Below, piece by piece: positions 1 through 64,000 of a stretch of 64,000 nucleotides of DNA. Every line of letters begins with the position of its first letter. Position 1 is the first letter of the stretch. This DNA comes from Natrialbaceae archaeon AArc-T1-2. GTDB lineage: Archaea > Halobacteriota > Halobacteria > Halobacteriales > Natrialbaceae. Under the pieces are notes generated by a model, which searched no databases, had not been told where the DNA came from, and was given only the letters and a program-made list of their open reading frames with translations. The position numbers and the translations under genes are program-made. The stretch spans positions 62,001 to 126,000 of the forward strand of contig NZ_CP127175.1 of NCBI RefSeq assembly GCF_030273315.1, given 5' to 3'.

Positions 1-1919
1 GCTCGCAGCACGTCGACGTACTGGCGATAGAACGCGCTGTGTTCGGTGTAGACGTCCTCGAGGACGGCCTGTCGCTGCTCGCGGTCCTCGAGTTCCGAGA
101 GAATCCATAGATACGTCGAGAGGAGCTGTTGCTCGCCCACGGAGAGCGCCGGCTGTTGCCCGCGTGCATCGACGGCTCGAGACGCGGTCGTCCCCGCGTC
201 CGTTTCCGATTGCGCCTCCGTCTCCTCGAGGATCGTCGCGAGCGTCTCACCGACGAAGTCGGTCACCTCGAGCGGACCGACGTCGAGACGGTCGATATCC
301 AGGTCGCCACCGGTGAACAGCTCGACCTCGAGACGCCACTGGGTCGGATCCGGACGTCTCTCACCTGTACCTGTATCGACCTCACCGTCGATATCCGCCT
401 GCGACGTATCGTCCTCCGATCCGGACCCGGCTGCAGCGGCTTCTCCCGTCTCACCACCGACGATCCCCTCCAGCGCTGGAAGGTCCGCCTGGACGAGCGA
501 GAGGAGAGACTCGAGGTCGGTGGCCGTGGTACACGCCTCACGGAGCGCGCCGTCGTAGTACTCCCGGACGAAGCGGAACTCGGCAGTCCTGTACTGCTCG
601 TAGAGATACTCGAGGTGCTCACACACCGTTTCGTGATCGAACGACGCCTCGCGAACACACGCAGCGTAGGCATCGATAGCAGCCTCGAGCTGACGGCCGT
701 AGTGGCCGCTGCTGTCGTCGATCCGTTCCAGGTTCTCGCGTATCGTCTCGGCCAGCGCCCGGTAGATCTCGAGTGCGCGCTCGTACTCGTCGTGTTGCCG
801 GTACGTCTCCGCGAGGTCGTGGTACTTGGTGAACTCGAGATGGGTATCGTACGCGACGATCCCGCGGCGGTCGGCGGCGGTCTCGAACTCGCGGTCGAGA
901 TCGCGTTTGTAGTCGGCGACGCTCTTTTCAACCGGCCGGCCGACCGTCGCGAGAAACCGCTCTCGAAGAGCGTCGTCCTCTGTGAGAATCTCGCACAGAA
1001 AGTCCCGAAGCGTCCCCACGTCCGCGGACTCGAGTGCCGACTCGAGGTCGGTGCCCGCCGTCGAGGGCTCGAGAGAGGCGGACCCCGACTCACTCGAGGG
1101 TTCGTCCGGAGTTGCATCCGCCTGTGACTGCCCGATCATCTCGTCGTATCGCTCTCGCACGGCCAGCAACACGGCCACGATGTGTTTGCAGTCGCCAGCA
1201 TAATCGTACGGACAGGAACACCAGCCGTCGAAGTCATCTGCAGAAAGATCCACTGTCGTGCGGTACTCCCGGCTCCCCCTAACCGTCGCGGTCACCTCGC
1301 GTCCCTCGACGGTCAGCTCCCGCACCCGTCCCTCCTCGACGTAGGAGACGCCGCGCTGGAACGTCTGGGCGGTACAGATATCCCGAATCGCGTCGCGGGT
1401 CAGCTTGCTGATCTCGTCGGCAGGCACGTCGGTGCTGGATGCGTCTCGACCTCCGGAGTCGGACGCCGTCGGGGACCACGACCAGTCCTCGAGTGGCACG
1501 CGGTCGGCGACTGCGGACAGCCCGTTCGCCTCGACCGCCTCGAGAAAACCGATGGCGGTTTCTTCAGGATCGACGTTCCCCCAGCCGTGGTGGGTGCCCC
1601 AGAACTCGGTCGCCCAGACGAGGTCGCCGCCGACGACGATGCCGACGTTCCCCACGATATCCTCCCGATCGCGATACCGCTTTGATGGTGGCCCACCGAG
1701 CCCATCCTGGAGTGGCTTGTTGTACGTGAAATCATCCCAAGCGTCCTCGAGCGAGCGGGTTTCGGTATCACCGACGAAATCCGCTGGCGGCGCGCGCTGT
1801 GGGTCGACCTGGACGACTTCGACCGGAATCGTATGCTCCTCGTGGATCGACTCGAGTAACTCGAGCGTCCGACGGTGGTCGACCCCGACGTCCGCCTCGG
1901 CGTAGTAGCGCAGTTTCAT
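1..1919 (-). CDS. SWIM zinc-finger protein, partial (3' end beyond window)
   Basis: One open frame runs from the ATG at 1919 to the window edge without a stop, so at least 639 codons are present and the C-terminus is missing. The SWIM signature CxC-x7-CxH is read at about residues 232-244 as CSCPYDYAGDCKHIVAVLL. SWIM motifs bind zinc and occur in DNA- or protein-binding proteins. The first 150 or so residues (start MKLRYYAEADVGVDHRRTLE) form a separate region with many aromatic residues that I do not recognise. The part after the SWIM motif is long, acidic and probably helical. The codon pattern is normal for the window. The region upstream is occupied by the broken gene at 1973-2290. Function is unknown; the zinc-binding motif is seen, any role is inference. 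Confidence 0.8.
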   Translation of the reverse strand, partial: MKLRYYAEADVGVDHRRTLELLESIHEEHTIPVEVVQVDPQRAPPADFVGDTETRSLEDAWDDFTYNKPLQDGLGGPPSKRYRDREDIVGNVGIVVGGDLVWATEFWGTHHGWGNVDPEETAIGFLEAVEANGLSAVADRVPLEDWSWSPTASDSGGRDASSTDVPADEISKLTRDAIRDICTAQTFQRGVSYVEEGRVRELTVEGREVTATVRGSREYRTTVDLSADDFDGWCSCPYDYAGDCKHIVAVLLAVRERYDEMIGQSQADATPDEPSSESGSASLEPSTAGTDLESALESADVGTLRDFLCEILTEDDALRERFLATVGRPVEKSVADYKRDLDREFETAADRRGIVAYDTHLEFTKYHDLAETYRQHDEYERALEIYRALAETIRENLERIDDSSGHYGRQLEAAIDAYAACVREASFDHETVCEHLEYLYEQYRTAEFRFVREYYDGALREACTTATDLESLLSLVQADLPALEGIVGGETGEAAAAGSGSEDDTSQADIDGEVDTGTGERRPDPTQWRLEVELFTGGDLDIDRLDVGPLEVTDFVGETLATILEETEAQSETDAGTTASRAVDARGQQPALSVGEQQLLSTYLWILSELEDREQRQAVLEDVYTEHSAFYRQYVDVLR

Positions 1920-1972
1920 CCCTCGGTTCGGGTGCAGGTGCGAGAGCACAACACAAAACCGTCACGTCTTGC

Positions 1973-2290
1973 TCAAAGCACGGGGTCCTCGAGTGTCCAC
2001 TCTGCAGGCAGTTTCCCTGCAAGCCCGACTCGACCACCAGCTCTCGGAGTTGCTCGCGCACGTCGGGGTCCCACTCGAGTCCCGCTTCCCCGAGGTCGGG
2101 ATACACCGCTTCCCAGTTCCACTGATCGCCCGATTCGGGATACCGGCTCCGTTCGACCGCACTGATAGAGATACGAGCGCATACCCCCGTCTTCCCGTGA
2201 GTGACGAGTGTTCCGACGCTCTGTCGGAACCGAGGAGCGAACAGGCGGGGGTCGAGCGGACAGCATAGTGTGACAATCCACCGTTCTATT
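1973..2290 (-). pseudogene. 3' part of a gene split by the IS200/IS605 element
   Basis: The minus strand reads a protein-like frame (DPRLFAPRFRQSVGTLV, then SGDQWNWEAVYPDLGEAG, then VREQLRELVVESG) that loses frame near 2030. It resumes one frame over as LAGKLPAEWTLEDPVL followed by a stop at 1973. Restoring one G in a G run near 2026 would give one continuous C-terminus. The frame enters from the left end of the IS200/IS605 element with no start codon, so the 5' part is missing here. A matching 5' part lies on the other side of the element at 4180-4390. I do not recognise the family. The frameshift and truncation are seen; the joining of the two halves is inferred. Confidence 0.5.
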
Positions 2291-2357
2291 GCAGGACTGG
2301 ATTTCCCACCGTTTCCACAAGATATTTGTCATTACATGACCATAGTGTGTAGCACGG

Positions 2358-2741
2358 ATGAAGACCACACGGCATGCAACCTACAACCTCAACTACCACA
2401 TAGTGTGGCTCCCGAAGTACCGCAACCCGGTACTGACGGGAGAGGTTGCCGACCGTGTTGAATCCATCCTCCACGAAATTGCCGACGAGAAAGGCTTGGA
2501 CATTCAGAACCTGACGGTTCAGCCCGACCACGTTCACCTGTTCGTCAGTAGCCCGCCCAAACACAGCCCATCACTGCTCGCCAACTGGTTCAAGGGCATT
2601 TCCTCACGGAAATATAACCACCGCCACGCCGACCACGACGGCGAGAAAATCCGGTGGGCACGTGGCTACTACGCCGGAACAGCCGGGCACGTCTCCAGCG
2701 AAACTGTCGAGAACTACATCAACCGTTGCCAGAACTCATGA
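2358..2741 (+). CDS. tnpA: IS200/IS605 TnpA, Y1 HUH transposase
   Basis: The 127-residue protein has the family's usual length. It starts MKTTRHATYNLNYHIVWLPKYR, carries the HUH motif as DHVHLFVS near residue 58, and ends in the helix that carries the catalytic tyrosine (SSETVENYINRCQ). In the family this enzyme excises and inserts single-stranded circles using the hairpins at the element ends. The stop codon at 2739-2741 lies in the loop and arm of a strong hairpin (2728-2749), and tnpB follows with its own ribosome site. The frame is intact, so the element could be active. Confidence 0.92.
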   Translation: MKTTRHATYNLNYHIVWLPKYRNPVLTGEVADRVESILHEIADEKGLDIQNLTVQPDHVHLFVSSPPKHSPSLLANWFKGISSRKYNHRHADHDGEKIRWARGYYAGTAGHVSSETVENYINRCQNS

Positions 2742-2773
2742 GTTCTGGCAGCCCGCCAGATGTAATCTGGCGA
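2728..2773 (+). repeat. Twin-hairpin sequence between tnpA and tnpB
   Basis: Two perfect hairpins are adjacent: a 10-bp stem with a 2-nt loop (2728-2749) and an 8-bp stem with a 3-nt loop (2754-2772), separated by AGCC and followed by ACGAC. The tnpA stop is inside the first hairpin. The architecture resembles the twin-hairpin inserts at 3322-3369 and 58867-58917. It may instead be a normal regulatory feature of this IS. Confidence 0.5.
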
Positions 2774-2793
2774 CGACACAAGGAGGCCGAAGC

Positions 2794-4101
2794 GTGACCG
2801 AACTCACGAAAACGCTCGAACTGAAGCTTGTGGACCCGAATGTCCACAAGCGACAGAAGCTTCGTGAGACACGGAACGCTTACCAGCAGGCGCTTCAGGC
2901 CGCCTTCGCCGCTGGCTGTGACACACAGTCAGCGGCTAACGACGTGGTTGTCGAGTACGATCTGAGCGGCTACGCGAAAAACGCCCTCAAGAAGTACGTC
3001 CCGCAACTCTGTGGGAACAGCTACGACGCCGACGAACTTCACGACGACCACCCGGTGCGGTTCACCAACGAGGGACTGCAACTTGACCATCAGCCACAGA
3101 ACGCTATCGAGTGGTACGTCAAAGTCCCCCACCACGAGGATTACCACCTCTGGATTCCGGCACGCGCCAATCCCGAACAGCGGGAGTGGCTCGAAGCGTT
3201 GTACGCAGACGACGCCGAGATGGGCGAGAGTCGGCTGTTCGAGCGGGACGGAACGTGGTATCTCCACGTTACCGCTACTCGCGACGTGGAGGACCAATCT
3301 GAGGCATCCGCCGACGAGCGGACGCAGCCAGACGAGTCTGGCGAGCCCTGTCTCGCCGGGCTCGACAGGACGCCGATTGGTGTGGACATCGGAGAAGCGA
3401 GTCTCGTCACGGTGTGTCACCGCGACGAGAGCGGTTCTCCTGTTCGCCCCCGACTCTGGGCCGACGACGGTAAGACCGTTCGTCGACTCCGCAAAACCTA
3501 CTTCACCGCCAAGAGACGCCTTCAGAAGCGTGGCAGTGAGCGAATCGCAGAGTCCTACGGTGACGCACTGTGGGACCAGATTGACGATGTGTTCCACCGT
3601 GTGACCCGCGAGGTCGTGGCGTACGCCGAGTCCGTCGAGAACCCAGTGCTGGTGCTGGAAGACTTGACGTACATCCGCGAGAACATGGACTACGGCGAGT
3701 ACATGAATCGTCGGTTGCACGGCTGGGGCTTTGCGAAGCTCCACGCACAGATTCGGTACAAAGCCGCCGAGAAGGGGATTCCCGTCGAGACGGTGAATCC
3801 CCGGAACACGTCGAAGGCGTGCCACGCCTGCGGTGAACACGGCTACCGGCCACGACAGGCGACGTTCAGATGCTCGAACGACGACTGCTGGCTCGGTGAG
3901 TACCAAGCTGACGTGAACGGGGCGATAAACATTGCAGACCGCTACCGTAGTGGAGAGAGTCACCGCCAAAGCGACCGGAGTTCCCGGCAGAAGGCCGGTG
4001 ACGATGACTCGGCTACGGATGGGGCCTCTTTGACCGGGCCACAAGACAGCCAAGCCGATGCTGAAACCCAGCAGGTGACGCTTGGAACGTATGCGTCTTG
4101 A
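2794..4101 (+). CDS. tnpB: TnpB, RNA-guided nuclease of the IS200/IS605 element
   Basis: GTG at 2794 is preferred over the upstream in-frame ATG at 2662. A strong AGGAGG sits 7 nt before it, and the protein then begins TELTKTLELKL, typical of TnpB; 435 residues. RuvC-type residues are in place: Asp in GVDIGEASL, Glu in LVLEDLTYIREN, a CxxC...CxxxxC zinc ribbon (CHACGEHG ... CSNDDC), and the last Asp in YQADVNGAINIADRY. TnpB enzymes use an RNA from the element's right end to cut DNA next to a short target motif. A 48-bp in-frame insert (3322-3369) lies just before the first RuvC motif. Otherwise the gene appears intact. Confidence 0.9.
   Translation: MTELTKTLELKLVDPNVHKRQKLRETRNAYQQALQAAFAAGCDTQSAANDVVVEYDLSGYAKNALKKYVPQLCGNSYDADELHDDHPVRFTNEGLQLDHQPQNAIEWYVKVPHHEDYHLWIPARANPEQREWLEALYADDAEMGESRLFERDGTWYLHVTATRDVEDQSEASADERTQPDESGEPCLAGLDRTPIGVDIGEASLVTVCHRDESGSPVRPRLWADDGKTVRRLRKTYFTAKRRLQKRGSERIAESYGDALWDQIDDVFHRVTREVVAYAESVENPVLVLEDLTYIRENMDYGEYMNRRLHGWGFAKLHAQIRYKAAEKGIPVETVNPRNTSKACHACGEHGYRPRQATFRCSNDDCWLGEYQADVNGAINIADRYRSGESHRQSDRSSRQKAGDDDSATDGASLTGPQDSQADAETQQVTLGTYAS
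3322..3369 (+). repeat. 48-bp in-frame twin-hairpin insert in tnpB
   Basis: The insert encodes TQPDESGEPCLAGLDR just before TPIGVDIG. It contains CCAGAC-GA-GTCTGG (3328-3341), then CGAGCC, then a hairpin with CCTGTC (3347-3352) and GACAGG (3364-3369) arms. A 6-bp direct repeat GGACGC lies at 3320-3325 and 3368-3373, as a target duplication would. Its first 26 bases align with those of the insert at 58867. Confidence 0.5.
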
Positions 4102-4176
4102 AACCAACAGGCCGCTTCGCTCGGCCTGAAATCCCGTGGCGGGATTCCTCCGCGTTCACGCGGAGGAGGAGGTCAA
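4010..4176 (+). ncRNA. Probable omega/re-RNA region at the tnpB right end
   Basis: In the family, the guide RNA covers the end of tnpB and the right-end hairpins. Here the last 90 bases of tnpB plus a tail with three stem-loops (arms AGGCCG/CGGCCT, AATCCCG/CGGGATT, CCTCCGCG/CGCGGAGG) fit that role. The same stretch recurs without tnpB at 23739-23901, so selection or independent movement of this segment is plausible. Transcription is not shown by the sequence. Confidence 0.55.
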
Positions 4177-4179
4177 GCC

Positions 4180-4390
4180 ACGCAATGCCGTGGGACCGGG
4201 TCGGAGACGACACCGGCGGCGAACACCTCCTTGAGGAGACCGACCGTCGCTCGCTGGTCGGCGTAGACGGCGTGTTCGATGGCTCTGACGAACCAGATGC
4301 CGTATCCTCGGTCGGCGATCGCCTGCAAATTCGCCTCGGCGGGATGGTCGGATGGTTGCCGACGGGCACCAAAATGTCTCCGACGACCAC
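4180..4390 (-). pseudogene. 5' part of a gene split by the IS200/IS605 element
   Basis: From GTG 4390 the minus strand reads VVGDILVPVGNHP, then shifts frame and continues HPAEANLQAIADRGYG, IWFVRAIEHAVYADQ, RATVGLLKEVFAAGVV and SDPVPRH up to the IS right end. The shift falls in two similar adjacent 8-base units (CATCCGAC CATCCCGC); removing one restores a single frame. The likely continuation is the frame at 1973-2290 on the far side of the IS. It begins 15 bases after the stop of the ABC permease at 4406, so it may have been the last gene of that operon. Family not recognised. Confidence 0.5.
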
Positions 4391-4405
4391 AACCGTTCTA
4401 CCGAC

Positions 4406-5647
4406 TCACAGATGCTCGAGCGGTGGCGTGCGACTAACTCGCCAACCTGCGACCGCGGCTGCGACCGTCCCGATGCAGATAGCGATTGCCAGCCCGCCGA
4501 CGAAAAGCAGATCGACCGTCTGTACCAGCCCGTCGAAGCCGACCACGGCTGCCGCGAGCCGGTTGAGTGCCGAGACGGCTGGCGGCGTCAGCGCAACGCC
4601 GAGTCCGCCACCGATGAGGCCGATGGCAGTTCCCTGGCCGAGGACCGCCGCGACGAGCAGTGACGAGGAAACGCCCTGGGCCTTAAGCGCAGCCAGCTCC
4701 GACCGTTGCTGATAGACCACGAGCGAGAGCAGCGTAAACGTAAGTGCAATTCCAGCACCGATAGCGAGCACCACGAGCGTCGCGGCAGCCGCGAGCACGA
4801 GCACCTGTTCCTCGAGGACGGCCTCGAGCTGTTGCTGGTTCGACCGGATATCGTACTCCGGATACTCAGCCTGTAACTCCTGCTGAACGGTCGCCGTGTC
4901 CGCATCGTCCGGGACCGTGATCGTGATGAACGTCGCGGGCTCGGTCTGTGTCGTCCCGGTGACCTGGTGGAGTTCGCTTAGCGGCACCGTCACCGTCGGC
5001 GTCCCGAGCATCTGTTCGAACGTCGGCGAGACACCGACGACGGTAAACTCGTTGTTCCGGGCCGCAGCGAGGGACCCCCCGATCTGTAGCGTGTCGCCGA
5101 CCTCGATATCGAGCGCGCGTGCCGTCTCCTCATCGACGAGGACCTCGTGAGTCATGTTCCCCTCGTAAGTCCCGTCGGCGTAGTGGGGATCGCCGGAGAG
5201 GCCGTCGCCCTCGGTCACCTGAACGGCCGCCCCACCGCCCGGAGCGCCCGTGCCGACGAACGTCCGAAAGTCGTCGTCCTCGTCGGCCCTGACGTAGACG
5301 GTCTCGAACGCCAGTGGAACCGCGTTGTGAACGCCGTCGTGGCGCTCCATCTCGTCTGCCACTGCTCGCGAGTCATGTAACGTGTTCTCGAAGCCGCCAC
5401 CGCCTGCGGTCGTCAGCCGCGTCTCACCTGCCGTCACCCACAGGTCACGGTCGGCGGCGTCGAACTGCTGTTCGCCCGTCTCGAGGACGCCCATCCCGGC
5501 ACCGGCGAGCAACGTCATCGCCAGCACGGCGAGTGCGACGCCGACGATCGCCAGCCCGAGTCGAAGCTTGTGATGGCGCAGCTGGGCGATCGTGAGCCCG
5601 ATAGCCGCACGAAAGCGAGCGAGCGTCCGTCTGGTTCGATCGAACAT
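4406..5647 (-). CDS. ABC transporter permease (MacB/FtsX type)
   Basis: 413 residues with an N-terminal membrane segment (GLAIVGVALAVLAMTLLAG, about residues 31-49), a large extracytoplasmic MacB-like domain (about 60-270) and three C-terminal membrane segments (about 280-395). This is the FtsX/MacB permease plan. It is the last intact gene of an operon with a second permease (5647-6852) and the ATPase (6849-7607). Its ATG overlaps the upstream permease's stop by one base, so translation is coupled. Such exporters move lipids, peptides or drugs, or transmit signals across the membrane; substrate cannot be told. The two permeases differ in sequence and presumably form a heterodimer. Confidence 0.85.
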   Translation of the reverse strand: MFDRTRRTLARFRAAIGLTIAQLRHHKLRLGLAIVGVALAVLAMTLLAGAGMGVLETGEQQFDAADRDLWVTAGETRLTTAGGGGFENTLHDSRAVADEMERHDGVHNAVPLAFETVYVRADEDDDFRTFVGTGAPGGGAAVQVTEGDGLSGDPHYADGTYEGNMTHEVLVDEETARALDIEVGDTLQIGGSLAAARNNEFTVVGVSPTFEQMLGTPTVTVPLSELHQVTGTTQTEPATFITITVPDDADTATVQQELQAEYPEYDIRSNQQQLEAVLEEQVLVLAAAATLVVLAIGAGIALTFTLLSLVVYQQRSELAALKAQGVSSSLLVAAVLGQGTAIGLIGGGLGVALTPPAVSALNRLAAAVVGFDGLVQTVDLLFVGGLAIAICIGTVAAAVAGWRVSRTPPLEHL

Positions 5648-6852
5648 TACGGAACACCTCCCGAGAGCCGTCTGGTCAAGACGAGGAGATACGGCAGCGA
5701 CAGGAGTCCGATCAGAATCGCCACGAGGACGCCGTAGACCAGAAACACCGGGTGTGAGACAGCGATCGGCTCAGTCGTGATCGTCCGGACCGCAACCGTG
5801 TTGACGAGAGCGATCCCAGCGAGCCCGCCGACTGCACCAACCACGCCGCCAAGCACTGACATGACGAGCGTCTGAACGCCCACGAGACGCAACTGGCTGT
5901 GTGTCGAGAGCCCGATCGCGGCCATCGTCGCAAGCTGTTTCCGGTCGGCGACGAGCTCGAGGCCGGTCGTCGTGATCACGAACAGTGTGCCGATCGAGAC
6001 GGCAACGACGAACGCCGTCAACGCAAGCGCAAGCGGAAGGTCGGAATCGATCGTCTGGCTTGCCGTCAGTCCGGCACGGGAGTGGACTGCCGACTGTGGG
6101 TACAGCTCCTCGAGATCGTCGCTGACCTCCGGGGAATCGGTCTGGACGACGAACTGATCGGCCTGGTCGTGTTCGCTCGCGCCGGTCAGGACCTGTAACT
6201 CGCCGAGTTGGACAAGCGCCGTCGGGATGTTCCCGACGTTCTCGCCGTCCCCGTCGTCGACTGCCGCAACGGTGAACGACTCGTTGCCGCCGACGGTCAT
6301 CGGATCGCCGGCTGATGTCTCGAGCAACTCCGCGGCACCGCGAGAGAGGACGACCTCGCCCGTCCACTCGCCGTCGGCGTGATACGGATCACCGGTCGAG
6401 AGGCCGTCAGTAGCGATCCCGGAGACCCGGTCCATGCCCGGAGAGTTGATAATTCCAACGACGAGGACGTACTCGTCGCTGTCCTCGCTTTCGAGGCGCA
6501 TCACCTGCGTTAGCACTGGCGTTGCCGACTGGACGTCGTCGCGTGCCTGTAACGTCTCGGTCGTCTCATGGACGGCCCCGAACTGCGGACCGTCGGTCGC
6601 GACCAACGGCGACCGGTCGCCGTCGTCCTCGGGGACGATCCAGTAATCGATGTCGTCGTCGTACACCGTCGTTCCCGTCGCGAGTCCGATACCGACGCCC
6701 GTGACGACGACGAGCAGCCCGATCGCGACGGCGACGCCGAGGATGCTGAACAGCACACGCTTCCGGGCAGTGTGTGTTGCCCGCGTGATCGTCTGTCGGA
6801 CGCCGACCCGGATCAGTCCCAGCCATCGCGCGAGTCGATTCCGAAGCGTCAT
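5647..6852 (-). CDS. ABC transporter permease (MacB/FtsX type)
   Basis: 401 residues with the same plan as the next gene: a membrane anchor near residues 35-60 ([20 protein letters not shown]), an acidic external domain (about 65-270) and three membrane helices near 275-395 that end in [19 protein letters not shown]. The ATG at 6852 overlaps the stop of the ATPase gene (ATGA), and the stop overlaps the start of the second permease. It is the partner permease of a LolCDE- or MacB-like exporter. The substrate is unknown. Confidence 0.85.
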
Positions 6853-7607
6853 TCGTCGATCCCGACGATCTGTCCGTCACGCATCCGGATGACGCGATCT
6901 GCGATGGCGAGCGTTTGCCGGTCGTGTGATGCAAGGACCACTGCGCGATCGTCCGCCACCTCCTCGAACTCCGACAGCACCTGTCGACCCGTCTCCGTGT
7001 CCAGTTCGCCGGTCGGTTCGTCCGCGATCACCAGATCCGGATCGGTCGCGAGTGCCCGTGCGATTGCGACGCGCTGTTGCTCGCCACCGCTTAACTCCCC
7101 CGGTCGGTGCGTTACCCGGTCTTCGAGCCCGACCCGCTCGAGCAGGTCGGTCGCCCGCCGGCGCCGTTTCCGTTTCGAGACGCCGAGTTCGACGAGCGGC
7201 AACGCGACGTTGCCCCGAGCGGTCAGGGCCTCGAGGAGGTGAAAGTGCTGGAAGACGATCCCGACGTGCTCGAGTCGGAGCCGGGTTCGTTGCCGTTCCG
7301 ACATCGCCGTCACGTCGTCGTCACGGACCGTAACGGTCCCCTCGGTCGGTCGTTCGAGGGCAGCAAGCAGGTGCAACAGCGTCGATTTGCCGCTCCCGCT
7401 CGGCCCCGAGAGGCCGACGATCTCGCCCGGGTGGACCTCGAGCGAGACGTCCTCGAGTGCCGTGACCGTTGGCGGGCTGGTCCCGTTGAACAGGCGGGAG
7501 AGTCGCCCGCCACCGGATCCTCTGGTGTAGATTTTCGTGACCTCGTTCGCACGGACGGCTGCTGGAGGGCGGTCACGTTCCGTGACTGACGCGGACCGTG
7601 TCGTCAT
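6849..7607 (-). CDS. ABC transporter ATP-binding protein (LolD/MacB type)
   Basis: 252 residues. Walker A GPSGSGKS (near residue 69), signature [15 protein letters not shown], Walker [14 protein letters not shown] and the switch histidine in LASHDRQ are all present. The PTGELD sequence after Walker B is characteristic of the LolD/FtsE/MacB branch, which pairs with FtsX-type permeases. It is the first gene of the three-gene operon reading down to 4406 and overlaps the next gene by 4 bases. It powers conformational work of the two permeases at the inner face of the membrane. About 50 bases separate its start from the end of glmS, so transcription could continue from the glm genes. Confidence 0.92.
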
Positions 7608-7660
7608 TGTCGGAGAGAAATTTCAGACACAATTAAGTTTGCCGATGAAACCTCCGGCCG

Positions 7661-9457
7661 TCACTCGACAGTGACGCTTTTGGCCAGGTTTCGTGGTTTG
7701 TCTATCGAACGTCCCAGCCGATTTGCGACCCAGTACGAGACCAGCTGTAACTGGACGTTCGCGACGATCGGGCTGGCGATTCCGCCCGCGCCGGGGACCT
7801 CGAGCACGTGATCGGCGTACCGCTCGACCTCGGAGCGCCCGTCCGTGACGGCGACGACCGGTGCGTCCCGTGCCTCGACTTCCTTGACGTTCCCGATGGT
7901 CTTGTTCGCTCGCTCGTCGTCGCCGGTCACCAGCGCGAAGACGGGCGTGTTTTCGGTGACGAGTGCAAGCGGGCCGTGTTTGAGTTCGCCGGCGGCGAAC
8001 CCTTCGGCGTGTTTGTACGTGATCTCTTTCATCTTCAGCGCGCCCTCGAGCGCGACGGGATACTGGTAACCACGGCCGATGAAAAAGTACGCGTCGGCGT
8101 CCTCGTAGGTCTCGGCAACCGCACGCGCGTTCGAGGTATCGAGCACGGTCTGGATCAGGTCCGGAACGTCCCGGAGCGCCTGGATCGTCTCACGCGAGAT
8201 GTTCTCGGTGAGCTGGCAGGCGAGCATCGTCAGGGCGGCCTGCTGGCTGGCGAAGGTCTTTGTCGCCGCGACGCCGATCTCGGGGCCGGCACGGATGTAC
8301 AACACGTGATCACACTCGCGGGCGGCTGAACTCCCGACGACGTTCGTCACGGCGATGGTCTTCGCACCCGCGCGGTTCGCCGCACGGAGCGCACGCATCG
8401 TGTCGGCGGTCTCGCCGCTCTGGGTGACGCCGACGACGACCGACTCGCCGCCGACGGGAATCGTCTCCTCGTCGTACTCGCTGGCCAGGAACGCCTGGGC
8501 GGACACGCCACGGTCGCGAAGCAGCCGTGCGCCGTACATCGCGGCGTGGTAGGACGTCCCACATGCGACGAACTGGATGGCCCCGGATGCCTGTATCGGT
8601 GGCACCGACTCGAGGTCGACGGTCCCCTCGAGTTCGTCGAGCCGACCGCGAAGACACTTCCGGAGTGCGTCGGGCTGTTCGTTGATCTCCTTGAGCATGT
8701 AGTGGTCGTAGCCGCTCTTGCCGGCGTCTTCGGGATCCCAGGAGATCGTCTCGATCGACGTCTCGACGACGGTGCCGTCGGCGTCGGTAACCACGACCTC
8801 GGATGGCGACAATCGTGCGAACTCGCCGTCGTCGAGGTAGATCACCCGGTCGGTGTACTCGATGAAGGCGGGCACGTCGCTCGCGAGATAGTAGCCGTCA
8901 TTGCCGATCCCGAGCACGAGCGGCGAGTTGCGTCGGGCGGCGTAGATCGTATTCGTCCCCTCGAAGACGGCCGCGACAGCGTAGCTGCCCTCGATCCTAT
9001 CGATCGCACGCCTGAAGGCCGTCTCCCGGTCGATGCCGTCTGCGAGATACGTGCTGATAAGGTGTGGGACGACTTCGGTGTCGGTGTCGCTCTCGAACTC
9101 GATACCGGCCGCGGTCAGTTCGTCACGCAACGACTGGTAGTTCTCGATGATGCCGTTGTGGACGACGGCGACCCGGTTCTGGTCGTCCGTGTGTGGATGA
9201 GCGTTCACGTCTGACGGGGGACCGTGGGTGCTCCAGCGCGTGTGACCGATCCCGACGGACTCGTTTTCGTACTCCGATTTCGGAAGCGCGGACTCGAGTG
9301 CTGACAGTTCGCCTTCCCGTTTGTGGACGTGGAGCGTCTGATTCGAGAGCGCGACGCCTGCGGAGTCATAGCCGCGGTACTCCAGTCCCGAGAGCCCATC
9401 CAGCAGGACGTCTATCGCGTCGCTGTCAGAACCGGCATAGCCGATGATTCCACACAT
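7661..9457 (-). CDS. glmS: Glutamine-fructose-6-phosphate aminotransferase
   Basis: 598 residues, the family's usual size. ATG 9457 is chosen because it places the nucleophile cysteine directly after Met (MCGIIGYAG); a TTG one codon earlier would bury it. The N-terminal glutaminase half runs to about residue 220. Two SIS domains follow (CGTSYHAAMYGARLL, TQSGETADTMRALR), and the C-terminus ends in the family motif KPRNLAKSVTVE. It converts fructose-6-phosphate and glutamine to glucosamine-6-phosphate, the entry to UDP-GlcNAc for N-glycans and surface polymers. Its start overlaps the stop of the upstream nucleotidyltransferase by one base (TGATG), so the two are translationally coupled. Confidence 0.95.
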   Translation of the reverse strand: MCGIIGYAGSDSDAIDVLLDGLSGLEYRGYDSAGVALSNQTLHVHKREGELSALESALPKSEYENESVGIGHTRWSTHGPPSDVNAHPHTDDQNRVAVVHNGIIENYQSLRDELTAAGIEFESDTDTEVVPHLISTYLADGIDRETAFRRAIDRIEGSYAVAAVFEGTNTIYAARRNSPLVLGIGNDGYYLASDVPAFIEYTDRVIYLDDGEFARLSPSEVVVTDADGTVVETSIETISWDPEDAGKSGYDHYMLKEINEQPDALRKCLRGRLDELEGTVDLESVPPIQASGAIQFVACGTSYHAAMYGARLLRDRGVSAQAFLASEYDEETIPVGGESVVVGVTQSGETADTMRALRAANRAGAKTIAVTNVVGSSAARECDHVLYIRAGPEIGVAATKTFASQQAALTMLACQLTENISRETIQALRDVPDLIQTVLDTSNARAVAETYEDADAYFFIGRGYQYPVALEGALKMKEITYKHAEGFAAGELKHGPLALVTENTPVFALVTGDDERANKTIGNVKEVEARDAPVVAVTDGRSEVERYADHVLEVPGAGGIASPIVANVQLQLVSYWVANRLGRSIDKPRNLAKSVTVE

Positions 9458-10629
9458 CAACTACGCACCTCCGTTTCGGCGTCGACCGTTCCACGAACGG
9501 CCGAGCCAGTCCGGACGACGGCCTCCGGACCGACGATCGTTCCGGGTGCGTACGTCGACCCGCCCTCGTCGTGGACCCGGTCCGCAAGCACCGCGCCAAG
9601 TTGCTCGTCCTGATGAACCTGATCGCCGATTCGAACGTCACCCGGGCCGCCGACGACGGTCGTTCCGGGACCGACCGTGACCCCACGACCCGTCACGCAG
9701 TCCCGGAGCGTCGCGTTGTCCCCAACGCGTGTGTCTGCGTCGACGACGCTGTGTTCGACGACGGTGTTCGATCCGACCGTGACGTTTTCGCCCAGACAAA
9801 CGTTCGGGCCGACGACGGCACCCGGACCGACGACACAATCCCGCTCGATTACGACCGGTTCGACGATCGTCGCCGCGTCGTGGATGCGTGCGGATGGCGA
9901 CACCTGACTCGCGACTCTGGACTCGTGTGCCAGCAAGTCGTCGGCAACGCGCAACAGGTCCCACGGATAGGTCGCGTCCACCCAGAGTCCCTCGGAGACG
10001 ACGCCATGAACCTCCCCGTCGCCGTCGATCAACTCCCGGATGCCATCGACGAGTGACTGTTCGCCCGCACACGGCGATGCGGAGCGAATCGCATCGAAGA
10101 TCGACGTTTCAAACGCGTATACGCCCGCATTGAGCCGGTAACTCCGCTCATCACGGGGCTTCTCGACGATGTCGGTAACTTCCCCGCCATCGGCGAGAAT
10201 AACGCCTCCGTACTCTTCGACGTCGTTTTGAACGAGTCCGAGCGTTGCGTCGGCACCATCGGTCGCCGTGGCGACGTCGTCGATGATTTGTCGGTCGACG
10301 AGCTGGTCGCCGTTGACGACCAGAACCGATCCGTCGACCTCCTCTTCGGCTGCAAGGAGTGCGTGACCGCTTCCCAGTTGCTTTTCTTGGGTGACGTAGG
10401 TAATCGGCACGTTTCGGTAGGTCGGCCCAAAGTGAGACTGCACGCGGTTGCGTCTATAGCCGACGACAACGGTGATGTCCGTGACCCCTGCCTCGATCAG
10501 CTCATCGAAGACATGCTCGAGAATGGGCTTCGTTGCCGCTGGCAACATCGGCTTCGGCCGATGTCGCGTGAGCGGACGAAGTCGAGATCCCTCTCCCGCC
10601 GCAAGAACGACTGCGGAACGGATTTCCAT
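9457..10629 (-). CDS. glmU: Bifunctional sugar-1-phosphate nucleotidylyltransferase/acetyltransferase (GlmU-like)
   Basis: 390 residues. The N-terminal nucleotidyltransferase domain carries LAAGEGSRLRPLT with the following Lys in RPKPMLP, and VVNGDQLVD as the metal-binding aspartate region. From about residue 230 a left-handed beta-helix follows, with hexapeptide repeats (ARIHDAATIVEP, NVTVGSNTVVEHS and so on). This layout fits archaeal GlmU-like enzymes that acetylate glucosamine-1-phosphate and then form UDP-GlcNAc. The coupling to glmS supports that substrate. A phosphoglucosamine mutase is not in the window. A dTDP-glucose-type specificity cannot be fully excluded. Confidence 0.85.
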   Translation of the reverse strand: MEIRSAVVLAAGEGSRLRPLTRHRPKPMLPAATKPILEHVFDELIEAGVTDITVVVGYRRNRVQSHFGPTYRNVPITYVTQEKQLGSGHALLAAEEEVDGSVLVVNGDQLVDRQIIDDVATATDGADATLGLVQNDVEEYGGVILADGGEVTDIVEKPRDERSYRLNAGVYAFETSIFDAIRSASPCAGEQSLVDGIRELIDGDGEVHGVVSEGLWVDATYPWDLLRVADDLLAHESRVASQVSPSARIHDAATIVEPVVIERDCVVGPGAVVGPNVCLGENVTVGSNTVVEHSVVDADTRVGDNATLRDCVTGRGVTVGPGTTVVGGPGDVRIGDQVHQDEQLGAVLADRVHDEGGSTYAPGTIVGPEAVVRTGSAVRGTVDAETEVRS

Positions 10630-10639
10630 GAATTGACTG

Positions 10640-10745
10640 ACAGTATTCCAGGGGTTTTATTCTTTTGGCCCTATGGATTCACATCAGATTATTTAGTTTA
10701 TAAAGATTAAACTATATTATAATTAGAAAGAAATTATATGGCCGG
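10640..10745 (-). promoter_or_regulatory. AT-rich promoter region for glmU-glmS
   Basis: About 70 bases upstream of glmU are much more AT-rich than their surroundings. On the minus strand they contain TTTATAAA-like and AATAAAAC motifs that could be TATA boxes. The block separates the glm genes from the DUF1616 gene. The exact start of transcription cannot be read. Confidence 0.35.
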
Positions 10746-10801
10746 GTTGTCCACGGAGGAACCGTTGAGCACCCCACAACCTTTCAGTCGTGTGGAGGAC
10801 G

Positions 10802-11863
10802 TCAATCCTCGTCAGGCTCGGCCACGTCAACCCAGAGATGGACGTGATACTCGGTACTCTCCTGTGAGAGGTCCTCGGGAACTTCATCTGGATACAGTAG
10901 CCAGAGGATTCGGTTGTCCTCTCCAACCATCGTCGGCTCGAGGTCGTGTTCGTGGTGCCAGGTTTCGTTGTGCTCGAGTTGGGCCTCGAACCGATCGAGC
11001 TCACGCTGCTCGTGGACGACCGTCTCGTTGTCGACGACCTCGACATCCTGTTCGATGACGACGACGGTGTAGTCGACCGTCCGGTGTTCGTGGTTGTCGA
11101 CGCCGACGATGATCTCCTCGCTTTCACCCTGCACGAACTCGGTTGGATAGCCGTCCGCGACGAGGTCACCATCGTCGTCCTCGGTCAGGATATATACTGC
11201 GGAGAACTGCTCGCCCTCCGGTGGCACGACGACCGCGTACGTGAGCGTGCCGACGGCGAGCACGATCGAGAGTACGAGCAACACGTTCAACACGGTATCC
11301 GCGCGTGAGTCGGGCTCGAGCACCTCCGCGCGACCTGCGGCGAGCCACTCCCGATAGGGGACGTGGAACCGTTCGTCTTCGGGGAGCTGTCGTCGCCGAA
11401 CGGCTGCGATGGCCGTCGTAACGATCGTGAACGCGCTCACCGAGATCATGATCGGCACGAGCCGAATCCCCCATGGAGTGAAGTTCAATACGAGTCCGAT
11501 GAGTGGGACGATCGCAATACTCAGCCCGAACGCGAGTGCGACGCGTTCGATGCCGTCGATCCCGGATCGGTTCGTAACGGTCCAGCGTTGTGCATCTTCG
11601 CTTTCATCGCCGTCGCTGTCGACGACATCGGCAGTTGCAGGCCCGTCACCATCCTCAGGGAACAGTGCAGCGATAAATGCGTAACCAGGAATGAAAAGGA
11701 CGAAGGCGAGTCCAAGTGGCACCCGAAGGGGCGTCTCGCGAATCACCGGAGCGAAGACGGCGACGTTGACCAGTGCCGTCACTGCGAGTATCGCCGCCAG
11801 ATCCGCCGGAAGCGTCCGGACCTGACGTGGCAGAAGCAACCAAAGCGATCGACCGTCGGCCAT
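10802..11863 (-). CDS. DUF1616 family membrane protein
   Basis: 353 residues with about five membrane helices: LAAILAVTALVNVAVFAPV (about 22-40), VPLGLAFVLFIPGYAFIAAL, a pair near 105-160 and one near 207-227. These are followed by an acidic extracellular C-terminal domain of roughly 120 residues. The N-terminal FIPGYAFIAALFP segment is typical of DUF1616, a family common next to glycan or surface-protein genes in archaea. It stands alone between glmU and the DUF4129 protein, both read in the same direction. No enzymatic motif is visible and function is unknown; a role in surface glycoprotein processing is only an inference from context. Confidence 0.75.
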   Translation of the reverse strand: MADGRSLWLLLPRQVRTLPADLAAILAVTALVNVAVFAPVIRETPLRVPLGLAFVLFIPGYAFIAALFPEDGDGPATADVVDSDGDESEDAQRWTVTNRSGIDGIERVALAFGLSIAIVPLIGLVLNFTPWGIRLVPIMISVSAFTIVTTAIAAVRRRQLPEDERFHVPYREWLAAGRAEVLEPDSRADTVLNVLLVLSIVLAVGTLTYAVVVPPEGEQFSAVYILTEDDDGDLVADGYPTEFVQGESEEIIVGVDNHEHRTVDYTVVVIEQDVEVVDNETVVHEQRELDRFEAQLEHNETWHHEHDLEPTMVGEDNRILWLLYPDEVPEDLSQESTEYHVHLWVDVAEPDED

Positions 11864-11909
11864 TCGACGCTATATCGACGAGCGGTGTGTAAAAGTCGGT
11901 CGATCGAAA

Positions 11910-14123
11910 TTAATCATCGGCCACGCCCTGTGTGGACTCTGGTTCGGCACGCTCGCTCAACTGTCGTGCTCGAGCCAGGACATCGTCGGCCACGTCGGCA
12001 GGCACCGAATCGGGACCGAACGCGGCACGCTCGTATGCTTCGGTCACCGCTCGTAGCGAGTCCGTTTCGTCCGTGTCAGCACTCGCCTCGCAGTATTCCC
12101 GGTAAAGCTCCCAGTGGGTGAGCGTCCGACTGAGACGGGCCCGCGCTTCTATCCTCTGGCGAACAGCTGCGTATCCGGTTCGGACGGCGTCGTCCTGATT
12201 ACCGTTTGCAAGTTGGTCTTGGGCATGTTGCAACAGGGCATTGACTGGATCGGCATCAGACATACCCCTGTCCGGTTCACTCGCGATCGTCGGACGACCA
12301 GCGTCGCTGTCTACGATGTCGGCTGCTCCCGACTGTCGTCGGTACCACCAGAACCCAGCCACGGTGGCGGCGATGATGGCTCCAGCCACGGCGATTGCCG
12401 GTCCATTCGACAGCGAAGAGTCACCAGTTTCGACCCCCTCCGACAACACGACGGTCTCTTCGGCTGTCGCATCGGCAAGGTTCGTCGTGTCTCCGTCGAA
12501 GACGGCATCCACTCGAACGTCGCCCGTCCCGTCCGGGATGGCCACGGTTGTCGAGAACGTTCCGTTCGTATCAGTTTCGACAATCGTAGCGGTTGTCCCG
12601 TCGATACTGAGTTGTACCAGCTGATCACTAATCCCGTCCCCACTATCCGTCGACAACGTGCCGGTTATCTGCAGTTCTCGGTCGTCGGCAGTCTCATTGT
12701 CAGCGTCGTTGACCTGCGTTTCGTCGATTGTCAGCGTTGTCTCGGTCTCCTGGACCGTTACCGGCGTCGTCGTCGATGTATTGGCGAGTGCCCGGTCCTC
12801 GAACGGAAGACGAACACGAAGTTCGCTGTCACCGTCCGGGACCGCGGCCGGAACGGTGACGCTGTCGTTTATTTCGCCGTCGGTCGGTCGCACCACACCC
12901 AAGCGCTCCCCCTCGACCGTCACGACGAGGGGGACGTCATCGACAGGGACGCCCTCGACGGTCAAATTCCCTGTGAGGGGGACTTCCTCGCCATATGCAA
13001 CCGCTGTCGGTTCGTCGTGGATCGTTACCGTCGGTTCGGCCTGTTCGATCGAGACGTCCGTCTCCGCTTCGCTGCCGAGATATACTGATTCGCGTTCGGG
13101 GATATACGCCACCGGCAGCCGATCGGTCGACAACGGATCGGCGACCGGACGATACTCGAGTTCGAATCGACCTTCGTCGTCGATCTCGACATCCCTCGGC
13201 TCGCCGCCGACGATCAGTCGAACCGGGCCGTCAGGAACGGAGCCATCCGCCGCTTGCAGGTCGCCACTGATCCGTACCGGTTCGAGAAACGATCCGCTCT
13301 CGTGAGCGGTCTCGAGTTCCAGTGCCGTTTCGACGAAGGTTTGCTCGCGAACGATCTGTTGTTCGGTCTGTGTCTCGTTGTTGATCTGCTCTGTGGACTC
13401 GACGGCGTCCGAGAAGTCCGTCCCGGTTTCGTTCTCGAGGAAGCGATAGGTCGTGATCGCGTTTCGACTCGAGCCGTCGATCTCGGCGGCGAGCTCCTCG
13501 AGTTCACGCGCGAGTTCCCGGGCTCGCTCCTCCTCGCCTGCCTCGCGTGCTTCCTCGTAAGCCGCCTTCGTCTCGTTGTACTGCTCGAGGGTGTCGGCCA
13601 GCCGCTCTTGCTCGCTGGCTGCATCCTCGAATGCCTCGGCCGGGTTGTCGGGATCGACGTCGTCCTCCTCGTCTTCAGTGGCGTCGTCCTCCTCGTCGGC
13701 TACTGTATCCTCATCATCGTCGTCAGCGGCGTCATCATCGCGATCGTCGTCACCAGCCGTCTCTTCTTCTGTCTCACCACTGACCTCGACGTACTGACCG
13801 AGTCGGTCCCGATATTCCTCGTCGACGTGTGACCGCGCGAGGTCGTACTCGCCCTCGCTCAGAGCGACCTGGCTCTCCTGGAGCTGTTGGGAGAGTTGAT
13901 CCGACAGCCACGACTGTACCCCGTCGGTGTCGCTGTCCTCGTCGTACTCGTCGGGATGTTCGTGGCGGACCGTTTCGTTCGTCCCGTCGTCGTCAGTCTC
14001 GTTTGTCGCCCCGACGATGGTGCGGTCCGTATCGGTTACGCCGGCCGCGAACATCCCACCGGTGGCTACAAGCGCCAGTGTAAGAATCGCCACCGCGAAT
14101 ACGCGCGAGCCCGACCCGTTCAC
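11910..14123 (-). CDS. Large membrane-anchored DUF4129-type surface protein
   Basis: 737 residues. An N-terminal signal or anchor segment (VFAVAILTLALVATGGMFAAG) is followed by a very acidic stretch (about 115-165) and a predicted coiled coil (about 165-215, EEARELARELEELAAEI-like). Several Ig or carboxypeptidase-regulatory-like beta domains follow (about 280-560), then a membrane helix near residues 575-597. A cytoplasmic helical domain of DUF4129 type ends the protein (HAQDQLANGNQDDAVRTGYAAVRQRIE). DUF4129 proteins co-occur with MoxR ATPases and DUF58 proteins, as here: the DUF58 gene starts 95 bases away on the other strand. Probable role: an envelope sensor or assembly factor working with the MoxR complex. 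Confidence 0.75.
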   Translation of the reverse strand: MNGSGSRVFAVAILTLALVATGGMFAAGVTDTDRTIVGATNETDDDGTNETVRHEHPDEYDEDSDTDGVQSWLSDQLSQQLQESQVALSEGEYDLARSHVDEEYRDRLGQYVEVSGETEEETAGDDDRDDDAADDDDEDTVADEEDDATEDEEDDVDPDNPAEAFEDAASEQERLADTLEQYNETKAAYEEAREAGEEERARELARELEELAAEIDGSSRNAITTYRFLENETGTDFSDAVESTEQINNETQTEQQIVREQTFVETALELETAHESGSFLEPVRISGDLQAADGSVPDGPVRLIVGGEPRDVEIDDEGRFELEYRPVADPLSTDRLPVAYIPERESVYLGSEAETDVSIEQAEPTVTIHDEPTAVAYGEEVPLTGNLTVEGVPVDDVPLVVTVEGERLGVVRPTDGEINDSVTVPAAVPDGDSELRVRLPFEDRALANTSTTTPVTVQETETTLTIDETQVNDADNETADDRELQITGTLSTDSGDGISDQLVQLSIDGTTATIVETDTNGTFSTTVAIPDGTGDVRVDAVFDGDTTNLADATAEETVVLSEGVETGDSSLSNGPAIAVAGAIIAATVAGFWWYRRQSGAADIVDSDAGRPTIASEPDRGMSDADPVNALLQHAQDQLANGNQDDAVRTGYAAVRQRIEARARLSRTLTHWELYREYCEASADTDETDSLRAVTEAYERAAFGPDSVPADVADDVLARARQLSERAEPESTQGVADD

Positions 14124-14218
14124 GACCGAACAGTCCGCGCCTCACGACAAAAACAGTTCGCTTCCTGATATTGTTCAGCAACCAGTAGCTTCAACAGGAC
14201 ACCCGAAAACTCTCTCAT

Positions 14219-15712
14219 ATGCGACCCACTCGCCGGCTGTGGGCGACCGGTGCCCTCGCTGCCGTGTTCGCCGTACTCGCGGCCGTCTTCGCACGTCCGC
14301 TCTTGCTGGCGGCGACGGGGCTGATCGGCGCGTGGGTACTCGCTCGTCAGTACCTGTTCATTACGGAACTCGAGCGAACGAATCGGGTGCTGTCGGTATC
14401 CCAGGTCCCTGCCAGAACTTCGGTACGGACTGATGACGACACGCCAGTAACGATGTCTGCCACGCTCGAGGAGCCGCTGTCACTGGCACTGGCAATCGAC
14501 GGTGGTCTTCCCACAGCGGCGGTCGAAGACGGGACGTTGCATCTCTCGCTCGAACCGGGGGCTACGGAGACGGACCGAACGATCGACGTTCGCTGGCCGG
14601 TCGCCGGCGTGCACCGGTTCACGCGGCCGACGGTGACAGCGACTGACGGCCTCTTTCGGGAGACTATTCCGACCGGCGAAGCACCGACGGTGACGGTCCA
14701 GCCACGCGAACCGCGGTCGATACACGTCGGGGAGGGTGGCGACCGGACCGCGGTGGCCTATGGAGAGCACGACACGGGACGACTCCAGTCGGGGCTCGAA
14801 CCAAGCGAGATTCGGGAGTACGTGCCAGGTGATCGAGCACCTCGCATCGACTGGAAGTCGACCGCTCGCCTCGGGGAGTTGCACGTTCGGGAGTACGAGG
14901 GTGAGACGGACCGTACCACGTTGCTCGTCGTTGACCACCGACACAGCCTCGCGACGGGGCGTCCGGGAGAGACGAAACTTGCATACCTCCGTGAGGTGGC
15001 GATTGCGATGGCAGCGAATGCCAACCGACTCGGCGATCCACTCGGGCTGCTCACGGTCGGCGACGACGGCATTACGGCCCGTTTCGAGCCGAAGTTACAG
15101 CCCGAGTTGTACGAAACGATCCGTCGACGCCTGCTTGAACTGGAACCAACCCAGGAACGAGCAGAACGCCACCCGGAGGCGACAGTCGAGGCAACCGTTA
15201 GTTCCGTGTCGGAACGCGAGGGGGTTGCTCATACTGCCGGGAAAGCGCCACAGTCCCCTCGGACGGCGACCGGCATTCGGCGGTCGGCTGCGGCACTCGC
15301 GAACGACGACGATCCGTTCGCCCAGACGCTTCGTCCCTTCTATGCGGACCGACAGGGGTATCGTGAACGCATCGAGAGCGACCCACTGTACAGCGCCGTG
15401 CAAACGTCGCTCCGACGGCAGAACGAACGGGTCCTGACGGTCCTCTGTACCGACGACGCGAATCCAATAGAACTCCGCGAAACGGTCGAGATGGCACGCA
15501 CACACGACAACGACGTTCTCGTCTTTCTCTCTCCGACGGTGCTGTTCGAATCCGGGACACTTGCAGACGCCGAGCAAACGTACGAGCGCTACGTTTCGTT
15601 CGAAGAGCTTCGCCGGTCGCTCACCCGAATGGAGCGTGTCACCGCACTCGAGGTCGCTCCGGAGGATCGATTGGCAGCCGTTCTCGCTGCGGGCCGGGGT
15701 GATCGCCGATGA
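14219..15712 (+). CDS. DUF58 domain-containing protein
   Basis: 497 residues. Two N-terminal membrane segments (ALAAVFAVLAAVFARPLLLAATG, about residues 12-40) precede an external beta-rich domain and then the DUF58 core, with YVPGDRAPRIDWKSTARLG near residue 203-220 and a vWA-like metal-site region (TLLVVDHRHS). DUF58 proteins are partners of MoxR AAA ATPases; the MoxR gene lies 3 kb downstream on the opposite strand. The divergent DUF4129 gene completes the set. The stop overlaps the next gene's start (ATGA), making a coupled three-gene operon to 17192. Function in the family is poorly known, probably envelope biogenesis. Confidence 0.85.
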   Translation: MRPTRRLWATGALAAVFAVLAAVFARPLLLAATGLIGAWVLARQYLFITELERTNRVLSVSQVPARTSVRTDDDTPVTMSATLEEPLSLALAIDGGLPTAAVEDGTLHLSLEPGATETDRTIDVRWPVAGVHRFTRPTVTATDGLFRETIPTGEAPTVTVQPREPRSIHVGEGGDRTAVAYGEHDTGRLQSGLEPSEIREYVPGDRAPRIDWKSTARLGELHVREYEGETDRTTLLVVDHRHSLATGRPGETKLAYLREVAIAMAANANRLGDPLGLLTVGDDGITARFEPKLQPELYETIRRRLLELEPTQERAERHPEATVEATVSSVSEREGVAHTAGKAPQSPRTATGIRRSAAALANDDDPFAQTLRPFYADRQGYRERIESDPLYSAVQTSLRRQNERVLTVLCTDDANPIELRETVEMARTHDNDVLVFLSPTVLFESGTLADAEQTYERYVSFEELRRSLTRMERVTALEVAPEDRLAAVLAAGRGDRR

Positions 15713-16317
15713 GCAACCCGATTGAATCCGGTTCGGGCAGCCGTCTCGAGTCGCTGTGTCTCGAGCACGAAGGGACCAGCTGGCCCGCGTTCGTCACGGA
15801 CGTACTGCTCCTCGTCGCGTTCGGCGCGAGTACCGTCGGCGTCTTCGCCGGCATTCTCGGCTTGGTCGCGGGTGCAACCGTGGTCGCCGTTCGACGCCTG
15901 GTCGGAACGCCGTACGCGCTTGCTGTCGGCCATCTCTGGCTCGTCGGACTCTTCCCCAACGCCATCGATCCGGTCTCGTTCCTGATCGTCGAGACCGCGT
16001 TCGTCGCAGTGTTACTCGCCCCGGCAACTCGAGCACGATCACCGGTTCGGTTCGCTGCCATGACCGCCGCTGCAGTCCTGACGTTTGCCGGGGTGGCATG
16101 GCTGACGCTCGAGTACGCTGCACAGCCGCTGTGGCTCGTCGCGATGACGCTGGCCGGCGCGGTGGCACTCGCCAGCTACGCCCTCCACCGATACGAACTC
16201 GTCGTTCTGGGGCTCGTCGACGAGGACGGACCGGATCACGAACCCGTTTCGTCGCGCTCCACCGATAGCACACCACCCACCGACACAACGGACGCAGCTG
16301 CACCCGACGACACATGA
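15709..16317 (+). CDS. Polytopic membrane protein of the DUF58 operon
   Basis: 202 residues with about five hydrophobic helices (for example VLLLVAFGASTVGVFAGIL and LLAPATRARSPVRFAAMTAAAVL). It ends in a hydrophilic Ser/Thr/Asp-rich tail. It overlaps the DUF58 gene before it and the next gene after it, each by 4 bases. I do not recognise a named family with certainty. Its position between DUF58 and a coiled-coil membrane protein suggests it is a membrane subunit of the same complex. No catalytic residues are evident. Confidence 0.75.
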   Translation: MSNPIESGSGSRLESLCLEHEGTSWPAFVTDVLLLVAFGASTVGVFAGILGLVAGATVVAVRRLVGTPYALAVGHLWLVGLFPNAIDPVSFLIVETAFVAVLLAPATRARSPVRFAAMTAAAVLTFAGVAWLTLEYAAQPLWLVAMTLAGAVALASYALHRYELVVLGLVDEDGPDHEPVSSRSTDSTPPTDTTDAAAPDDT

Positions 16318-17192
16318 GTACGAGCGATACCGATATCGACGATGTCCGAGCCGAGACGGCGTCGGACGCCTCGCCGACCGACGACCCATCGGACGAGGAG
16401 CCCGACCGAACCGAACTGCTCGCGACGATCGAACTGTTACGGGAGGAGAACAGACGCTTGCGAAACGAGTACGCTCGCGCTCGCCAGTCACGCTACCGGA
16501 ATACGGCGCTTGGTCTCGCCGCCCTCGGTATCGCGGCGGTTTTCGGCGCGGTCGTGTTCCCTGATACCAGGGGCGTCCTGATTGCACTCGGGGCGACGGG
16601 ACTGTTCGGCGGGGTGCTCACGTACTACCTCACACCCGAACGCGTCGTCTCGGCGACGGTCGGGGAACGAGTGTACGCCGCTGCGGGTGCCAACGGCGAT
16701 GCACTCGTCGACGAACTCGGACTTCGTGACGACCGGATCTACCTCCCGCCGGGTGATACGGACGCCGTCCGGCTGTACGTTCCTCGCTACGCCGACCCCG
16801 AACTTCCGGTCGATAGAACCGGGCCGATCGTTACCGACGAGTCGGGGCGTGGGCTGCTGTTCGAGCCCACCGGCAGACCGCTCTTTACGGAGTTCGAACG
16901 GACGACCGACCCTGCGGAGACACCTGTTGGCATCGCCACCCAGCTCGCCGACGCCCTCGTGGAAGCGTTCGAACTCGCCGACAGCGTCGATCCGGACGTC
17001 GACCGGGAACACGAGCGGATCACCTTCGCGGTATCCGGTAGCGCCTTCGGCGATCTCGATCGGTTCGATCATCCGATCCCCTCGTTCGTCGCGGTCGGTC
17101 TCGTGACCGTGCTCGAACGACCCGTTTCACTCTCGGTGACCGCGGGAGGCGAACGGGCCGATTGGCTCGTCACGTGCCAGCTCGAGGGCTGA
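16314..17192 (+). CDS. Coiled-coil membrane protein, last gene of DUF58 operon
   Basis: 292 residues. An acidic N-terminus and a short coiled coil (ATIELLREENRRLRNEYARA, about residues 38-57) lead into two membrane helices (LGLAALGIAAVFGAVVF, LIALGATGLFGGVLTYYL). A soluble C-terminal domain of about 170 residues follows. It is translationally coupled to the preceding membrane protein. Homologues are, as far as I know, restricted to haloarchaea and unnamed. The soluble domain may face the cytoplasm, but topology is inference. It ends 92 bases from the convergent MoxR gene. Confidence 0.7.
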   Translation: MSTSDTDIDDVRAETASDASPTDDPSDEEPDRTELLATIELLREENRRLRNEYARARQSRYRNTALGLAALGIAAVFGAVVFPDTRGVLIALGATGLFGGVLTYYLTPERVVSATVGERVYAAAGANGDALVDELGLRDDRIYLPPGDTDAVRLYVPRYADPELPVDRTGPIVTDESGRGLLFEPTGRPLFTEFERTTDPAETPVGIATQLADALVEAFELADSVDPDVDREHERITFAVSGSAFGDLDRFDHPIPSFVAVGLVTVLERPVSLSVTAGGERADWLVTCQLEG

Positions 17193-17284
17193 CATCCCCT
17201 CCCCTCCTCCTGGGCCGTGGTATTGCGCCTGCTCAGCCTATCAGTTGCTGTTCGACATCGGTCGCCGCTTCAACGAGTATCCGG

Positions 17285-18313
17285 CTACGGATCCGCGTCG
17301 TTCACTGCTTCCGGTCTGACGACTTCGGCACTCGGCGGCTCGGCCGCCTCGAGTATCGAGGAGACGACGTCGGTCGGGCTGACGTCGCCGAGTTCGGCTT
17401 CGGTGTTCAACACGAGCCGATGGGTCAACACCGGCTCGGCCAGCCCCTTCACGTCGTCCGGGATCACATACTCACGACCGCGGATCGCTGCACGTGCCTT
17501 CGCCGCATGGAGGAACGTCAGACTCGCGCGTGGGGACGCTCCCTGAGCGACGTCGGGATGAGAACGCGTTTCCGCGACGAGATTGAGAATATATGACTTG
17601 ACTGGCGACGAGACGTGCACATCAGTAACAAGATCTCGAGCCGAGCGGATATCATCGGTGTTGACGACCTGTTCGGTGTCGTCCGGACCGAGGTCTGGAT
17701 CGTCGTCGAATCGCTCGAGGAGTTCCCGTTCCGTCGATCTGTCGGGTAACTCGATCGTGAGTTTGAATTGGAAGCGGTCGCGCTGTGCTTCCGGCAGTTC
17801 GAACACCCCTTCCATCTCGATCGGGTTCTGCGTCGCGACGACCATGAACGGATCCGGAAGCTCGAGCGTCTCGGTCTCGATCGTGACGTGTCCTTCCTCC
17901 ATCGCCTCGAGCAGTGCCGACTGCGTTTTCGGCGTTGCACGGTTGATCTCGTCGACGAGCACGAGGTTTGCAAAGATCGGACCGCGCTGGAGTTCGAACT
18001 CGCCGAGGTTTTCCCGGTAGATGGAGGTTCCAGTGACGTCTGCCGGAAGGGTGTCCGGTGTCATCTGGGTCCGGCTGTACTCGAGCCCTGTCGCGCGCGA
18101 GAAAAGTTTGACGAGCGTCGTCTTCGCGACACCCGGCACACCCTCGAGCAGAACGTGCCCACCGATCAGGAGTCCGATCGAGAGGTGCTCGATCGCCACC
18201 TCGTTTCCAACCAGTACGTTGCCGACCTCGTTTCGTACCCGTTCATGGACTGTCTCTGGGTCGACGGTTTGTCCGTCTGAGCCGACGGTTGATCCGCCAC
18301 TCCTCTCGCTCAT
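17285..18313 (-). CDS. MoxR-family AAA+ ATPase
   Basis: 342 residues. Walker A is GVPGVAKT (near residue 58), Walker B LVLVDEINRATPKTQSALLEAM, sensor 1 VVATQNPIEMEG, with the C-terminal lid after residue 230. This is the MoxR/RavA AAA_3 family, chaperone-like ATPases that act with vWA/DUF58 partners. The ATG overlaps the stop of the DUF4350 gene by 4 bases, so it is the last of three coupled or closely spaced genes read from 19762. The converging operon 14219-17192 supplies the DUF58 partner. Probable role: energy-driven maturation or remodelling of an envelope complex. Confidence 0.92.
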   Translation of the reverse strand: MSERSGGSTVGSDGQTVDPETVHERVRNEVGNVLVGNEVAIEHLSIGLLIGGHVLLEGVPGVAKTTLVKLFSRATGLEYSRTQMTPDTLPADVTGTSIYRENLGEFELQRGPIFANLVLVDEINRATPKTQSALLEAMEEGHVTIETETLELPDPFMVVATQNPIEMEGVFELPEAQRDRFQFKLTIELPDRSTERELLERFDDDPDLGPDDTEQVVNTDDIRSARDLVTDVHVSSPVKSYILNLVAETRSHPDVAQGASPRASLTFLHAAKARAAIRGREYVIPDDVKGLAEPVLTHRLVLNTEAELGDVSPTDVVSSILEAAEPPSAEVVRPEAVNDADP

Positions 18314-19425
18314 TCGTCATCCCGTTTCGACCCGTTCCGGTTAAGCGCTGCTATCACACGCTGGACACGTTCGTCGTCCCAGTCCGGGTGCCGACGTCGG
18401 ATGTACGCCGCTCGCTCCGCGTCCGAAAGCGTCGCCGTCGGTTCGTCCTGGCTCCGGCCACGGTCCATGGGCGGTCCGAAGGCTCGAACGCGTGCGAGTC
18501 CGGCACGTAGCCACCGTGGGCGACTTGCCGTTGCGACCGCTGCGACGCCAAGGAGTCCGAGCAGCACCTGACCGACCGCCGAGCCACGAACGACCAGCAG
18601 TGCTCCAGTAAGCGGCGGAACGTCATCAGCGTGTGAGAGGTCGAATACGACACGCTCCTCGTCCTGATAGAGCCCCTCGAGCAGTGCTTGATTGTTGGGT
18701 TCGTCCAGCATAATATTGATCGCGATGCTTGGGTCGCCGACGGTTACCACCCGTCCGTCACCGACATCTTCGATCGTCGCGACGGGATACGAGTCGAGTT
18801 CCGCGTCGGATTCTTCGAGATCGGAGTCCGGATCGTCGACGAGATACGCGAACTCACTCGTCGAGACCAGCACTGTCGCCCCGTCAGGGTGTACTACCGT
18901 CCCGTGGTTGAGCGTGAGCTGGTCGACGTCTTCGGTGATCGAGTGGTTCGCGACGTCGGTAGCAATCGGCATCGCCGGTCCGCGATCGTTATACTGTTCG
19001 TCCCGGATGAGTCGCCCATCCGTTCGGGCGTCCGCGCCGACGTCCGCGAGCAGGGCGTTTCCGCTCTGGCCGACATTCTCGAGGACGACGAGGGTCCCAC
19101 CGTCGTCGACGAACCCCCGAACGTGCTCGGCGTCGTCGCCGTATTGTTCCTCCGGTGCAACGACGAACGCGACCGTGCCGTTTCGCTCGAGGTCGTCGTA
19201 CCGCGTTGCGTCGCGGACGATCTCGTGTTCGGCGTTGGGATCCGTCGCGACCGAATCCCGGAACTCGCTCGTCCCATCCCACGCCGGGTTGTACGCGCCA
19301 AACGCCGCCGTCGACGTGGCACCGGCGACGGCGATTGCAACGATGAGGGCAATCGCGAGTCCCGCAAGCACCACTCGTGGCCAGTCGGGGTCACGCCCGT
19401 CACGGAACCACTCGATCGGATTCAC
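18310..19425 (-). CDS. DUF4350 domain-containing membrane protein
   Basis: 371 residues. An N-terminal helix (VVLAGLAIALIVAIAVAGAT, about 19-38), an extracytoplasmic DUF4350 domain (about 45-235) with the GIFT-like pattern FVDDGGTLVVLENVGQSGNALLAD, and a second helix near residues 285-303 precede a cytoplasmic tail containing ARPRWLRAGLARVRAFG. DUF4350 proteins are regular partners of MoxR, DUF58 and DUF4129. All four classes occur within 8 kb here. It overlaps the MoxR gene by 4 bases. It may sense an external ligand, but that is inference. Confidence 0.82.
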   Translation of the reverse strand: MNPIEWFRDGRDPDWPRVVLAGLAIALIVAIAVAGATSTAAFGAYNPAWDGTSEFRDSVATDPNAEHEIVRDATRYDDLERNGTVAFVVAPEEQYGDDAEHVRGFVDDGGTLVVLENVGQSGNALLADVGADARTDGRLIRDEQYNDRGPAMPIATDVANHSITEDVDQLTLNHGTVVHPDGATVLVSTSEFAYLVDDPDSDLEESDAELDSYPVATIEDVGDGRVVTVGDPSIAINIMLDEPNNQALLEGLYQDEERVVFDLSHADDVPPLTGALLVVRGSAVGQVLLGLLGVAAVATASRPRWLRAGLARVRAFGPPMDRGRSQDEPTATLSDAERAAYIRRRHPDWDDERVQRVIAALNRNGSKRDDE

Positions 19426-19480
19426 GGCGTCTCCCTCCCCCCCGTTTCACGGCGATCGGGGGACGTCGATCGACGTCCGG

Positions 19481-19762
19481 TCACCACGGCAACACCTCCG
19501 GCGGTAAGATCTCGAGGATCCGTCTGACGACGATGACCGCGAAGCCGATCAGGCCGAGCAGGATCAGCCACATCAGCCGTCGTCGCCACGCTGGCGTCAC
19601 GTTCACCGGTGCCGTCAACTCGGTGACAATCAACAGTCCGATCAGCGAGAGCACGAAAAATAACTCGTAGGAGAGCGATCCGAGAGCTGTCAACACGAGG
19701 ACAGTCGCGAGCATCCAGGCTAGCTGCCCCCGGACGAACCGCATCCGTCGCCGGGTCGCCAT
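19481..19762 (-). CDS. Small two-helix membrane protein, first gene of the MoxR operon
   Basis: 93 residues from the ATG at 19762 (MATRRRMRFVRGQLAWMLATVL). An upstream in-frame GTG at 19825 would add 21 residues with no membrane character and is not preferred. Two or three helices are evident (LAWMLATVLVLTALGSLSYE, FFVLSLIGLLIVTEL, LMWLILLGLIGFAVIVV). It precedes DUF4350 by 55 bases and MoxR beyond. Small proteins of this kind are found in haloarchaeal MoxR clusters. No further function can be assigned. Confidence 0.7.
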   Translation of the reverse strand: MATRRRMRFVRGQLAWMLATVLVLTALGSLSYELFFVLSLIGLLIVTELTAPVNVTPAWRRRLMWLILLGLIGFAVIVVRRILEILPPEVLPW

Positions 19763-19877
19763 TACTCGAGTGCGGGTCGTGGGGCGACGTAAAGCCTCTG
19801 ACTTTCTCGAGCACCTTCGCACCACCGTTCGTCCGGCCTCACGCCGGACAGTGTTCGATACTTCTAGACCTGTAGAG

Positions 19878-19893
19878 CGGAAAGACTTTAATC
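19878..19893 (+). promoter_or_regulatory. BRE/TATA-like promoter of surface protein gene
   Basis: CGGAAAGACTTTAATC matches a purine-rich BRE followed by a TATA-like box about 25-30 bases before the ATG at 19915, suggesting a leaderless or very short leader transcript. Confidence 0.45.
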
Positions 19894-19914
19894 AATACGA
19901 ACAGAGTCGGGATC

Positions 19915-21069
19915 ATGCAACCCCGCTACATTCGGATCGCGCTTGTCGCGGTCATCGTTTTCGCCGCCGTTGCGTTTGCCGCAACGTCACCGGCACTCTC
20001 GGGTTCGGATTACGACATTGACGCTGATGACTCGATCGACACGCCGGAACGGACCGTTGAGATCGAAGGAGACGAATTCGACGTCAGTGCGATTGGGGCG
20101 ATTGAACCCGGTGAGGAGATCGATATTTCTGTCACGTCCACCCAAGACTACAGAATTTATCTATACAATACGGATTCTCAAGATGAGTTCAGCGAGAACT
20201 TCGACGCCGATGAGAGCCACGTTACAATCGGGACGGCCGACGATGAGCTCGATACGAGCAACTTAGATGCCGGTACCTACATGCTGACGCTGAATGCTAG
20301 AGACGACGGAAGACAGGCTGTCCAACCGCTGGTCATTCAGGGCTATGACCTCTCGCTCGATCATCCCGAAAGCGGGACGACGGACGAAGCGATAGAACTC
20401 ACTGCAACGGCAGAACCAGAGACAGTGTCGGATCAACCGGATACCGTGGAGGTTGCGATATGGGATGGGGATAACGATGTGACGGACGTGACGTTGGATC
20501 ACACTGGAGACACGAGCTACGAGGCAACTCTCGATCTCGGTAACCTCGACGAAGGCGACTACGAAGTGTACGCCGCAGTTCCTGCAGACGAGGAAGCCCA
20601 AGGGTATCCGACTGCTCTCGCTGTCGATACTGGTGAGGCACTTACTGTAACCGAAGCATCCGACGATGGAGAAAGCGACGATGGTGCTGGTGGTGGCGGT
20701 GGTGACGACGACACGGGGACCGATGACCAGCAAACCGACGATAGTGGGGATGGCGCCGACGATGAAGGGACCGACGATACTGATGACGTCGATGATGGAA
20801 TGACTGACGAACAGGACGATGAAGCCGGTAACGGAGAGGGCGATGATGCTGATAGTGCTGACAATGGAGACGAATCAGATGCCGATGATACTGATGGAGG
20901 TGCTGACGACACCGACGATGAGGTGATCGAACCGGGTGACGACGATGACAGAGATGATGACGAACCGTCTGACGGAGATCAGGATACGCTCGGGATCCCA
21001 GGACTATCACTACTTGTGGTTGTGGTGAGTTTCGCTTTGTCAGGCTATTTACTCGCACACCGGGACTGA
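19915..21069 (+). CDS. Secreted/anchored acidic surface protein
   Basis: 384 residues. A signal peptide (residues 1-29, ALVAVIVFAAVAFAATSPALS) precedes two beta-rich domains (about 30-240, the second with TVEVAIWDGDNDVTDVTL, a surface-protein Ig-like pattern). A very acidic Asp/Gly linker of about 120 residues follows. The tail has GIPG, a hydrophobic helix (LSLLVVVVSFALSGYLL) and the basic end AHRD. The tail resembles archaeosortase-type signals but has PGL instead of PGF, so processing by the usual enzyme is uncertain. The next gene encodes a surface protein with a standard PGF tail. The two are separate transcription units, each with its own promoter. Confidence 0.8.
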   Translation: MQPRYIRIALVAVIVFAAVAFAATSPALSGSDYDIDADDSIDTPERTVEIEGDEFDVSAIGAIEPGEEIDISVTSTQDYRIYLYNTDSQDEFSENFDADESHVTIGTADDELDTSNLDAGTYMLTLNARDDGRQAVQPLVIQGYDLSLDHPESGTTDEAIELTATAEPETVSDQPDTVEVAIWDGDNDVTDVTLDHTGDTSYEATLDLGNLDEGDYEVYAAVPADEEAQGYPTALAVDTGEALTVTEASDDGESDDGAGGGGGDDDTGTDDQQTDDSGDGADDEGTDDTDDVDDGMTDEQDDEAGNGEGDDADSADNGDESDADDTDGGADDTDDEVIEPGDDDDRDDDEPSDGDQDTLGIPGLSLLVVVVSFALSGYLLAHRD

Positions 21070-21119
21070 TCCAAAAACAGTCGGGATCATTACCTCATTC
21101 ATCTGTCTAGTTCGCATCT

Positions 21120-21134
21120 TCGAAATTATTAACT
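21120..21134 (+). promoter_or_regulatory. TATA-type promoter of PGF-CTERM protein gene
   Basis: CGAAATTATTAAC lies about 27-37 bases upstream of the ATG at 21159. CGAAA fits the haloarchaeal BRE and TTATTAA the TATA box. Spacing suggests a near-leaderless transcript. Confidence 0.5.
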
Positions 21135-21158
21135 ACCCTGAATTAGACTGGTCAGTGT

Positions 21159-22922
21159 ATGACCACTACGAAACGGTTCTCTCTCGTGACTTTCCTGGTC
21201 GCGGTTATGATTCTCGCACCGATTGCGGGAGTCATCGGGATGGGTGGCATCGGGGTCGCGGTTGCTAACGAAGAACCGCCAGAAGAAGAATTAGTAGACG
21301 TGACAGTTGATGGTGAAGATGTCACGATCTGGGACCGGTCGGTCCTTCCGTTACGGGCTGACACAGAAGACGGTGCCGTCACCGTCGACAACCTGTGGCT
21401 CGATGTTATCACGGCGGATGGAGAACGTGAGTCGGCAAACCGAGGTTCACTCGCTGTTTTCCAAGCTGGTGAGTCAGTAACGCTTACATTCGATGGCGAG
21501 GGTACCGCCGCGAACACGGACCATTATGCTGAGGAGGACGTGCAGGTACTCACCGGACAGGTTGACGAATCGATTGACGACCTGAGTGACGTCCCAACAA
21601 GCGGGGATGAGCTGATGGATGCGCTTTCCGAGGACGAACTTGACGATCTTAACGAGAACGTCGAATTTAACGATCCAGACGAGAGGGAGATAGAGAAAGA
21701 CGGAACACTCGACTACGACTACCAGCCTGAATCCGGTATTCATCTCGCAGTTATCGCCACTGGGGACGACTCGCTCGACGTTGATGATGGCGATCTCGAG
21801 ATAAGTGACGAAACGACGATCATCGGTACCGAAAGCCTCGTCGCTCACGAGGATTTCTCTGAAGTGAATGTCGGAACGGAAGCCGAACCCGGTGATGACA
21901 TCACGTTTGACGTCAATGCCGACGAACTTCAGGGGGACGTCACACACTCCGTCGTCCTCTACGATGAAGATGCGTTCACTGGAAGCGAGATGAATATCAA
22001 GGCAGAGGAGGATCTAAGCAGTGACTTCTCATCCGAAGACGTAACGGTCCAACACGAGATCGAGTCGATAAATGGCGTTCAGAACGTCGAAGACGGCATA
22101 GAGGTTCTTGGTATCGAACTCGGCGAGCAGAGCCACACTGGCGTGACGGAACTTGCTGACATCGTCGGGTTCCTCGCAAGTGAAATCGACACTGACGAAC
22201 CCGGAACCGAAGTAATCGGTGACGAGATCGAACTCGACACCTCGACAACTGTCGTTGACGACGTCGATCCGGATACCGAAATCACGGTCGAGACCCTTGA
22301 GGGCTGGAATGAAGGTGACTACCGGTGGGTTCACGTTGCTACCGGCTCCTCGAGCGACGAGATCCAGACCAACACTGGCGTCATGATGGTTGAGGACGAA
22401 GATCGAGACCCACCGCGACGACCAAGTGGTGGTGGAACTGGTGGTTCACCAACTGCCGTGTTCACGGCTGAGACTGATGCGCCTGCAGAGGTCGAAGTTG
22501 ATGAGGACGCCCAACTCGACGTGACGATCTCGAACATTGGAACCGCGTCTGGGACGACCGACTACGAGGTCGTCATCGACGGTCAGACCGTCGATCAAGA
22601 CGAGATCGAACTCGAAGTCGACGAAACAGTGACCAGGCACTATGACTTCGACACTACGGAAGCCGGCGATATCGACTGGTCAGTGACCGTCGACGCTGAC
22701 GACGCTTCCGGCACCCTGACGGTTGTCGAAGACGATCCCGATCCGCCTGTGGACGATGACGTCGACGACGTTGACGATGACGTCGACGACGTTGACGATG
22801 ACGTCGACGACGTTGACGACGAAGTCGACGATGACGACATCATTCCCGGCTTTGGTGTCGTGCTCGCCCTGATCGCAGTGCTGGCGGGTGCGGCGATTGC
22901 CATTCGCCGAGCTGACGGCTGA
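21159..22922 (+). CDS. PGF-CTERM archaeosortase-processed surface protein
   Basis: 587 residues. The N-terminal signal peptide (about residues 1-35, FLVAVMILAPIAGVIGMGG) is followed by long acidic beta-rich domains. A CARDB-like domain lies near residues 445-525 (AEVEVDEDAQLDVTISNIG). A DDVDDVD repeat of three units encoded by 21-bp direct repeats precedes the C-terminal PGF-CTERM signal IIPGFGVVLALIAVLAGAA with the basic end IRRADG. Archaeosortase A cleaves at such signals and attaches the protein to a membrane lipid. The protein is probably a glycosylated S-layer-associated component. The ligand or partner is unknown. Confidence 0.85.
   Translation: MTTTKRFSLVTFLVAVMILAPIAGVIGMGGIGVAVANEEPPEEELVDVTVDGEDVTIWDRSVLPLRADTEDGAVTVDNLWLDVITADGERESANRGSLAVFQAGESVTLTFDGEGTAANTDHYAEEDVQVLTGQVDESIDDLSDVPTSGDELMDALSEDELDDLNENVEFNDPDEREIEKDGTLDYDYQPESGIHLAVIATGDDSLDVDDGDLEISDETTIIGTESLVAHEDFSEVNVGTEAEPGDDITFDVNADELQGDVTHSVVLYDEDAFTGSEMNIKAEEDLSSDFSSEDVTVQHEIESINGVQNVEDGIEVLGIELGEQSHTGVTELADIVGFLASEIDTDEPGTEVIGDEIELDTSTTVVDDVDPDTEITVETLEGWNEGDYRWVHVATGSSSDEIQTNTGVMMVEDEDRDPPRRPSGGGTGGSPTAVFTAETDAPAEVEVDEDAQLDVTISNIGTASGTTDYEVVIDGQTVDQDEIELEVDETVTRHYDFDTTEAGDIDWSVTVDADDASGTLTVVEDDPDPPVDDDVDDVDDDVDDVDDDVDDVDDEVDDDDIIPGFGVVLALIAVLAGAAIAIRRADG
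22757..22819 (+). repeat. 21-bp tandem repeat, three copies
   Basis: Three identical 21-base units (starting GATGACGTCGACGACG) encode DDVDDVD in the linker before the PGF-CTERM signal. Repeat number may vary between strains. Confidence 0.8.
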
Positions 22923-23090
22923 CTCACCTCGAGGCCAACCCTCTCGAACAGCGGTTCGTTTTTGTCGCTACGAGTCTTGCTTTCCCGGCCGGAGTAGGAG
23001 TGACCGTACACTCGAGCGAGCCATCGACCAGTGATTTCTTGGTCGTGTCGCACACTACTTTCGAGGATCATTCTCGATAGGGAAGCGGAT

Positions 23091-23112
23091 CCCGCCGATT
23101 TGGCGGGATATG
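23091..23112. other. Stem-loop in intergenic region
   Basis: ATCCCGCC and GGCGGGAT form an 8-bp stem with a 5-nt loop, about 170 bases after the PGF-CTERM gene. It could be an IS end or a terminator, but there is no T-run. Confidence 0.3.
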
Positions 23113-23144
23113 CGCTCGTTTATCTAGAGTAGAGTCGTTTTTCA

Positions 23145-23230
23145 ATGTCGTGGAGACGGAGACACTAGCGTTGTTTGAGCATCTCTCCTTCGAGTTTCTC
23201 GAAGAGTTCAACGTGTTCGCCCCGGCGTAA
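23145..23230 (+). pseudogene. Short IS5-type transposase N-terminal remnant
   Basis: The plus strand reads ETLALFEHLSFEFLEEF then NVFAPA and stops. The FAP region matches the start of the broken IS5-type transposase at 51985-52820 (EYEVFAPSKRGRTRV). Only about 25 codons remain. Confidence 0.45.
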
Positions 23231-23294
23231 TGACCGAGATAACTTTTAAAAGTTAAGAAAGTCCTTTACCCACTTCTTTGCGAAACTAATCCAT

Positions 23295-23735
23295 TGTGTC
23301 ATTTATTCGGATACGTCTTTGACGAGATCGTGGAACTCGTCTTCGTCCTGAACGATGATCGGTGACATTGTCCACTTCAGATGCTTCCAGACCTGTTCGG
23401 TTGGGTTAAGGTTCGGCAATCCGGACGGAAGAAACACGAGATCGATCCCAAGTTGATGGGGGCGTCTGCGCGTGTATTCTCAGACGTGTGACCCGTGCTT
23501 GTCCAAGACGAGCAGAATCCGCTTGCCGGGATTCTGCTTGCGGATCCTCTCTAACACCCCGCAATCCGTTCTTTCTTCTCATCCTCCGTCCATTTCGCCA
23601 GACTCTCACCGTTGGGTGCTCGCACCCAACTGCAGAATACTCGGTCTTCATCAATGGCCGTTCCACGTACGGATCATCAACGTACCAGACACGTCTCGAA
23701 TTATCGTACGGCTGTGGCTGTGACGCATTAAGACC
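23295..23735 (-). pseudogene. Decayed IS630-type transposase fragment
   Basis: The sequence aligns base by base with the IS630-type gene at 45288-46169. Shared stretches include CCAGACCTG, TCCAAGACGAGCAGAATCCG and the region encoding the DDE aspartate (LVLDNFSSH in the intact copy). Several stops and indels break every frame. The fragment ends where the orphan tnpB right end begins (23739), which suggests the latter inserted into or recombined with it. Confidence 0.65.
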
Positions 23736-23738
23736 CGG

Positions 23739-23901
23739 TACGGATGGAGCCTCTTTGACCGGGCCGCAAGACAGTCAAGCCGATGCTGAAACCTAGCAGA
23801 TGACACCTGGAACGTACGCGTCTTGAAACCAACAGGCCGCAACGCTGGGCCTGAAATCCCATGATGGGATTCCTCCGCATTCACGCGGAGGGGGAAATCA
23901 A
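23739..23901 (+). mobile_element. Orphan tnpB right end / stand-alone omega-RNA-like segment
   Basis: This 163-base stretch is about 85-90% identical by eye to 4014-4176, the last 88 bases of tnpB plus the right-end hairpins, but no tnpA or tnpB precedes it. All three stem-loops are kept, with changed bases in loops and in some arms. It may be a remnant of an older insertion, a non-autonomous element moved by a TnpA in trans, or a separate guide RNA gene. A left end could not be identified. Confidence 0.6.
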
Positions 23902-24273
23902 TCCGCCCACCGATCACCAGTGGCCACCGGCCGCCCCTCCCAGTCGGCGGCCTCCGGAATTGTGTCTCCTTGGTAGGGGTTTCAGAAATCCAAGCCGTCG
24001 TAGCTGGTGTTCATCTTCAGCCTTACGATGTAGCTCGCCGATTTATTTTACAGGAATTTGAGACTTTATGTCTTTCCGACGACCGTTTTCCATTGTCTTA
24101 CACGAGCGATAACTTACAAAAGATTCCTCCTTCTATTAGCTCGATCCTGGCTCTCGCCGCGTCGAGGTATCTCCAGAGGCGATCTCACACTGTATCTCAG
24201 AGCGTTCAACTCCGGCGTCGTGTCTATCGAAAATCGGGAAATGCTCAAAACCAGCTCTGCGCTCTGAGTCGCC

Positions 24274-25731
24274 AATAATCTGGTCGTGTCCCAAACTCGT
24301 CTAGAGTCGTAACTGACTCCTGTGGAAACAGGGTCACCTCTGGTACCTACCCCGAAGTGACCCATGCACGCCACAATCGACGCGCAAGTCACGGTTAGCA
24401 TCGACTTAGACAAAACGCTACCGCTTGCCACTCTCGCTGAATCTCTCACAGAGCTTCACCTCGAGGCGACGATCCTCGAGGAGCTTGTCAAAAGCCTCGA
24501 CGAGCGCCTCGTCGAGGCGTACTGTGGGGAGAAACACGCGCGCGGAAACGGCGATCGCCGTTTCCAGCGCGCCGGAACCACAACACGAACAGCTGTGACA
24601 ACCGCAGGAGAGCACGAATTTTCCCTTCATCACGTCAAAGACACCGCTGCCACCGGTGACGATCCTACCTACTTCCGCCCTCTCGAAGATCTCATCAAAT
24701 TCGACGGGCAGCGCATCTATCAAGAGGATATTTCGCTCCAGAGTACCGAACTCGCTACGTCGCTCAGCTTTCGTGATGCCGTTGCCCACGGCGACGGCTT
24801 CACTCCGATGCCTTCGAGAACCACGATCAACCGCCGAGTCCGTGAGTACGGCAGCAAACTCGGTGACTTCGTTCGTGATCGGCTTCCTGGGACGAATGCA
24901 GACACTGTCGTTCCTGACGGAACGAAGTGTCATAGCCAGGACGATCACTGCACGTACCACGACGTCAACGTCACTCTCGGACAGATCACCGAAGACAACG
25001 CGGAAACCACGCTCTTAGACGTCAATGTCAACGAACCGTGGGACGATACAGCAGAAGATCTCGAAGAGAACGAGGCGATCACTGACGACGCGACGGTCGT
25101 CAGTGACGCCGAGGAATCCCTCGTCGACGCCTTCGAGACCAGCTATCGATCTCATCAGCTCGATCTCGTTCATGTCGGTCGAACGCTTGGATACAAGCTG
25201 TGGAAGGACGGTACCTTTTCGCTCGAAACGCGGAAAGCGATCGCCTCAGACGTCACAAACGACTTGTTCCATCTGAAAAACTCGGTTGCGCTCCATGCAT
25301 CGAGGAATGAGCGTTTGGCGATCCGCGAGCGGATCGACCAAACGCTCGAGAACCTCACGAAGGAGGCGTGGCGCTTAGAGCAACAGGACTCTCCAAAAGC
25401 AGCGGCGTACCTCCGAAAATGGGCACAAGCAACCGTCACATTCGCCGAACTCGCACTCGAGGGACAAGAGGTTCTGTGGACATCGAACGTGGTTGAACGA
25501 GCCATGGGCGAAATCTCGAAGCGGTGTAAAAACCAGTGGATGAGATGGACAGAGTCCGGCTTAGAATCGCTCCTCTGGCTCAATCTCGTGAGATATGCCG
25601 ATTCCGAGCAGTTCGCGGCGTTCGCCGACGAACTGCTCGAGCGTTCAGCCAAAACAGCCATGACATTGGAGGTGTCAGTTGACGCTACCAGAGGCGAACT
25701 CTAGACGAGTTTGTGACGGGACCAATAATCT
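24274..25731 (+). mobile_element. Intact ISH6-type element with 8-bp target duplication
   Basis: The element spans 24282-25723 (1,442 bp). Its 26-bp terminal inverted repeats (24282-24307 and 25698-25723) differ at only two positions. The 8-base sequence AATAATCT directly flanks both ends (24274-24281 and 25724-25731), proving transposition into this site. It encodes one intact transposase. The sequences on either side do not join into a gene I recognise. Confidence 0.92.
24364..25704 (+). CDS. ISH6 family transposase
   Basis: 446 residues, intact. The sequence (MHATIDAQVTVSIDLDKTL at the start, VPDGTKCHSQDD in the middle, TSNVVERAMGEISKRCKNQW near the end) is that of the ISH6 family, a DDE-type group with homology to mutator-like transposases. 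Likely catalytic acidic residues are in VPDGTKCH and near VVERAMGE. The stop codon overlaps the inner end of the right inverted repeat. With both ends and the target duplication intact, the element is potentially active. Confidence 0.9.
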   Translation: MHATIDAQVTVSIDLDKTLPLATLAESLTELHLEATILEELVKSLDERLVEAYCGEKHARGNGDRRFQRAGTTTRTAVTTAGEHEFSLHHVKDTAATGDDPTYFRPLEDLIKFDGQRIYQEDISLQSTELATSLSFRDAVAHGDGFTPMPSRTTINRRVREYGSKLGDFVRDRLPGTNADTVVPDGTKCHSQDDHCTYHDVNVTLGQITEDNAETTLLDVNVNEPWDDTAEDLEENEAITDDATVVSDAEESLVDAFETSYRSHQLDLVHVGRTLGYKLWKDGTFSLETRKAIASDVTNDLFHLKNSVALHASRNERLAIRERIDQTLENLTKEAWRLEQQDSPKAAAYLRKWAQATVTFAELALEGQEVLWTSNVVERAMGEISKRCKNQWMRWTESGLESLLWLNLVRYADSEQFAAFADELLERSAKTAMTLEVSVDATRGEL

Positions 25732-26310
25732 ACGTCACAAGAACGCTCTCAATAGCTGCCTTAGTTGATCACCGACTCACTGCGGCAGCGCAGACAGTGG
25801 AGAACCTTCGTGCCAGCGAATCTGTTGGAGTAGGTTCGCAGCACTCGCCCCCGAGCGAAGCAACTCAACTGGGAACATTGCATCCGGGTGATACTCACAC
25901 GTCACCCCCTTGCCCGCTACACTTTCACAGCGCCAGATCCCTCCGACCCACGATCGGCTTCGGAAGAGCGTCCCCACTATAGCACAACTGAATCAACGAA
26001 ATCGTGGCTTACAGCCTTCGCCGCTCTCCACAATGCGACGATCTAATGTTGATACCCCTTGAAATATCCGTCCCCGGCATGGAGTGATCCGACCGGATAG
26101 CCGACCCTCAATGGTTTGGGTTCGTATATTCGAGAGCTATCCTCTCAGCTCAGAGTTACACACATACGTCTGTAATCCCACTGCTGCAGCGCGAATTTGG
26201 AACGGACGACTCGCAACGGTCGTAACTGCGTGACGACGGATCTGAGAATCGACTGTATTCCGAAATTGCCCGAACCGAGCACGGTCCATCGCTGGTTCGA
26301 TCTGGGCCGG
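25732..26310. other. Intergenic region with an IS-end repeat
   Basis: No gene is supported here. Bases 25988-26057 repeat, at roughly 85-90% identity, 52821-52890 beside a broken IS5-type transposase, and more distantly 47958-48008. The rest shows no recognisable structure. The IclR gene ends at 26311 on the minus strand. Confidence 0.5.
25988..26057. repeat. 70-bp dispersed repeat, copy 1
   Basis: It shares the core CAGCCTTCGCCGCTCTCCAC with the copy at 52821-52890 and a diverged form at 47958-48008. It is probably the terminal part of an IS5-type element. Confidence 0.6.
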
Positions 26311-27069
26311 TCAAGAGTAGTTGACGTTGACCTGGATAATATTGGCGAACTCCATCACCGCGTTCTGTATCTCCTGTCTGTAGCTCTCTTCTTTGGCCCG
26401 TGCCGTCGGGATACAGATACTCAACGCCGAAATACGATCGGACTGGCGGTTGTGAATCGGAGCACCGACACAGTAGAGGTCCTCGATTAGCTCCGACGTG
26501 TCGGTAGCGACCCCGGTCTCGCGAATCTCCTCAATTTCCGTTAGAAGGGTCTCACGGTCAGTGATCGTATTCGGCGTCATCTGCGGGAGGCCGTATCGGT
26601 CGAGAACAGCCGCAACTTCTTCGTCCCGCATAGCCGCTAGCATGGCTTTCCCGGGGGCGGTCGCGTGCATGTACATTTCGATACCGGGATAAGACCGGAA
26701 GGAAACGGAGTTTTCACCTTCCTCAACGTGTACCAGTACACATCGACCTCGCTCTTCTACGATGAGGCTAATGTGCTCGTCGGTCTTCGCCGCCAGGTCT
26801 TGCATGACCTCTTCGCCCTTTACGAACTCGTCGATTCGTCTCTTCTGGGCTTCGCCATACTTCAGGAACCGCAAGCTCGGTTGGTACATCTGGTTGATCC
26901 GCGTAACCATCCCCACCGTCTCGAGACTCTGGAGGTAATCGTGTGCGGTGCTGATGGGAACGTCGAGTTCCTCGGCTACCTGGGTCGCGGTCGCACCGTC
27001 GAGCGCGTCGAGTGTCCTGACGACATCCACGGTTTTTTCGACTGCACTGATTCGGACATCTGATGCCAT
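26311..27069 (-). CDS. IclR family transcriptional regulator
   Basis: 252 residues from ATG 27069. An upstream in-frame start would add 68 residues outside the family pattern and is rejected. The N-terminal winged helix-turn-helix (ISAVEKTVDVVRTLDALDG, ATQVAEELDVPISTAHDYL) is followed by the IclR effector domain (from about residue 85, including YMHATAPGKAMLAAM and DTSELIEDLYCVGAPI). IclR proteins usually control aromatic acid catabolism. It is divergent from paaA with a 626-base gap holding a perfect 8-7-8 inverted repeat (27157-27179). It is probably the regulator of the paa operon and of itself; the ligand is unknown. Confidence 0.85.
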   Translation of the reverse strand: MASDVRISAVEKTVDVVRTLDALDGATATQVAEELDVPISTAHDYLQSLETVGMVTRINQMYQPSLRFLKYGEAQKRRIDEFVKGEEVMQDLAAKTDEHISLIVEERGRCVLVHVEEGENSVSFRSYPGIEMYMHATAPGKAMLAAMRDEEVAAVLDRYGLPQMTPNTITDRETLLTEIEEIRETGVATDTSELIEDLYCVGAPIHNRQSDRISALSICIPTARAKEESYRQEIQNAVMEFANIIQVNVNYS

Positions 27070-27156
27070 GTTTCTACCAATGAATCGAACGACTAATAGC
27101 GTTCCGACAATACCCGATCCAAAATCCCTGTCAGAAGCATCGATCCGGTTGAAGGT

Positions 27157-27179
27157 AACGAACGGGACACTCGTTCGTT
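27157..27179. promoter_or_regulatory. Inverted repeat, candidate IclR operator
   Basis: AACGAACG - 7 nt - CGTTCGTT is a perfect 8-bp inverted repeat, 88 bases upstream of the IclR start. Position and symmetry suit autoregulation. No second copy was found at the paaA promoter. Confidence 0.4.
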
Positions 27180-27649
27180 CGGCGTGATCGAGTAACGGCC
27201 AGCAATTCACTGCGGCGATATACGGGTCGACACCGCCACTCGAAAGTTTGTTTCTACCCAACTTTCCCATCATTATTTCCGCCGGCGACTGGTCATACTG
27301 TCGTACGCCCTGGTATGTTTGGTGTCCAGTGGCTCCTGCTGACTTCGGTTCCGGTCGTCGACGTACGCCGAATCCGGCTGTTCGGACATTGTCCTAACCG
27401 ATCGAGCGGTCGTTCGGATCGACGGTTTCCAACCCAGCCACAAGAGCCAGTTCCGTGCGGAATGGTGATGGTTCTCCCATCCGTTTTGGGAGTCTCGACA
27501 CATCCGTCAGAAGCTTATTATGTATATTCGGGTAATTTCGGAACGGGGGTCGGCAAAGCCTATTCGACCGTTCAGTATCGACGCCGCGCTGAAACCGTTC
27601 ACCGGAGATCGGATCGAACCTGATCGGCCGTGATAGAACGATCGCCGGC

Positions 27650-27670
27650 ACCAGCACAAGGTTTATTTCG
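27650..27670 (+). promoter_or_regulatory. Promoter of the paa operon
   Basis: GGTTTATTTCG, a TATA-like box, ends about 28 bases before the paaA ATG at 27696, giving a near-leaderless transcript. The remaining 27070-27650 has no supported ORF. Confidence 0.4.
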
Positions 27671-27695
27671 ACATGCCTCAAATTAGCTACCGTTC

Positions 27696-28682
27696 ATGGG
27701 AACCAGCACAGATGATACTGTGGATCCCGAGGAAGCCCTAAAGTCGAAACTTGACGAGGGCCACATGATCGAGGATCCATCCGAGGCAACCGAGGTGTAC
27801 CGAAAGGTGCTGACCGAGACGACGAACATTGCAGGTGACCTCGAGATGATGTCGTTCGTCATCTACTATCCGGCACTCTTGCAGGCACCCTCTATCGAGA
27901 CGAAGATCCAGGCCGCCCAAGCTATCCATGACGAACTCGGACACGCAGTGTTGCAGTACGCCGTCGTCGAAGACTTCGGTGGCGACACGCAGGAACTCAT
28001 CATGGACCGTGATCCCGAGGAATGGAAGACGTTTTTCATGACTGAATGGGCCAACGAGAGCTGGTACGAGTTCGCCGTGGCGCAGGCGCTTGGCGACCGT
28101 GCTGGCCGGATGACAACGGTCGATCTCGAAGAACATTGCTCGTATGCACCGTACTCCCGTTCGCTGCAGAAGGTCAACTTCGAACAGCAGTGGCACGTGA
28201 AAAACGGCGAACGAAACATGCGAAAACTCGTGGAGAGCGGAGAAGAGCACAAAGAGCGCATCCAGGAAGTGGTAGACTTTTTCTTCCCACTGGCCGCCGA
28301 GTGGTTCGGGACGACCGACGACAAGAAAAAGCGCTGGACGCAGTTGGACTACCACATCCGTGGCCACACCAACGACGAGATGCGCCAGAAGTGGCTCGCA
28401 GAAGTCGTGCCCATGTTGGAAGACATGGGTCTCGAGGTTCCCGCCCACTACGACGAGGATGCCGACGAGTACGTCCTCGAGTACGAGTATCCCGTCCTCT
28501 ACGACTACGAACGGGGCGAATGGGACCTCGAGAACCACGCCACCTGGGAGGAGAAGTTCGAACAGTGGCGCCAGGGTGGCCCCGACAAGATAGGCGGGAT
28601 CAGCCGACTCCAGGAGGAAGTCTGGGGAGAAGACCTCTGGCAGGCCAATGATGAGTGGGTGAGACAGTATCTGGGGGCTTGA
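27696..28682 (+). CDS. paaA: Phenylacetyl-CoA epoxidase subunit PaaA
   Basis: 328 residues, close to the family's usual length. It is the catalytic diiron subunit of the multicomponent monooxygenase that converts phenylacetyl-CoA to the ring-1,2-epoxide. Carboxylate/histidine ligands are visible as EMMSFVIYYPALLQAPS, HDELGHAVLQYAVVEDFG (ExxH type) and, later, EEHKERIQEVVDFFFP. The gene opens an operon paaA-paaD-paaB-paaC plus a zinc-ribbon gene with gaps of 1-8 bases or overlaps. The short overlaps suggest co-translation. The reductase PaaE is not encoded nearby, so electrons must come from another ferredoxin system. Confidence 0.92.
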   Translation: MGTSTDDTVDPEEALKSKLDEGHMIEDPSEATEVYRKVLTETTNIAGDLEMMSFVIYYPALLQAPSIETKIQAAQAIHDELGHAVLQYAVVEDFGGDTQELIMDRDPEEWKTFFMTEWANESWYEFAVAQALGDRAGRMTTVDLEEHCSYAPYSRSLQKVNFEQQWHVKNGERNMRKLVESGEEHKERIQEVVDFFFPLAAEWFGTTDDKKKRWTQLDYHIRGHTNDEMRQKWLAEVVPMLEDMGLEVPAHYDEDADEYVLEYEYPVLYDYERGEWDLENHATWEEKFEQWRQGGPDKIGGISRLQEEVWGEDLWQANDEWVRQYLGA

Positions 28683-28683
28683 G

Positions 28684-29016
28684 ATGAGTGCAACTGACCA
28701 CAGCTCGGCGACCGAACAGGCCATCGTCGACGCGTTGGAATCCGTAGAGGACCCTCACGTTCCGGTCAGCCTCCGGGAAATGGGAATGCTCGGCGACGTC
28801 GAGTTCGAAGACGGTCTCGCCTCAGTCGACATCGTCTTTCCCTGTTTGGGCTGTCCAGCCTACCAGATGATCATTGAAGACGTCGAGAATGCCCTCGAGA
28901 CTGTCGACGGCGTGTCCGACACGGACGTCGGCGTCACCTGGGCAGAGTCCTGGTCGAAAGACCGTATGACTAAGAACGCACGAGAACGAATGCAGGACAT
29001 CGGTATTCAACTGTAA
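28684..29016 (+). CDS. paaD: PaaD-like Fe-S assembly factor (MIP18 domain only)
   Basis: 110 residues covering the MIP18/DUF59 domain (AIVDALESVEDPHVPVSLREMG; the conserved cysteine region is FPCLGCPAYQM). Typical PaaD has about 165 residues with a C-terminal zinc ribbon; that ribbon is missing here and appears as a separate gene at 30058. In the family PaaD helps mature the iron centre of the epoxidase. The start follows the paaA stop by one base. The downstream gene paaB starts 8 bases after this stop. Confidence 0.85.
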   Translation: MSATDHSSATEQAIVDALESVEDPHVPVSLREMGMLGDVEFEDGLASVDIVFPCLGCPAYQMIIEDVENALETVDGVSDTDVGVTWAESWSKDRMTKNARERMQDIGIQL

Positions 29017-29024
29017 CACCAACA

Positions 29025-29264
29025 ATGACGAAACAAGATTACGGCGCTCGGACGCGACGCACCTACGACGTCTTCGCCCGAGCCACTCACGACGAAAAAC
29101 TCACCCGGTTGGGACGAGTCGATGCACCGAACGAGACGCTGGCGCGAGTTCGCGCTGTCACCGTCTACAACAGCAAAGACTGGCTCGAGATGCTGCTTTA
29201 CCCGGCCGATACGGCCCTTGAGGTTAACACGGACGGGCAATCCCGTGACCTCTTGATGGCCTGA
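29025..29264 (+). CDS. paaB: Phenylacetyl-CoA epoxidase subunit PaaB
   Basis: 79 residues, a little shorter than the bacterial 90-95. The sequence YDVFARATHDEKLTRLGRVD and ARVRAVTVYNSKDWLEMLLYP is typical of PaaB. In the complex PaaB is a small structural subunit bridging PaaA-PaaC units. It lies between paaD and paaC with gaps of 8 and 5 bases. No catalytic residues are expected. The order A-D-B-C differs from the common bacterial order A-B-C-D. Confidence 0.88.
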   Translation: MTKQDYGARTRRTYDVFARATHDEKLTRLGRVDAPNETLARVRAVTVYNSKDWLEMLLYPADTALEVNTDGQSRDLLMA

Positions 29265-29269
29265 TATCT

Positions 29270-30061
29270 ATGACCTCACCAGACGAACTCTCTGACGACG
29301 CGCTCGAAACGCTCACCGACGAGTTGCTTTGTATCGCTGATACGAAGCGAGTACTCGGCAACTGGCACATCCTAGTCCTTCCCAATGGTCGGTCCATCAC
29401 CGACTTCAACGCGATCAGTGCTCTCACACAGGAGGAACTCGGTCACACTCGATCGCTGTACCAGTTACTCGAGGACAGCGACACCGGTCTCGACGCCCAC
29501 CAGCTGGACGTCGGCAGAGATACAGACGAGATCCGATACGCGAAAACGCTCACCGAACCACCGCAGTCCTGGGTGGACTACATCGTAACGAGCTATCTGG
29601 TCGAACACGCCGTCTGGAATCTCTTGCGTACCTTCGAGGATTCGGCCTTCGCGGAACTGGCCGGCCTCGTCCAGAAGATCGGCGAGGAAGAGCGCTACCA
29701 CCAGATGTACGCTGAAGGATGGCTGGAAGTCCTCGTCGAGGAGGAATCCGAAGAGGTAACCCAACGGTTCGCGGAACGGCTTCCAGCGATGTATCAGTGG
29801 CTGCTCACCGGCGACAGCGGCCCACTCGTCGACGCCGGAGTGCGTACGGCTGACGTCGCCGACGCCCGCGAGGCCTTCAAGTCGTCCGTTACGCCGTTTC
29901 TGGCCAACCAGGGTGTAGACGTTTCCGGTTTGCTGACAGACATCGAAGTGCCCGACAGCTGGGACGCGAGTTCCCGGCGGCCAGGCCACGAGGAACCGAC
30001 CGGTCGCCTCCAGCAGCTCCTGGCGACGGAGAACACCGAGATCGCGAGGGCCATCCAGTGA
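29270..30061 (+). CDS. paaC: Phenylacetyl-CoA epoxidase subunit PaaC
   Basis: 263 residues, the usual length. It is a structural ferritin-like homologue of PaaA (helices such as ISALTQEELGHTRSLYQLLED and AGLVQKIGEEERYHQMYAE). In the family this subunit has lost catalytic iron and supports PaaA. The stop overlaps the start of the small zinc-ribbon gene by 4 bases. The predicted acidic C-terminus (SRRPGHEEPTGRLQQLL) is like other haloarchaeal versions. Confidence 0.9.
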   Translation: MTSPDELSDDALETLTDELLCIADTKRVLGNWHILVLPNGRSITDFNAISALTQEELGHTRSLYQLLEDSDTGLDAHQLDVGRDTDEIRYAKTLTEPPQSWVDYIVTSYLVEHAVWNLLRTFEDSAFAELAGLVQKIGEEERYHQMYAEGWLEVLVEEESEEVTQRFAERLPAMYQWLLTGDSGPLVDAGVRTADVADAREAFKSSVTPFLANQGVDVSGLLTDIEVPDSWDASSRRPGHEEPTGRLQQLLATENTEIARAIQ

Positions 30062-30243
30062 CGTCGGAGACGGACATCTTCGCCCGGAACCTCGACGAGA
30101 TCGAGTGTCCGTTCTGTGGGTGCCCGGATACCGAGCTAACCGCTCCGTTCGGCGCCAGCCTCTCGGACGAGACGTTTCGCTGTCGGGGCTGTAACTCCGT
30201 GTTCAACTGGCTGAAATGGGACGGCGACCGCCCCGAGGACTAA
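30058..30243 (+). CDS. Small zinc-ribbon protein, C-terminal half of PaaD
   Basis: 61 residues with CPFCGCPDTEL and CRGCNSVFNW, four cysteines in two CxxC pairs. This is the pattern of the C-terminal zinc ribbon that PaaD normally carries in one chain. It overlaps paaC by 4 bases (GTGA), so it is co-translated with the epoxidase genes. Splitting of PaaD into two polypeptides is the natural reading; the start codon is a GTG. It presumably binds zinc and assists assembly with the MIP18-only protein at 28684. Confidence 0.8.
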   Translation: MTSETDIFARNLDEIECPFCGCPDTELTAPFGASLSDETFRCRGCNSVFNWLKWDGDRPED

Positions 30244-30340
30244 CCCGGTCGGCACTTCCTCGGCCGTCGGTCGCTCGCCTATTCGCTGTTCGCTGTCAAC
30301 CACGACCTGAACAGTACAGCGAGCCGCCCGACCGCCGTGG

Positions 30341-31849
30341 TCAGAGCGGATAGCGCCGGGGCTGGCGCTGGACGGAGATCCACTTGCTCTCGGTTAGTAC
30401 CTCGATGAACTGTTCGCCGTGGAACTTTCCGAGACCGGAGGCTTTCGTGCCGCCGAAGGGGATATGCGGTTCTTCGTTGATGGGCTGATCGTTGATGTGG
30501 ACGCTGCCCGCCTCGATATCCGCTGCGATAGCCTCCGCCTGAGCCAGGTCGGTCGACTGGACCGCTGCGGCGAGGCCGTACTCGGTATCGTTGGCCAGTT
30601 CCACCGCCTCTGAATCGTTGCTGTAGGGAACGATCGGTGCCACTGGACCGAAGTGTTCCGTACAGGCTGCTGCCGTGTCGTTCGTCGCATCCGAAAGGAC
30701 GGTCGGGGCGATGAACCGACCCTCTCTGGCTCCACCTGTCTCGAGCGTAGCACCGCCGTTGATGGATTTTTTGATGAGCGTGGCGATCTCTTCGTACTGC
30801 TTGTCGGTAATGACTGGGCCGATATCAGTTTCGCGCTCGAGCGGATCCCCGACTACGAGCTCACTAGCTCGATCGGCCAGCCGACCGACGTACTCATCGT
30901 AGACGTCCTCATGGACGAGATGACGGTTGATAGAGATACAGACCTGTCCTTGGTGGAGAAAGGAGCCATAGACGCCGGCGTCGATAGCCGCATCGAGGTC
31001 CGCGTGTTCGGTGACGACGTAGGGGTTGTTTCCACCCAGTTCCATGACCGGTGTCGCGAGGTGTCCCGCTGTAGTCGACGCCACGTGCTTGCCGACGTCG
31101 GTCGACCCGGTGAACGCGACGACCGAGGCGTCGGGATGAGCAGCCAGACGGTCTCCAACGGTCGAGCCGGGGCCGGTGACGACGTTCAGCAGACCATCCG
31201 GGAGGCCGGTCTCCTCGAAGATACGGGCCAACAGCAGACCGCCGGTGATAGCCGTCGGGGAAGCGGGTTTGAGCACTACGGCATTGCCCAGTGCAAGTGC
31301 GGGTGCGACGGCGCGCATCGAAAGGTGGAGCGGAAAATTCCAGGGAGAGATGACGCCTACGACGCCGGCCGGCTCGCGGACGACGCGGTTTTCCTTGCCG
31401 GGAATGAGCGACTCTTCTGTCGAGCCCTTCACCTGAAACGGCAAGCCTCTGGACTCTTTCATCATCCCTTTTGCCGTCGTAAGTTCGATCTGGGCCTTCA
31501 GGCTTGTCGCTCCCGACTCGACGGTTAAGAGTTCTTTCGCGGCCGCCCAATACTTGTCGAGAATGTCGATCGCATCGTCGATTATCGCGGAGCGCTCCTG
31601 GGGCGACCGCTCGGCCCAATCGTTCTGTGCGGCCGCTGCCGCCTCGAACGCCCGGTCGACGTCTGCTGCCGTTCCGATCACGACGTCGGTTAGTTTCTCG
31701 TCGGTGGTGGGGTTTAGGACGGGTTCAGTCTCACGGTCAACCGGCGTCTCCCAGGTCCCGTCAAAGTACAGTGTCGTCCAGCCCGTCTCCGGGGTGAGGT
31801 CGTTGCTGGAGATCTCGTAGCCGCTCGAGGGAAGGTCAACCTCTGGCAT
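30341..31849 (-). CDS. NAD(P)-dependent aldehyde dehydrogenase
   Basis: 502 residues. The catalytic cysteine is in QGQVCISINR (near residue 311), the general base Glu in ELGGNNPYV, the cofactor loop in FTGSTDVGK, and PWNFPLHLS near residue 166. The sequence resembles benzaldehyde, vanillin and phenylacetaldehyde dehydrogenases. In this position it may oxidise phenylacetaldehyde to phenylacetate, feeding the adjacent paa genes, or replace the ALDH domain of PaaZ (no MaoC-type hydratase domain is present). It is convergent with the paa operon. Substrate is inferred from context only. Confidence 0.85.
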   Translation of the reverse strand: MPEVDLPSSGYEISSNDLTPETGWTTLYFDGTWETPVDRETEPVLNPTTDEKLTDVVIGTAADVDRAFEAAAAAQNDWAERSPQERSAIIDDAIDILDKYWAAAKELLTVESGATSLKAQIELTTAKGMMKESRGLPFQVKGSTEESLIPGKENRVVREPAGVVGVISPWNFPLHLSMRAVAPALALGNAVVLKPASPTAITGGLLLARIFEETGLPDGLLNVVTGPGSTVGDRLAAHPDASVVAFTGSTDVGKHVASTTAGHLATPVMELGGNNPYVVTEHADLDAAIDAGVYGSFLHQGQVCISINRHLVHEDVYDEYVGRLADRASELVVGDPLERETDIGPVITDKQYEEIATLIKKSINGGATLETGGAREGRFIAPTVLSDATNDTAAACTEHFGPVAPIVPYSNDSEAVELANDTEYGLAAAVQSTDLAQAEAIAADIEAGSVHINDQPINEEPHIPFGGTKASGLGKFHGEQFIEVLTESKWISVQRQPRRYPL

Positions 31850-31969
31850 GACAACCTACTCGTTTCCGGGGCACGAGTAAATATCTATTGGGCTGCCACA
31901 CGAATCGTGACGCCGGAGCGTGACTAACCGGAACACCCGCGGGAACGTGCGTCGGACCGACGCTCGCGG

Positions 31970-31999
31970 AGCCTTGCCGTAGCCTTGCCGTATACGGCA
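31970..31999. promoter_or_regulatory. Tandem 11-mer and palindrome upstream of the aldehyde dehydrogenase
   Basis: AGCCTTGCCGT occurs twice in a row (31970-31980, 31981-31991), the second copy running into the perfect 14-bp palindrome TGCCGTATACGGCA (31986-31999). The region 31850-32152 holds no gene. Operator function is a guess. Confidence 0.3.
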
Positions 32000-32152
32000 G
32001 GAGGATATCACGCCCCGATGGCGTTGTTGGGGAGCGTCGACGAGAACGACTTCGGTCCCGGGTTGCTGGGTTCCCTACGGGCGGCTGGTATCCTCGTCAC
32101 TACCGACCGTCATCACAACCTCTCGAGGTTGTGGTCGACGTTCGAATTGTCA

Positions 32153-32932
32153 CTAGCTGTACTCACGGTCGTAGTCCGGTTTCTCGGCAGTTCCGAACGC
32201 GTCAACGGCAGCGTGATGTTCCGGATCGTTCACACAGTTCCACTGATATTCGATAGCTCGCTCGCTGTAGTCTTCGAACGATCGCTGGGGATCGATAAGC
32301 TGTTTCGTCTGCTGAACAGCAAGGCGGGGTAAATCGCGAATGTCTTCGGCCATTGCCGTCGCCGCTGCTACCGTGTCCTCAGCGACGTCGACGACTAAGC
32401 CCATTTCTTCGGCGGCCTCCGCGTCGATGTCTTTACCGGTCAGCAGGTACTCGCGAGCTTTCGATTCGCCAACTAGACGCGGCAGGAGCCAGCCGCCGCC
32501 GTCGCCGGGGATGAGGCCTACGCGGACGAATCCCTCGCGGAAAAACGCCGACGGTGCGACGTACCGCATATCGCAGGCAAGCGCGAAGTCACACCCCGCA
32601 CCCACCGCCGGTCCGTTTACCGCGGCGACGCTCGGCGTCGGGATAGTCCGAAGCTGTCGGACGACGTTCTGGACGCCCCAGAGAAAGCCCGCGTACTCCT
32701 CTTTGCTCATCTCGTCCCAGTCGGGCATGCTGTCGACGTCTGCGCCGGTACAGAAGCCGTCGCCGGCTCCGGTCAACACGATGGCGTAGACGCCGTCGTC
32801 CTCGTCAGCAGTTCGGATCGCCTCGTTGAGTTCAGCCACCGTGTTCGCCGTGAAGGCGTTGTACTTTTCGGGCCGATCGATGGTAATAGTCGCAATTCCT
32901 TCTCTCGTCTCGTAGTTGATATCGTCGTACAT
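32153..32932 (-). CDS. Enoyl-CoA hydratase/isomerase family protein (PaaG/PaaB type)
   Basis: 259 residues of the crotonase fold. The oxyanion-hole segments are FTANTVAELNEAI...GDGFCTGADVDS and GPAVGAGCDFALACDMRYV; the C-terminal helix contains ETKQLI-like residues. Within a paa context it could be the 1,2-epoxyphenylacetyl-CoA isomerase (PaaG) or the later 2,3-dehydroadipyl-CoA hydratase (PaaF). The catalytic residues that separate them cannot be judged by eye. It is followed on the same strand by a second crotonase paralogue (32994). Confidence 0.85.
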   Translation of the reverse strand: MYDDINYETREGIATITIDRPEKYNAFTANTVAELNEAIRTADEDDGVYAIVLTGAGDGFCTGADVDSMPDWDEMSKEEYAGFLWGVQNVVRQLRTIPTPSVAAVNGPAVGAGCDFALACDMRYVAPSAFFREGFVRVGLIPGDGGGWLLPRLVGESKAREYLLTGKDIDAEAAEEMGLVVDVAEDTVAAATAMAEDIRDLPRLAVQQTKQLIDPQRSFEDYSERAIEYQWNCVNDPEHHAAVDAFGTAEKPDYDREYS

Positions 32933-32993
32933 CCGTCTGTCGTCTCCGCTCGAAGATTAGTCGCAGCCGGCCTAAAGGTTTCGTGGAGTCACG

Positions 32994-33797
32994 TCATTGG
33001 TGCTCGTCCGCTCCCGTCGGGAAGTCAGGCGATTCACCGTCTCGAAAGGCCCGCACGCCGGCTTCGTGGTCGGGGAGGTGCTGGGTCAATCCCTCGAGCA
33101 TCAGCCCCTCGCGGAGAGCCAGGGTCGTTCCCATCTCGATCCACTTGTTTAACGCGACCTTCGTGTACCGAATAGCCGGCTGCGAACCGTCGAGCAACTC
33201 CTCAACGAAGCTGTCGACTCGCTCGTCCAGCAGATTCGGTGGCACCGCATGATTGACCAGACCCAACTCCACAGCCTCGTCGGCGTCGACAGCTCGTCCA
33301 GTCATCATGAGTTCTTTCGCCGTATGAATATCCGTCAACAGTGGCCAGATCGCCGCGCCGCCGTCACCCGCGGCGAGGCCGACGGCGACGTGAGTGTCAC
33401 CAAGTGCAGCGTCCTCGCTCATGAAGACGACATCGGCGTACAGAGCCAGCGTCGCGCCGAGACCCATCGCGTCGCCCTGAACCTTCGCAATCAGTGGCTT
33501 TCGTAGATCGAGGATAGCCTTCACGATGGCCTCTCCTTCGTGAAGAACCGTCCGGAACTGCTCCGAGTCGGCCAGACAATCGGCCATCCAGTCGATGTCG
33601 CCGCCAGCCGAGAATGCGTCGCCAGTGCCTGTCAGGACCACTACATCACCCTCGCGGTTGGCGACGTCACGGAAGACTCGTGAGAGCTCCGCATGCATAT
33701 CGCCGTCGACGGCGTTGAGTGTTGCAGGTCGGTCAAGTGCAACTCGGATGACGCGCCCATCACTGTCTACGTTGAGATGTTTGTAATCGGACTTCAC
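32994..33797 (-). CDS. Enoyl-CoA hydratase/isomerase family protein
   Basis: 267 residues from GTG 33797 (VKSDYKHLNVDSDGRVI). Longer in-frame extensions upstream overlap the divergent DUF3311 gene and have no family similarity. Crotonase motifs are GDAFSAGGDIDW and GDAMGLGATLALYADVVFM, with an acidic residue in the following helix. It is transcribed with the next hydratase (gap about 60 bases). Role: one step of beta-oxidation of a CoA-activated acid, most likely in the same pathway as the paa genes. The substrate is unknown. Confidence 0.8.
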   Translation of the reverse strand: MKSDYKHLNVDSDGRVIRVALDRPATLNAVDGDMHAELSRVFRDVANREGDVVVLTGTGDAFSAGGDIDWMADCLADSEQFRTVLHEGEAIVKAILDLRKPLIAKVQGDAMGLGATLALYADVVFMSEDAALGDTHVAVGLAAGDGGAAIWPLLTDIHTAKELMMTGRAVDADEAVELGLVNHAVPPNLLDERVDSFVEELLDGSQPAIRYTKVALNKWIEMGTTLALREGLMLEGLTQHLPDHEAGVRAFRDGESPDFPTGADEHQ

Positions 33798-33885
33798 ACC
33801 GTACTGTGACGGGGTAGTCGGCAAATAGCTTTCGAGGACTGTCAATGATCGTGTGTGACTCGCTAACCAGAAACTATAAGATTCT

Positions 33886-33902
33886 TCATCAGCGTTTATC
33901 CT
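33886..33902 (+). promoter_or_regulatory. Promoter of the symporter operon
   Basis: GCGTTTATCCTCC lies about 20-30 bases before the ATG at 33920, a TATA-like position for a near-leaderless transcript. Confidence 0.35.
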
Positions 33903-33919
33903 CCGGGGTACGCTAATCC

Positions 33920-34150
33920 ATGCACACACGACGCCTCGTAACCAACGGTGTCTATCTCGTACTGGTAGCAGTCTTCCTGTTTCCGGGAAGCATCGCCGCG
34001 CAGAACATCCAGGTGGAGATCCTCGGTTGGCCATTTTTCGCCTTCTGGACGGTAATCCTGGGGCCGATGGCTTTCGTGGCTTTCTACCTCGTCGCACCAT
34101 TGTTTGAACGGCGAATCGATCCCCCGTCACTCACTTCGGAGGGAAGATAA
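33920..34150 (+). CDS. Small membrane protein (DUF3311-like), symporter partner
   Basis: 76 residues with two helices (GVYLVLVAVFLFPGSIAAQ and FFAFWTVILGPMAFVAFYLVAPL). It ends one base before the symporter ATG. This pair of a DUF3311-type small protein and an SSS-family permease recurs in prokaryotes. The small protein probably stabilises the transporter. The C-terminus (FERRIDPPSLTSEGR) faces the cytoplasm by the positive-inside rule. Confidence 0.8.
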   Translation: MHTRRLVTNGVYLVLVAVFLFPGSIAAQNIQVEILGWPFFAFWTVILGPMAFVAFYLVAPLFERRIDPPSLTSEGR

Positions 34151-35710
34151 ATGGCATTTAACGAGATTCTCTCAACCGGGATAATTCTGTTGTACCTGAT
34201 AATCAGCGTCGGCGTCGGGCTCGTCGCCTGGCGAATTCAGCCTTCGACGAGTCTCGAAGACTACTCGCTCGCGAACCGATCGATTCACTGGTTCACGGGC
34301 TTTTTCTCGATGCTTGCCAGCCAGATTAGCGCGCTGGCGATGCTGGGATTTGCGGCCTTTTACTTCCTTCAGGGGATGGCGGCCTATCTCGCCATCGTGA
34401 CAAGTATCGTCGTCTCGGTGGCGGGTGCGTTCCGATTCATCGGGCCGAAAGTCTGGAAGATTGGCCGCCAGACTGGCCAGGTAACGCCCAGCGACACACT
34501 TCGAGAGTACTTCGATAGCCCGACGCTTGGTTACGTCGTCGCTGCAGGGATGATTCTCGGGCTAGTCCCTTACCTCCAGCTCCAGTTTATGGGTCTCGGC
34601 ATCGTCCTAGATCTCGGGACGGGTGGGCTCATCTCCCAGCAGGTTGGTGTCATCGTCATCGCTACTGCCATCGTGATCTATACCTGGCTCGGCGGGATGA
34701 AGTCAGTCACCTGGGTCGACACGATGCAAGGAATCATGCTCTTTCTCGGCTCGTTCGTGGCCGGACTCTTCCTGGTGCTCACGCTCGGCGGCGGATTCGA
34801 GCCGACGTTCAACAATATCCTAGAGGCCCAGCCCGCTTTCCTCGAACCCATCGCACCGGAGCCACCCTACAATAATTGGGTGACGGTTCTCAGCTTCGGT
34901 CTCATCGCGATGCTAGGACTCGGACTGGCTCCGCATATGTGGATCCGGCTCCACTACTTCGAGGAGGGACGCTCACTGGAGCGCCTTCCTGGCGTCTATT
35001 CGCTGGTATTCTGGTTGACACAAGTCGGCGTCTTCTCTGCCGTTCTCGCGGGCGTCCTTTTGCTACCGGACGCACCACCGGACCAGTACATCCCGCTGCT
35101 CTATCGTGAGTACTTCCCGACGCCGGTGTTCGCACTCATCATGTCGGCTATTCTCGCCGCAGTCATGTCAAGCGCGAGCAGCATGTGTCACGCCATCGGC
35201 ATCATTGGGAGCCGCGACATCACGAAACAGATCCGACCCGAGTGGAGCGAGGACAGTCACCTGCTCGCTGCTCGAGTCATCACACTGGTCGCCGTAGTCG
35301 CTGCAGTCATCCTGACGTTCCTGGGCGTCGATTTCATCCTCACCAGCGGGGCAGCCGCCGGCGCGCTCATCGTTTCAATCACCGTCCCCCAGCTCATATC
35401 CGCCGTCTACACAGCTGAGTGGCCGACTCGAGAAGGGGCTGTCTTAGCCGCCATTGCCGGCGGCACGGTGTCGTTAGCCGGCACCGTCGGTTTCTTCAAC
35501 GACCCGATGGGCTTTTACCCCGGCACGTTCGGTTTCGTCGTCAACGTCGTCGTCTTCGTCGGCGTCAGCCTCGTCACCTCGGGAACGCCCGACGAGTCCC
35601 GCATCAGCGACTGGCGGAACCTGCTCGAGCAATCCTACACCGACTTGGACGCAGAGTACCGCAACCAGACGCCGACAGAGGTGACCGCGGACGCCAGCGA
35701 CGACGACTAA
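34151..35710 (+). CDS. Sodium:solute symporter (SSS family)
   Basis: 519 residues with about 13 membrane helices starting near residue 5 (STGIILLYLIISVGVGLVA). Family-typical segments are NRSIHWFTGFFSMLASQISA near residue 42-60 and the Na+-site helix ALIMSAILAAVMSSASSMCHA near residue 320-340. The acidic C-terminus is cytoplasmic. The SSS family imports carboxylates, sugars or amino acids with Na+. Placed in a catabolic block with CoA ligase, hydratases and a phenylacetate epoxidase, it is a good candidate for uptake of an aromatic or other carboxylic acid. The actual substrate is not determinable. Confidence 0.88.
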   Translation: MAFNEILSTGIILLYLIISVGVGLVAWRIQPSTSLEDYSLANRSIHWFTGFFSMLASQISALAMLGFAAFYFLQGMAAYLAIVTSIVVSVAGAFRFIGPKVWKIGRQTGQVTPSDTLREYFDSPTLGYVVAAGMILGLVPYLQLQFMGLGIVLDLGTGGLISQQVGVIVIATAIVIYTWLGGMKSVTWVDTMQGIMLFLGSFVAGLFLVLTLGGGFEPTFNNILEAQPAFLEPIAPEPPYNNWVTVLSFGLIAMLGLGLAPHMWIRLHYFEEGRSLERLPGVYSLVFWLTQVGVFSAVLAGVLLLPDAPPDQYIPLLYREYFPTPVFALIMSAILAAVMSSASSMCHAIGIIGSRDITKQIRPEWSEDSHLLAARVITLVAVVAAVILTFLGVDFILTSGAAAGALIVSITVPQLISAVYTAEWPTREGAVLAAIAGGTVSLAGTVGFFNDPMGFYPGTFGFVVNVVVFVGVSLVTSGTPDESRISDWRNLLEQSYTDLDAEYRNQTPTEVTADASDDD

Positions 35711-35783
35711 ACACTGCAGTTCGTCACAACTGATTTTCTCACTACACCAGTAAGTTAATACCCGTTCCCGTCGTTCAGCCGAT

Positions 35784-36245
35784 ATGGAGCGGATAGCCGT
35801 CGACGACGTAGAGATATTCATGAGCGCAGCTAGCGAGTGCCGGCCCCTGTCACGAGCACTCGAGACCACCGATGTCGCCATCAATCACTACGTCGTGGAA
35901 CCGGGCGAGGCTTTCTCGGCCGGCTTTCACACCCACGACGATCAGGAGGAAATCTTTTACATTATACGCGGTGAGGCGACCTTCGACACCGAAGAGGGTA
36001 CCGTGACGCTCGGACCCGACGAGGCCATCCGTTTTAGCCCAGGAGACTTCCAGCACGGGTACAACGAAGGCGACGAGCCTGTCCAAGCGCTCGCACTCGG
36101 CGCACCCCGAGAAACTGAGACAGGCTACATCCTCTGTGAAACCTGCGACGATATCGGGGAGATCGAGATGAATATGACCGAGACGCGTGATGCCATCGTC
36201 GTCTCCTGTAGCAATTGCGGCACAGCGATCGATCGGTTCGATTAG
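35784..36245 (+). CDS. Cupin fused to a C-terminal zinc ribbon
   Basis: 153 residues. The cupin core has the metal-binding pattern HTHDDQEEIFYIIRGEATFD (near residue 48-67) and FSPGDFQHGYNEG (near residue 89-101). A C-terminal extension carries CETCDD and CSNCG, two CxxC pairs. Cupins of this sort bind metals and act as isomerases, dioxygenases or sensors. Its promoter (GTTAATA about 25 bases upstream) indicates its own transcript. It sits between the symporter and the CoA ligase, suggesting the same pathway. The fused zinc ribbon is unusual for a small cupin. Confidence 0.75.
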   Translation: MERIAVDDVEIFMSAASECRPLSRALETTDVAINHYVVEPGEAFSAGFHTHDDQEEIFYIIRGEATFDTEEGTVTLGPDEAIRFSPGDFQHGYNEGDEPVQALALGAPRETETGYILCETCDDIGEIEMNMTETRDAIVVSCSNCGTAIDRFD

Positions 36246-36265
36246 GCAAACCGCACCGATTCAAG

Positions 36266-37813
36266 CTACTCCAGAATACGCTCGAGGAGCTTCGACTTCT
36301 GGACTTTCATTCCTGCAGAACGAGGGAACTCTTCCATGAATCGCACACCTTTCGGGCACTCGTATCCCGCGAGGTCACGACGCTCGTCGGCCCACGCCAG
36401 AAGTTCGTCTTCGGATAAGCTCGAGGCCGCTGCCGGCACGATGCAAGCGACGACGCGTTCGCCCCAGCGATCGTCCGGAACGCCGACGACGGCTACCTCC
36501 GCAACGTCTTCGTGCTCGCTCAACACGTTCTCAACGTGGACGTCGGAGACGTTCTCGCCGCCGGTGTTGATGATGTGTTTCTTTCGTCCCTCTGGCCAGA
36601 ACAATCCATCTTCGCCAATATAACCGGCGTCGCCGGTGTAGTACCAACCGTCCTGGAAACTCTTCTCGTTCTCTTCAGGCAGACCCAGGTACTTGTCCAT
36701 GAGAAACGGTGATTTCACGATGAGTTCGCCCGTTACGCCTCGATCAACCTCATCTGTGGGGGCGCCACCGAATTCGACGACACGGATCTCGGCGTTGGGG
36801 AAGGCAGTGCCCGGAGATTCGGCGGTGTCCGGGCGGATCGTCACGTCGTTCGTGAGGATATTGAACCCCTCCGAAGAGCCCAGCCAGTTGCCGAAGTAGT
36901 CCGGGTCGAAAGCCTCGAGCACCTCGCGAGCTAACCGCGGCGAGACGGCCGCGGCCATCGTCATGATGGTCTGAACCGACCCGACGTCGTAGCGTTCGGG
37001 TTCGACCTCGAGCAAACTTTTCCACATCGTCGGCACCGCGAAGGTGTGGCTAATGGCTTCTTCTTCGATGATCCGCAAGACCTGCGTTGGATCGAAGTCA
37101 GCGAGTGTCACCGTGGTGCCGCCGTAGAGCAGCGTCGGTATCCCTTGTTCCCACGCGCCGGCGATGTGAGCCTGGGGCGCCACGACGAGCGTTCGGGCAC
37201 GGTCGGTGATGCGCGTCTCGCACATCGTGACATAGGTGTGCTCCATTAGGGGACCGACCTGGTGAAGACAGCCCTTGGGTAGTCCAGTCGTCCCGGATGT
37301 GTATATGAGATAGCAGTGGTCCTCAGGCGCTACGTCGACGGAGTCCGGTTCTTCACCGGCGTGAGCGTCGACGTGATCCCAATACGACTCGGCGTAGTCC
37401 GGAACGTCCTCGCCGGTGTAGAGGAACGTCTTCACCGTGTCGAGATCCTTGTGGAGACGATCTACCTTGTCGCGGTTAGCTGGATCGAACACCAGCACCT
37501 CCGCTTTGGAGTCGGTTACGATGTGCTCGATACCGTCGAGTGATTGACGGTAGTTCACCGTGTTCACGATAGCGCCGATGCGACTCGCAACGAGGATCGA
37601 ACTGGTAATCTCGACACCGTTCGTCAGAAGCGTCGCGAATGTGTCCTGATGACCGACACCCTGTGCCTGTAAGACGGCACCCAGCGCCTTCGCGTGCGAT
37701 TCGAGTTCGGTGTAGGTGTATCGTAGCCCACGGCTGCCGTCGACCAGCGCCTCCTTGTCCGGCGTGGTCGCGACTGTACGCTGGAACATTGTCCACGGAG
37801 TGCTCGTTACCAT
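36266..37813 (-). CDS. AMP-forming acyl-CoA ligase
   Basis: 515 residues from ATG 37813 (MVTSTPWTMFQRTVATTP); an ATG nine codons earlier is possible. ANL-superfamily motifs are present: YTSGTTGLPKG (A3), GWYYTGDAGYIGEDG (A7) and the catalytic lysine region GMKVQKSKL (A10). The sequence resembles long-chain and aromatic acyl-CoA synthetases rather than PaaK. It activates a carboxylic acid to a CoA thioester, probably the substrate of the neighbouring hydratases and possibly phenylacetate itself. The gene is convergent with the cupin and follows a UspA gene on the same strand. Confidence 0.85.
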   Translation of the reverse strand: MVTSTPWTMFQRTVATTPDKEALVDGSRGLRYTYTELESHAKALGAVLQAQGVGHQDTFATLLTNGVEITSSILVASRIGAIVNTVNYRQSLDGIEHIVTDSKAEVLVFDPANRDKVDRLHKDLDTVKTFLYTGEDVPDYAESYWDHVDAHAGEEPDSVDVAPEDHCYLIYTSGTTGLPKGCLHQVGPLMEHTYVTMCETRITDRARTLVVAPQAHIAGAWEQGIPTLLYGGTTVTLADFDPTQVLRIIEEEAISHTFAVPTMWKSLLEVEPERYDVGSVQTIMTMAAAVSPRLAREVLEAFDPDYFGNWLGSSEGFNILTNDVTIRPDTAESPGTAFPNAEIRVVEFGGAPTDEVDRGVTGELIVKSPFLMDKYLGLPEENEKSFQDGWYYTGDAGYIGEDGLFWPEGRKKHIINTGGENVSDVHVENVLSEHEDVAEVAVVGVPDDRWGERVVACIVPAAASSLSEDELLAWADERRDLAGYECPKGVRFMEEFPRSAGMKVQKSKLLERILE

Positions 37814-37881
37814 CGTGCGTAGTGAGGCAACTACTCTCACTTAGGCCTTCCGAGAAATCGAGGGAGGCGACCGGTCAAGAG

Positions 37882-38316
37882 CTAGTCCTGAACGACGAGC
37901 ACGGGAACCGTTGCCGTCCGAACCGTCTTCTCCGTGACGCTACCCAGCAGTGTTCGTTCGAGACCGCTTCGGCCGCGCGTCCCCATGACTACGAGGTCTA
38001 TCTCGTTCTCAGCCGCGTAATCGTTGATAGCCTCGTGAGGGACCCCCTCGACGACTTCGGAGGTGACCGGTATGCTGGCATCCTCGACGACAGCTGCCGT
38101 CTCGGCGGTCGTATCACTCGCTCGCTCTTTATATATCTCGATGAGTTGCTCCCGGTTGGCTTCCGGCGGGAACAACATCGTCTCGTCTGTGTTCACTACG
38201 CGGACGACGAAGACAGTCGCGTCGTTTCGAGTTGCTATTTCGACTGCTTCTTCCATAGCGGCTATACTACCCGCGCTCCCGTCTGTCGGAACGAGTATTC
38301 GATCGTAACTGCTCAT
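37882..38316 (-). CDS. Universal stress protein (UspA family)
   Basis: 144 residues from ATG 38316 (MSSYDRILVPTDGSAGS); an earlier in-frame start adds 20 non-family residues. The ATP-binding motif G-x2-G-x9-G appears as GTRGRSGLERTLLGSVTEK, followed by ATVPVLVV. UspA proteins dimerise, bind ATP or AMP and act in stress physiology. The gene may follow the MBL-fold gene at 38395 on the same strand. No target can be given. Confidence 0.85.
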   Translation of the reverse strand: MSSYDRILVPTDGSAGSIAAMEEAVEIATRNDATVFVVRVVNTDETMLFPPEANREQLIEIYKERASDTTAETAAVVEDASIPVTSEVVEGVPHEAINDYAAENEIDLVVMGTRGRSGLERTLLGSVTEKTVRTATVPVLVVQD

Positions 38317-38394
38317 CGTTTGACGATCGAATATTTCATCCGAGCATACAAATAGTTTCGCTCGAACACCGTGCATCGGATCGCATTCGACCCT

Positions 38395-39294
38395 TCACGC
38401 AGTCTCGCGTTGTTGGAGATATATGAGTACACCACGGATGTGCATCTTCATGGCTGCTCGTACCGCGGGCTGCTCAATGTCTTTGCCGTGTTTCTCGAGC
38501 TGGGCCTCAAGTACCGCTGCTTCGTCCCCGTGACGTTTCCACTCGGTCTCGATTTCGTCGACCCATCGCTCGACGATGTCGATATCCTCGGCCAGTTGCT
38601 CAGATGCGTCGTGTGACACTCCAAAGTGACAGTACAGAAGCGTTGCCGTCTCGTACTCTTGAAACCGCTCTAGGCTTTCGACCGTTTTCTCGAGATCGAA
38701 ATTCGGCGGGGAGGCGTTCGGCATCGAGTGGCCGTGAATGTGTACGGCACCCTCGTCGATGAGAAATAAGGCATCGGCCGCCCGATCGTAGAGGCTGAAG
38801 TGGTGTGGTGCATGGCCATCCGCGGGGATCACGTCAACAACCGTATCGCCCAAGTCGATTTTATCTCCGTCTTCGACGGTTTCGATACGTCCTTCGGGCA
38901 CGGTTCCGCTGGCATCGTAAGCTGAGGCCATCTCGCCGACGGCGGCATGAGAACTCTCAACGAGATCGGTCAGTTTCGCTTCGTCAGTGAGATAGGTGGC
39001 GGTGAGCGGGTGACAGAGAACGGTGGCATTTTTGCAGATCTCAACCAGTCGGCCAGCGCCACCGGCGTGGTCAAGGTGGAGGTGAGTAACGACGAGGTAT
39101 TCGATGGTCGCTGGATCGACATCGAGAGTCGCCAGTGCGTCGAGGATCTCGTCTACGGTCGTCGCCGAGCCGGCGTCGATGAGCATTCTCTGTTCCCGAT
39201 CGATGAAGAAGGAAGCACAGAAGCCGGATGTCTCGGCCAGCATCGTGTCGACGAGGTACACACCGTCTGCATTCGCTACGTCCCTAACTGGCAT
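38395..39294 (-). CDS. MBL-fold metallo-hydrolase
   Basis: 299 residues. The metal motif HxHxDH is seen as VTHLHLDHAGG (near residue 69-79). The third-histidine region is ADGHAPHHFSLYD and the Asp bridge is FLIDEGAVHIHGHS. Family members hydrolyse thioesters, lactones or phosphodiesters. In a CoA-based catabolic cluster a thioesterase role is plausible (inference). The start GTTAGGGACG region overlaps no other gene. It is divergent from the enoyl-CoA hydratase at 39397. Confidence 0.82.
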   Translation of the reverse strand: MPVRDVANADGVYLVDTMLAETSGFCASFFIDREQRMLIDAGSATTVDEILDALATLDVDPATIEYLVVTHLHLDHAGGAGRLVEICKNATVLCHPLTATYLTDEAKLTDLVESSHAAVGEMASAYDASGTVPEGRIETVEDGDKIDLGDTVVDVIPADGHAPHHFSLYDRAADALFLIDEGAVHIHGHSMPNASPPNFDLEKTVESLERFQEYETATLLYCHFGVSHDASEQLAEDIDIVERWVDEIETEWKRHGDEAAVLEAQLEKHGKDIEQPAVRAAMKMHIRGVLIYLQQRETA

Positions 39295-39396
39295 ATCCAG
39301 GGGGAGGCCGAGACCATCCTTTAATCTGTCGACCCGAATGAGAGATCGATCCCGACAGGAACACTGTTAATGCCCGGCGGTGATACGCTGAGACAG

Positions 39397-40191
39397 ATGT
39401 CATCAGATACCGTGGATCTCAGTCTGACAGACGGAGTCGCGTACATAACACTCTCTCGACCAGAGCGCAAAAACGCGCTCTCCGACGAGATGGCAGTCGG
39501 CGTCGTCAACACCATCGATCAAGCCGTCGAGAACGGCGCTCGATGCATCGTTGTTCGCGGCTCCGAGGGAGCCTTCTCGGCGGGCGGCGACCTCGAGAAG
39601 ATGACCGAGCGCCTCGAAGGGGATCAGACCACCGCAGAGAAGGTCCGTTCACTCAGGGAGACGACCAACGCTGCAGTAGCGGCCGTCGCAACTTGCCGTC
39701 TCCCGACGATCGCGGCCGTCGACGGTCCTGCGGTTGGTGCGGGTGCGAACCTGGCTATCGCCTGTGATATCGTACTCGCCAGCGAGACAACCCGAATCGG
39801 CTTTGGCTTCCGGAACGTCGGCCTGACCGTCGACTCCGGCACCTCGGTGCTGTTGCCACGCATGGTTGGCGAACACGTCGCAAAGGAACTGGTATATACC
39901 GGGGAGCTGGTCGAGGCCGAACGCGCCGCCGAATTAGGTCTCGTAAACCACATCTATCCGAGCGACGAATTCAAATCTGAGGTCGAGTCGTTTGCAGCCA
40001 CTATCGCAGAGGGACCGACCGCTGCCCTTGAATTCGCCAAGCACCGCATTGAGCGCGGCGGCGGTGAACCGCTCGAGCCGGCACTCAGAGACGAGGCGCT
40101 CGCCCAAGGCGTCGCCTTCGAGACCCGCGACCACGCCGAAGCCGTCCGTGCCCTCGAGGACGAGCAAGAACTCTCGTTTGAAGGGCACTGA
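39397..40191 (+). CDS. Enoyl-CoA hydratase/isomerase family protein
   Basis: 264 residues from ATG 39397 (MSSDTVDLSLTDGVAYITLSR); ATG 39370 would add nine residues. Crotonase motifs RPERKNALSDEM, EGAFSAGGDLEKM and GPAVGAGANLAIACDIVLA are intact. It is the third crotonase of the block, so several steps (isomerisation, hydration) are probably covered by these paralogues. It ends at the ISH3 remnant at 40192, which is the boundary between the catabolic block and the mobile segment. Confidence 0.83.
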   Translation: MSSDTVDLSLTDGVAYITLSRPERKNALSDEMAVGVVNTIDQAVENGARCIVVRGSEGAFSAGGDLEKMTERLEGDQTTAEKVRSLRETTNAAVAAVATCRLPTIAAVDGPAVGAGANLAIACDIVLASETTRIGFGFRNVGLTVDSGTSVLLPRMVGEHVAKELVYTGELVEAERAAELGLVNHIYPSDEFKSEVESFAATIAEGPTAALEFAKHRIERGGGEPLEPALRDEALAQGVAFETRDHAEAVRALEDEQELSFEGH

Positions 40192-40194
40192 TTT

Positions 40195-40330
40195 CAGCGT
40201 TCTCACTGAGGTCAAGCGAAAACGCGCCGGTGAGAGCGGTGACGAGAGAAAGTTAAGGAGCTGCTCTGCGTAGATTTCACCGTCCGCTTGCTTTGCTTGC
40301 TTGGACACAACTCAGCAAGCGGACTTCTCA
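40195..40330 (-). pseudogene. 5' remnant of an ISH3-type transposase
   Basis: On the minus strand the frame MSKQAKQADGEIYAEQLLNFL matches the start of the ISH3-type transposase at 63607 (QQQADSEIHEDQLLNFL), then is lost after a few codons. The hairpin around the start codon is kept with a paired base change (40282-40292 with 40314-40324). Confidence 0.65.
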
Positions 40331-40334
40331 ATTA

Positions 40335-41790
40335 ACGAGTTTGTCAATAACCCCGACCTCAAGGGTCGGGGCTTGTCAGTGGACTCCCGTTCTGCCGCAA
40401 CTAGGCGGAGGCGCTGAACTCGCCGTTCACGTTCAACGTCCCTGACTTCAGGGCTGATTGACAGCCAGCCCATCCACCGCGAGACTTCTGCCCACGATGG
40501 ATATATCCGCAATACCGCACAGCAATGTTCTTCGCTGCGTTGTAATCCGCGTTCACCTCATACCCACATTTCTGACACACGAACGCCTTGTCGTTCCGAT
40601 TGTCCTCGTGGGTAAACCCACAGCACGAGCACCGCTGCGAGGTGTACGCTGGACTCACGAAATCCACGAACAACTCGCGGTCTTCGACCTTGTACTCCGC
40701 GAGTTCCACGAACTTCGCGTAGGCCCACTGCTGGAATTTCGACCCGTTCGCAATGTTCTCACGGATGTGTTTCAGGTTTTCGAATATAATGCCGTCGGCG
40801 TTCACACGTTCGGCTTCTTCGAGCAACTCGTTCACGCGGTTGTGGAGCCAGTCCAGCGACCAATCTGAGAACCGACTCCCGATGGATTTGATGGTCAAGT
40901 GCGCCGAGCGCGTACCTGTCTGTTGGAGGTGACCTCGGCGTTTCTCGAATTTGTTGCGTTTGTGGGTGAGGTAGTCTGCACTACCGATGAATTTGCCCGT
41001 TGAGGTGACGGCGAACGCGCCAGTCACGTTCAGGTCAACGCCGAGAACCACTCCGTTCTCGGTACCCTCACCACGTGACGTGGCTTCTTGGTGTTCTTCG
41101 TCACTATCGGACTGTTTCACCGTGACGTGCAGGTAAAACTCGTCTGTGCCCTCGTCATACTGGAGCGTGGCGTGAGATGCGTCCCACTCGTCGCTCTCAT
41201 AGTAGCGACTGAACGGCGTCTCTTCTCGTTTGTCTTCGGGTGGCAACACGTAGTCTGCTTTGAGTCTACCGTTAATCGTGGAGAGTGTCGCGTGGTCAGC
41301 GTTGAACGTTGCACTCCGCTTATCGTACACGACGCTCCACGACTCGAACACGGGTTGACTCGTCTTCTTGCCCTTCTTCAGCTTGTCAACGCCCGATTCA
41401 ACGGCTTCGATGGCGCGTCGAATCGCTTTCTGGACGAGGTTAGCCGTGAGGTCGTGTTCGGTTTTCAGGTCGTCGTAGAGTGCTTTCTCGGCTTTATTTT
41501 TCGACGTGATGTAGTAATCGTCGTATCGCCACGCCCAGTCACTCGTCTGATTGGCACAGTCGAGGAATTGGTTTTTAGTGTGGTGGAGGTCGGCTTCGCG
41601 GTCGCTGGGCACGTCGATTTTGATAGGTACCGTGCGGCGCGGCGCGTCGTCCACCATCTACATCACATTATGGAGTATTGTCTAATAAAAGTCCGTGTTT
41701 CCGTTGGGAGTCGGGTTGTCTTTGCTGTATGGATTGATTCCCACGTGTCGGCTTCCTCCCCGAGGTCAAGCCTCGGGGCATCCGCCTCGA
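40335..41790 (-). mobile_element. IS1341-type element (tnpB only)
   Basis: tnpB without tnpA, bounded by two related hairpins: CCCCGACC/GGTCGGGG (40351-40371) downstream and CCCCGAGG/CCTCGGGG (41758-41778) upstream. Both have the same 5-nt loop. Such elements need a TnpA in trans. Boundaries are approximate. Confidence 0.65.
40401..41657 (-). CDS. tnpB: TnpB, RNA-guided nuclease (IS1341 type)
   Basis: 418 residues, intact. RuvC motifs: Asp in LGVDLNVTGAFAV, Glu in IIFENLKHIREN, zinc ribbon CSCCGFTHEDN...CQKCG and the last Asp in NADYNAAKNIAVRY. It is only distantly related to the TnpB at 2794, representing another subfamily. A guide RNA is expected to cover its 3' end and the hairpin at 40351. 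It lies next to the integrase gene, transcribed in the same direction. Confidence 0.9.
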   Translation of the reverse strand: MVDDAPRRTVPIKIDVPSDREADLHHTKNQFLDCANQTSDWAWRYDDYYITSKNKAEKALYDDLKTEHDLTANLVQKAIRRAIEAVESGVDKLKKGKKTSQPVFESWSVVYDKRSATFNADHATLSTINGRLKADYVLPPEDKREETPFSRYYESDEWDASHATLQYDEGTDEFYLHVTVKQSDSDEEHQEATSRGEGTENGVVLGVDLNVTGAFAVTSTGKFIGSADYLTHKRNKFEKRRGHLQQTGTRSAHLTIKSIGSRFSDWSLDWLHNRVNELLEEAERVNADGIIFENLKHIRENIANGSKFQQWAYAKFVELAEYKVEDRELFVDFVSPAYTSQRCSCCGFTHEDNRNDKAFVCQKCGYEVNADYNAAKNIAVRYCGYIHRGQKSRGGWAGCQSALKSGTLNVNGEFSASA

Positions 41791-41819
41791 CAGCCTGTGA
41801 AGTACTGAATCTGAACCGG

Positions 41820-42977
41820 CTACTGTTCATCTTCGAACACCTCTGTATTGTCTTCGGCCAGCTCGCTTGCGTCGATGTGCGAGTACATCTCTGAGGTCGT
41901 TTGCGGGTCGGCGTGGCGCAACGTCCGTTGTGCCCGTGCGGCCCCGCGTTCACGATAGAGGGTTTCGCCGACGCCGCGACGCGCTCCGTGCAACGTGAGA
42001 TATTCGCCGTCCTCGAGCCCCGGAATCGGAACCGTATCGGAGAGTCGTCGCATGATCGACCGGCCACCTTCCGTAGTGATCGACGGCGGTTCGGCTTCGG
42101 CCTCGAGCGCGACGACCCAGTAGCCACGGACTTTGGTCCGCCGGTCGCGTTCCTCTGTCCCGATCGCCGTCCCGAGCCGCCGGGAGAGCGTCGGGACGTG
42201 CATCGACGGAAATACCGGCCAGTCGTCACTCGGCGGGTCGTAGGCGTTGTACCACCGCTCGAGCGGGTGAGCGGCCTGGTCGGGAAGCTGGGCCGGTTCG
42301 CGGTCTTGATTCTTCCCGAGAATCCACATGGTACCGTCCTCGAGATTCACGTCTGTCCACCGGAGGCCGCTGCGACGCGGGTCGTTCGGATCGTTCAGGA
42401 TCTCTCCACCGCGGACCCCGGAGTAGGCGATCGTGGCGACAAAGGCCCAGTTGCGGAGGCGTTTGTGGCAAATCGAGGGCGGGGCAGTCGGGTCGACGTA
42501 GGCGCTGTCGACACGGCGACGAACGAACTCGAGGACGGCCTGGCGCTGTTCGGGCTGCCAGTACTGGCGGTCATACTCCCCACTCGAGGGGCGATCAGGC
42601 ATACTCTCGCGGGGTCTACCCTTTGCAGCCGGGTTCTCGGCGAGGTAGTTCCACTTCACGGCCCACGCCAGGAACGACGAGACGTAATCGTAGTACGTCC
42701 ACGCCGTTGAGGCGGTGATCCCGCTGTCGACGTCCCCGGACGTGCCGGCTTCGACGCGACGGGCGAGGTGGCCGGCGTAGGCCGCGAGATGGCGCTCGGT
42801 GACCTCCTCAACGCACTCGAGGCCGCGGTCAGCACAGAACCCAATCCAGTCGGTGACAACGCGCTCGAGGTTCTGGCGGTAGTTCGGCGATTTGTTCTGT
42901 TTGCTCTCGAGACACTCTGCAAGGGCGTCTTCGAGACACGTCCCCTGGGGTTCAACCCCGGAATCGCTGGTTTCCAT
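41820..42977 (-). CDS. Tyrosine recombinase / phage-type integrase
   Basis: 385 residues from ATG 42977 (METSDSGVEPQGTCLEDAL); a longer start at 43076 is less likely. The N-terminal SAM-like core-binding domain (about 20-130) precedes the catalytic domain with Arg I in AYSGVRGGEIL, HxxR in LHGARRGVGETLYRE and the nucleophile Tyr in TSEMYSHIDASELAED. It probably integrates or resolves the plasmid-like segment that also carries ParA (44102). No attachment site could be identified. The haloarchaeal plasmid-type integrases often look like this. Confidence 0.88.
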   Translation of the reverse strand: METSDSGVEPQGTCLEDALAECLESKQNKSPNYRQNLERVVTDWIGFCADRGLECVEEVTERHLAAYAGHLARRVEAGTSGDVDSGITASTAWTYYDYVSSFLAWAVKWNYLAENPAAKGRPRESMPDRPSSGEYDRQYWQPEQRQAVLEFVRRRVDSAYVDPTAPPSICHKRLRNWAFVATIAYSGVRGGEILNDPNDPRRSGLRWTDVNLEDGTMWILGKNQDREPAQLPDQAAHPLERWYNAYDPPSDDWPVFPSMHVPTLSRRLGTAIGTEERDRRTKVRGYWVVALEAEAEPPSITTEGGRSIMRRLSDTVPIPGLEDGEYLTLHGARRGVGETLYRERGAARAQRTLRHADPQTTSEMYSHIDASELAEDNTEVFEDEQ

Positions 42978-43033
42978 CGGCTTGGATGACCGTACGGCGT
43001 GACGGACTGTAAATCTACTTGTGATTACTGGAC

Positions 43034-43322
43034 TAATGCAAAGTGATTTGTGTATCACCTCTACGGGATGATTCAAGCCGTCTCGAGAGCTGTCCGCCGA
43101 GAATCGTATGTTGTAAATTAAATATCGCTATATCATTTTCCACCAGTGCCTTCCAGCCGTTCGTCGAGTGACCGACCTCGTTGTCGATATCCAGGATCGC
43201 GTCCTGGCGTTGCAGAACCGGCGTGTCGACGTGCGTCGTTACCTCCTGGAAGCCGTCGCCGAATCCACCAACTCGAGCGCCCTGGTCGGCGAGGATGGCA
43301 CCGAACAGTGTCCCGATCTCCT
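43034..43322 (-). pseudogene. Possible degenerate plasmid ORF
   Basis: The minus strand has an open frame (KEIGTLFGAILADQGARVGG, then GDGFQEVTTHVDT, then DNEVGHSTNGWKALVENDI) with protein-like codon use, ending at 43034. It begins right after a stop with no good start codon, suggesting a truncated or frameshifted gene. I do not recognise it. An overlapping plus-strand ORF (43168-43389) is less convincing. Confidence 0.3.
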
Positions 43323-43688
43323 TCAGTCAGAGCGTGCTGTGCCGAGAGATAGGCAACGTAAATGGCTCCTCTTCGTCCTTTCTCGTTAGAGGGTTACTTT
43401 TATCTGTGCTAAATATATAGTTTAACCTAAGATAGATAAGATGAGAATATCATTGTGTTAAATCCTCCTCAGATGCAAAATTCATATAATATGTATCAAT
43501 TAAGCTTGAATCCGAAATCCGATCATACTCAACCATCCCGTTGTAAAAAATAGGAATTGAAACCAACCCGACGATACCCATCACGGTGTTTGAACTATAT
43601 ATGAGAACACCAGAGGTGGGCAGTGATGTAGGCTCGCCGTGGTCTCCCCACGGGTGTGCAGGTCAAAACTCGATGCGAGTCATCGAGA
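43323..43688. other. AT-rich intergenic stretch before the ParA operon end
   Basis: From about 43390 to 43600 the base composition is clearly AT-rich. No supported gene, and no iterons recognised by eye. It could contain an origin but there is no direct sign. Confidence 0.3.
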
Positions 43689-44105
43689 TCAGATATCCGC
43701 GCCCCACTCGCGGAGGATGTCCTCGGCGTCGTCGAGGTTCGCCATCCCGGCTCGGTAGATCGCCTCACGAAGGTCGAGTTTGTACACGTCGTTCTCGAAA
43801 CGGTCCTCGAGTTCCCGTCGTGCCTCTTTCTCGAGTTTAGCCGTATCCTCGTAGACGAACAATTGGTGAACGTCGTCGCGGTCCTCTTTGACCTTCTGTC
43901 GAGTAATGATTCTCGGTAAGTCTGACCGGTCAATCTGTCTGGTATTACTCGTAGACTGCGCAGGGGTATCGGACTCAACTGTCAGTTCATCCAGCTGGTC
44001 AGACTCGTCAGTCTGACTGGATTGTTCAACTGGTTTGACCTCTTGTTCATCCTCTTCGTCAACATCATCGTCGTCAGCGAACGGATCGGTCGCGCCAGAT
44101 TTCAT
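43689..44105 (-). CDS. Small acidic ParB-like partner of ParA
   Basis: 138 residues from ATG 44105 (MKSGATDPFADDDDVDEED), chosen because it overlaps the ParA stop in ATGA. A very acidic N-terminus (about 1-60) is followed by a predicted helical C-terminal part (KVKEDRDDVHQLFVYEDTAK). No HTH of canonical ParB type is visible. Position directly after parA is where haloarchaeal plasmids carry the centromere-binding or adaptor partner, so that role is inferred. It is the last gene of the coupled pair. Confidence 0.65.
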   Translation of the reverse strand: MKSGATDPFADDDDVDEEDEQEVKPVEQSSQTDESDQLDELTVESDTPAQSTSNTRQIDRSDLPRIITRQKVKEDRDDVHQLFVYEDTAKLEKEARRELEDRFENDVYKLDLREAIYRAGMANLDDAEDILREWGADI

Positions 44106-44971
44106 GCTCTCACCTCTGGATTCTGGAACTGTTCGGTGATGTATGCCGCGAGCTCGTCGAACTTCTCGAGTGTCGGCTGTTCGTAATCGCGGAGGTCGCG
44201 GTACGAGTCGTTCTCGTCCAGTTCGTAGATCGTGACCTGATTGTCCCACGCGTCCCCGAGCATCGAACCGCGCTCGCCGATCGATACCGGAGCGATCGGT
44301 AAGTCTTCTTGCTCGAGGGCGTCGAGATACTTCGAATTCACGTTCGTTCCCTTGACTTTGTTCGGCACCGCACCGAGGACGCCGACGTCGATGTCTCCGA
44401 GTTCGTCCTCAAGTCCGTTCACCACGTCTCGAAGACCCTGGATGCTTCGCTCGCCCTTCGGCGACGGTTCGAACGGGATGAGAAGATTCGACGTGGCATA
44501 GACCGCGTTGTAGAGGTGCTGGCCTTCTGAAGCAGGCGGATCGATAATCAGGACGTCGTAGGTCGACGGGACATCGGCGTCAACGAGCACACGCCGGAGT
44601 TGTTTCTCCTTCTCGAACTCGTAGTTCGGATCAGGATTCGTATCCTCCTCGAGTTCGGCCGCTTTCGAGAGTAAGTCAGCGAGCGTCCCGAGCATGTTGT
44701 GACTCGGAACGACGTCGACGCCTTCACTCGAACGGACGAGATCGGCGAAGTCCCCGCGTGGCCGCCCAATCATGTGCAACACGAGGTTATCCGCTTCACC
44801 GTCGGCCTTCCGGTCATCGAGACCGAAGTGATGGGTCAGGCCGCCGTCCTGTGGGTCCATGTCGATTACGAGGACGTCTTGGCCGTGGTTGGCATGCGCT
44901 CGCGCCAGCGTCGTCGCCAACGTTGTCTTCCCAACGCCGCCCGCTTCGGACCAAACCGTGTACGGTATCAT
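44102..44971 (-). CDS. parA: ParA/Soj-type partition ATPase
   Basis: 289 residues. The deviant Walker A reads EAGGVGKTTLATTLARAH at the N-terminus, Walker A' region DVLVIDMDPQDGGLTHHFG and Walker B VLIIDPPASEG. The usual signature lysine before GGVGK is Ala here. ParA proteins drive plasmid or chromosome partition by ATP-dependent DNA patterning. The ATG at 44971 has a TATA box about 25-32 bases upstream and palindromes just beyond. With the recombinase at 41820 it suggests an integrated or resident plasmid segment. Confidence 0.9.
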   Translation of the reverse strand: MIPYTVWSEAGGVGKTTLATTLARAHANHGQDVLVIDMDPQDGGLTHHFGLDDRKADGEADNLVLHMIGRPRGDFADLVRSSEGVDVVPSHNMLGTLADLLSKAAELEEDTNPDPNYEFEKEKQLRRVLVDADVPSTYDVLIIDPPASEGQHLYNAVYATSNLLIPFEPSPKGERSIQGLRDVVNGLEDELGDIDVGVLGAVPNKVKGTNVNSKYLDALEQEDLPIAPVSIGERGSMLGDAWDNQVTIYELDENDSYRDLRDYEQPTLEKFDELAAYITEQFQNPEVRA

Positions 44972-44995
44972 ACAGTCCTATAATTCGGTTTTCTC

Positions 44996-45015
44996 TATAA
45001 AAATACTCTGCAGAG
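44996..45015 (-). promoter_or_regulatory. parA promoter with overlapping palindrome
   Basis: Minus-strand TTTATAGAG (45003-44995) is a TATA box 25-32 bases before the ATG. The perfect 10-bp palindrome CTCTGCAGAG (45006-45015) covers its upstream side, where a repressor could block TBP/TFB. Confidence 0.45.
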
Positions 45016-45037
45016 AAGTTAGGCAATCTGACCAATG

Positions 45038-45090
45038 TTACTGTTCAGTATGTTTGCTCAGTTTTTGTAGCCAGTATTACTCATCAGTAA
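45038..45090. promoter_or_regulatory. Two related palindromes upstream of parA
   Basis: TTACTGTTCAGTA (45038-45050) and TTACTCATCAGTAA (45077-45090) both fit a TTACTGATCAGTAA-like dyad at 13 positions. They lie 67-120 bases from the parA start and could be partition centromere sites or operators. Confidence 0.4.
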
Positions 45091-45287
45091 AACTAGATAG
45101 TTGTGCGGTGGCTCACCGGGAGTGAGGAGTATCCGTCTTCACCTATGGGAATTCTGCCACCTGAACAAACCACCGTTGGCGACATAATATTCTGGACTGC
45201 CGGGCTGGTAGTGTTCAGATAAGCTGATTCCATGCGAAGGCGAAAGGTCGAAGCTAATCATCTGCTGTCTCTGCTTTGGTGTAATAA

Positions 45288-46393
45288 TCAAGATAACTTT
45301 TGCAAATATAGGCTGAGGAACTGATCGATCCAGGACTTGGCGAATCCAAGTCGCTCAGTGAGGGTGTTGAAGAGACGGCGAGCGAGAGTGCGGAACGCGC
45401 TCTCGCTCGCCACGACGATTGGCGAGGCATTGCGTTTGAGCACTTTCCAGACCTGCTCGATTGGGTTGGGATGCGGTGAGCCAACCGGAGGAAAAACGAG
45501 ATCGCTACCGAGTTGATGTGCGCGCTTGCGCGTGTGTTCACAGATGTGAGAAGAGAAGTTGTCCAAGACGAGCAGAATCCGCGTTCCCGGATTCTGCTCG
45601 CGGACCTCCTCCAGTAGCGCACAGATGCTCTCTTTCGATTGATCATCAGGGAACGTCAGGACACTTTCGCCGTTGAGCGTATAGCATCCGACCGCTGGTT
45701 CGTCAAGCTTCACCAGCGGTCGTTCCAGTGTCGGGTCATCGACGTACCACAGTCGATGTGAATTGTCGTATGGTTGCGGATGCGAAGCGTCACAAAAACC
45801 GACGACAGTCCCCCCATCTGTACAGATATCGTCGTCGAGAACCCAGCCTTCGTCCTCATCATCAGGACGCTTGTTATGTGCTGTCTCTGTTTCCTCGTCG
45901 AACGCGTCTGCGACGCGTTCTTCGAGGATTTCATCTGCATTTTCTGGCCGTGAAGGACGTTTTGGACGTGGTTTAGCGTAGGACAGTCCGAGATTCCGGA
46001 GGAATCGACCGAGATAATCCAGATGGTACTCAACATCGAACTCCTCGTCTAAGAGCTGATGAACTTCCTGTGCTTTCCAGGGCTGTCCCTCTCTGAGGAG
46101 TTCTAGAAGACGCTCTTGTTCCTCTTCACCGAGCTTCGGGGGCCTTCCGCCCCCGAAGTTCGGTGTCAACTGACCAAGTCCGCCATCATTCCATCGACGT
46201 GCCCAGCGACTTCCAGTTGAGGCAGGTTTGCCAACATCGTCGGCTGCTTCCTCGTACGTTGCGCCCTTGTAGAGACGTTTGACAAAGGTAAGCCGTTGAT
46301 GACCTTTGGATCGTCTGCTTCGTCCAGCAGACGATCCAACTCCTCATCACTCAGATGACGAACGAGTTCTCCCCGCCGGTCTCCTCCCATCAC
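45288..46393 (-). pseudogene. IS630-type transposase with one frameshift
   Basis: From ATG 46393 the frame reads MGGDRRGELVRHLSDEELDRL. It then shifts near 46300 (a missing base before the codons for HQRLTFVKRLYKGATYEE) and continues from there to the stop at 45288. DDE residues are in VLDDDICTDGG, LLVLDNFSSH and PNPIEQVWKVL. Programmed frameshifting is possible in IS630 elements, but here the event is more simply a lost base. A decayed relative lies at 23295-23735. Possible inverted ends (CTGCTTTGG at 45271-45279; its complement ending at 46446) are imperfect. The element may still be mobilised in trans. Confidence 0.75.
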
Positions 46394-46434
46394 TCCCCCA
46401 TCTCAGTCCATGCCCATAACTTCCGTCACTCATT

Positions 46435-46800
46435 ATGCCAAAGCAGTTTGAAGACGAAGAGGTACGACGTTTTACCTCATAGAAAACATATTCGGCTCTG
46501 TTTCGGTATCCGTGGCGTTCGTATCTGAAATAGAGGTCGTGTCGCAAGCCAGCGTCTTTCAGCGAGTGTGAGCATCGATGAGAAACACAGCGTCGTCAAC
46601 GTCGTGTTTCTTTCGGAGTTCAGCAAAGAAAGAAGGAGCAATCACCTTGTTTGATGTCGGTTCAAGCTTTGTATAGAGTAATTCGCTTGTCTCGGCATCA
46701 ACAGCGGCGTACTGCCAGTATTGCTCGTCATTGAGTCGGATCACAGTCTCATCGACCGCAACGTGATCCGGACTGCATCCATCTTCGGGCTGTAAACCAT
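46435..46800 (-). pseudogene. Decayed IS6-type transposase
   Basis: The minus-strand frame reads GCSPDHVAVDETVIRLND, EQYWQYAAVDAETSELLY and ELRKKHDVDDAVFLIDAHTR, then a frameshift and RHDLYFRYERHGYRNRAEYVF. The DDE pattern is partly present. N- and C-terminal parts are missing. It abuts the IS630-type element, whose right end lies near 46446. Confidence 0.65.
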
Positions 46801-47041
46801 ATTTATAAACCTAATTATGAATAGTTGATCGGGCTCGTTTGACACCAAATATCTCAAGTATAGAAACAGTATTCAAAGATGATAGTACAGCAAGATGCAA
46901 CTGAATACTGAGCTTCATCAGAAACCATGGTGTGGCTTCTCATTCAACAAATCCTAAGTCATCTGTTCAATATAACCGTTGAAGAGGCACTGTCTAGTTG
47001 AGGGCGTTTGAGAAGCGAGCAGGTCGTAGCGAGAAGTGTCC

Positions 47042-47775
47042 ATGCAACTCGCAGACCTGCTCAGAAAAACGTTAGACGTGGACTGTGATGAGGTTTGGGA
47101 ATGAGCGTACCCCGACACCCGTGCGGGTGTTCGGGGTACGTCTTCATTCGATGGGGCTGTCGCTTCGAGAAGTCGAAGCTGTCCTTGGGTGGCTCGGCGT
47201 GGATCGGTGCCATCAGGCGATTTGGAACTGGACTCATACGCTTTCAGAATCACAGGAAGGCCCACCCACGGCGGAGCCGTCGCGGGTCGCTGTTGACGAG
47301 ACACAGATCGAAGTTGACGGTGAAGAGAAGTGGTTGTACGCTGCGATCGACACGGAGTCAAAGCTGCTCTTGGAAGCTGACGTGTACAGCCGCCGCGGGC
47401 GTGACCCCGCGGCGTTAACGAGAGCGACGCTCTCGTTCGCACATCAGAAATCTTTGATTTCTGAGGACGGCGTTCCTTCACCGACTCACTGAGAAACACG
47501 ACGTCTCTGAAACCGAATTTTTGGTTGACGGCGGTGGATATCTAACTGCCCTGCTTCGCCACGAGTTGAACGGTCACCTCAACTACAGCGAGCGGAACCA
47601 CATCGAGAAATGGTTCCAAACTGTCTCAATGCGGATAGACCGCTTTCATTCCTTCTGGCGGGGCAGTTCAGCCAGTGTTCGTCGCTGGTTGAGACGCTTC
47701 AGACACCACTATAACTGTGATCGGCCGAATCAGGCGTTAGATGGACGGACGCCTGCCGAGGAGGTGTGGAACTAG
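47042..47775 (+). pseudogene. IS6-type transposase broken by a deletion and a hairpin insert
   Basis: Translation starts MQLADLLRKTLDVDCDEVWE, then loses about two bases at 47099. It continues NERTPTPVRVFGVRLHSMGL, RVAVDETQIEVDGEEKWLYA and AAIDTESKLLLEADVYSRRG up to 47416, where 58 bases intervene. After them come HRLTEKHDVS, LVDGGGYLTALLRHELNG and, at the end, NQALDGRTPAEEVWN. DDE residues Asp (VDETQIE), Asp (LVDGGGYL) and Glu (ERNHIEKWF) remain in place. It is inactive as it stands, but ends are intact, so mobilisation in trans is possible. Confidence 0.8.
47411..47474 (+). repeat. 58-bp twin-hairpin insert with 6-bp direct repeats in the IS6 transposase
   Basis: GGCGTT occurs at 47411-47416 and 47469-47474. 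Between them are a 10-bp stem with 1-nt loop (47417-47437) and an 8-bp stem with 3-nt loop (47445-47463), separated by CGCACAT. Removing 58 bases restores the transposase codons across the junction. Confidence 0.6.
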
Positions 47776-47791
47776 ACAGTGCCGTTGAAGA

Positions 47792-48088
47792 TAGCGTTTT
47801 CCGACATGGACACTCAGAAAACGCCACGGCTCACTTTTCAATCCTTATCTGAACACCGCCGCACCGACCACACTTGACGACATCGAACCGCCGAACGTCC
47901 TTACGTACTTATGCCCTTGAATATCAGACACCGATTCCCTAACTACAGTAGCCGATAATCAACCGAGAATTAGCTTCAGCCCTTCGCCGCAATCCACAAT
48001 GCTATGCTCCAAAACACCCCCCTCACTCTGAAGCTCCACACGAATAAATCGCGGAGTATTAACGTCTCGCCTTACTATGTGTCTGTGT
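47792..48088. other. Intergenic region upstream of the thiolase
   Basis: No gene is supported. It contains a diverged copy of the dispersed repeat (47958-48008) and a TATA-like GTATTAACG about 26-33 bases before the thiolase ATG. Confidence 0.4.
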
Positions 48089-49255
48089 ATGAATGACGTG
48101 CGAGTAGCTGGTGTTGGCCTCACGCCGTTCGGCAGTTTCGCCGAACGGACGGGCCGGGACCTCTTCGGCGAGGCGAGCATCGAGGCGTTCGACGATTCCG
48201 GAGTTCCCCGAGAGGACGTCGAGGGCGTTCTCTACGGCAACTTCATGGGCGAACTATCCGAACACCAGGGTCACCAGGGGCCGCTGATGGCGGAAGCCGC
48301 AGGCGTACGGGCTCCGGCGACGCGATACGAGTCGGCGTGTGCTTCCGGCGGGACGGCCGTCCGTGAAGCGGCCATGCGCATCCGCAACGGCGAGAACGAC
48401 GTCTTGCTCGTCGGCGGTGCCGAACGGATGACGAACCTCGGCACCGCGGGTGCGACCGAGGCGCTCGCGATCGCCGCCGACGATCTCTGGGAGGTACGCG
48501 CAGGGATGACCTTCCCTGGCGCGTACGCACTGATGGCTCAGGCGTACTTCGAACAGTTCGGCGGCGACCGCGAGGACCTCGCACACGTCGCGGTCAAGAA
48601 TCACGAGAACGCCCTCGAGAACGAGAAGGCCCAGTACCAGCAGGCGATCGACGTCGCAGACGTCCTCGAGGCGCCGCTGGTCTCCTCGCCGCTCGGGCTG
48701 TACGACTCCTGTCCGATCTCTGATGGGGCGGCGGCGGTCGTGCTCGCGAGCGAGTCCTACGTCGAGGCCCACGACCTGGACGCGCCGGTCGCGATCACCG
48801 GTACCGGCCAGGGCGGGGACAATATCGCCCTGCACGATCGCGAACACCTCGCCCGCTCGCCTGCTGCACGCGAAGCAGGTGAAGAGGCCTATGCAGACGC
48901 CGGCCTCGAAGCGAGCGACGTCGACCTCGCCGAGGTCCACGACTGCTTTACGATCGCCGAGGTGCTCGCCCTCGAGGCGCTCGAGCTCGAGCCGGTCGGC
49001 GAGGGGGTCTCGGCGGCTCGAGCGGGGCGGACGACCGCCGACGGCGAGACGCCGGTCAATCTCTCCGGCGGGCTCAAAGCGAAAGGCCACCCCGTCGGCG
49101 CGACCGGCGTCTCCCAGATCGCCGAGATGGCGTCGCTGCTGCGTGGCGATCACGTCAACAGCGACGCCGTGTCCGACGCGACGACCGGCCTCACCCACAA
49201 CGCGGGTGGCACGGTCGCGAGTGCGACGGTTCACGTACTGGAGGTGGTCGCATGA
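48089..49255 (+). CDS. Thiolase family protein (acetyl-CoA acetyltransferase type)
   Basis: 388 residues from ATG 48089 (MNDVRVAGVGLTPFGSFAE). The nucleophile Cys is in ESACASGGTAVREA (near residue 84), the second active-site region is HDCFTIAEVLALE and the glycine-rich end is GGLKAKGHPVGATGVSQ. The sequence belongs to the SCP-x/archaeal thiolase group that pairs with DUF35 proteins. The next gene is exactly such a DUF35 protein. Possible roles: acetoacetyl-CoA formation for mevalonate, or the last step of beta-oxidation. A duplicated junction follows its stop (49235-49312). Confidence 0.9.
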   Translation: MNDVRVAGVGLTPFGSFAERTGRDLFGEASIEAFDDSGVPREDVEGVLYGNFMGELSEHQGHQGPLMAEAAGVRAPATRYESACASGGTAVREAAMRIRNGENDVLLVGGAERMTNLGTAGATEALAIAADDLWEVRAGMTFPGAYALMAQAYFEQFGGDREDLAHVAVKNHENALENEKAQYQQAIDVADVLEAPLVSSPLGLYDSCPISDGAAAVVLASESYVEAHDLDAPVAITGTGQGGDNIALHDREHLARSPAAREAGEEAYADAGLEASDVDLAEVHDCFTIAEVLALEALELEPVGEGVSAARAGRTTADGETPVNLSGGLKAKGHPVGATGVSQIAEMASLLRGDHVNSDAVSDATTGLTHNAGGTVASATVHVLEVVA

Positions 49256-49312
49256 GCGACGTGAAAGCGACTACGCCAGTGCTTGCTCTGGAGGTGGTCG
49301 CATGAGCGACGA
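49235..49312 (+). repeat. Duplicated gene junction creating a 17-codon mini-ORF
   Basis: CTGGAGGTGGTCGCATGAGC and the following GACG occur twice (from 49237 and from 49289). Each copy contains a stop/start overlap ATGA. The first ATG opens a 17-codon frame that ends at the second copy, where the DUF35 gene starts. Confidence 0.7.
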
Positions 49313-49688
49313 ACCGCGAGACGGTGCCTTCGACGAATGGCTCGACGCCCTCGAGGACGACGAGCCGTACTACCTCGAGTGTCCCGAGGGACACGGTTCC
49401 CTACCGCCCCGCCGGGTCTGTCCGGACTGTGGCGCGACCGACCTCGAGCAACGACCGTTGCCGGCAGGCGGCGAGATCGAGACGTTCACGATCACGCACG
49501 TCCCGACGCCGGCGTTCGAAGAGGACGCCCCCTACGCGACCGCGGTCGCGGACTTCGGCCCCGTTCGCGTGACCGGTCAGGTCGCTGGCGTCGACCTCGA
49601 AGAGATCGAGAACGGGCTCACAGTCGAGCCCGCAGTCGGCGTCTCCGAGACGACCGACGAACGGGTGCTTACGCTCCGGCCGCGGTAG
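49302..49688 (+). CDS. DUF35 OB-fold/zinc-ribbon protein, thiolase partner
   Basis: 128 residues from ATG 49302 (MSDEPRDGAFDEWLDALED). A rubredoxin-like zinc ribbon (CPEGHGSLPPRRVCPDCG) is followed by an OB fold (about residues 55-128). In archaea, DUF35 proteins bridge thiolase and HMG-CoA synthase and carry acyl-CoA between them; only the thiolase is present here. The start is set by overlap with the mini-ORF stop. Composition is high-GC like the thiolase. Confidence 0.88.
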   Translation: MSDEPRDGAFDEWLDALEDDEPYYLECPEGHGSLPPRRVCPDCGATDLEQRPLPAGGEIETFTITHVPTPAFEEDAPYATAVADFGPVRVTGQVAGVDLEEIENGLTVEPAVGVSETTDERVLTLRPR

Positions 49689-50070
49689 TGGCAAGCCACC
49701 AATTATTTCACAAATATTTGATTATTCATTCTACTTCGAAGCCTGATGGAACGGAAGCCTGCCTTTAACACATGCGTGTTTAGTCAAGCCCGTCGGTGAT
49801 ATTTGAACCCAGGTTATGCACACCAGTATCAGAGACGAGAGAATTTACGGCTCGGACTCTGGTGTTGCCGACGTCGGTCGATACGTACTCCTTGCAAACG
49901 CCATTTTTCACTCGTAGTCGGCTTGAGATGGTCGAATCTGGACAGAAAACGAGGCTGCTTAGTATTAACTAAAGACGAATTGGTTGGACACCTTCTCCAA
50001 GTATACTTCCATTTTAGCCAGGTGTAATTAACCAAAATGAAGTAGTAGGTGGTATGGTTCTTGCTTATTA
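49689..50070. other. Intergenic region, AT-rich, no gene seen
   Basis: 382 bases of lower GC content between the convergent DUF35 and UspA genes. Short ORFs occur on both strands but none shows protein-like character. No repeats or IS ends recognised. Confidence 0.4.
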
Positions 50071-50496
50071 TTACTTCATGGTGACAGTTACTGGAATATC
50101 GGAGTTTAGTAGGACTGATTGGGTTGTACTACCAAACAATACTTTTCCAACCGGTGTTCGTTTTCGTCCAGACATCACGATTCTGTCGGCTTTAATCTCT
50201 TCAGCGATGTCGACGATAATTTCCGAGGGGTTAGCATGTTCCCGACGCAAATTAACGGAGACCCCATTACTTTCCAAGTAATCTTTCGTCTGCTCCATCG
50301 AATCAGGAAAATCATCCTCGTCGTACCAGTCACTCGAGTCCGCATGACCTTCTCCGTCGGATACATTGACGTTCGGTTGCACGTTCAATATCGTCACCTC
50401 AACTTTTTCCGTTGACTCAGGTAACGAGACAACTGCTTCTGCTGACTTTAGCGCTCGTTCTTCGCCGGTGTCAACTGGTAGTAAAACTCGGAACAT
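50071..50496 (-). CDS. Universal stress protein (UspA family), AT-rich
   Basis: 141 residues (MFRVLLPVDTGEERALKSAE). The ATP-binding pattern appears as SGRKRTPVGKVLFGSTTQS with DIPVTVTMK at the end. It is shorter and clearly less GC-rich than the UspA at 37882, with longer insertion near residue 50-65 (NVSDGEGHADSSDW). Base composition suggests separate origin. It stands alone between the thiolase pair and the SDR gene. Confidence 0.82.
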   Translation of the reverse strand: MFRVLLPVDTGEERALKSAEAVVSLPESTEKVEVTILNVQPNVNVSDGEGHADSSDWYDEDDFPDSMEQTKDYLESNGVSVNLRREHANPSEIIVDIAEEIKADRIVMSGRKRTPVGKVLFGSTTQSVLLNSDIPVTVTMK

Positions 50497-50745
50497 GTAT
50501 ATGTTCTAGGACCGAACTAATAAAAAGGTACCCATATATTATTCTGTCGGGTATCCTTACTGCGTCCCGGGGTATCAAGACTAGATCATGGCATTGTGGA
50601 GACCGGAGAAGGAGTCAGTCATGATCTGGTTGACTCGTACTAGAATAGGAAATCGGTATCAGAAGTGTCTGGCTTGGTGATTGAAACCCCACACCAGGAA
50701 TCAATTGGCGAGCGGTTTTCCTAAGTTTCGCGCTCGTAATGATTG

Positions 50746-51516
50746 TTAGTACCACGTTGTGCCGGCATCGACGTTCAGATCTTGAGCAGTGATGTGTCGT
50801 GCTCGATCACTGGCGAGGAAGGCGACCATCTCGGTGATATCTTTGGGGTCAACGAGCTGTCCCAGAGCTGTGTCGTTGGTGAAGACCTCGCGCTTCGCAG
50901 TCTCATAGTCAACGCTCCTTGAGGCCGCTTGCTTCTCGATAACATTCTCTATCCGTGGTCCTCTCGTCGCGCCTGGACAGACTGCATTAACGGTGACATC
51001 GTCGTCGCCGAGCTCGAAAGCAAGTGTCCGAGTGAGCCCAATTACGGCCATTTTTGAGGCCGTGTATGGCGTCCGGCTCTTCAGAGGTCGCTTGCCGGAG
51101 ATCGATGAAATGTTCACGACAGTGCCTTGGTCGCTCTCCCGCAGATGAGGTGCGGCATTTTTTGTTGTCAGAAACATCCCAGTGACGTTGACGTTCATTG
51201 TCCGTTCCCACTCCTCACGGTCGATCTGCTCGATCGGTGCGGTTGGGCCCGCAATGCCAGCGTTGTTTACGAGACAATCGAGGCCACCGAATGTAGCGAC
51301 AGTTTCCTCGATCGCCGCTTGGACTGAGGCTTCGTTGGTGACATCTGTTTTGATGGCGAGGGTACAGTCTGGCGCATCAATCAGGGACTTGGCCTCGTAG
51401 ATTCCGTCTCCCCGCGCGGCGAGCGCAACATTCGCACCCCGTTCGGCGAGCGTCTGCGCGATTTCGCGGCCGATACCTTGGCTAGCTCCAGTGACGAATG
51501 CTGTACCCGTTACCAT
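50746..51516 (-). CDS. Short-chain dehydrogenase/reductase
   Basis: 256 residues, classical SDR. TGASQGIGREIAQTLAERG is the cofactor motif, NNAGIAG follows near residue 83, and the catalytic Ser-Tyr-Lys are in NISSISGKRPLKSRTPYTASKMA. The C-terminus ends ITAQDLNVDAGTTWY, usual for 3-oxoacyl or sugar/polyol dehydrogenases. NAD specificity versus NADP cannot be told. In DHPS (sulfopropanediol) degraders, SDRs accompany the HisD-type dehydrogenase; one is encoded at 54411, so a link is possible but the genes are 3 kb apart with IS debris in between. Confidence 0.88.
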   Translation of the reverse strand: MVTGTAFVTGASQGIGREIAQTLAERGANVALAARGDGIYEAKSLIDAPDCTLAIKTDVTNEASVQAAIEETVATFGGLDCLVNNAGIAGPTAPIEQIDREEWERTMNVNVTGMFLTTKNAAPHLRESDQGTVVNISSISGKRPLKSRTPYTASKMAVIGLTRTLAFELGDDDVTVNAVCPGATRGPRIENVIEKQAASRSVDYETAKREVFTNDTALGQLVDPKDITEMVAFLASDRARHITAQDLNVDAGTTWY

Positions 51517-51984
51517 ACGATTTCAGTTCAGAGTCGGGGACTATATCTGTTACGGAGACTACTAGCAGGGATGTCAACCTTAGCGTGAAGGAAGCGGCCG
51601 AGCTCGGGTACGGTGGTGAGTTAAACATGCTCGACCACATGGTTGAGGAGGCCCGCCAGCAGGAAGTATTTTGCCGTGAGGACACGCCGCTCGTCGGCGT
51701 GTCCTCACGGCGTTTCTGTACCACGCTGGACTGTCGTATCGCCGAACCGAACCGTTCGTTGATCGATCCTACGAGGCGATTCGGCAGTGGTTCCACCAAC
51801 TCAAGCACCTGTTCGAACCTGATCGCCGAGATCGCTAAGAGGTCACCGTCGACGAGACGAAAGTCGAAGTCGACGGCGAGGAAGGCGGCAGTCGATTGTG
51901 ATACGCTGGAAGGAGCGTATCATAGAATCTATCTCATAGCATCTCACAGCCCGGATCGTTTCCTCGTTCGTAGTTGGTGATAGC
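51517..51984 (+). pseudogene. Transposase remnant carrying a 17-bp-stem hairpin
   Basis: From 51713 the plus strand reads FLYHAGLSYRRTEPFVDRSY, EAIRQWFHQLKHLFEPDRRD, a stop, EVTVDETKVEVDGEE and, after a gap, AVDCDTLEGA: pieces of an IS5/ISH1-like transposase with deletions. Just before them is a hairpin of 17 bp (51673-51711) with a 5-nt loop. The 51517-51660 stretch is the SDR upstream region. Confidence 0.6.
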
Positions 51985-52820
51985 AACGACGAGCCGTAGG
52001 CAGAGCGCTACGACACTTCTGTTCGTGCGTGGACGCGGCCTCGGGCGCAGACGTGCCCGAGGCCGCAGTCTTTGACTGCGTCGTTGGTTCGTTCGACGCC
52101 TGTCCGGTTGTTGTACGTCTCGTCCAAGATGGATTGTTTCAGCTGAACATCCTCGCTGTGTTCCTTGATTCGGTCTTCGACCCTGAACTCGATGTCTTTC
52201 GGCCGTCAGTGTTTCTTGGATTGTACGGAGCGATTGGCACAACCCCTGCAGCCAGCAGGTGGTTGTGCCAATCGAGGATGTCGTAGGCGCTGTCTCCAAG
52301 CATCCAGATTGGGGTCTCGACGGCGAGCCCGTCACGCGCGACGCGCATCGCCGTTTCTTGAGATGCTTGCTTGGCTTGAGTGAACTCCGCCGCAGTTGGG
52401 ATCTTTGAACCGGTTGAAACGATCGTACAACCAAACCCGTAGTAGTACTCCTCGGCTGTTGGATCGTAGTTCCACGAGGCAGCGTCGTTGTACTGGGTCG
52501 CCTCGACGTGGGTCGAATCGATGGAGTATGTCGAGTCGAGCAGGCCGCGGGTGGCGGCCTACTCGACGAGTCTGTTGAAAACATCGTCGACGACGTGTTC
52601 GAGGTCGGTGAGAAAGCGGTCAACCGTGTCTCTAGATGGCGGTTTGTCGAATCCGCAGTAGTACCAGACAAGGCCGTGCTGGAGTTCTCGTGCAACCTGA
52701 CGTGTGCCGTAGATGTCCTTGTAGTAGCAGTGCAGAAAGCCGCGAAAGAGGTCTGGTGGATAGTTAACTCGTGTTCGCCCCCGCTTCGAGGGGGCGAACA
52801 CCTCGTACTCCAGCAGAAGA
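51985..52820 (-). pseudogene. Broken IS5-type transposase
   Basis: Minus-strand pieces in changing frames: EYEVFAPSKRGRTRVNYPPD, DLFRGFLHCYYKDIYGTRQV, WYYCGFDKPPSRDTVDRFL, LLDSTYSIDSTHVEATQYND, VETPIWMLGDSAYDILDWHN, then a frameshifted C-terminus. The DDE Asp is in YSIDSTHVEAT and the second in WMLGDSAYD. A stop after FNRLVE and at least two frameshifts make it inactive. Related remnants are at 23145, 57355 and 62150. Confidence 0.7.
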
Positions 52821-52890
52821 CTGAATCAACGTGATCGTGGCTCACAGCCTTCGCCGCTCTCCACAATGCGACGTTCTAACCTTGATATCC
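52821..52890. repeat. 70-bp dispersed repeat, copy 2
   Basis: Matches 25988-26057, with a diverged form at 47958-48008. It borders the 5' side of the broken IS5-type transposase, so it is probably that element's end. Confidence 0.6.
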
Positions 52891-53075
52891 TCAAACACAT
52901 ACCATCAGATCTCATCCCACCAGTTCCTTGTAAGGACAGTGGATCACCGCAACTCTTACATTCTCCTTTCCTAAGAATTATATAGTTGTGAACTTTCACG
53001 TGACGTTGTGGACGTGAAGCAGTCAATCCAGTTTGTAATACCAAATAAAAATCGAGATCGAACTTTGGTGACTAG

Positions 53076-54287
53076 GTGTTGAAAGGACGTTGGTCCGCAC
53101 TTGGCATTATGTTAGTGATTCAAATTGTCGGAAGCCTATCATTTCTTGCTATAACTGCATTAACTCCATTTATCAAGACAGAGTTTGGGCTTTCTCCATC
53201 CAATGTTGGACTTCTAGTTGTTATTATGTACCTCGGGTATTTTCTCACACTCATCCCAGGTGGTGTACTGACAGATATATTTGGAGAACGATTAATGATT
53301 GGTATTGGTTTGGGTTGTATGGGGTTTTTTAGCGCCATAATCGGAATGGGAAACCAACTCTGGATTTTAGGTTTTGGTCTCTTTATGCTGGGATGTGGCT
53401 ACTCAACAATCCCGCCGGGTACAAATAAAGGTGTTTTCGACTGGTTCCCGGCAGAAGATCTTGGTATCGGGCTTGGGATTAAACAAACTGGAGTCATGAT
53501 TGGTGGCGCAATCAGCGCCGCGTTACTACCTATTCTTGCTGTACAGTTCGATTGGAATGTTGCTTTTACTGCCATTAGCATCGTTTCTTTTGTCAGCCTC
53601 ATGTTTCTTATTGTCTACTCCCGTCCAGAAGGGTCCATCACCAACCAATACGACTCGGATACGACAGCTATTAAATCACTCCAGAATCAGTTTCGTGGGA
53701 TTATTGAGCTATATTCCCAGACAAAGCTTTCACCATTATTATTTACTGGATTTTTATTTGGTGCAAGTCAGTTTACATTAATGGCATATGCGGTTTTATA
53801 TATGACTGAGCAAATTAACATAGGTCCAGCCATTTCCGGTTTGATATATACAAGTATGCAACTATCTGGCGTATTTTCCCGAGTGGTTTTTGGCTACTTA
53901 TCTGATAATTTTTTTAATGGTGAAAGATATCAACTATTAATATTTATTGGAATATCAGGGTTTGTTTCTTATCTTGTTCTCATCTCTTTACCACCCACTA
54001 CACCACTATCTATCATAGCCGTTGTCGCTATCTTTCTTGGAGCGTTTTCGCTAGGGTATAATGGCATATACCTAACAATAGCAAATGAAGTCGTTGGTCC
54101 TGAACATACAGGGTTCTCTACAAGCATAGCAGTAACCGCTTTAATGTTTGGTGGACTTGTTATCCCGCCCATCTTTGGATTATTAGCTGACTGGTCCGAT
54201 GCATACACTATACCGATGGCTATGGTGGCTATACTGACATTATTGGCTGGCATATTCTCATCTTCTATTAAACGTATGGGTGATTGA
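53076..54287 (+). CDS. MFS transporter, AT-rich
   Basis: 403 residues from GTG 53076 with 12 predicted helices (from LGIMLVIQIVGSLSFLAITAL to MAMVAILTLLAGIFSSSI). MFS motif A-like sequence GVLTDIFGERLMIG lies between helices 2 and 3. The N-terminal half is like the anion:cation/ACS or OFA groups, which transport organic anions. The gene is conspicuously AT-rich compared with all neighbours, a sign of recent transfer. It precedes the HisD-type dehydrogenase by 124 bases on the same strand, so it may import that enzyme's substrate. Confidence 0.85.
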   Translation: MLKGRWSALGIMLVIQIVGSLSFLAITALTPFIKTEFGLSPSNVGLLVVIMYLGYFLTLIPGGVLTDIFGERLMIGIGLGCMGFFSAIIGMGNQLWILGFGLFMLGCGYSTIPPGTNKGVFDWFPAEDLGIGLGIKQTGVMIGGAISAALLPILAVQFDWNVAFTAISIVSFVSLMFLIVYSRPEGSITNQYDSDTTAIKSLQNQFRGIIELYSQTKLSPLLFTGFLFGASQFTLMAYAVLYMTEQINIGPAISGLIYTSMQLSGVFSRVVFGYLSDNFFNGERYQLLIFIGISGFVSYLVLISLPPTTPLSIIAVVAIFLGAFSLGYNGIYLTIANEVVGPEHTGFSTSIAVTALMFGGLVIPPIFGLLADWSDAYTIPMAMVAILTLLAGIFSSSIKRMGD

Positions 54288-54377
54288 TGTATTCTTATGA
54301 GAGTGTGTTAAAATATAGTCATAGGAACTGAAGGATTTGTTCATGTGTTCATGCAGGAAGATAGCCTCCGGATCCCC

Positions 54378-54392
54378 GAGCTTTATCTAGGT
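54378..54392 (+). promoter_or_regulatory. Promoter of the HisD-type dehydrogenase
   Basis: GAGCTTTATCTAGG, a TATA-like box, lies about 20-30 bases upstream of the ATG at 54411. Confidence 0.4.
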
Positions 54393-54410
54393 ATGCGTCC
54401 ATGTTAGGAC

Positions 54411-55685
54411 ATGGCGATAGACGTCAAATACCTCAAGGAAACTTCAGAGCAGGCTATGAATATCAGCGAGGACGTTACCGACTCGGTTAAGGACATTCTC
54501 GGTTCGGTACGAGCCGACGGTGATGACGCCATCCGAGAGTTTACCCGTCGGTTTGATGGTGTCGAGCGAGAAACACTTCAAGTGTCCCCTGAGGAGATTG
54601 AGTTAGCTGAGGAGTTTCTCGAGGCGGGCGAACGGGCAGCTATCGATGCCACGATCGAGAACGTTAGAGAGTTCCACGAGGAGCAGTTCAAACATGTGGA
54701 AGGGTTCGAGAAAGAGTTCTGCCAAGGCACCCACTTGGGCATGCGAGTCGTGCCGATTGAGCGGGCAGGCGTATATATTCCCGGCGGAGAACATCCGTTA
54801 GTTGCGACCCCTGCGATGACGATCGTCCCGGCGACGGTTGTGGGCGTTGATCACATTATCGCCTGCGTGCCGCCCCAAGATAATGGAACGGTCACACCAG
54901 CGCAGCTGTACGCAATGGATCAGGCCGGCGTCGACGAAATTTATTGTATCGGCGGAGCCCAAGCGATCGGAGCGATGGCCTATGGAACCGAATCAGTTCC
55001 GGCAGTGGATATCGTCACTGGTCCAGGGAATATCTTTACAACTGAGGCCAAGCGGCAGGTCTTCGGGACCGTCGGCATTGATTTCCTCGCCGGTCCAACG
55101 GAAGTGCTGATCATCACTGACGAGACGGTAGATCCGACTCTAGTCGCGACCGATATCCTCGCACAAGCCGAACACGACAAGAACTCCCGCCCCACTCTGA
55201 TCACAACCTCGGGTTCCCACGCCGAAGCAGTTATAGCAGAGATCAACGCCCAGTTACCAGACCTGCAAACCGAAGAGATTGCCCGCGAGTGCTGGGAAAC
55301 AAATGGCGAAGTTGCAGTCGTTCCCGACCGAGAGACAGCAGTCGAGTTAGCTAACGAGTATGCGATGGAACATCTCCAGCTGATGGTCGAAAATCCCCGT
55401 GAACTCGTTGAGGATCTGCACAACTACGGCTCGCTTTTCATCGGCGATCACGCGCCAGTTGTCTTCGGAGACAAAGCTGTCGGGACAAACCACTGTCTAC
55501 CGACGCTAGGAGTTGCCCGCTACTCTAGCGGTATCTGGGTCGGGACCTACTTGAAAACCCCAACTCACCAAGAGCTAACCGCAGAAGCGGCAGCCAATCT
55601 CGCCGACCATACTAGCAAGATCTGTGAAATCGAGGGAACTCACGCTCACCAGCTTTCTGCAAAGGCGCGTCGCAGAGATGACTAA
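54411..55685 (+). CDS. HisD-family dehydrogenase, sulfopropanediol-dehydrogenase-like
   Basis: 424 residues of the histidinol dehydrogenase family. The Zn/catalytic segments are AQAEHDKNSRP, the EH pair as NEYAMEHLQLMV, and VGTNHCLPTLGVARY. The C-terminal half has SSGIWVGTYLKTPTHQELT, closer to HpsN (2,3-dihydroxypropane-1-sulfonate dehydrogenase) than to biosynthetic HisD, where the equivalent reads like SGLSVLDFMKR. Also VYIPGGEHPLVATPAM resembles HpsN's substrate region more than HisD. No other his gene is nearby; a transporter is. Likely reaction: NAD-dependent two-step oxidation of a polyol to an acid. Exact substrate is inference. Confidence 0.85.
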   Translation: MAIDVKYLKETSEQAMNISEDVTDSVKDILGSVRADGDDAIREFTRRFDGVERETLQVSPEEIELAEEFLEAGERAAIDATIENVREFHEEQFKHVEGFEKEFCQGTHLGMRVVPIERAGVYIPGGEHPLVATPAMTIVPATVVGVDHIIACVPPQDNGTVTPAQLYAMDQAGVDEIYCIGGAQAIGAMAYGTESVPAVDIVTGPGNIFTTEAKRQVFGTVGIDFLAGPTEVLIITDETVDPTLVATDILAQAEHDKNSRPTLITTSGSHAEAVIAEINAQLPDLQTEEIARECWETNGEVAVVPDRETAVELANEYAMEHLQLMVENPRELVEDLHNYGSLFIGDHAPVVFGDKAVGTNHCLPTLGVARYSSGIWVGTYLKTPTHQELTAEAAANLADHTSKICEIEGTHAHQLSAKARRRDD

Positions 55686-55739
55686 TAGATCTGTTCCGTT
55701 TCGGGTTGATAAAGTCACCAAGTAAACGACTCAACAAAA

Positions 55740-56250
55740 TTCGTCGACGGCTAACGCATACTTGAGCAGTCCATCCTTCTCAGGAAGATCAGTCGGTGGG
55801 AGGGTATCAACCTATAGTCAACTTCCCGACAAGACGAGAATTGGATAAGTCGGGGAGTGCCGCCGCTCACAGCGGCTGCGCTCCAGCCGCCGTGAGACGA
55901 ATTCATCCGTAGGTTCGTAGCGATGTGTTCCAGCGTGTCCGAACCGTTCGGATTGCTTCCGGCACGCCCCCTGCAGTGGGTGGCGTGCCGGAAGCATTCA
56001 ATTAACACGTACCCGATCAACGTACAGAAATCTCGAAGAGAACACCATTCAACGACTGAGAGTGAAAGTCATCGACACTCATGTACTGTTTGAATTCTCG
56101 GAAAAGGATCTCGATTATCGGGCGAAGCGTGTAGGTACTCAGTACACTGACGACAACGTCGCCAGCGTACACTACTTCCTCGCCATCGACATCTTCGAAG
56201 ACGATGCCGCGGAATTGTTCGTCAGTCTCGGCAAGCCTGATCATTCATCA
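55740..56250 (-). pseudogene. IS4-type transposase remnant
   Basis: Minus-strand pieces RLAETDEQFRGIVFEDVDGE, LRPIIEILFREFKQYMSVDD, FHSQSLNGVLFEIS, then after a frameshift LIGYVLIECFRHATHCRGRAG. FREFKQY contains the family's C-terminal Glu motif. Two hairpins lie in the 3' part (55867-55897, 12 paired bases; 55954-55996, a perfect 15-bp stem). Confidence 0.55.
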
Positions 56251-57130
56251 CGGAGTCAACCTGGAGAAGTTCGAGCCAGCCATGTACGCCATGGTTTGTT
56301 TCGCACGCGCATACAGCCCGTAAGACAACTAGCCAGATCATACGATATCTCGTCCCATGATATGATACAGCGTCAATTTCAGTTTATTCCTCAGACAGTA
56401 ATAGATGGGTTCATTCATTTTATAATATAACCTTCTTTAGTATACTGGCTGTTGATTACAAACCTATGTTTGTAATCCATAGCACTAGAAGATCACAGGC
56501 ATATGTCTGTTATTCATAAAAGGGAGATGCTACTGACCAAAGGACCATCCAGAGTTATTCACAAAGATACACTCTTGCATCCCACGATATAGGACAAAGA
56601 ACGTAAAGTCGCTAACCGTGGGGAACTAAAGTTTCTGCGGACTCGATTGGTTCGTCGGTCATTGTCCGTGACGAGGTACTTGGTTAGATTCTCCTCGTCG
56701 TCTTCAGTCTGTTTCATGCCAAGGACAACGTCACGTCTTCGTCCAGATATGGTAGAGTTTGTTGTCAATCCACTCCGGTTGTGTCGATGCGCTCAGCAAA
56801 TGTATCGACGCGCATCGCCTTCCAGTGTAAGTAACCTGCCGGTTGTTCGAAAGCAAGCCACTCCAATTCTTGCTGGAGGGTTCGATATCATTGGGAGATC
56901 GGAATTGGGGGCAAACCACGAGTCAAAAGGTAGGCATCTGCAGACCTACCTATCCTTCTTCGATTTCAAAGATGATATCACGAGCAGGTCATACTTTGTG
57001 TCGTGTTTTTCATCGTCTTCGCCTCAACGACCAATTCCTTAGTATCTTAATCAATTCACAGTTTATATATTCTATACATCTAGAATAAAATGAGTATGCC
57101 TAATTTATTCGTTCCATATTGTAGGACGCT
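56250..57130. other. IS scar region, AT-rich
   Basis: No intact gene. A minus-strand fragment (56559-56760, with RRDVVLGMKQTEDDEENLTK and YLVTDND) resembles haloarchaeal transposase sequence, at low confidence. Otherwise the stretch is AT-rich and full of stops. Confidence 0.35.
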
Positions 57131-57154
57131 CTTATGAAACACATTATCGGGAAC

Positions 57155-57350
57155 TGTTTAGTTCAGCACCGCCTCGGCGGGAGTTCGGCCATCGAGCGTC
57201 TGGTTCAGTCAATCGTGGTTGTAGTGGTGCCTGAACCGTCTCAGCCAGCGGGGAGCGCTGGCTGGACTGCCTCGCCAGAAAGAGTGGAAGCGGTCGATCC
57301 GCATTGGAACAATCTGAAACCACTTGGTTCGTTCGACTCTTGTGCATCAG
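57155..57350 (-). pseudogene. IS6-type transposase C-terminal remnant
   Basis: Aligns with 47596-47775: minus strand reads KWFQIVPMRIDRFHSFWRG, SPASAPRWLRRFRHHYNHD, a stop, and LNQTLDGRTPAEAVLN. Right-end bases AACTAAACAGT follow. The 5' two thirds are gone. Confidence 0.65.
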
Positions 57351-57354
57351 TGAT

Positions 57355-57530
57355 GCGTCTCATACCGTATCAACTGCACGTCACTATGTTCCTTGATACG
57401 GCTCGACTCTGTATTTGATGTCTTTCGGGTTGTCAGTGCTTCATATGTGCGAATGGACAGAGTGACTGCCACGATCCTTTCTCTCAGCAGGTGGTCATAC
57501 CAGTCGAGCATGACCCCTTGTCATTCAAGG
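57355..57530 (-). pseudogene. IS5-type transposase remnant
   Basis: DNA aligns with 52160-52290 (shared GATGTCTTTCGG, CAGCAGGTGGT and neighbours). Only about 170 bases remain. Confidence 0.5.
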
Positions 57531-57630
57531 CATGGAGCGCTTGTCAATCTCTCTTCAAAGTACTCTCTGTTAATGTTCATTCCGATATTTATAAGTCGAA
57601 GGTGACTAGTACTCTGCAGTGAGATAACTC

Positions 57631-59748
57631 ATGAATGAGCATAACCTAGATGCTAACAAGATGGTCCATAAACCGGACCAAGAGTTCATCGAGTCGACGA
57701 ACGTCTACGCGTTCATGCAGGAGTACGGCATCGACGACTACGACGAACTCATCGAGCGCACCACGACGGAGGTCGACGGCGTCGACGAAAGCGGCGTTGA
57801 CTGGTTCTGGGACGAGCTAGTCGACTACCTCGGGATCGAGTTCGACGAGGAGTACGACGAGGTCAGAGACGACAGCGAGAGCGAGACACGAAGCGTCTCA
57901 GAGGGTGCGAGCGATGAACCCGCGAGCCGCGGGGGGCCACAGTTCACCGACTGGTATCCCGGTGGGAAGATAAACATCGCCCACAACGTCCTGGATCGCC
58001 ACGCCGACCTCGAGGCGGAGACCCGAAACAGGGTCGCCTGCATCTGGGAGGGCGAAGACGGCGAGGTTCGGGAGGTAACCTACCACGACCTGCATCGCCA
58101 GTCGAACAAGGTAGCAAACGCCTTAGAAGAGCGGGGCGTCGAGACGGGCGATACGGTTGCACTCTACATGCCGATGGTGCCCGAGGTCGTCTCGATCCTC
58201 TATGGCTGTTTCAAAGTCGGTGCAATCGTGGTACCAATCTTCTCGGGTTTCGGCGTCGAGGCTGCCGCGACGCGGATCGAAGACAGTGAGCCCGCCGTCT
58301 TGTTCACCGGCGACGGCTTCTACCGCCGGGGAGACCACGTCCTGTTGAAGGAGTCGGCAGACGAGGCTATCGACGAGGCGGGCCACGTCGAACACACGAT
58401 CGTCGTCGATCGCCTCGGTGCCAGCGACGACGACGTCGACCTCGAGATTCCCTGGACCGACCGCGACGAGTGGTGGGCCGAGGCCGTCGAGCGCCAGGAC
58501 GACGCCTACGAAACGGCGTCCCTGCCCTCGGACCAGGAGTCGATGTTGCTGTACTCCTCGGGGACGACCGGCAAGCCGAAGGGGATCGTCCACACCCACG
58601 CCGGCGCATTGATGCAGTGTGCCAAGGAGGTGTACTTCGGCTTCGATCTGAAACCCTCGGACCGCTTTTTCTGGGTGTCGGACATCGGCTGGATGATGGG
58701 GCCGTGGACGCTCATCGGCACCCACACCTTCGGCGGGACGGCGTTCATGTACGAGGGCGCGCCCGACCATCCCGAACCCGACCGATTCTGGGAGATGATC
58801 GACCGCCACGCGATCACCCAGTTCGGCATCTCGCCGACCGCCATTCGGGCGCTTCGCAAACACGGCACGCGTCAGACTACGTCTGACGAGCCATCCGGCT
58901 CCGGAGAAGCCGGAGACGACGAGTGGGTCGAGGGCCACGACCTCTCCTCGCTACGCCTGCTCGGCTCGACCGGCGAACCCTGGGATCCCGAGTCCTGGCA
59001 GTGGTTCTACGAGAACGTCGGCAACGAGGAGACACCGATCATCAACATCTCTGGCGGCACCGAGATCTGTGGCTGTTTCCTCATGCCGATGCCGATCCAG
59101 CCGCTGAAACCCTGCACCCTCGGCGGCCCCGGACTCGGAATGGACGTCGACATCGTCGACTCCTCGGGCGAGTCCATCGCCGACACGAACGAACGGGGCT
59201 TTCTCGTCGCGCGTGACTCCTGTCCGTCGATGACCAAGTCGCTGTGGTCCGGCGACGAACGCTACCTGGAAGAGTACTGGTCCTCCTGGGAGAATCTCTG
59301 GGACCACGGCGACTGGGCACAGAAAGACGAGGACGGATTCTGGTTCCTCCACGGCCGGGCCGACGACGCCCTCAACGTGGCAGGTCGGAAGGTCGGCCCC
59401 GCCGAGATCGAAGGCGTGCTCATCGACCACGACGCGGTCAACCAGGCCGCCGCCGTCGGCGTTCCCGACGAGACGACGGGCACTGCCGTCGTCGCCTACG
59501 TCATCTTAGAGGAGAGCGAGGAACCGTCCGAGGAGCTCCGCGAGGAACTGCGCGCCCAGGTCGGCGAGGAACACGGCAAGCCGTTTCGCCCCCGCGAGCT
59601 CCTCTTCGTCGACGAGTTTCCGAAAACGCAATCCGGCAAAGTCATTCGCCGGGCGATCGAAGCCGCCTACACCGGCGAAGACCTGGGAGATCTCTCGAGT
59701 CTCGAAAACCCCGACGCCCTGGCGGCACTGAATGATACATGTAGCTAG
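57631..59748 (+). CDS. Acetyl-CoA-synthetase-like AMP-forming ligase
   Basis: 705 residues. ANL motifs: LLYSSGTTGKPKGIVHTHAG (A3), ISGGTEICGCFLMPMPIQPL, FLHGRADDALNVAGRKVGP (A8) and the catalytic Lys in KTQSGKVIRRAIEAAY (A10). The N-terminal 90 residues (to about SETRSVSEGASD) are an acidic extension before the ACS-type core QFTDWYPGGKINIAHNVLDRH. A 17-residue in-frame insert (TRQTTSDEPSGSGEAGD) interrupts the core after residue 412 and is encoded by a twin hairpin (58867-58917). High GC. It activates acetate, propionate or a related short acid; close haloarchaeal homologues are called acetate- or propionate-CoA ligases. Confidence 0.85.
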   Translation: MNEHNLDANKMVHKPDQEFIESTNVYAFMQEYGIDDYDELIERTTTEVDGVDESGVDWFWDELVDYLGIEFDEEYDEVRDDSESETRSVSEGASDEPASRGGPQFTDWYPGGKINIAHNVLDRHADLEAETRNRVACIWEGEDGEVREVTYHDLHRQSNKVANALEERGVETGDTVALYMPMVPEVVSILYGCFKVGAIVVPIFSGFGVEAAATRIEDSEPAVLFTGDGFYRRGDHVLLKESADEAIDEAGHVEHTIVVDRLGASDDDVDLEIPWTDRDEWWAEAVERQDDAYETASLPSDQESMLLYSSGTTGKPKGIVHTHAGALMQCAKEVYFGFDLKPSDRFFWVSDIGWMMGPWTLIGTHTFGGTAFMYEGAPDHPEPDRFWEMIDRHAITQFGISPTAIRALRKHGTRQTTSDEPSGSGEAGDDEWVEGHDLSSLRLLGSTGEPWDPESWQWFYENVGNEETPIINISGGTEICGCFLMPMPIQPLKPCTLGGPGLGMDVDIVDSSGESIADTNERGFLVARDSCPSMTKSLWSGDERYLEEYWSSWENLWDHGDWAQKDEDGFWFLHGRADDALNVAGRKVGPAEIEGVLIDHDAVNQAAAVGVPDETTGTAVVAYVILEESEEPSEELREELRAQVGEEHGKPFRPRELLFVDEFPKTQSGKVIRRAIEAAYTGEDLGDLSSLENPDALAALNDTCS
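58867..58917 (+). repeat. 51-bp in-frame twin-hairpin insert in the CoA ligase
   Basis: Two hairpins: CGTCAGAC-TAC-GTCTGACG (58870-58888) and TCCGGCT-7 nt-AGCCGGA (58894-58914), with AGCCA between them. The 17 codons fall between KHG and DEWVEGHDLSS, which I expect to be adjacent in homologues. The first 26 bases resemble those of 3322-3347. Confidence 0.6.
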
Positions 59749-59827
59749 GGTAAAATCCGATGGGTATTAGTAAGATAAAAATAAAAAGATAAAATAAAGA
59801 CTAGCAAATAGAGTCAACCGACGAAAC

Positions 59828-60913
59828 ATGTCGCAAAATACCAGCGGGAAGAGTGTACTAGAAGATACAACTATCGTGGATGCAGACGTTCATCTCACAC
59901 GTGGAATATCCGCGGAAGAGATGGCAGAGTTCCTTGATGAACCGTATAAGAGTCGGGTCATTAGCGAGTACTGTTACCCGGCTACAAGTGGGTCTGTGTG
60001 GGACCCATATATGGGAGAAAAAATAGAGGAAAGGGCATTAGACTCTCCTGAAACAATTCAGCAAGAACTCGTTGAGGACTTTGGTATTGATTACCCGATC
60101 CTCAACCCTATGATGGCTATCCGCAAAATTCCAAACACAGAAACTGCAATTGAATTAATGAGGGCAAGGAATGATGTAATGATTGATAAGTTTTTAGATC
60201 CTAGTGATTTTCTCGGGCTTTGTACCGTTACTACGCATGATCCCCATGCAGCAGCTGAAGAAATTGATAGAATGGCAAATGAGGATCAAATCATTGGTGT
60301 TTTTATCATTAATTCTGCAAATTATCCACCACTAGGTGATCCGAAATATGACGTAGTGTATGAAGCAGCGGAGAACCATGGGATGCATGTTGCGTATCAT
60401 GGTGCTGCTGCAGGAGGATTCAACATTGATTTCCCTAGACAAAATCAGGAATTTGAGCAGTTCCTCTCGGTTCATTCACTGGCCCATCTTTGGCAATCAA
60501 CCATGACACTAACTAGCCTAATTGTACAAGGTGTCCCAGAAAAATTCCCCGACTTGAATTTCAATTTCCTTGAGGCAGGACTTTCTTGGGTGCCATACAT
60601 GATGTGGCGGCTTAATAAGGAGTACGCTATGAGGCGAAGCGAAGCGCCACTACTCCGAAAAAGCCCTGAAGAATATATAAAAGATCAGTTTTATTTCTCA
60701 AGCCAGCCGCTTGGGGAACCAAATAACCCAGGAGATATGAAGGAAATGATTGACCTCATCGGATTAGATTCAGTTATGTTCGCTTCTGATTATCCGCATT
60801 GGGACTTTGACCATCCAGACGAACTAGATAAGCACCTTCGCATGTTCTCTAAAGAAGAACGTGAGCAAGTATTGTCTGAAACGCCTGCAAAAGCATTTGG
60901 AATCGATATTTAA
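59828..60913 (+). CDS. Metal-dependent amidohydrolase (ACMSD/decarboxylase-like), AT-rich
   Basis: 361 residues, TIM-barrel amidohydrolase-2 family. Metal ligands: DADVHLT at residue 19-25 (DxH), His in HVAYHGAAAGG, and Asp in MFASDYPHWDFDHPDE near residue 318. Family members decarboxylate or hydrolyse aromatic ring-cleavage products and related acids, and include ACMSD-type decarboxylases. Composition is clearly AT-rich. A Rieske protein gene follows after 14 bases. Together they resemble parts of aromatic or amide degradation modules, but the oxygenase partner is not in the window. Confidence 0.82.
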   Translation: MSQNTSGKSVLEDTTIVDADVHLTRGISAEEMAEFLDEPYKSRVISEYCYPATSGSVWDPYMGEKIEERALDSPETIQQELVEDFGIDYPILNPMMAIRKIPNTETAIELMRARNDVMIDKFLDPSDFLGLCTVTTHDPHAAAEEIDRMANEDQIIGVFIINSANYPPLGDPKYDVVYEAAENHGMHVAYHGAAAGGFNIDFPRQNQEFEQFLSVHSLAHLWQSTMTLTSLIVQGVPEKFPDLNFNFLEAGLSWVPYMMWRLNKEYAMRRSEAPLLRKSPEEYIKDQFYFSSQPLGEPNNPGDMKEMIDLIGLDSVMFASDYPHWDFDHPDELDKHLRMFSKEEREQVLSETPAKAFGIDI

Positions 60914-60927
60914 CCTAGGGTGATAAA

Positions 60928-61290
60928 ATGGATGAATATGTAGTTGCAAAAGAAAAAGAGCTACAAGACGGTGAACGGATTATCGTACAAGTTGAAGGTC
61001 GGGAGATTGGCATCTTCAACATTGACGGTGAATATGTAGCGTACACAAATTGGTGTGTGCACCAAGGTGGGCCATGTACTGAAGGGAGTATCACAGGAAC
61101 AAAGAGGGCAGATTACGATCCAGATGAACGCGAAGTGTCTCTCAATTGGAGTGATGATGATATCCTCAATTGTCCTTGGCACGGTTGGGAATACGACATA
61201 AAAACTGGTGAATGTCTTTCCAGAAAAAAGGTGCGGCTCCCTGAGCATGAGATAAATATTCGAGATGGTGAAATTGTACTGTCATTGTAG
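60928..61290 (+). CDS. Rieske-type [2Fe-2S] ferredoxin, AT-rich
   Basis: 120 residues. The cluster ligands are CVHQGG (CxH) and CPWHGWEYD (CxxH), with a longer-than-usual loop between them (about residues 48-91, GSITGTKRADYDPDEREVSL). Rieske ferredoxins carry electrons to ring-hydroxylating dioxygenases and similar enzymes. It forms an operon with the amidohydrolase (gap 14 bases). Both have low GC, distinct from the ligase upstream. As phenylacetyl-CoA epoxidase here lacks PaaE, this or another ferredoxin could supply electrons; that link is speculative. Confidence 0.88.
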   Translation: MDEYVVAKEKELQDGERIIVQVEGREIGIFNIDGEYVAYTNWCVHQGGPCTEGSITGTKRADYDPDEREVSLNWSDDDILNCPWHGWEYDIKTGECLSRKKVRLPEHEINIRDGEIVLSL

Positions 61291-62110
61291 ATTCAGTACT
61301 TCACAAAGCCGCTTACTTAGTTAGGACGTCTGCTTGCTGTGAATGTGCCTAGCAGCATCAAGCAGACAGTAAAATCCAAAGGGCCAACTCCTTGATTTTC
61401 TCGTCACCGTTCTCTCCGAGGTCAAGCGTAAACGCGCCGGTGAGAACGGTGAAATCAACCCAGAGAGCATTTTCGAAGTCGTCGTTGAGCTCCACCTGCG
61501 GCCCTACTACGGTGACGAAGACGAGACTGATGGCCTCTACTACACGAGGCCAAAGCAGGACCGACTGCGTTCCATGCTTACGTCACACTCTACACCCGCG
61601 TGAAAAACAAACACCTTGGCGGTGCGCCGTCTCACCGACGGCGACACCGCCAGCGATATCCTCGCCGAGTTCCTTGAGCTGCCAACAACTTCGACTTCGA
61701 TGTTAAAACGGTCTGTCTCGACAGCGGATTCTACGGCGGCAAGTATCTCGCGTTGCTTCGGCACACAATTTCGCGTACATCGTTCCGACGATTAAGTGGG
61801 GCAGCAAGATCAAGAACGAACTCGGTGCCGGCTGGAGTCGTAAGACCACTCACGGTTTCACGACGTCCTACGGCGAGCACAAGTGGACCATCGACTTTCC
61901 AGTTATGATCAACTGTACCTACAAGAACGATCGATACGGTGAGCACAGGGTGGCGCGTCAACGGCGTAGCCGTGACGCACCGTTCATCCATGAACCTCGA
62001 CAGGCTCGATCCCATTACAGCGGTGGTGCAGAACAGTTCTAATAGCGTGATCGTTGAGCAGCGACATCGTTTCCTCGATGGTGATTGGCGAGCGCAACGG
62101 CAACCCTGAG
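61291..62110 (+). pseudogene. Decayed ISH3-type element
   Basis: Starts with TCAGTACTTCACAAAGCCGC, the same left end as the ISH3-type copy at 62623/63568. The transposase reads in pieces (ELHLRPYYGDEDETDGLYY, LAVRRLTDGDTASDILAEFL) with a large internal deletion after EVVV, and frameshifts. It retains the hairpin near the start codon. Confidence 0.7.
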
Positions 62111-62149
62111 GCAAAAGATGAGGAAGACGTGCGATTTGACTCTGACTCG

Positions 62150-62622
62150 GCCTCAGACCCGTGAGGCTCCGAGGTCGAGGTCCTTGCAGACGCCGATTGC
62201 CGTTTCAACACGTGATCGCTGTGAATACGTTTCGTCGAGCTGACGCTGTCAAAGACGGACTGTATCACTATGCTCTTTGATTCGATCTTCAACCCGGTAT
62301 TCGATATCTAGCGGATCATCAGTACTCCGTGGATTGTATGGTGCCAGTTCAGCATGTCAAACTCTGAGTCTCCAACCATCCATCGTGGAGTTTCAACGGC
62401 GAGCGCGTCACGCGTGACGCGCATCGCCGTCTCCTGATCGACCTTCTTCCCGGGCGTGAACGCTGCTGCAATCGGAATGTTGTTTGCTGCGGTCACTACA
62501 CAGCACCCATAGCCGTAATAGAAGTCATCGTCAGTGTGATCGTAGTTCCACTGAGCGTCTTCATCACGCTGACTAACCGGAATATCAGTTCCATCGATTC
62601 GAAAGAGTTTGCCGAGCGGGAC
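62150..62622 (-). pseudogene. IS5-type transposase remnant, cut by the ISH3-type element
   Basis: Minus strand: LGKLFRIDGTDIPVSQRDED, AQWNYDHTDDDFYYGYGCCV, VDQETAMRVTRDALAVETPR, WMVGDSEFDMLNWHH, then frameshifts. Related to the broken gene at 51985-52820. The 5' side ends at the ISH3-type left end. Confidence 0.65.
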
Positions 62623-62631
62623 TCAGTACTT

Positions 62632-63575
62632 CACAAAGCTGCTTTGTTGAATAGCTGCTGAACGATGGTTAGAGTGGCTCACAGAGCTTTTCTATGTTGA
62701 TGATGGCGAACATGAGGACAATTTCACGGAACTGTCGATACCAGCCCAGCGCTCGCACGGCATCGCCGAGCGAGCGCTTCGTTGTCGAGTACGACGTTTC
62801 GGCCATCCAGCGCTGAGCGTAGCCTTTTGTCCGGATAAGCGTGTTGTTCCCTGTCGTGAGTGGTTTCGATCCACGCTGTAAGATCAGTGGTTCGACACCG
62901 AGGGCGTAGAACTCGTATTTGGTGTGCCAGTTGTGGAAGGCTTTGTCAGCAGCGACGGAAAGCAGGTCGTCCGCGTTCCGGCGGACGACCTGCGGCCCTG
63001 TCTTCGTATCGTGTTTCCACCGGGCTGAGATATGAACGTCAAGAACTGCAAGAGACTCTACATCGGTTAATGTGGTCACTTTCAGCGTCTGCACGCTATT
63101 CCCGGATCGCTGACGGTAATACGATGATGCAGCGTGTCGGTCGAAGAACGTACTGTCGAGAGCGACGTGTCCAGACTGCGGGTGTTGCTGCGCTGAAACG
63201 CGCAGCAACGCCCGCCACACCCACATTTTCAGCCGATCGAACGACTTGTAGATCGTGCTGTAATCCGGCAACTCGTCCTGATCGAGGCCAAGTACGTCAC
63301 GAACCTCAGACATGTACTTCAGCCGGTTCGGCGTTTCACGGTAGCTATGGCCCTCTTCGAGCCGAAAACAGTGCAAAACGACATGTACCCAGCGGGCGAA
63401 CCCGCCGCTGGCGGGCTCGCCCGCGTGCTTCCCCAACGCTTGTTTGGCTAGGTCTCGACACTGCTCAACGAAGTCGAGGATATCGATTTCCATACCAACC
63501 TCGATTTCCTCGACTTCATCCTTCTAACCCGTGATATCAGCTGATTAGATCGCTCTTCAACAGAGCACACAAAGC
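62632..63575 (-). mobile_element. Intact IS5-type element with 8-bp duplication
   Basis: Spans 62640-63567 (928 bp). Imperfect 16-bp inverted ends TGCTTTGTTGAATAGC and TGCTCTGTTGAAGAGC. The target CACAAAGC is duplicated at 62632-62639 and 63568-63575. Confidence 0.88.
62669..63493 (-). CDS. IS5 family transposase
   Basis: 274 residues, intact (MEIDILDFVEQCRDLAKQAL). DDE residues: Asp in VALDSTFFDRH, Asp in LSVAADKAFHNW, Glu in RWMAETSYSTTKRSLG. Two internal hairpins of 13-14 bp (62966-62997 and 63400-63432) fall in the coding sequence, encoding NADDL/QVVRR and GEPASGGF. The element is complete and probably active. It interrupts an ISH3-type left end. Confidence 0.9.
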   Translation of the reverse strand: MEIDILDFVEQCRDLAKQALGKHAGEPASGGFARWVHVVLHCFRLEEGHSYRETPNRLKYMSEVRDVLGLDQDELPDYSTIYKSFDRLKMWVWRALLRVSAQQHPQSGHVALDSTFFDRHAASSYYRQRSGNSVQTLKVTTLTDVESLAVLDVHISARWKHDTKTGPQVVRRNADDLLSVAADKAFHNWHTKYEFYALGVEPLILQRGSKPLTTGNNTLIRTKGYAQRWMAETSYSTTKRSLGDAVRALGWYRQFREIVLMFAIINIEKLCEPL

Positions 63576-63589
63576 CGCTTAGTTAGAAC

Positions 63590-63633
63590 GTCTGCTTGCT
63601 GTGAATGTGCCTAGCAAACAGCAGCAAGCAGAC
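63590..63633 (+). promoter_or_regulatory. Hairpin enclosing the ISH3 transposase start codon
   Basis: A 12-bp stem (63590-63601 with 63622-63633) puts the GTG start (63607) in a 20-nt loop. The remnant at 40282-40324 keeps the stem with a T-A to C-G exchange, a compensatory change. The stem could limit translation of transposase. Confidence 0.5.
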
Positions 63634-64000
63634 AGTGAAATCCACGAGGACCAGCTCCTTAACTTTCTCGTCAACGTTCTCACCGGCGCATTTACCCTGA
63701 ACCTCGGAGAGAACGCTGAAATCGACCCAGAGGACATTTTCGAGGTCCTCGTCGGCGCGACCGCCGACGGGACCTCGATCTCTTCACTCTGCGAGAAGAG
63801 CGAAGACGCCCCCTCGGCGAACGACGTTCTCTATCACCTACGCACCAAGTTCGACCTCGAAACTGTCGAATCAACTGGGAACACGCTTCTCCAGCAAGAT
63901 GTCCTCGAAACGCTCCCCCAGCAGGTGGAGGTCGTCGCGGACCTCCACCTGCGGCCCTACTACGGTGATGAAGACGAGACTGACGGCCTCTACTACAGCG
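63607..64000 (+). CDS. ISH3 family transposase, partial
   Basis: From GTG 63607 an open frame reads QQQADSEIHEDQLLNFLVNV, GENAEIDPEDIFEVLVGATA and ADLHLRPYYGDEDETDGLYY to the window end. The last segment holds the first catalytic Asp. ISH3 transposases have about 385-400 residues; about 131 codons are visible. No disruption is seen in this part. The 5' hairpin suggests translation control. Confidence 0.85.
   Translation, partial: MPSKQQQADSEIHEDQLLNFLVNVLTGAFTLNLGENAEIDPEDIFEVLVGATADGTSISSLCEKSEDAPSANDVLYHLRTKFDLETVESTGNTLLQQDVLETLPQQVEVVADLHLRPYYGDEDETDGLYYS

Follow-up and report, generated by a model that had tools for sequence, protein, structure and literature searches.

Organization of the interrupted IS6 locus

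The window analyzed here is a 64,000-nucleotide stretch of contig 2 of Natrialbaceae archaeon AArc-T1-2 (genome G000). It contains an IS6-type transposase gene, 47085-47775, which is split by a frameshift. The disrupted N-terminal reading frame has a weak match to the Pfam family DDE_Tnp_IS240 (E 7e-5, 23.4 bits, below the cut-off of 27), in agreement with the DNA matches to intact IS6 copies. Beside the interrupted gene are two reverse-strand reading frames, 45288-46169 and 46559-46744, which we take to resemble an IS630-type transposase and a second IS6-like remnant. The features at the interruption, together with two further inserts in the window, are as follows.

47085-47775, forward strand: IS6-type transposase gene interrupted by the element (reading frames 47085-47492 and 47521-47775)
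47391-47414, forward strand: native IS6 hairpin CGCCGCGGG...CCCGCGGCG, ending exactly at the insertion point and kept in uninterrupted copies
47411-47414, forward strand: native target end GGCG, 5' of the insertion point; CG here in 128/135 copies (a share biased upward, see below)
47415-47469, forward strand: 55-bp element TTAACG...GAGGACG, delimited against uninterrupted IS6 copies; ends ambiguous by 2 bases (CG)
47417-47437, forward strand: hairpin 1, AACGAGAGCG A CGCTCTCGTT; 10-bp stem and 1-nt loop as drawn, with compensating changes in the family
47438-47443, forward strand: A-type spacer CGCACA between the hairpins
47444-47464, forward strand: hairpin 2, TCAGAAATC TTT GATTTCTGA; 9-bp stem, 3-nt loop
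47465-47469, forward strand: right end GGACG (reverse complement CGTCC, a CGTC tag); same ending in 111/135 copies
2726-2775, forward strand: second member, a 50-bp twin hairpin at the tnpA/tnpB junction of an IS200/IS605 element (model R2, E 1.9e-5)
58867-58917, forward strand: third, more divergent member, a 51-bp in-frame twin hairpin in an acetyl-CoA synthetase-like gene, 57631-59748 (model R2, E 0.011)

The insertion leaves no 6-bp target duplication

The original prediction for this locus was of a twin-hairpin insertion that breaks the IS6 transposase frame, and uninterrupted IS6 copies bear this out. It further placed a 58-bp insertion between 6-bp target repeats. The repeat, GGCGTT, is indeed exact and stands on either side of the two hairpins, at 47411-47416 and 47469-47474 (58 bp from start to start; 7 bp long if counted as CGGCGTT). 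Both hairpins are also present, the first with the expected 10-bp stem and the second with a stem of 9 rather than 8 bp. The extra DNA relative to the uninterrupted copies is, however, 55 bp (47415-47469): the native site reads CCCCGCGGCG/GCGTTCC, and the window has TTAACG...GAGGACG at the slash. In a set of 32 IS6 rows, 27 of the 28 that are empty at this junction (GCG/GCGTT) cross it with no nucleotide missing or extra, and the empty rows are 3 nt longer than the empty site that the prediction implied. At the other of the two IS6 sites 16 of 19 empty rows are exact, several of the 19 being strongly divergent there.

Comparison with uninterrupted relatives thus leaves the insertion standing and reduces the GGCGTT repeat to a coincidence of native bases and element ends. 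On the left, native GGCG meets the conserved TT of the element; on the right, the last G of the element meets native GCGTT. Removal of 58 bp only appeared to restore the reading frame, because 58 bp and 55 bp differ by exactly one codon. If a 58-bp insertion had duplicated a 6-bp target site, the exact repeat would be accounted for, but this account is excluded by the empty sites, which join without the proposed duplication, and is at odds with left tetranucleotides that vary (GGCG, GACG, AGCG) beside a right end that is constantly GACG; we give it practically no weight. Duplication at the target is none, or at most 2 bp (CG), since both the native side and the element end carry CG, so that 55 inserted bp with nothing duplicated look the same as 53 inserted bp plus a 2-bp duplication. 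A classical MITE, with terminal inverted repeats and a target-site duplication, was rejected on finding no duplication beyond this CG.

Distribution and structure of the family

We built a covariance model, R2, from 29 seeds, and its E-values are rough. It scores 47411-47469 at 84.2 bits, the window copy being one of its own seeds. Similar hairpin pairs prove to be widespread, as the original prediction had suggested looking for: at E<=1e-4 the model matches 134 of 149 relatives, 120 of the 127 more complete ones and 56 of 59 genera, with numbers per genome reaching at least 37, and in G000 itself it finds six places at E<=2.6e-8. With blastn, the site plus ~60 bp on each side matched 97 of the 149 relatives, many over the element alone. 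The pattern CGTTNACGAGAN{4,13}TCTCGT matched 142 times, in 51 of 90 genomes, and a version that also required CAGAA at hairpin 2 matched 107 times, in 43 of the 90; the reversed control of the former gave 0 in 90, and that of the latter 0. An exact 19-mer occurs in at least 120 stretches of the genome_contigs collection, and among the 80 matches listed the carriers have haloarchaeal names, save one "Euryarchaeota archaeon". Relatives of the element lie on plasmids of Haloferax mediterranei and Natronomonas pharaonis, and 36 of 72,556 records in a plasmid collection match, all 36 named for haloarchaeal genera. The exact 19-mer had 0 matches in viral_contigs and none in phages. No Rfam family matched the elements in nine loci; outside the elements, L029 matched sot0042, and three further hits, to families from humans or animals, were weak.

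The layout shared by the family is CGT(T/C)-hairpin-spacer-hairpin-GACG, mostly 50-60 bp long. With slashes at the insertion boundaries its anatomy is CG/TT(N)ACGAGA-loop-TCTCGT, spacer, (T/C)CAGAA-loop-TTCTG(A/G), GGACG/, and the spacers include TCGCACA, GCAGCCCA, GCGGCCCA, GCAGCACA and others. The inserts of the window had been predicted to share one layout with differing stems and spacers. This holds for the tnpA/tnpB-junction copy (R2 E 1.9e-5) and weakly for the acyl-CoA synthetase copy (E 0.011); the two spacer types, CGCACA and AGCC, do exist, but they intergrade. The structure is paired in 95.5% of cells of alignment A2, and both sides have changed in 7 of 17 pairs. Compensating change is seen in 53 cells, against 16.4 +/- 3.6 in shuffles, figures that are not probabilities because the seeds are related; slid controls give no more than 1. 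The loops are frequently seen in both orientations (TTC/GAA, TCC/GGA). One locus, L357, carries a symmetric version with the same hairpin at either end, and another, L345, ends in AACG in place of GGACG. The unit is thus most readily described as two paired, outward-facing hairpins with CGTY tags.

The 1.9-Mb genome G100, with at least 37 model matches, contains dense nests of several twin-hairpin subtypes (L119-L128), including one with a GGGCTC spacer. In G145 (L380, L381, L382, L384, L385) copies at one tnpB-like site have a 6-bp repeat within hairpin 2 and an insert of 63 rather than 57 bp, which is still divisible by three.

Empty sites and recurrence at single nucleotides

Exact empty sites were found at eight positions: IS6 sites 1 and 2, the tnpB-associated clusters 2, 3 and 17, cluster 8, the tnpA/tnpB junction and acs, the acetyl-CoA synthetase gene. 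At the tnpA/tnpB junction the empty homolog L114 reads AACCG/GCACAAGG, where the window has 50 extra bp, and L101 has a 59-bp element at the same place. In two IS605 elements (window 2726-2775 and L101:1446-1508) the stem ACTCATGAGT gives tnpA its stop codon; in homologous IS605 elements without the insert tnpA ends elsewhere.

On a tree of the 32 IS6 rows, built with the elements removed and with 12 of 29 inner branches left open for low support, the filled or empty state changes at least nine times at site 1 and at least four times at site 2. The IS6 copy of the window groups with L023, which is empty. At site 2 four copies are filled, each with a spacer form of its own (TCGCA, GCAGCA, GCACCC and GCAGCC types). 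The state changes and the variety of spacers at a single nucleotide point to repeated insertion there, or to frequent excision or conversion between IS copies, and part of the changes could be of the latter kinds. The filled rows carry CG by construction, because they were recognized with a pattern that starts with CG; among the empty rows at site 2, 16 of 28 also end in CG.

We curated the 191 model hits in the fetched loci (95 and 96). Removing those that overlapped a better hit by >20 nt left 158, and removing hits <46 nt and copies with identical flanks left 135, which form 50 clusters of insertion sites. CG stands on the left in 128 of the 135, a figure biased upward because CG is part of the search model and pattern; the left end is mostly CGTT, and the right end is GGACG in 111. 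Inserts are 42-60 bp long, most commonly 57 (42 copies), 56 (33) or 55 bp (31). IS6 cluster 0, with 19 copies, is a merger of two IS6 sites that L020 links. Comparison with L015 and L017 shows that the IS6 copy at L020:1509-1566 is flanked by site 1 sequence on its left and by site 2 sequence on its right, the arrangement expected from a deletion running from one element to another within a single transposase gene.

Most curated copies lie close to other mobile genes: 96 of the 135 are within 400 bp of tnpB (64), IS6 (24) or tnpA (8), a raw share, uncorrected for background, from loci that were in part chosen for IS6 or tnpA content. In the loci found by the model alone, 55 of 85 copies are near TnpB (37), IS6 (15) or TnpA (3), again a raw share. 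Among long reading frames that run through elements, the first ten all matched Cas12f1-like_TNB in Pfam, most of them OrfB_IS605 as well; in the second ten, two had weak matches to DDE_Tnp_IS240, three contained TnpB domains, one matched the AMP-binding enzyme and one Y1_Tnp, and three had no match. Neighboring elements, whether tandem or inverted, share the CG. Inverted back-to-back pairs of ~115 bp with a shared CG occur at L037:2217-2335, L107:1251-1365, L160:1441-1559 and L170:1551-1664. Two copies on contig 1 of G000 (901693-901753 and 2209599-2209659) have nearly identical flanks and are thus carried on a longer tnpB-containing repeat.

Part of the targets are also structured. Strong folds are commoner among joined 50-bp sites than among CG sites drawn at random from the same loci (50 clusters, median rank 0.28, KS p 5e-4), with a difference in stem length (p 8e-4), and IS6 site 2 is directly behind a perfect 9-bp native hairpin. 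Hairpin targeting is nevertheless at most partial, because many of the strongest folds are neighboring elements, and the large tnpB-associated clusters 1, 3 and 4 have no fold.

Inserts within reading frames

The acs insert adds 17 residues in G000, G005, G006 and G013 and is absent from 17 other orthologs (4 of 21 filled in total). The orthologs are at least 68% identical; two paralogs and one second match were set aside, and one partial hit did not extend over the insertion point. At the DNA level the junction is CACGGCG/...GGAGACG/AC in L302 against CACGGCGACGAGTGG in L303. Since its stems are unrelated to the seeds and its R2 E-value is 0.011, the kinship of this copy is judged from its layout, its length and the end rule. 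A second acetyl-CoA synthetase gene of G000 (G000:C1:857876-859963) is 98% identical to that of the window (residues 7-702 aligned), so that the in-frame insert is probably duplicated in this genome.

Of the 22 copies that fall inside tnpB coding matches, 15 are a multiple of three in length, and each of these 15 keeps the frame open across the element, compared with 1 of 18 copies in IS6 and 38 of 95 elsewhere. The Fisher test gives p 0.004 for TnpB against the rest and p 6e-5 for TnpB against IS6, values that overstate the effect because copies in one cluster share ancestry. Typical in-frame inserts read VHESDSSRAAHQKSPISED or VDETQSVSSAHQNAPRSGD. RPE-like residence, in frame in likely functional genes, is thus a property of a subset, namely 15 of the 22 tnpB-internal copies and acs.

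Relation to known elements

Several known repeats are likewise built from hairpins. REPINs are short mobile hairpin pairs that carry GTAG tags and are moved in trans by RAYT transposases; the hairpin pair is common to both systems, but the tags of the haloarchaeal element are CGTY. No gene flanked by the hairpins, as a RAYT gene would be, was seen in 30 loci. The double-hairpin elements of fungal mitochondria have two hairpins each and spread within the mitochondrial genome. We know of no exact CG rule for the Rickettsia palindromic elements. These are bacterial palindromic inserts kept in frame in genes (PMC10969869, PMC3733652) and, unlike the haloarchaeal element, are longer, ~150 bp in the example given in the review.

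The nearest published kinds are the bacterial CGTC-tagged REPs and the SMR-A repeats of Haloquadratum. As described by Di Nocera et al. (2013, PMC3733652), CGTC-tagged REPs and their dimers have paired tags facing outward, heterogeneous stems and no dedicated transposase, with some copies in frame in genes or inside palindromes; their stems of 8-9 bp start with two A-T pairs, and a CCA tail stands behind the hairpin. The haloarchaeal element resembles this description in the unpaired CGTC at one end (CGTCC on the other strand, 111/135) and in hairpins whose paired tags face outward. It differs in its mostly CGTT left tag, its fixed short spacer of ~5-9 bp and its archaeal host. Its stems also start otherwise (hairpin 1 with C-G/A-T/G-T, A-T, C-G; hairpin 2 with T-A/C-G, C-G), and TCGCACA, GCAGCCCA, GCGGCCCA and other spacers stand in the place of a CCA tail.

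SMR-A of Haloquadratum walsbyi are presented by Dyall-Smith et al. (2011, PMC3119063) as ~110-bp repeats with prominent terminal inverted repeats and no target duplication. In that account they form three sequence-unrelated families, lie mostly outside transposase reading frames and prefer IS605-type elements, their palindromes and PATEs; strain-specific insertions are known, and mobilization is called enigmatic. By comparison with this description, the element shares the haloarchaeal host, the non-coding nature, the duplication-free insertion and, in raw counts, the IS605-type preference (40 of 85 copies from model-only loci near tnpB or tnpA). It is unlike them in its size of mostly 50-60 bp, its two separate hairpins, the lack of long inverted ends and the many copies in reading frames. 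The ~115-bp inverted pairs could be related to the 110-bp SMR-A repeats. The idea that SMR-A are inverted pairs of the element was rejected, judged from the SMR-A description rather than SMR sequences, with no such pair among 20 of the 26 G145 copies or five Haloquadratum examples. The mismatches in SMR-A size and ends and in REP stem start and CCA tail make the haloarchaeal element a member of neither family. A literature search by title and abstract start found no description of these 50-60-bp elements, and the element letters retrieved unrelated papers only, among the matches listed.

Mode of movement and candidate enzymes

IS200/IS605 elements insert without target duplication behind a short oligonucleotide that resembles their own right end. 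The twin-hairpin elements have comparable features, namely insertion 3' of a fixed short target, no duplication and hairpins near both ends. The absence of duplication, a CG target like the element's own GACG end, the end hairpins and the head-to-tail and inverted nesting are the marks expected from IS200/IS605-type single-strand transposition. The twin-hairpin family is almost certainly a family of mobile elements, and by analogy a single-strand mode of movement is rather likely. Taking these together, we read 47415-47469 as a copy of a miniature, non-coding, non-autonomous, REP/REPIN-like mobile element, inserted behind CG as a folded strand with a transposase acting in trans, and assign this reading a probability of about 60%.

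In the mechanism that we envisage, the element would move as a folded single strand, its hairpins recognized by a trans-acting transposase, for which an HUH Y1 enzyme, for example the TnpA of a resident IS200/IS605 element or a relative, is the likeliest candidate. The enzyme would cut the strand behind the CG of the left flank and again behind the GACG that ends the element on the right, and the excised element would form a circle that is inserted behind another CG, often beside a hairpin. Most surviving copies would be found in IS elements, where they cost the host little and travel as passengers, and copies with lengths divisible by three could persist in genes as inserts of 17-20 residues.

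Y1 TnpA is the leading candidate for the enzyme, at slightly less than even odds. A Y1_Tnp match at family level is present in 18 of 34 chosen genomes. Y1 presence does not clearly separate genomes rich in the element from poor ones (10 of 14 against 7 of 19, Fisher p 0.08), and at E<=1e-5 there is no match in the element-rich G072 (23 copies), G048 (15) and G131 (11) or in the 63%-complete G108 (20). The copies in such genomes may be old or carried in, or another enzyme may act. As to types of Y1 element, only the IS200-type subclass 1.1 is given as observed in Archaea in PMC6006769. No gene flanked by separated element halves was found: among 33 occurrences of hairpin 1 in 30 loci none had a clear distant hairpin 2, and the four cases flagged by script proved by eye to be a missed twin, a symmetric pair and two decayed or truncated copies. 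A solitary hairpin 1 marking the end of an autonomous element was accordingly dropped, with no clear case in the 30 loci.

Three other accounts of the elements need to be weighed against this reading. The Y1-free genomes holding 11-23 copies are one reason to consider the same kind of element with a different mover, be it a tyrosine recombinase working on folded strands, another HUH protein or the transposase of another IS. The literature leaves room for such a mover, in that Dyall-Smith et al. (PMC3119063) call SMR mobilization enigmatic and Di Nocera et al. (PMC3733652) report CGTC REPs without a transposase. We think it a less probable option, because duplication-free insertion behind an end-like oligonucleotide best fits Y1 logic and the copies in Y1-free genomes may be old or carried in. 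A second account takes the element for a terminal-only remnant of an IS605-type transposon (a PATE): loss of the core would have brought the near-terminal palindromes of the two ends together as the two hairpins, and the TnpA of that transposon would move them. The precedent is a 52-bp, seemingly mobile, terminal-only derivative of a tnpB transposon described in PMC3119063, and the absence of target duplication and the size range agree with it. Such an origin is nonetheless improbable, given that the right-end hairpins beside tnpB (for example CCCGCCGTTTACGGCGGG) are unlike the element and are themselves targets, and that the 33 occurrences of hairpin 1 show no clear far-off partner. No full-length parent was seen in the 30 loci.

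The remaining account denies the element mobility of its own: the palindromic insert would be ancient, and amplification of its IS carriers, template switching and gene conversion would have spread it. Many copies do share one site within an IS lineage (the 19 in merged IS6 cluster 0, and those of G145), and loops occur in both orientations, as template switching would give. Yet some 50 site clusters, exact empty sites and insertions in acs and beside other elements require repeated insertion, and we regard an immobile insert as very improbable. Returning to the folded-strand reading, a more ambitious version of it is speculative: the elements would belong to a group-wide haloarchaeal REPIN-like system of symmetric or mixed CGTY-tagged pairs, moved by a novel single-strand transposase or recombinase, homing to CG beside hairpins in IS6 elements and in tnpB transposons, which encode RNA-guided nucleases, and supplying archaeal proteins to this day with in-frame acidic, serine-rich inserts.

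Implications

Neither of the two published kinds of mobile repeat, CGTC-tagged REPs and haloarchaeal SMRs, has an enzyme assigned to it. The exact empty sites, the simple target rule, the four types at one nucleotide and the culturable carriers of the element described here make the question of the moving enzyme testable in laboratory haloarchaea. The element is found across most of the sampled salt-loving archaea, mostly inside other jumping genes and occasionally as a short addition to a working protein. As such a palindromic element it adds residues to an archaeal metabolic enzyme and to TnpB nucleases.
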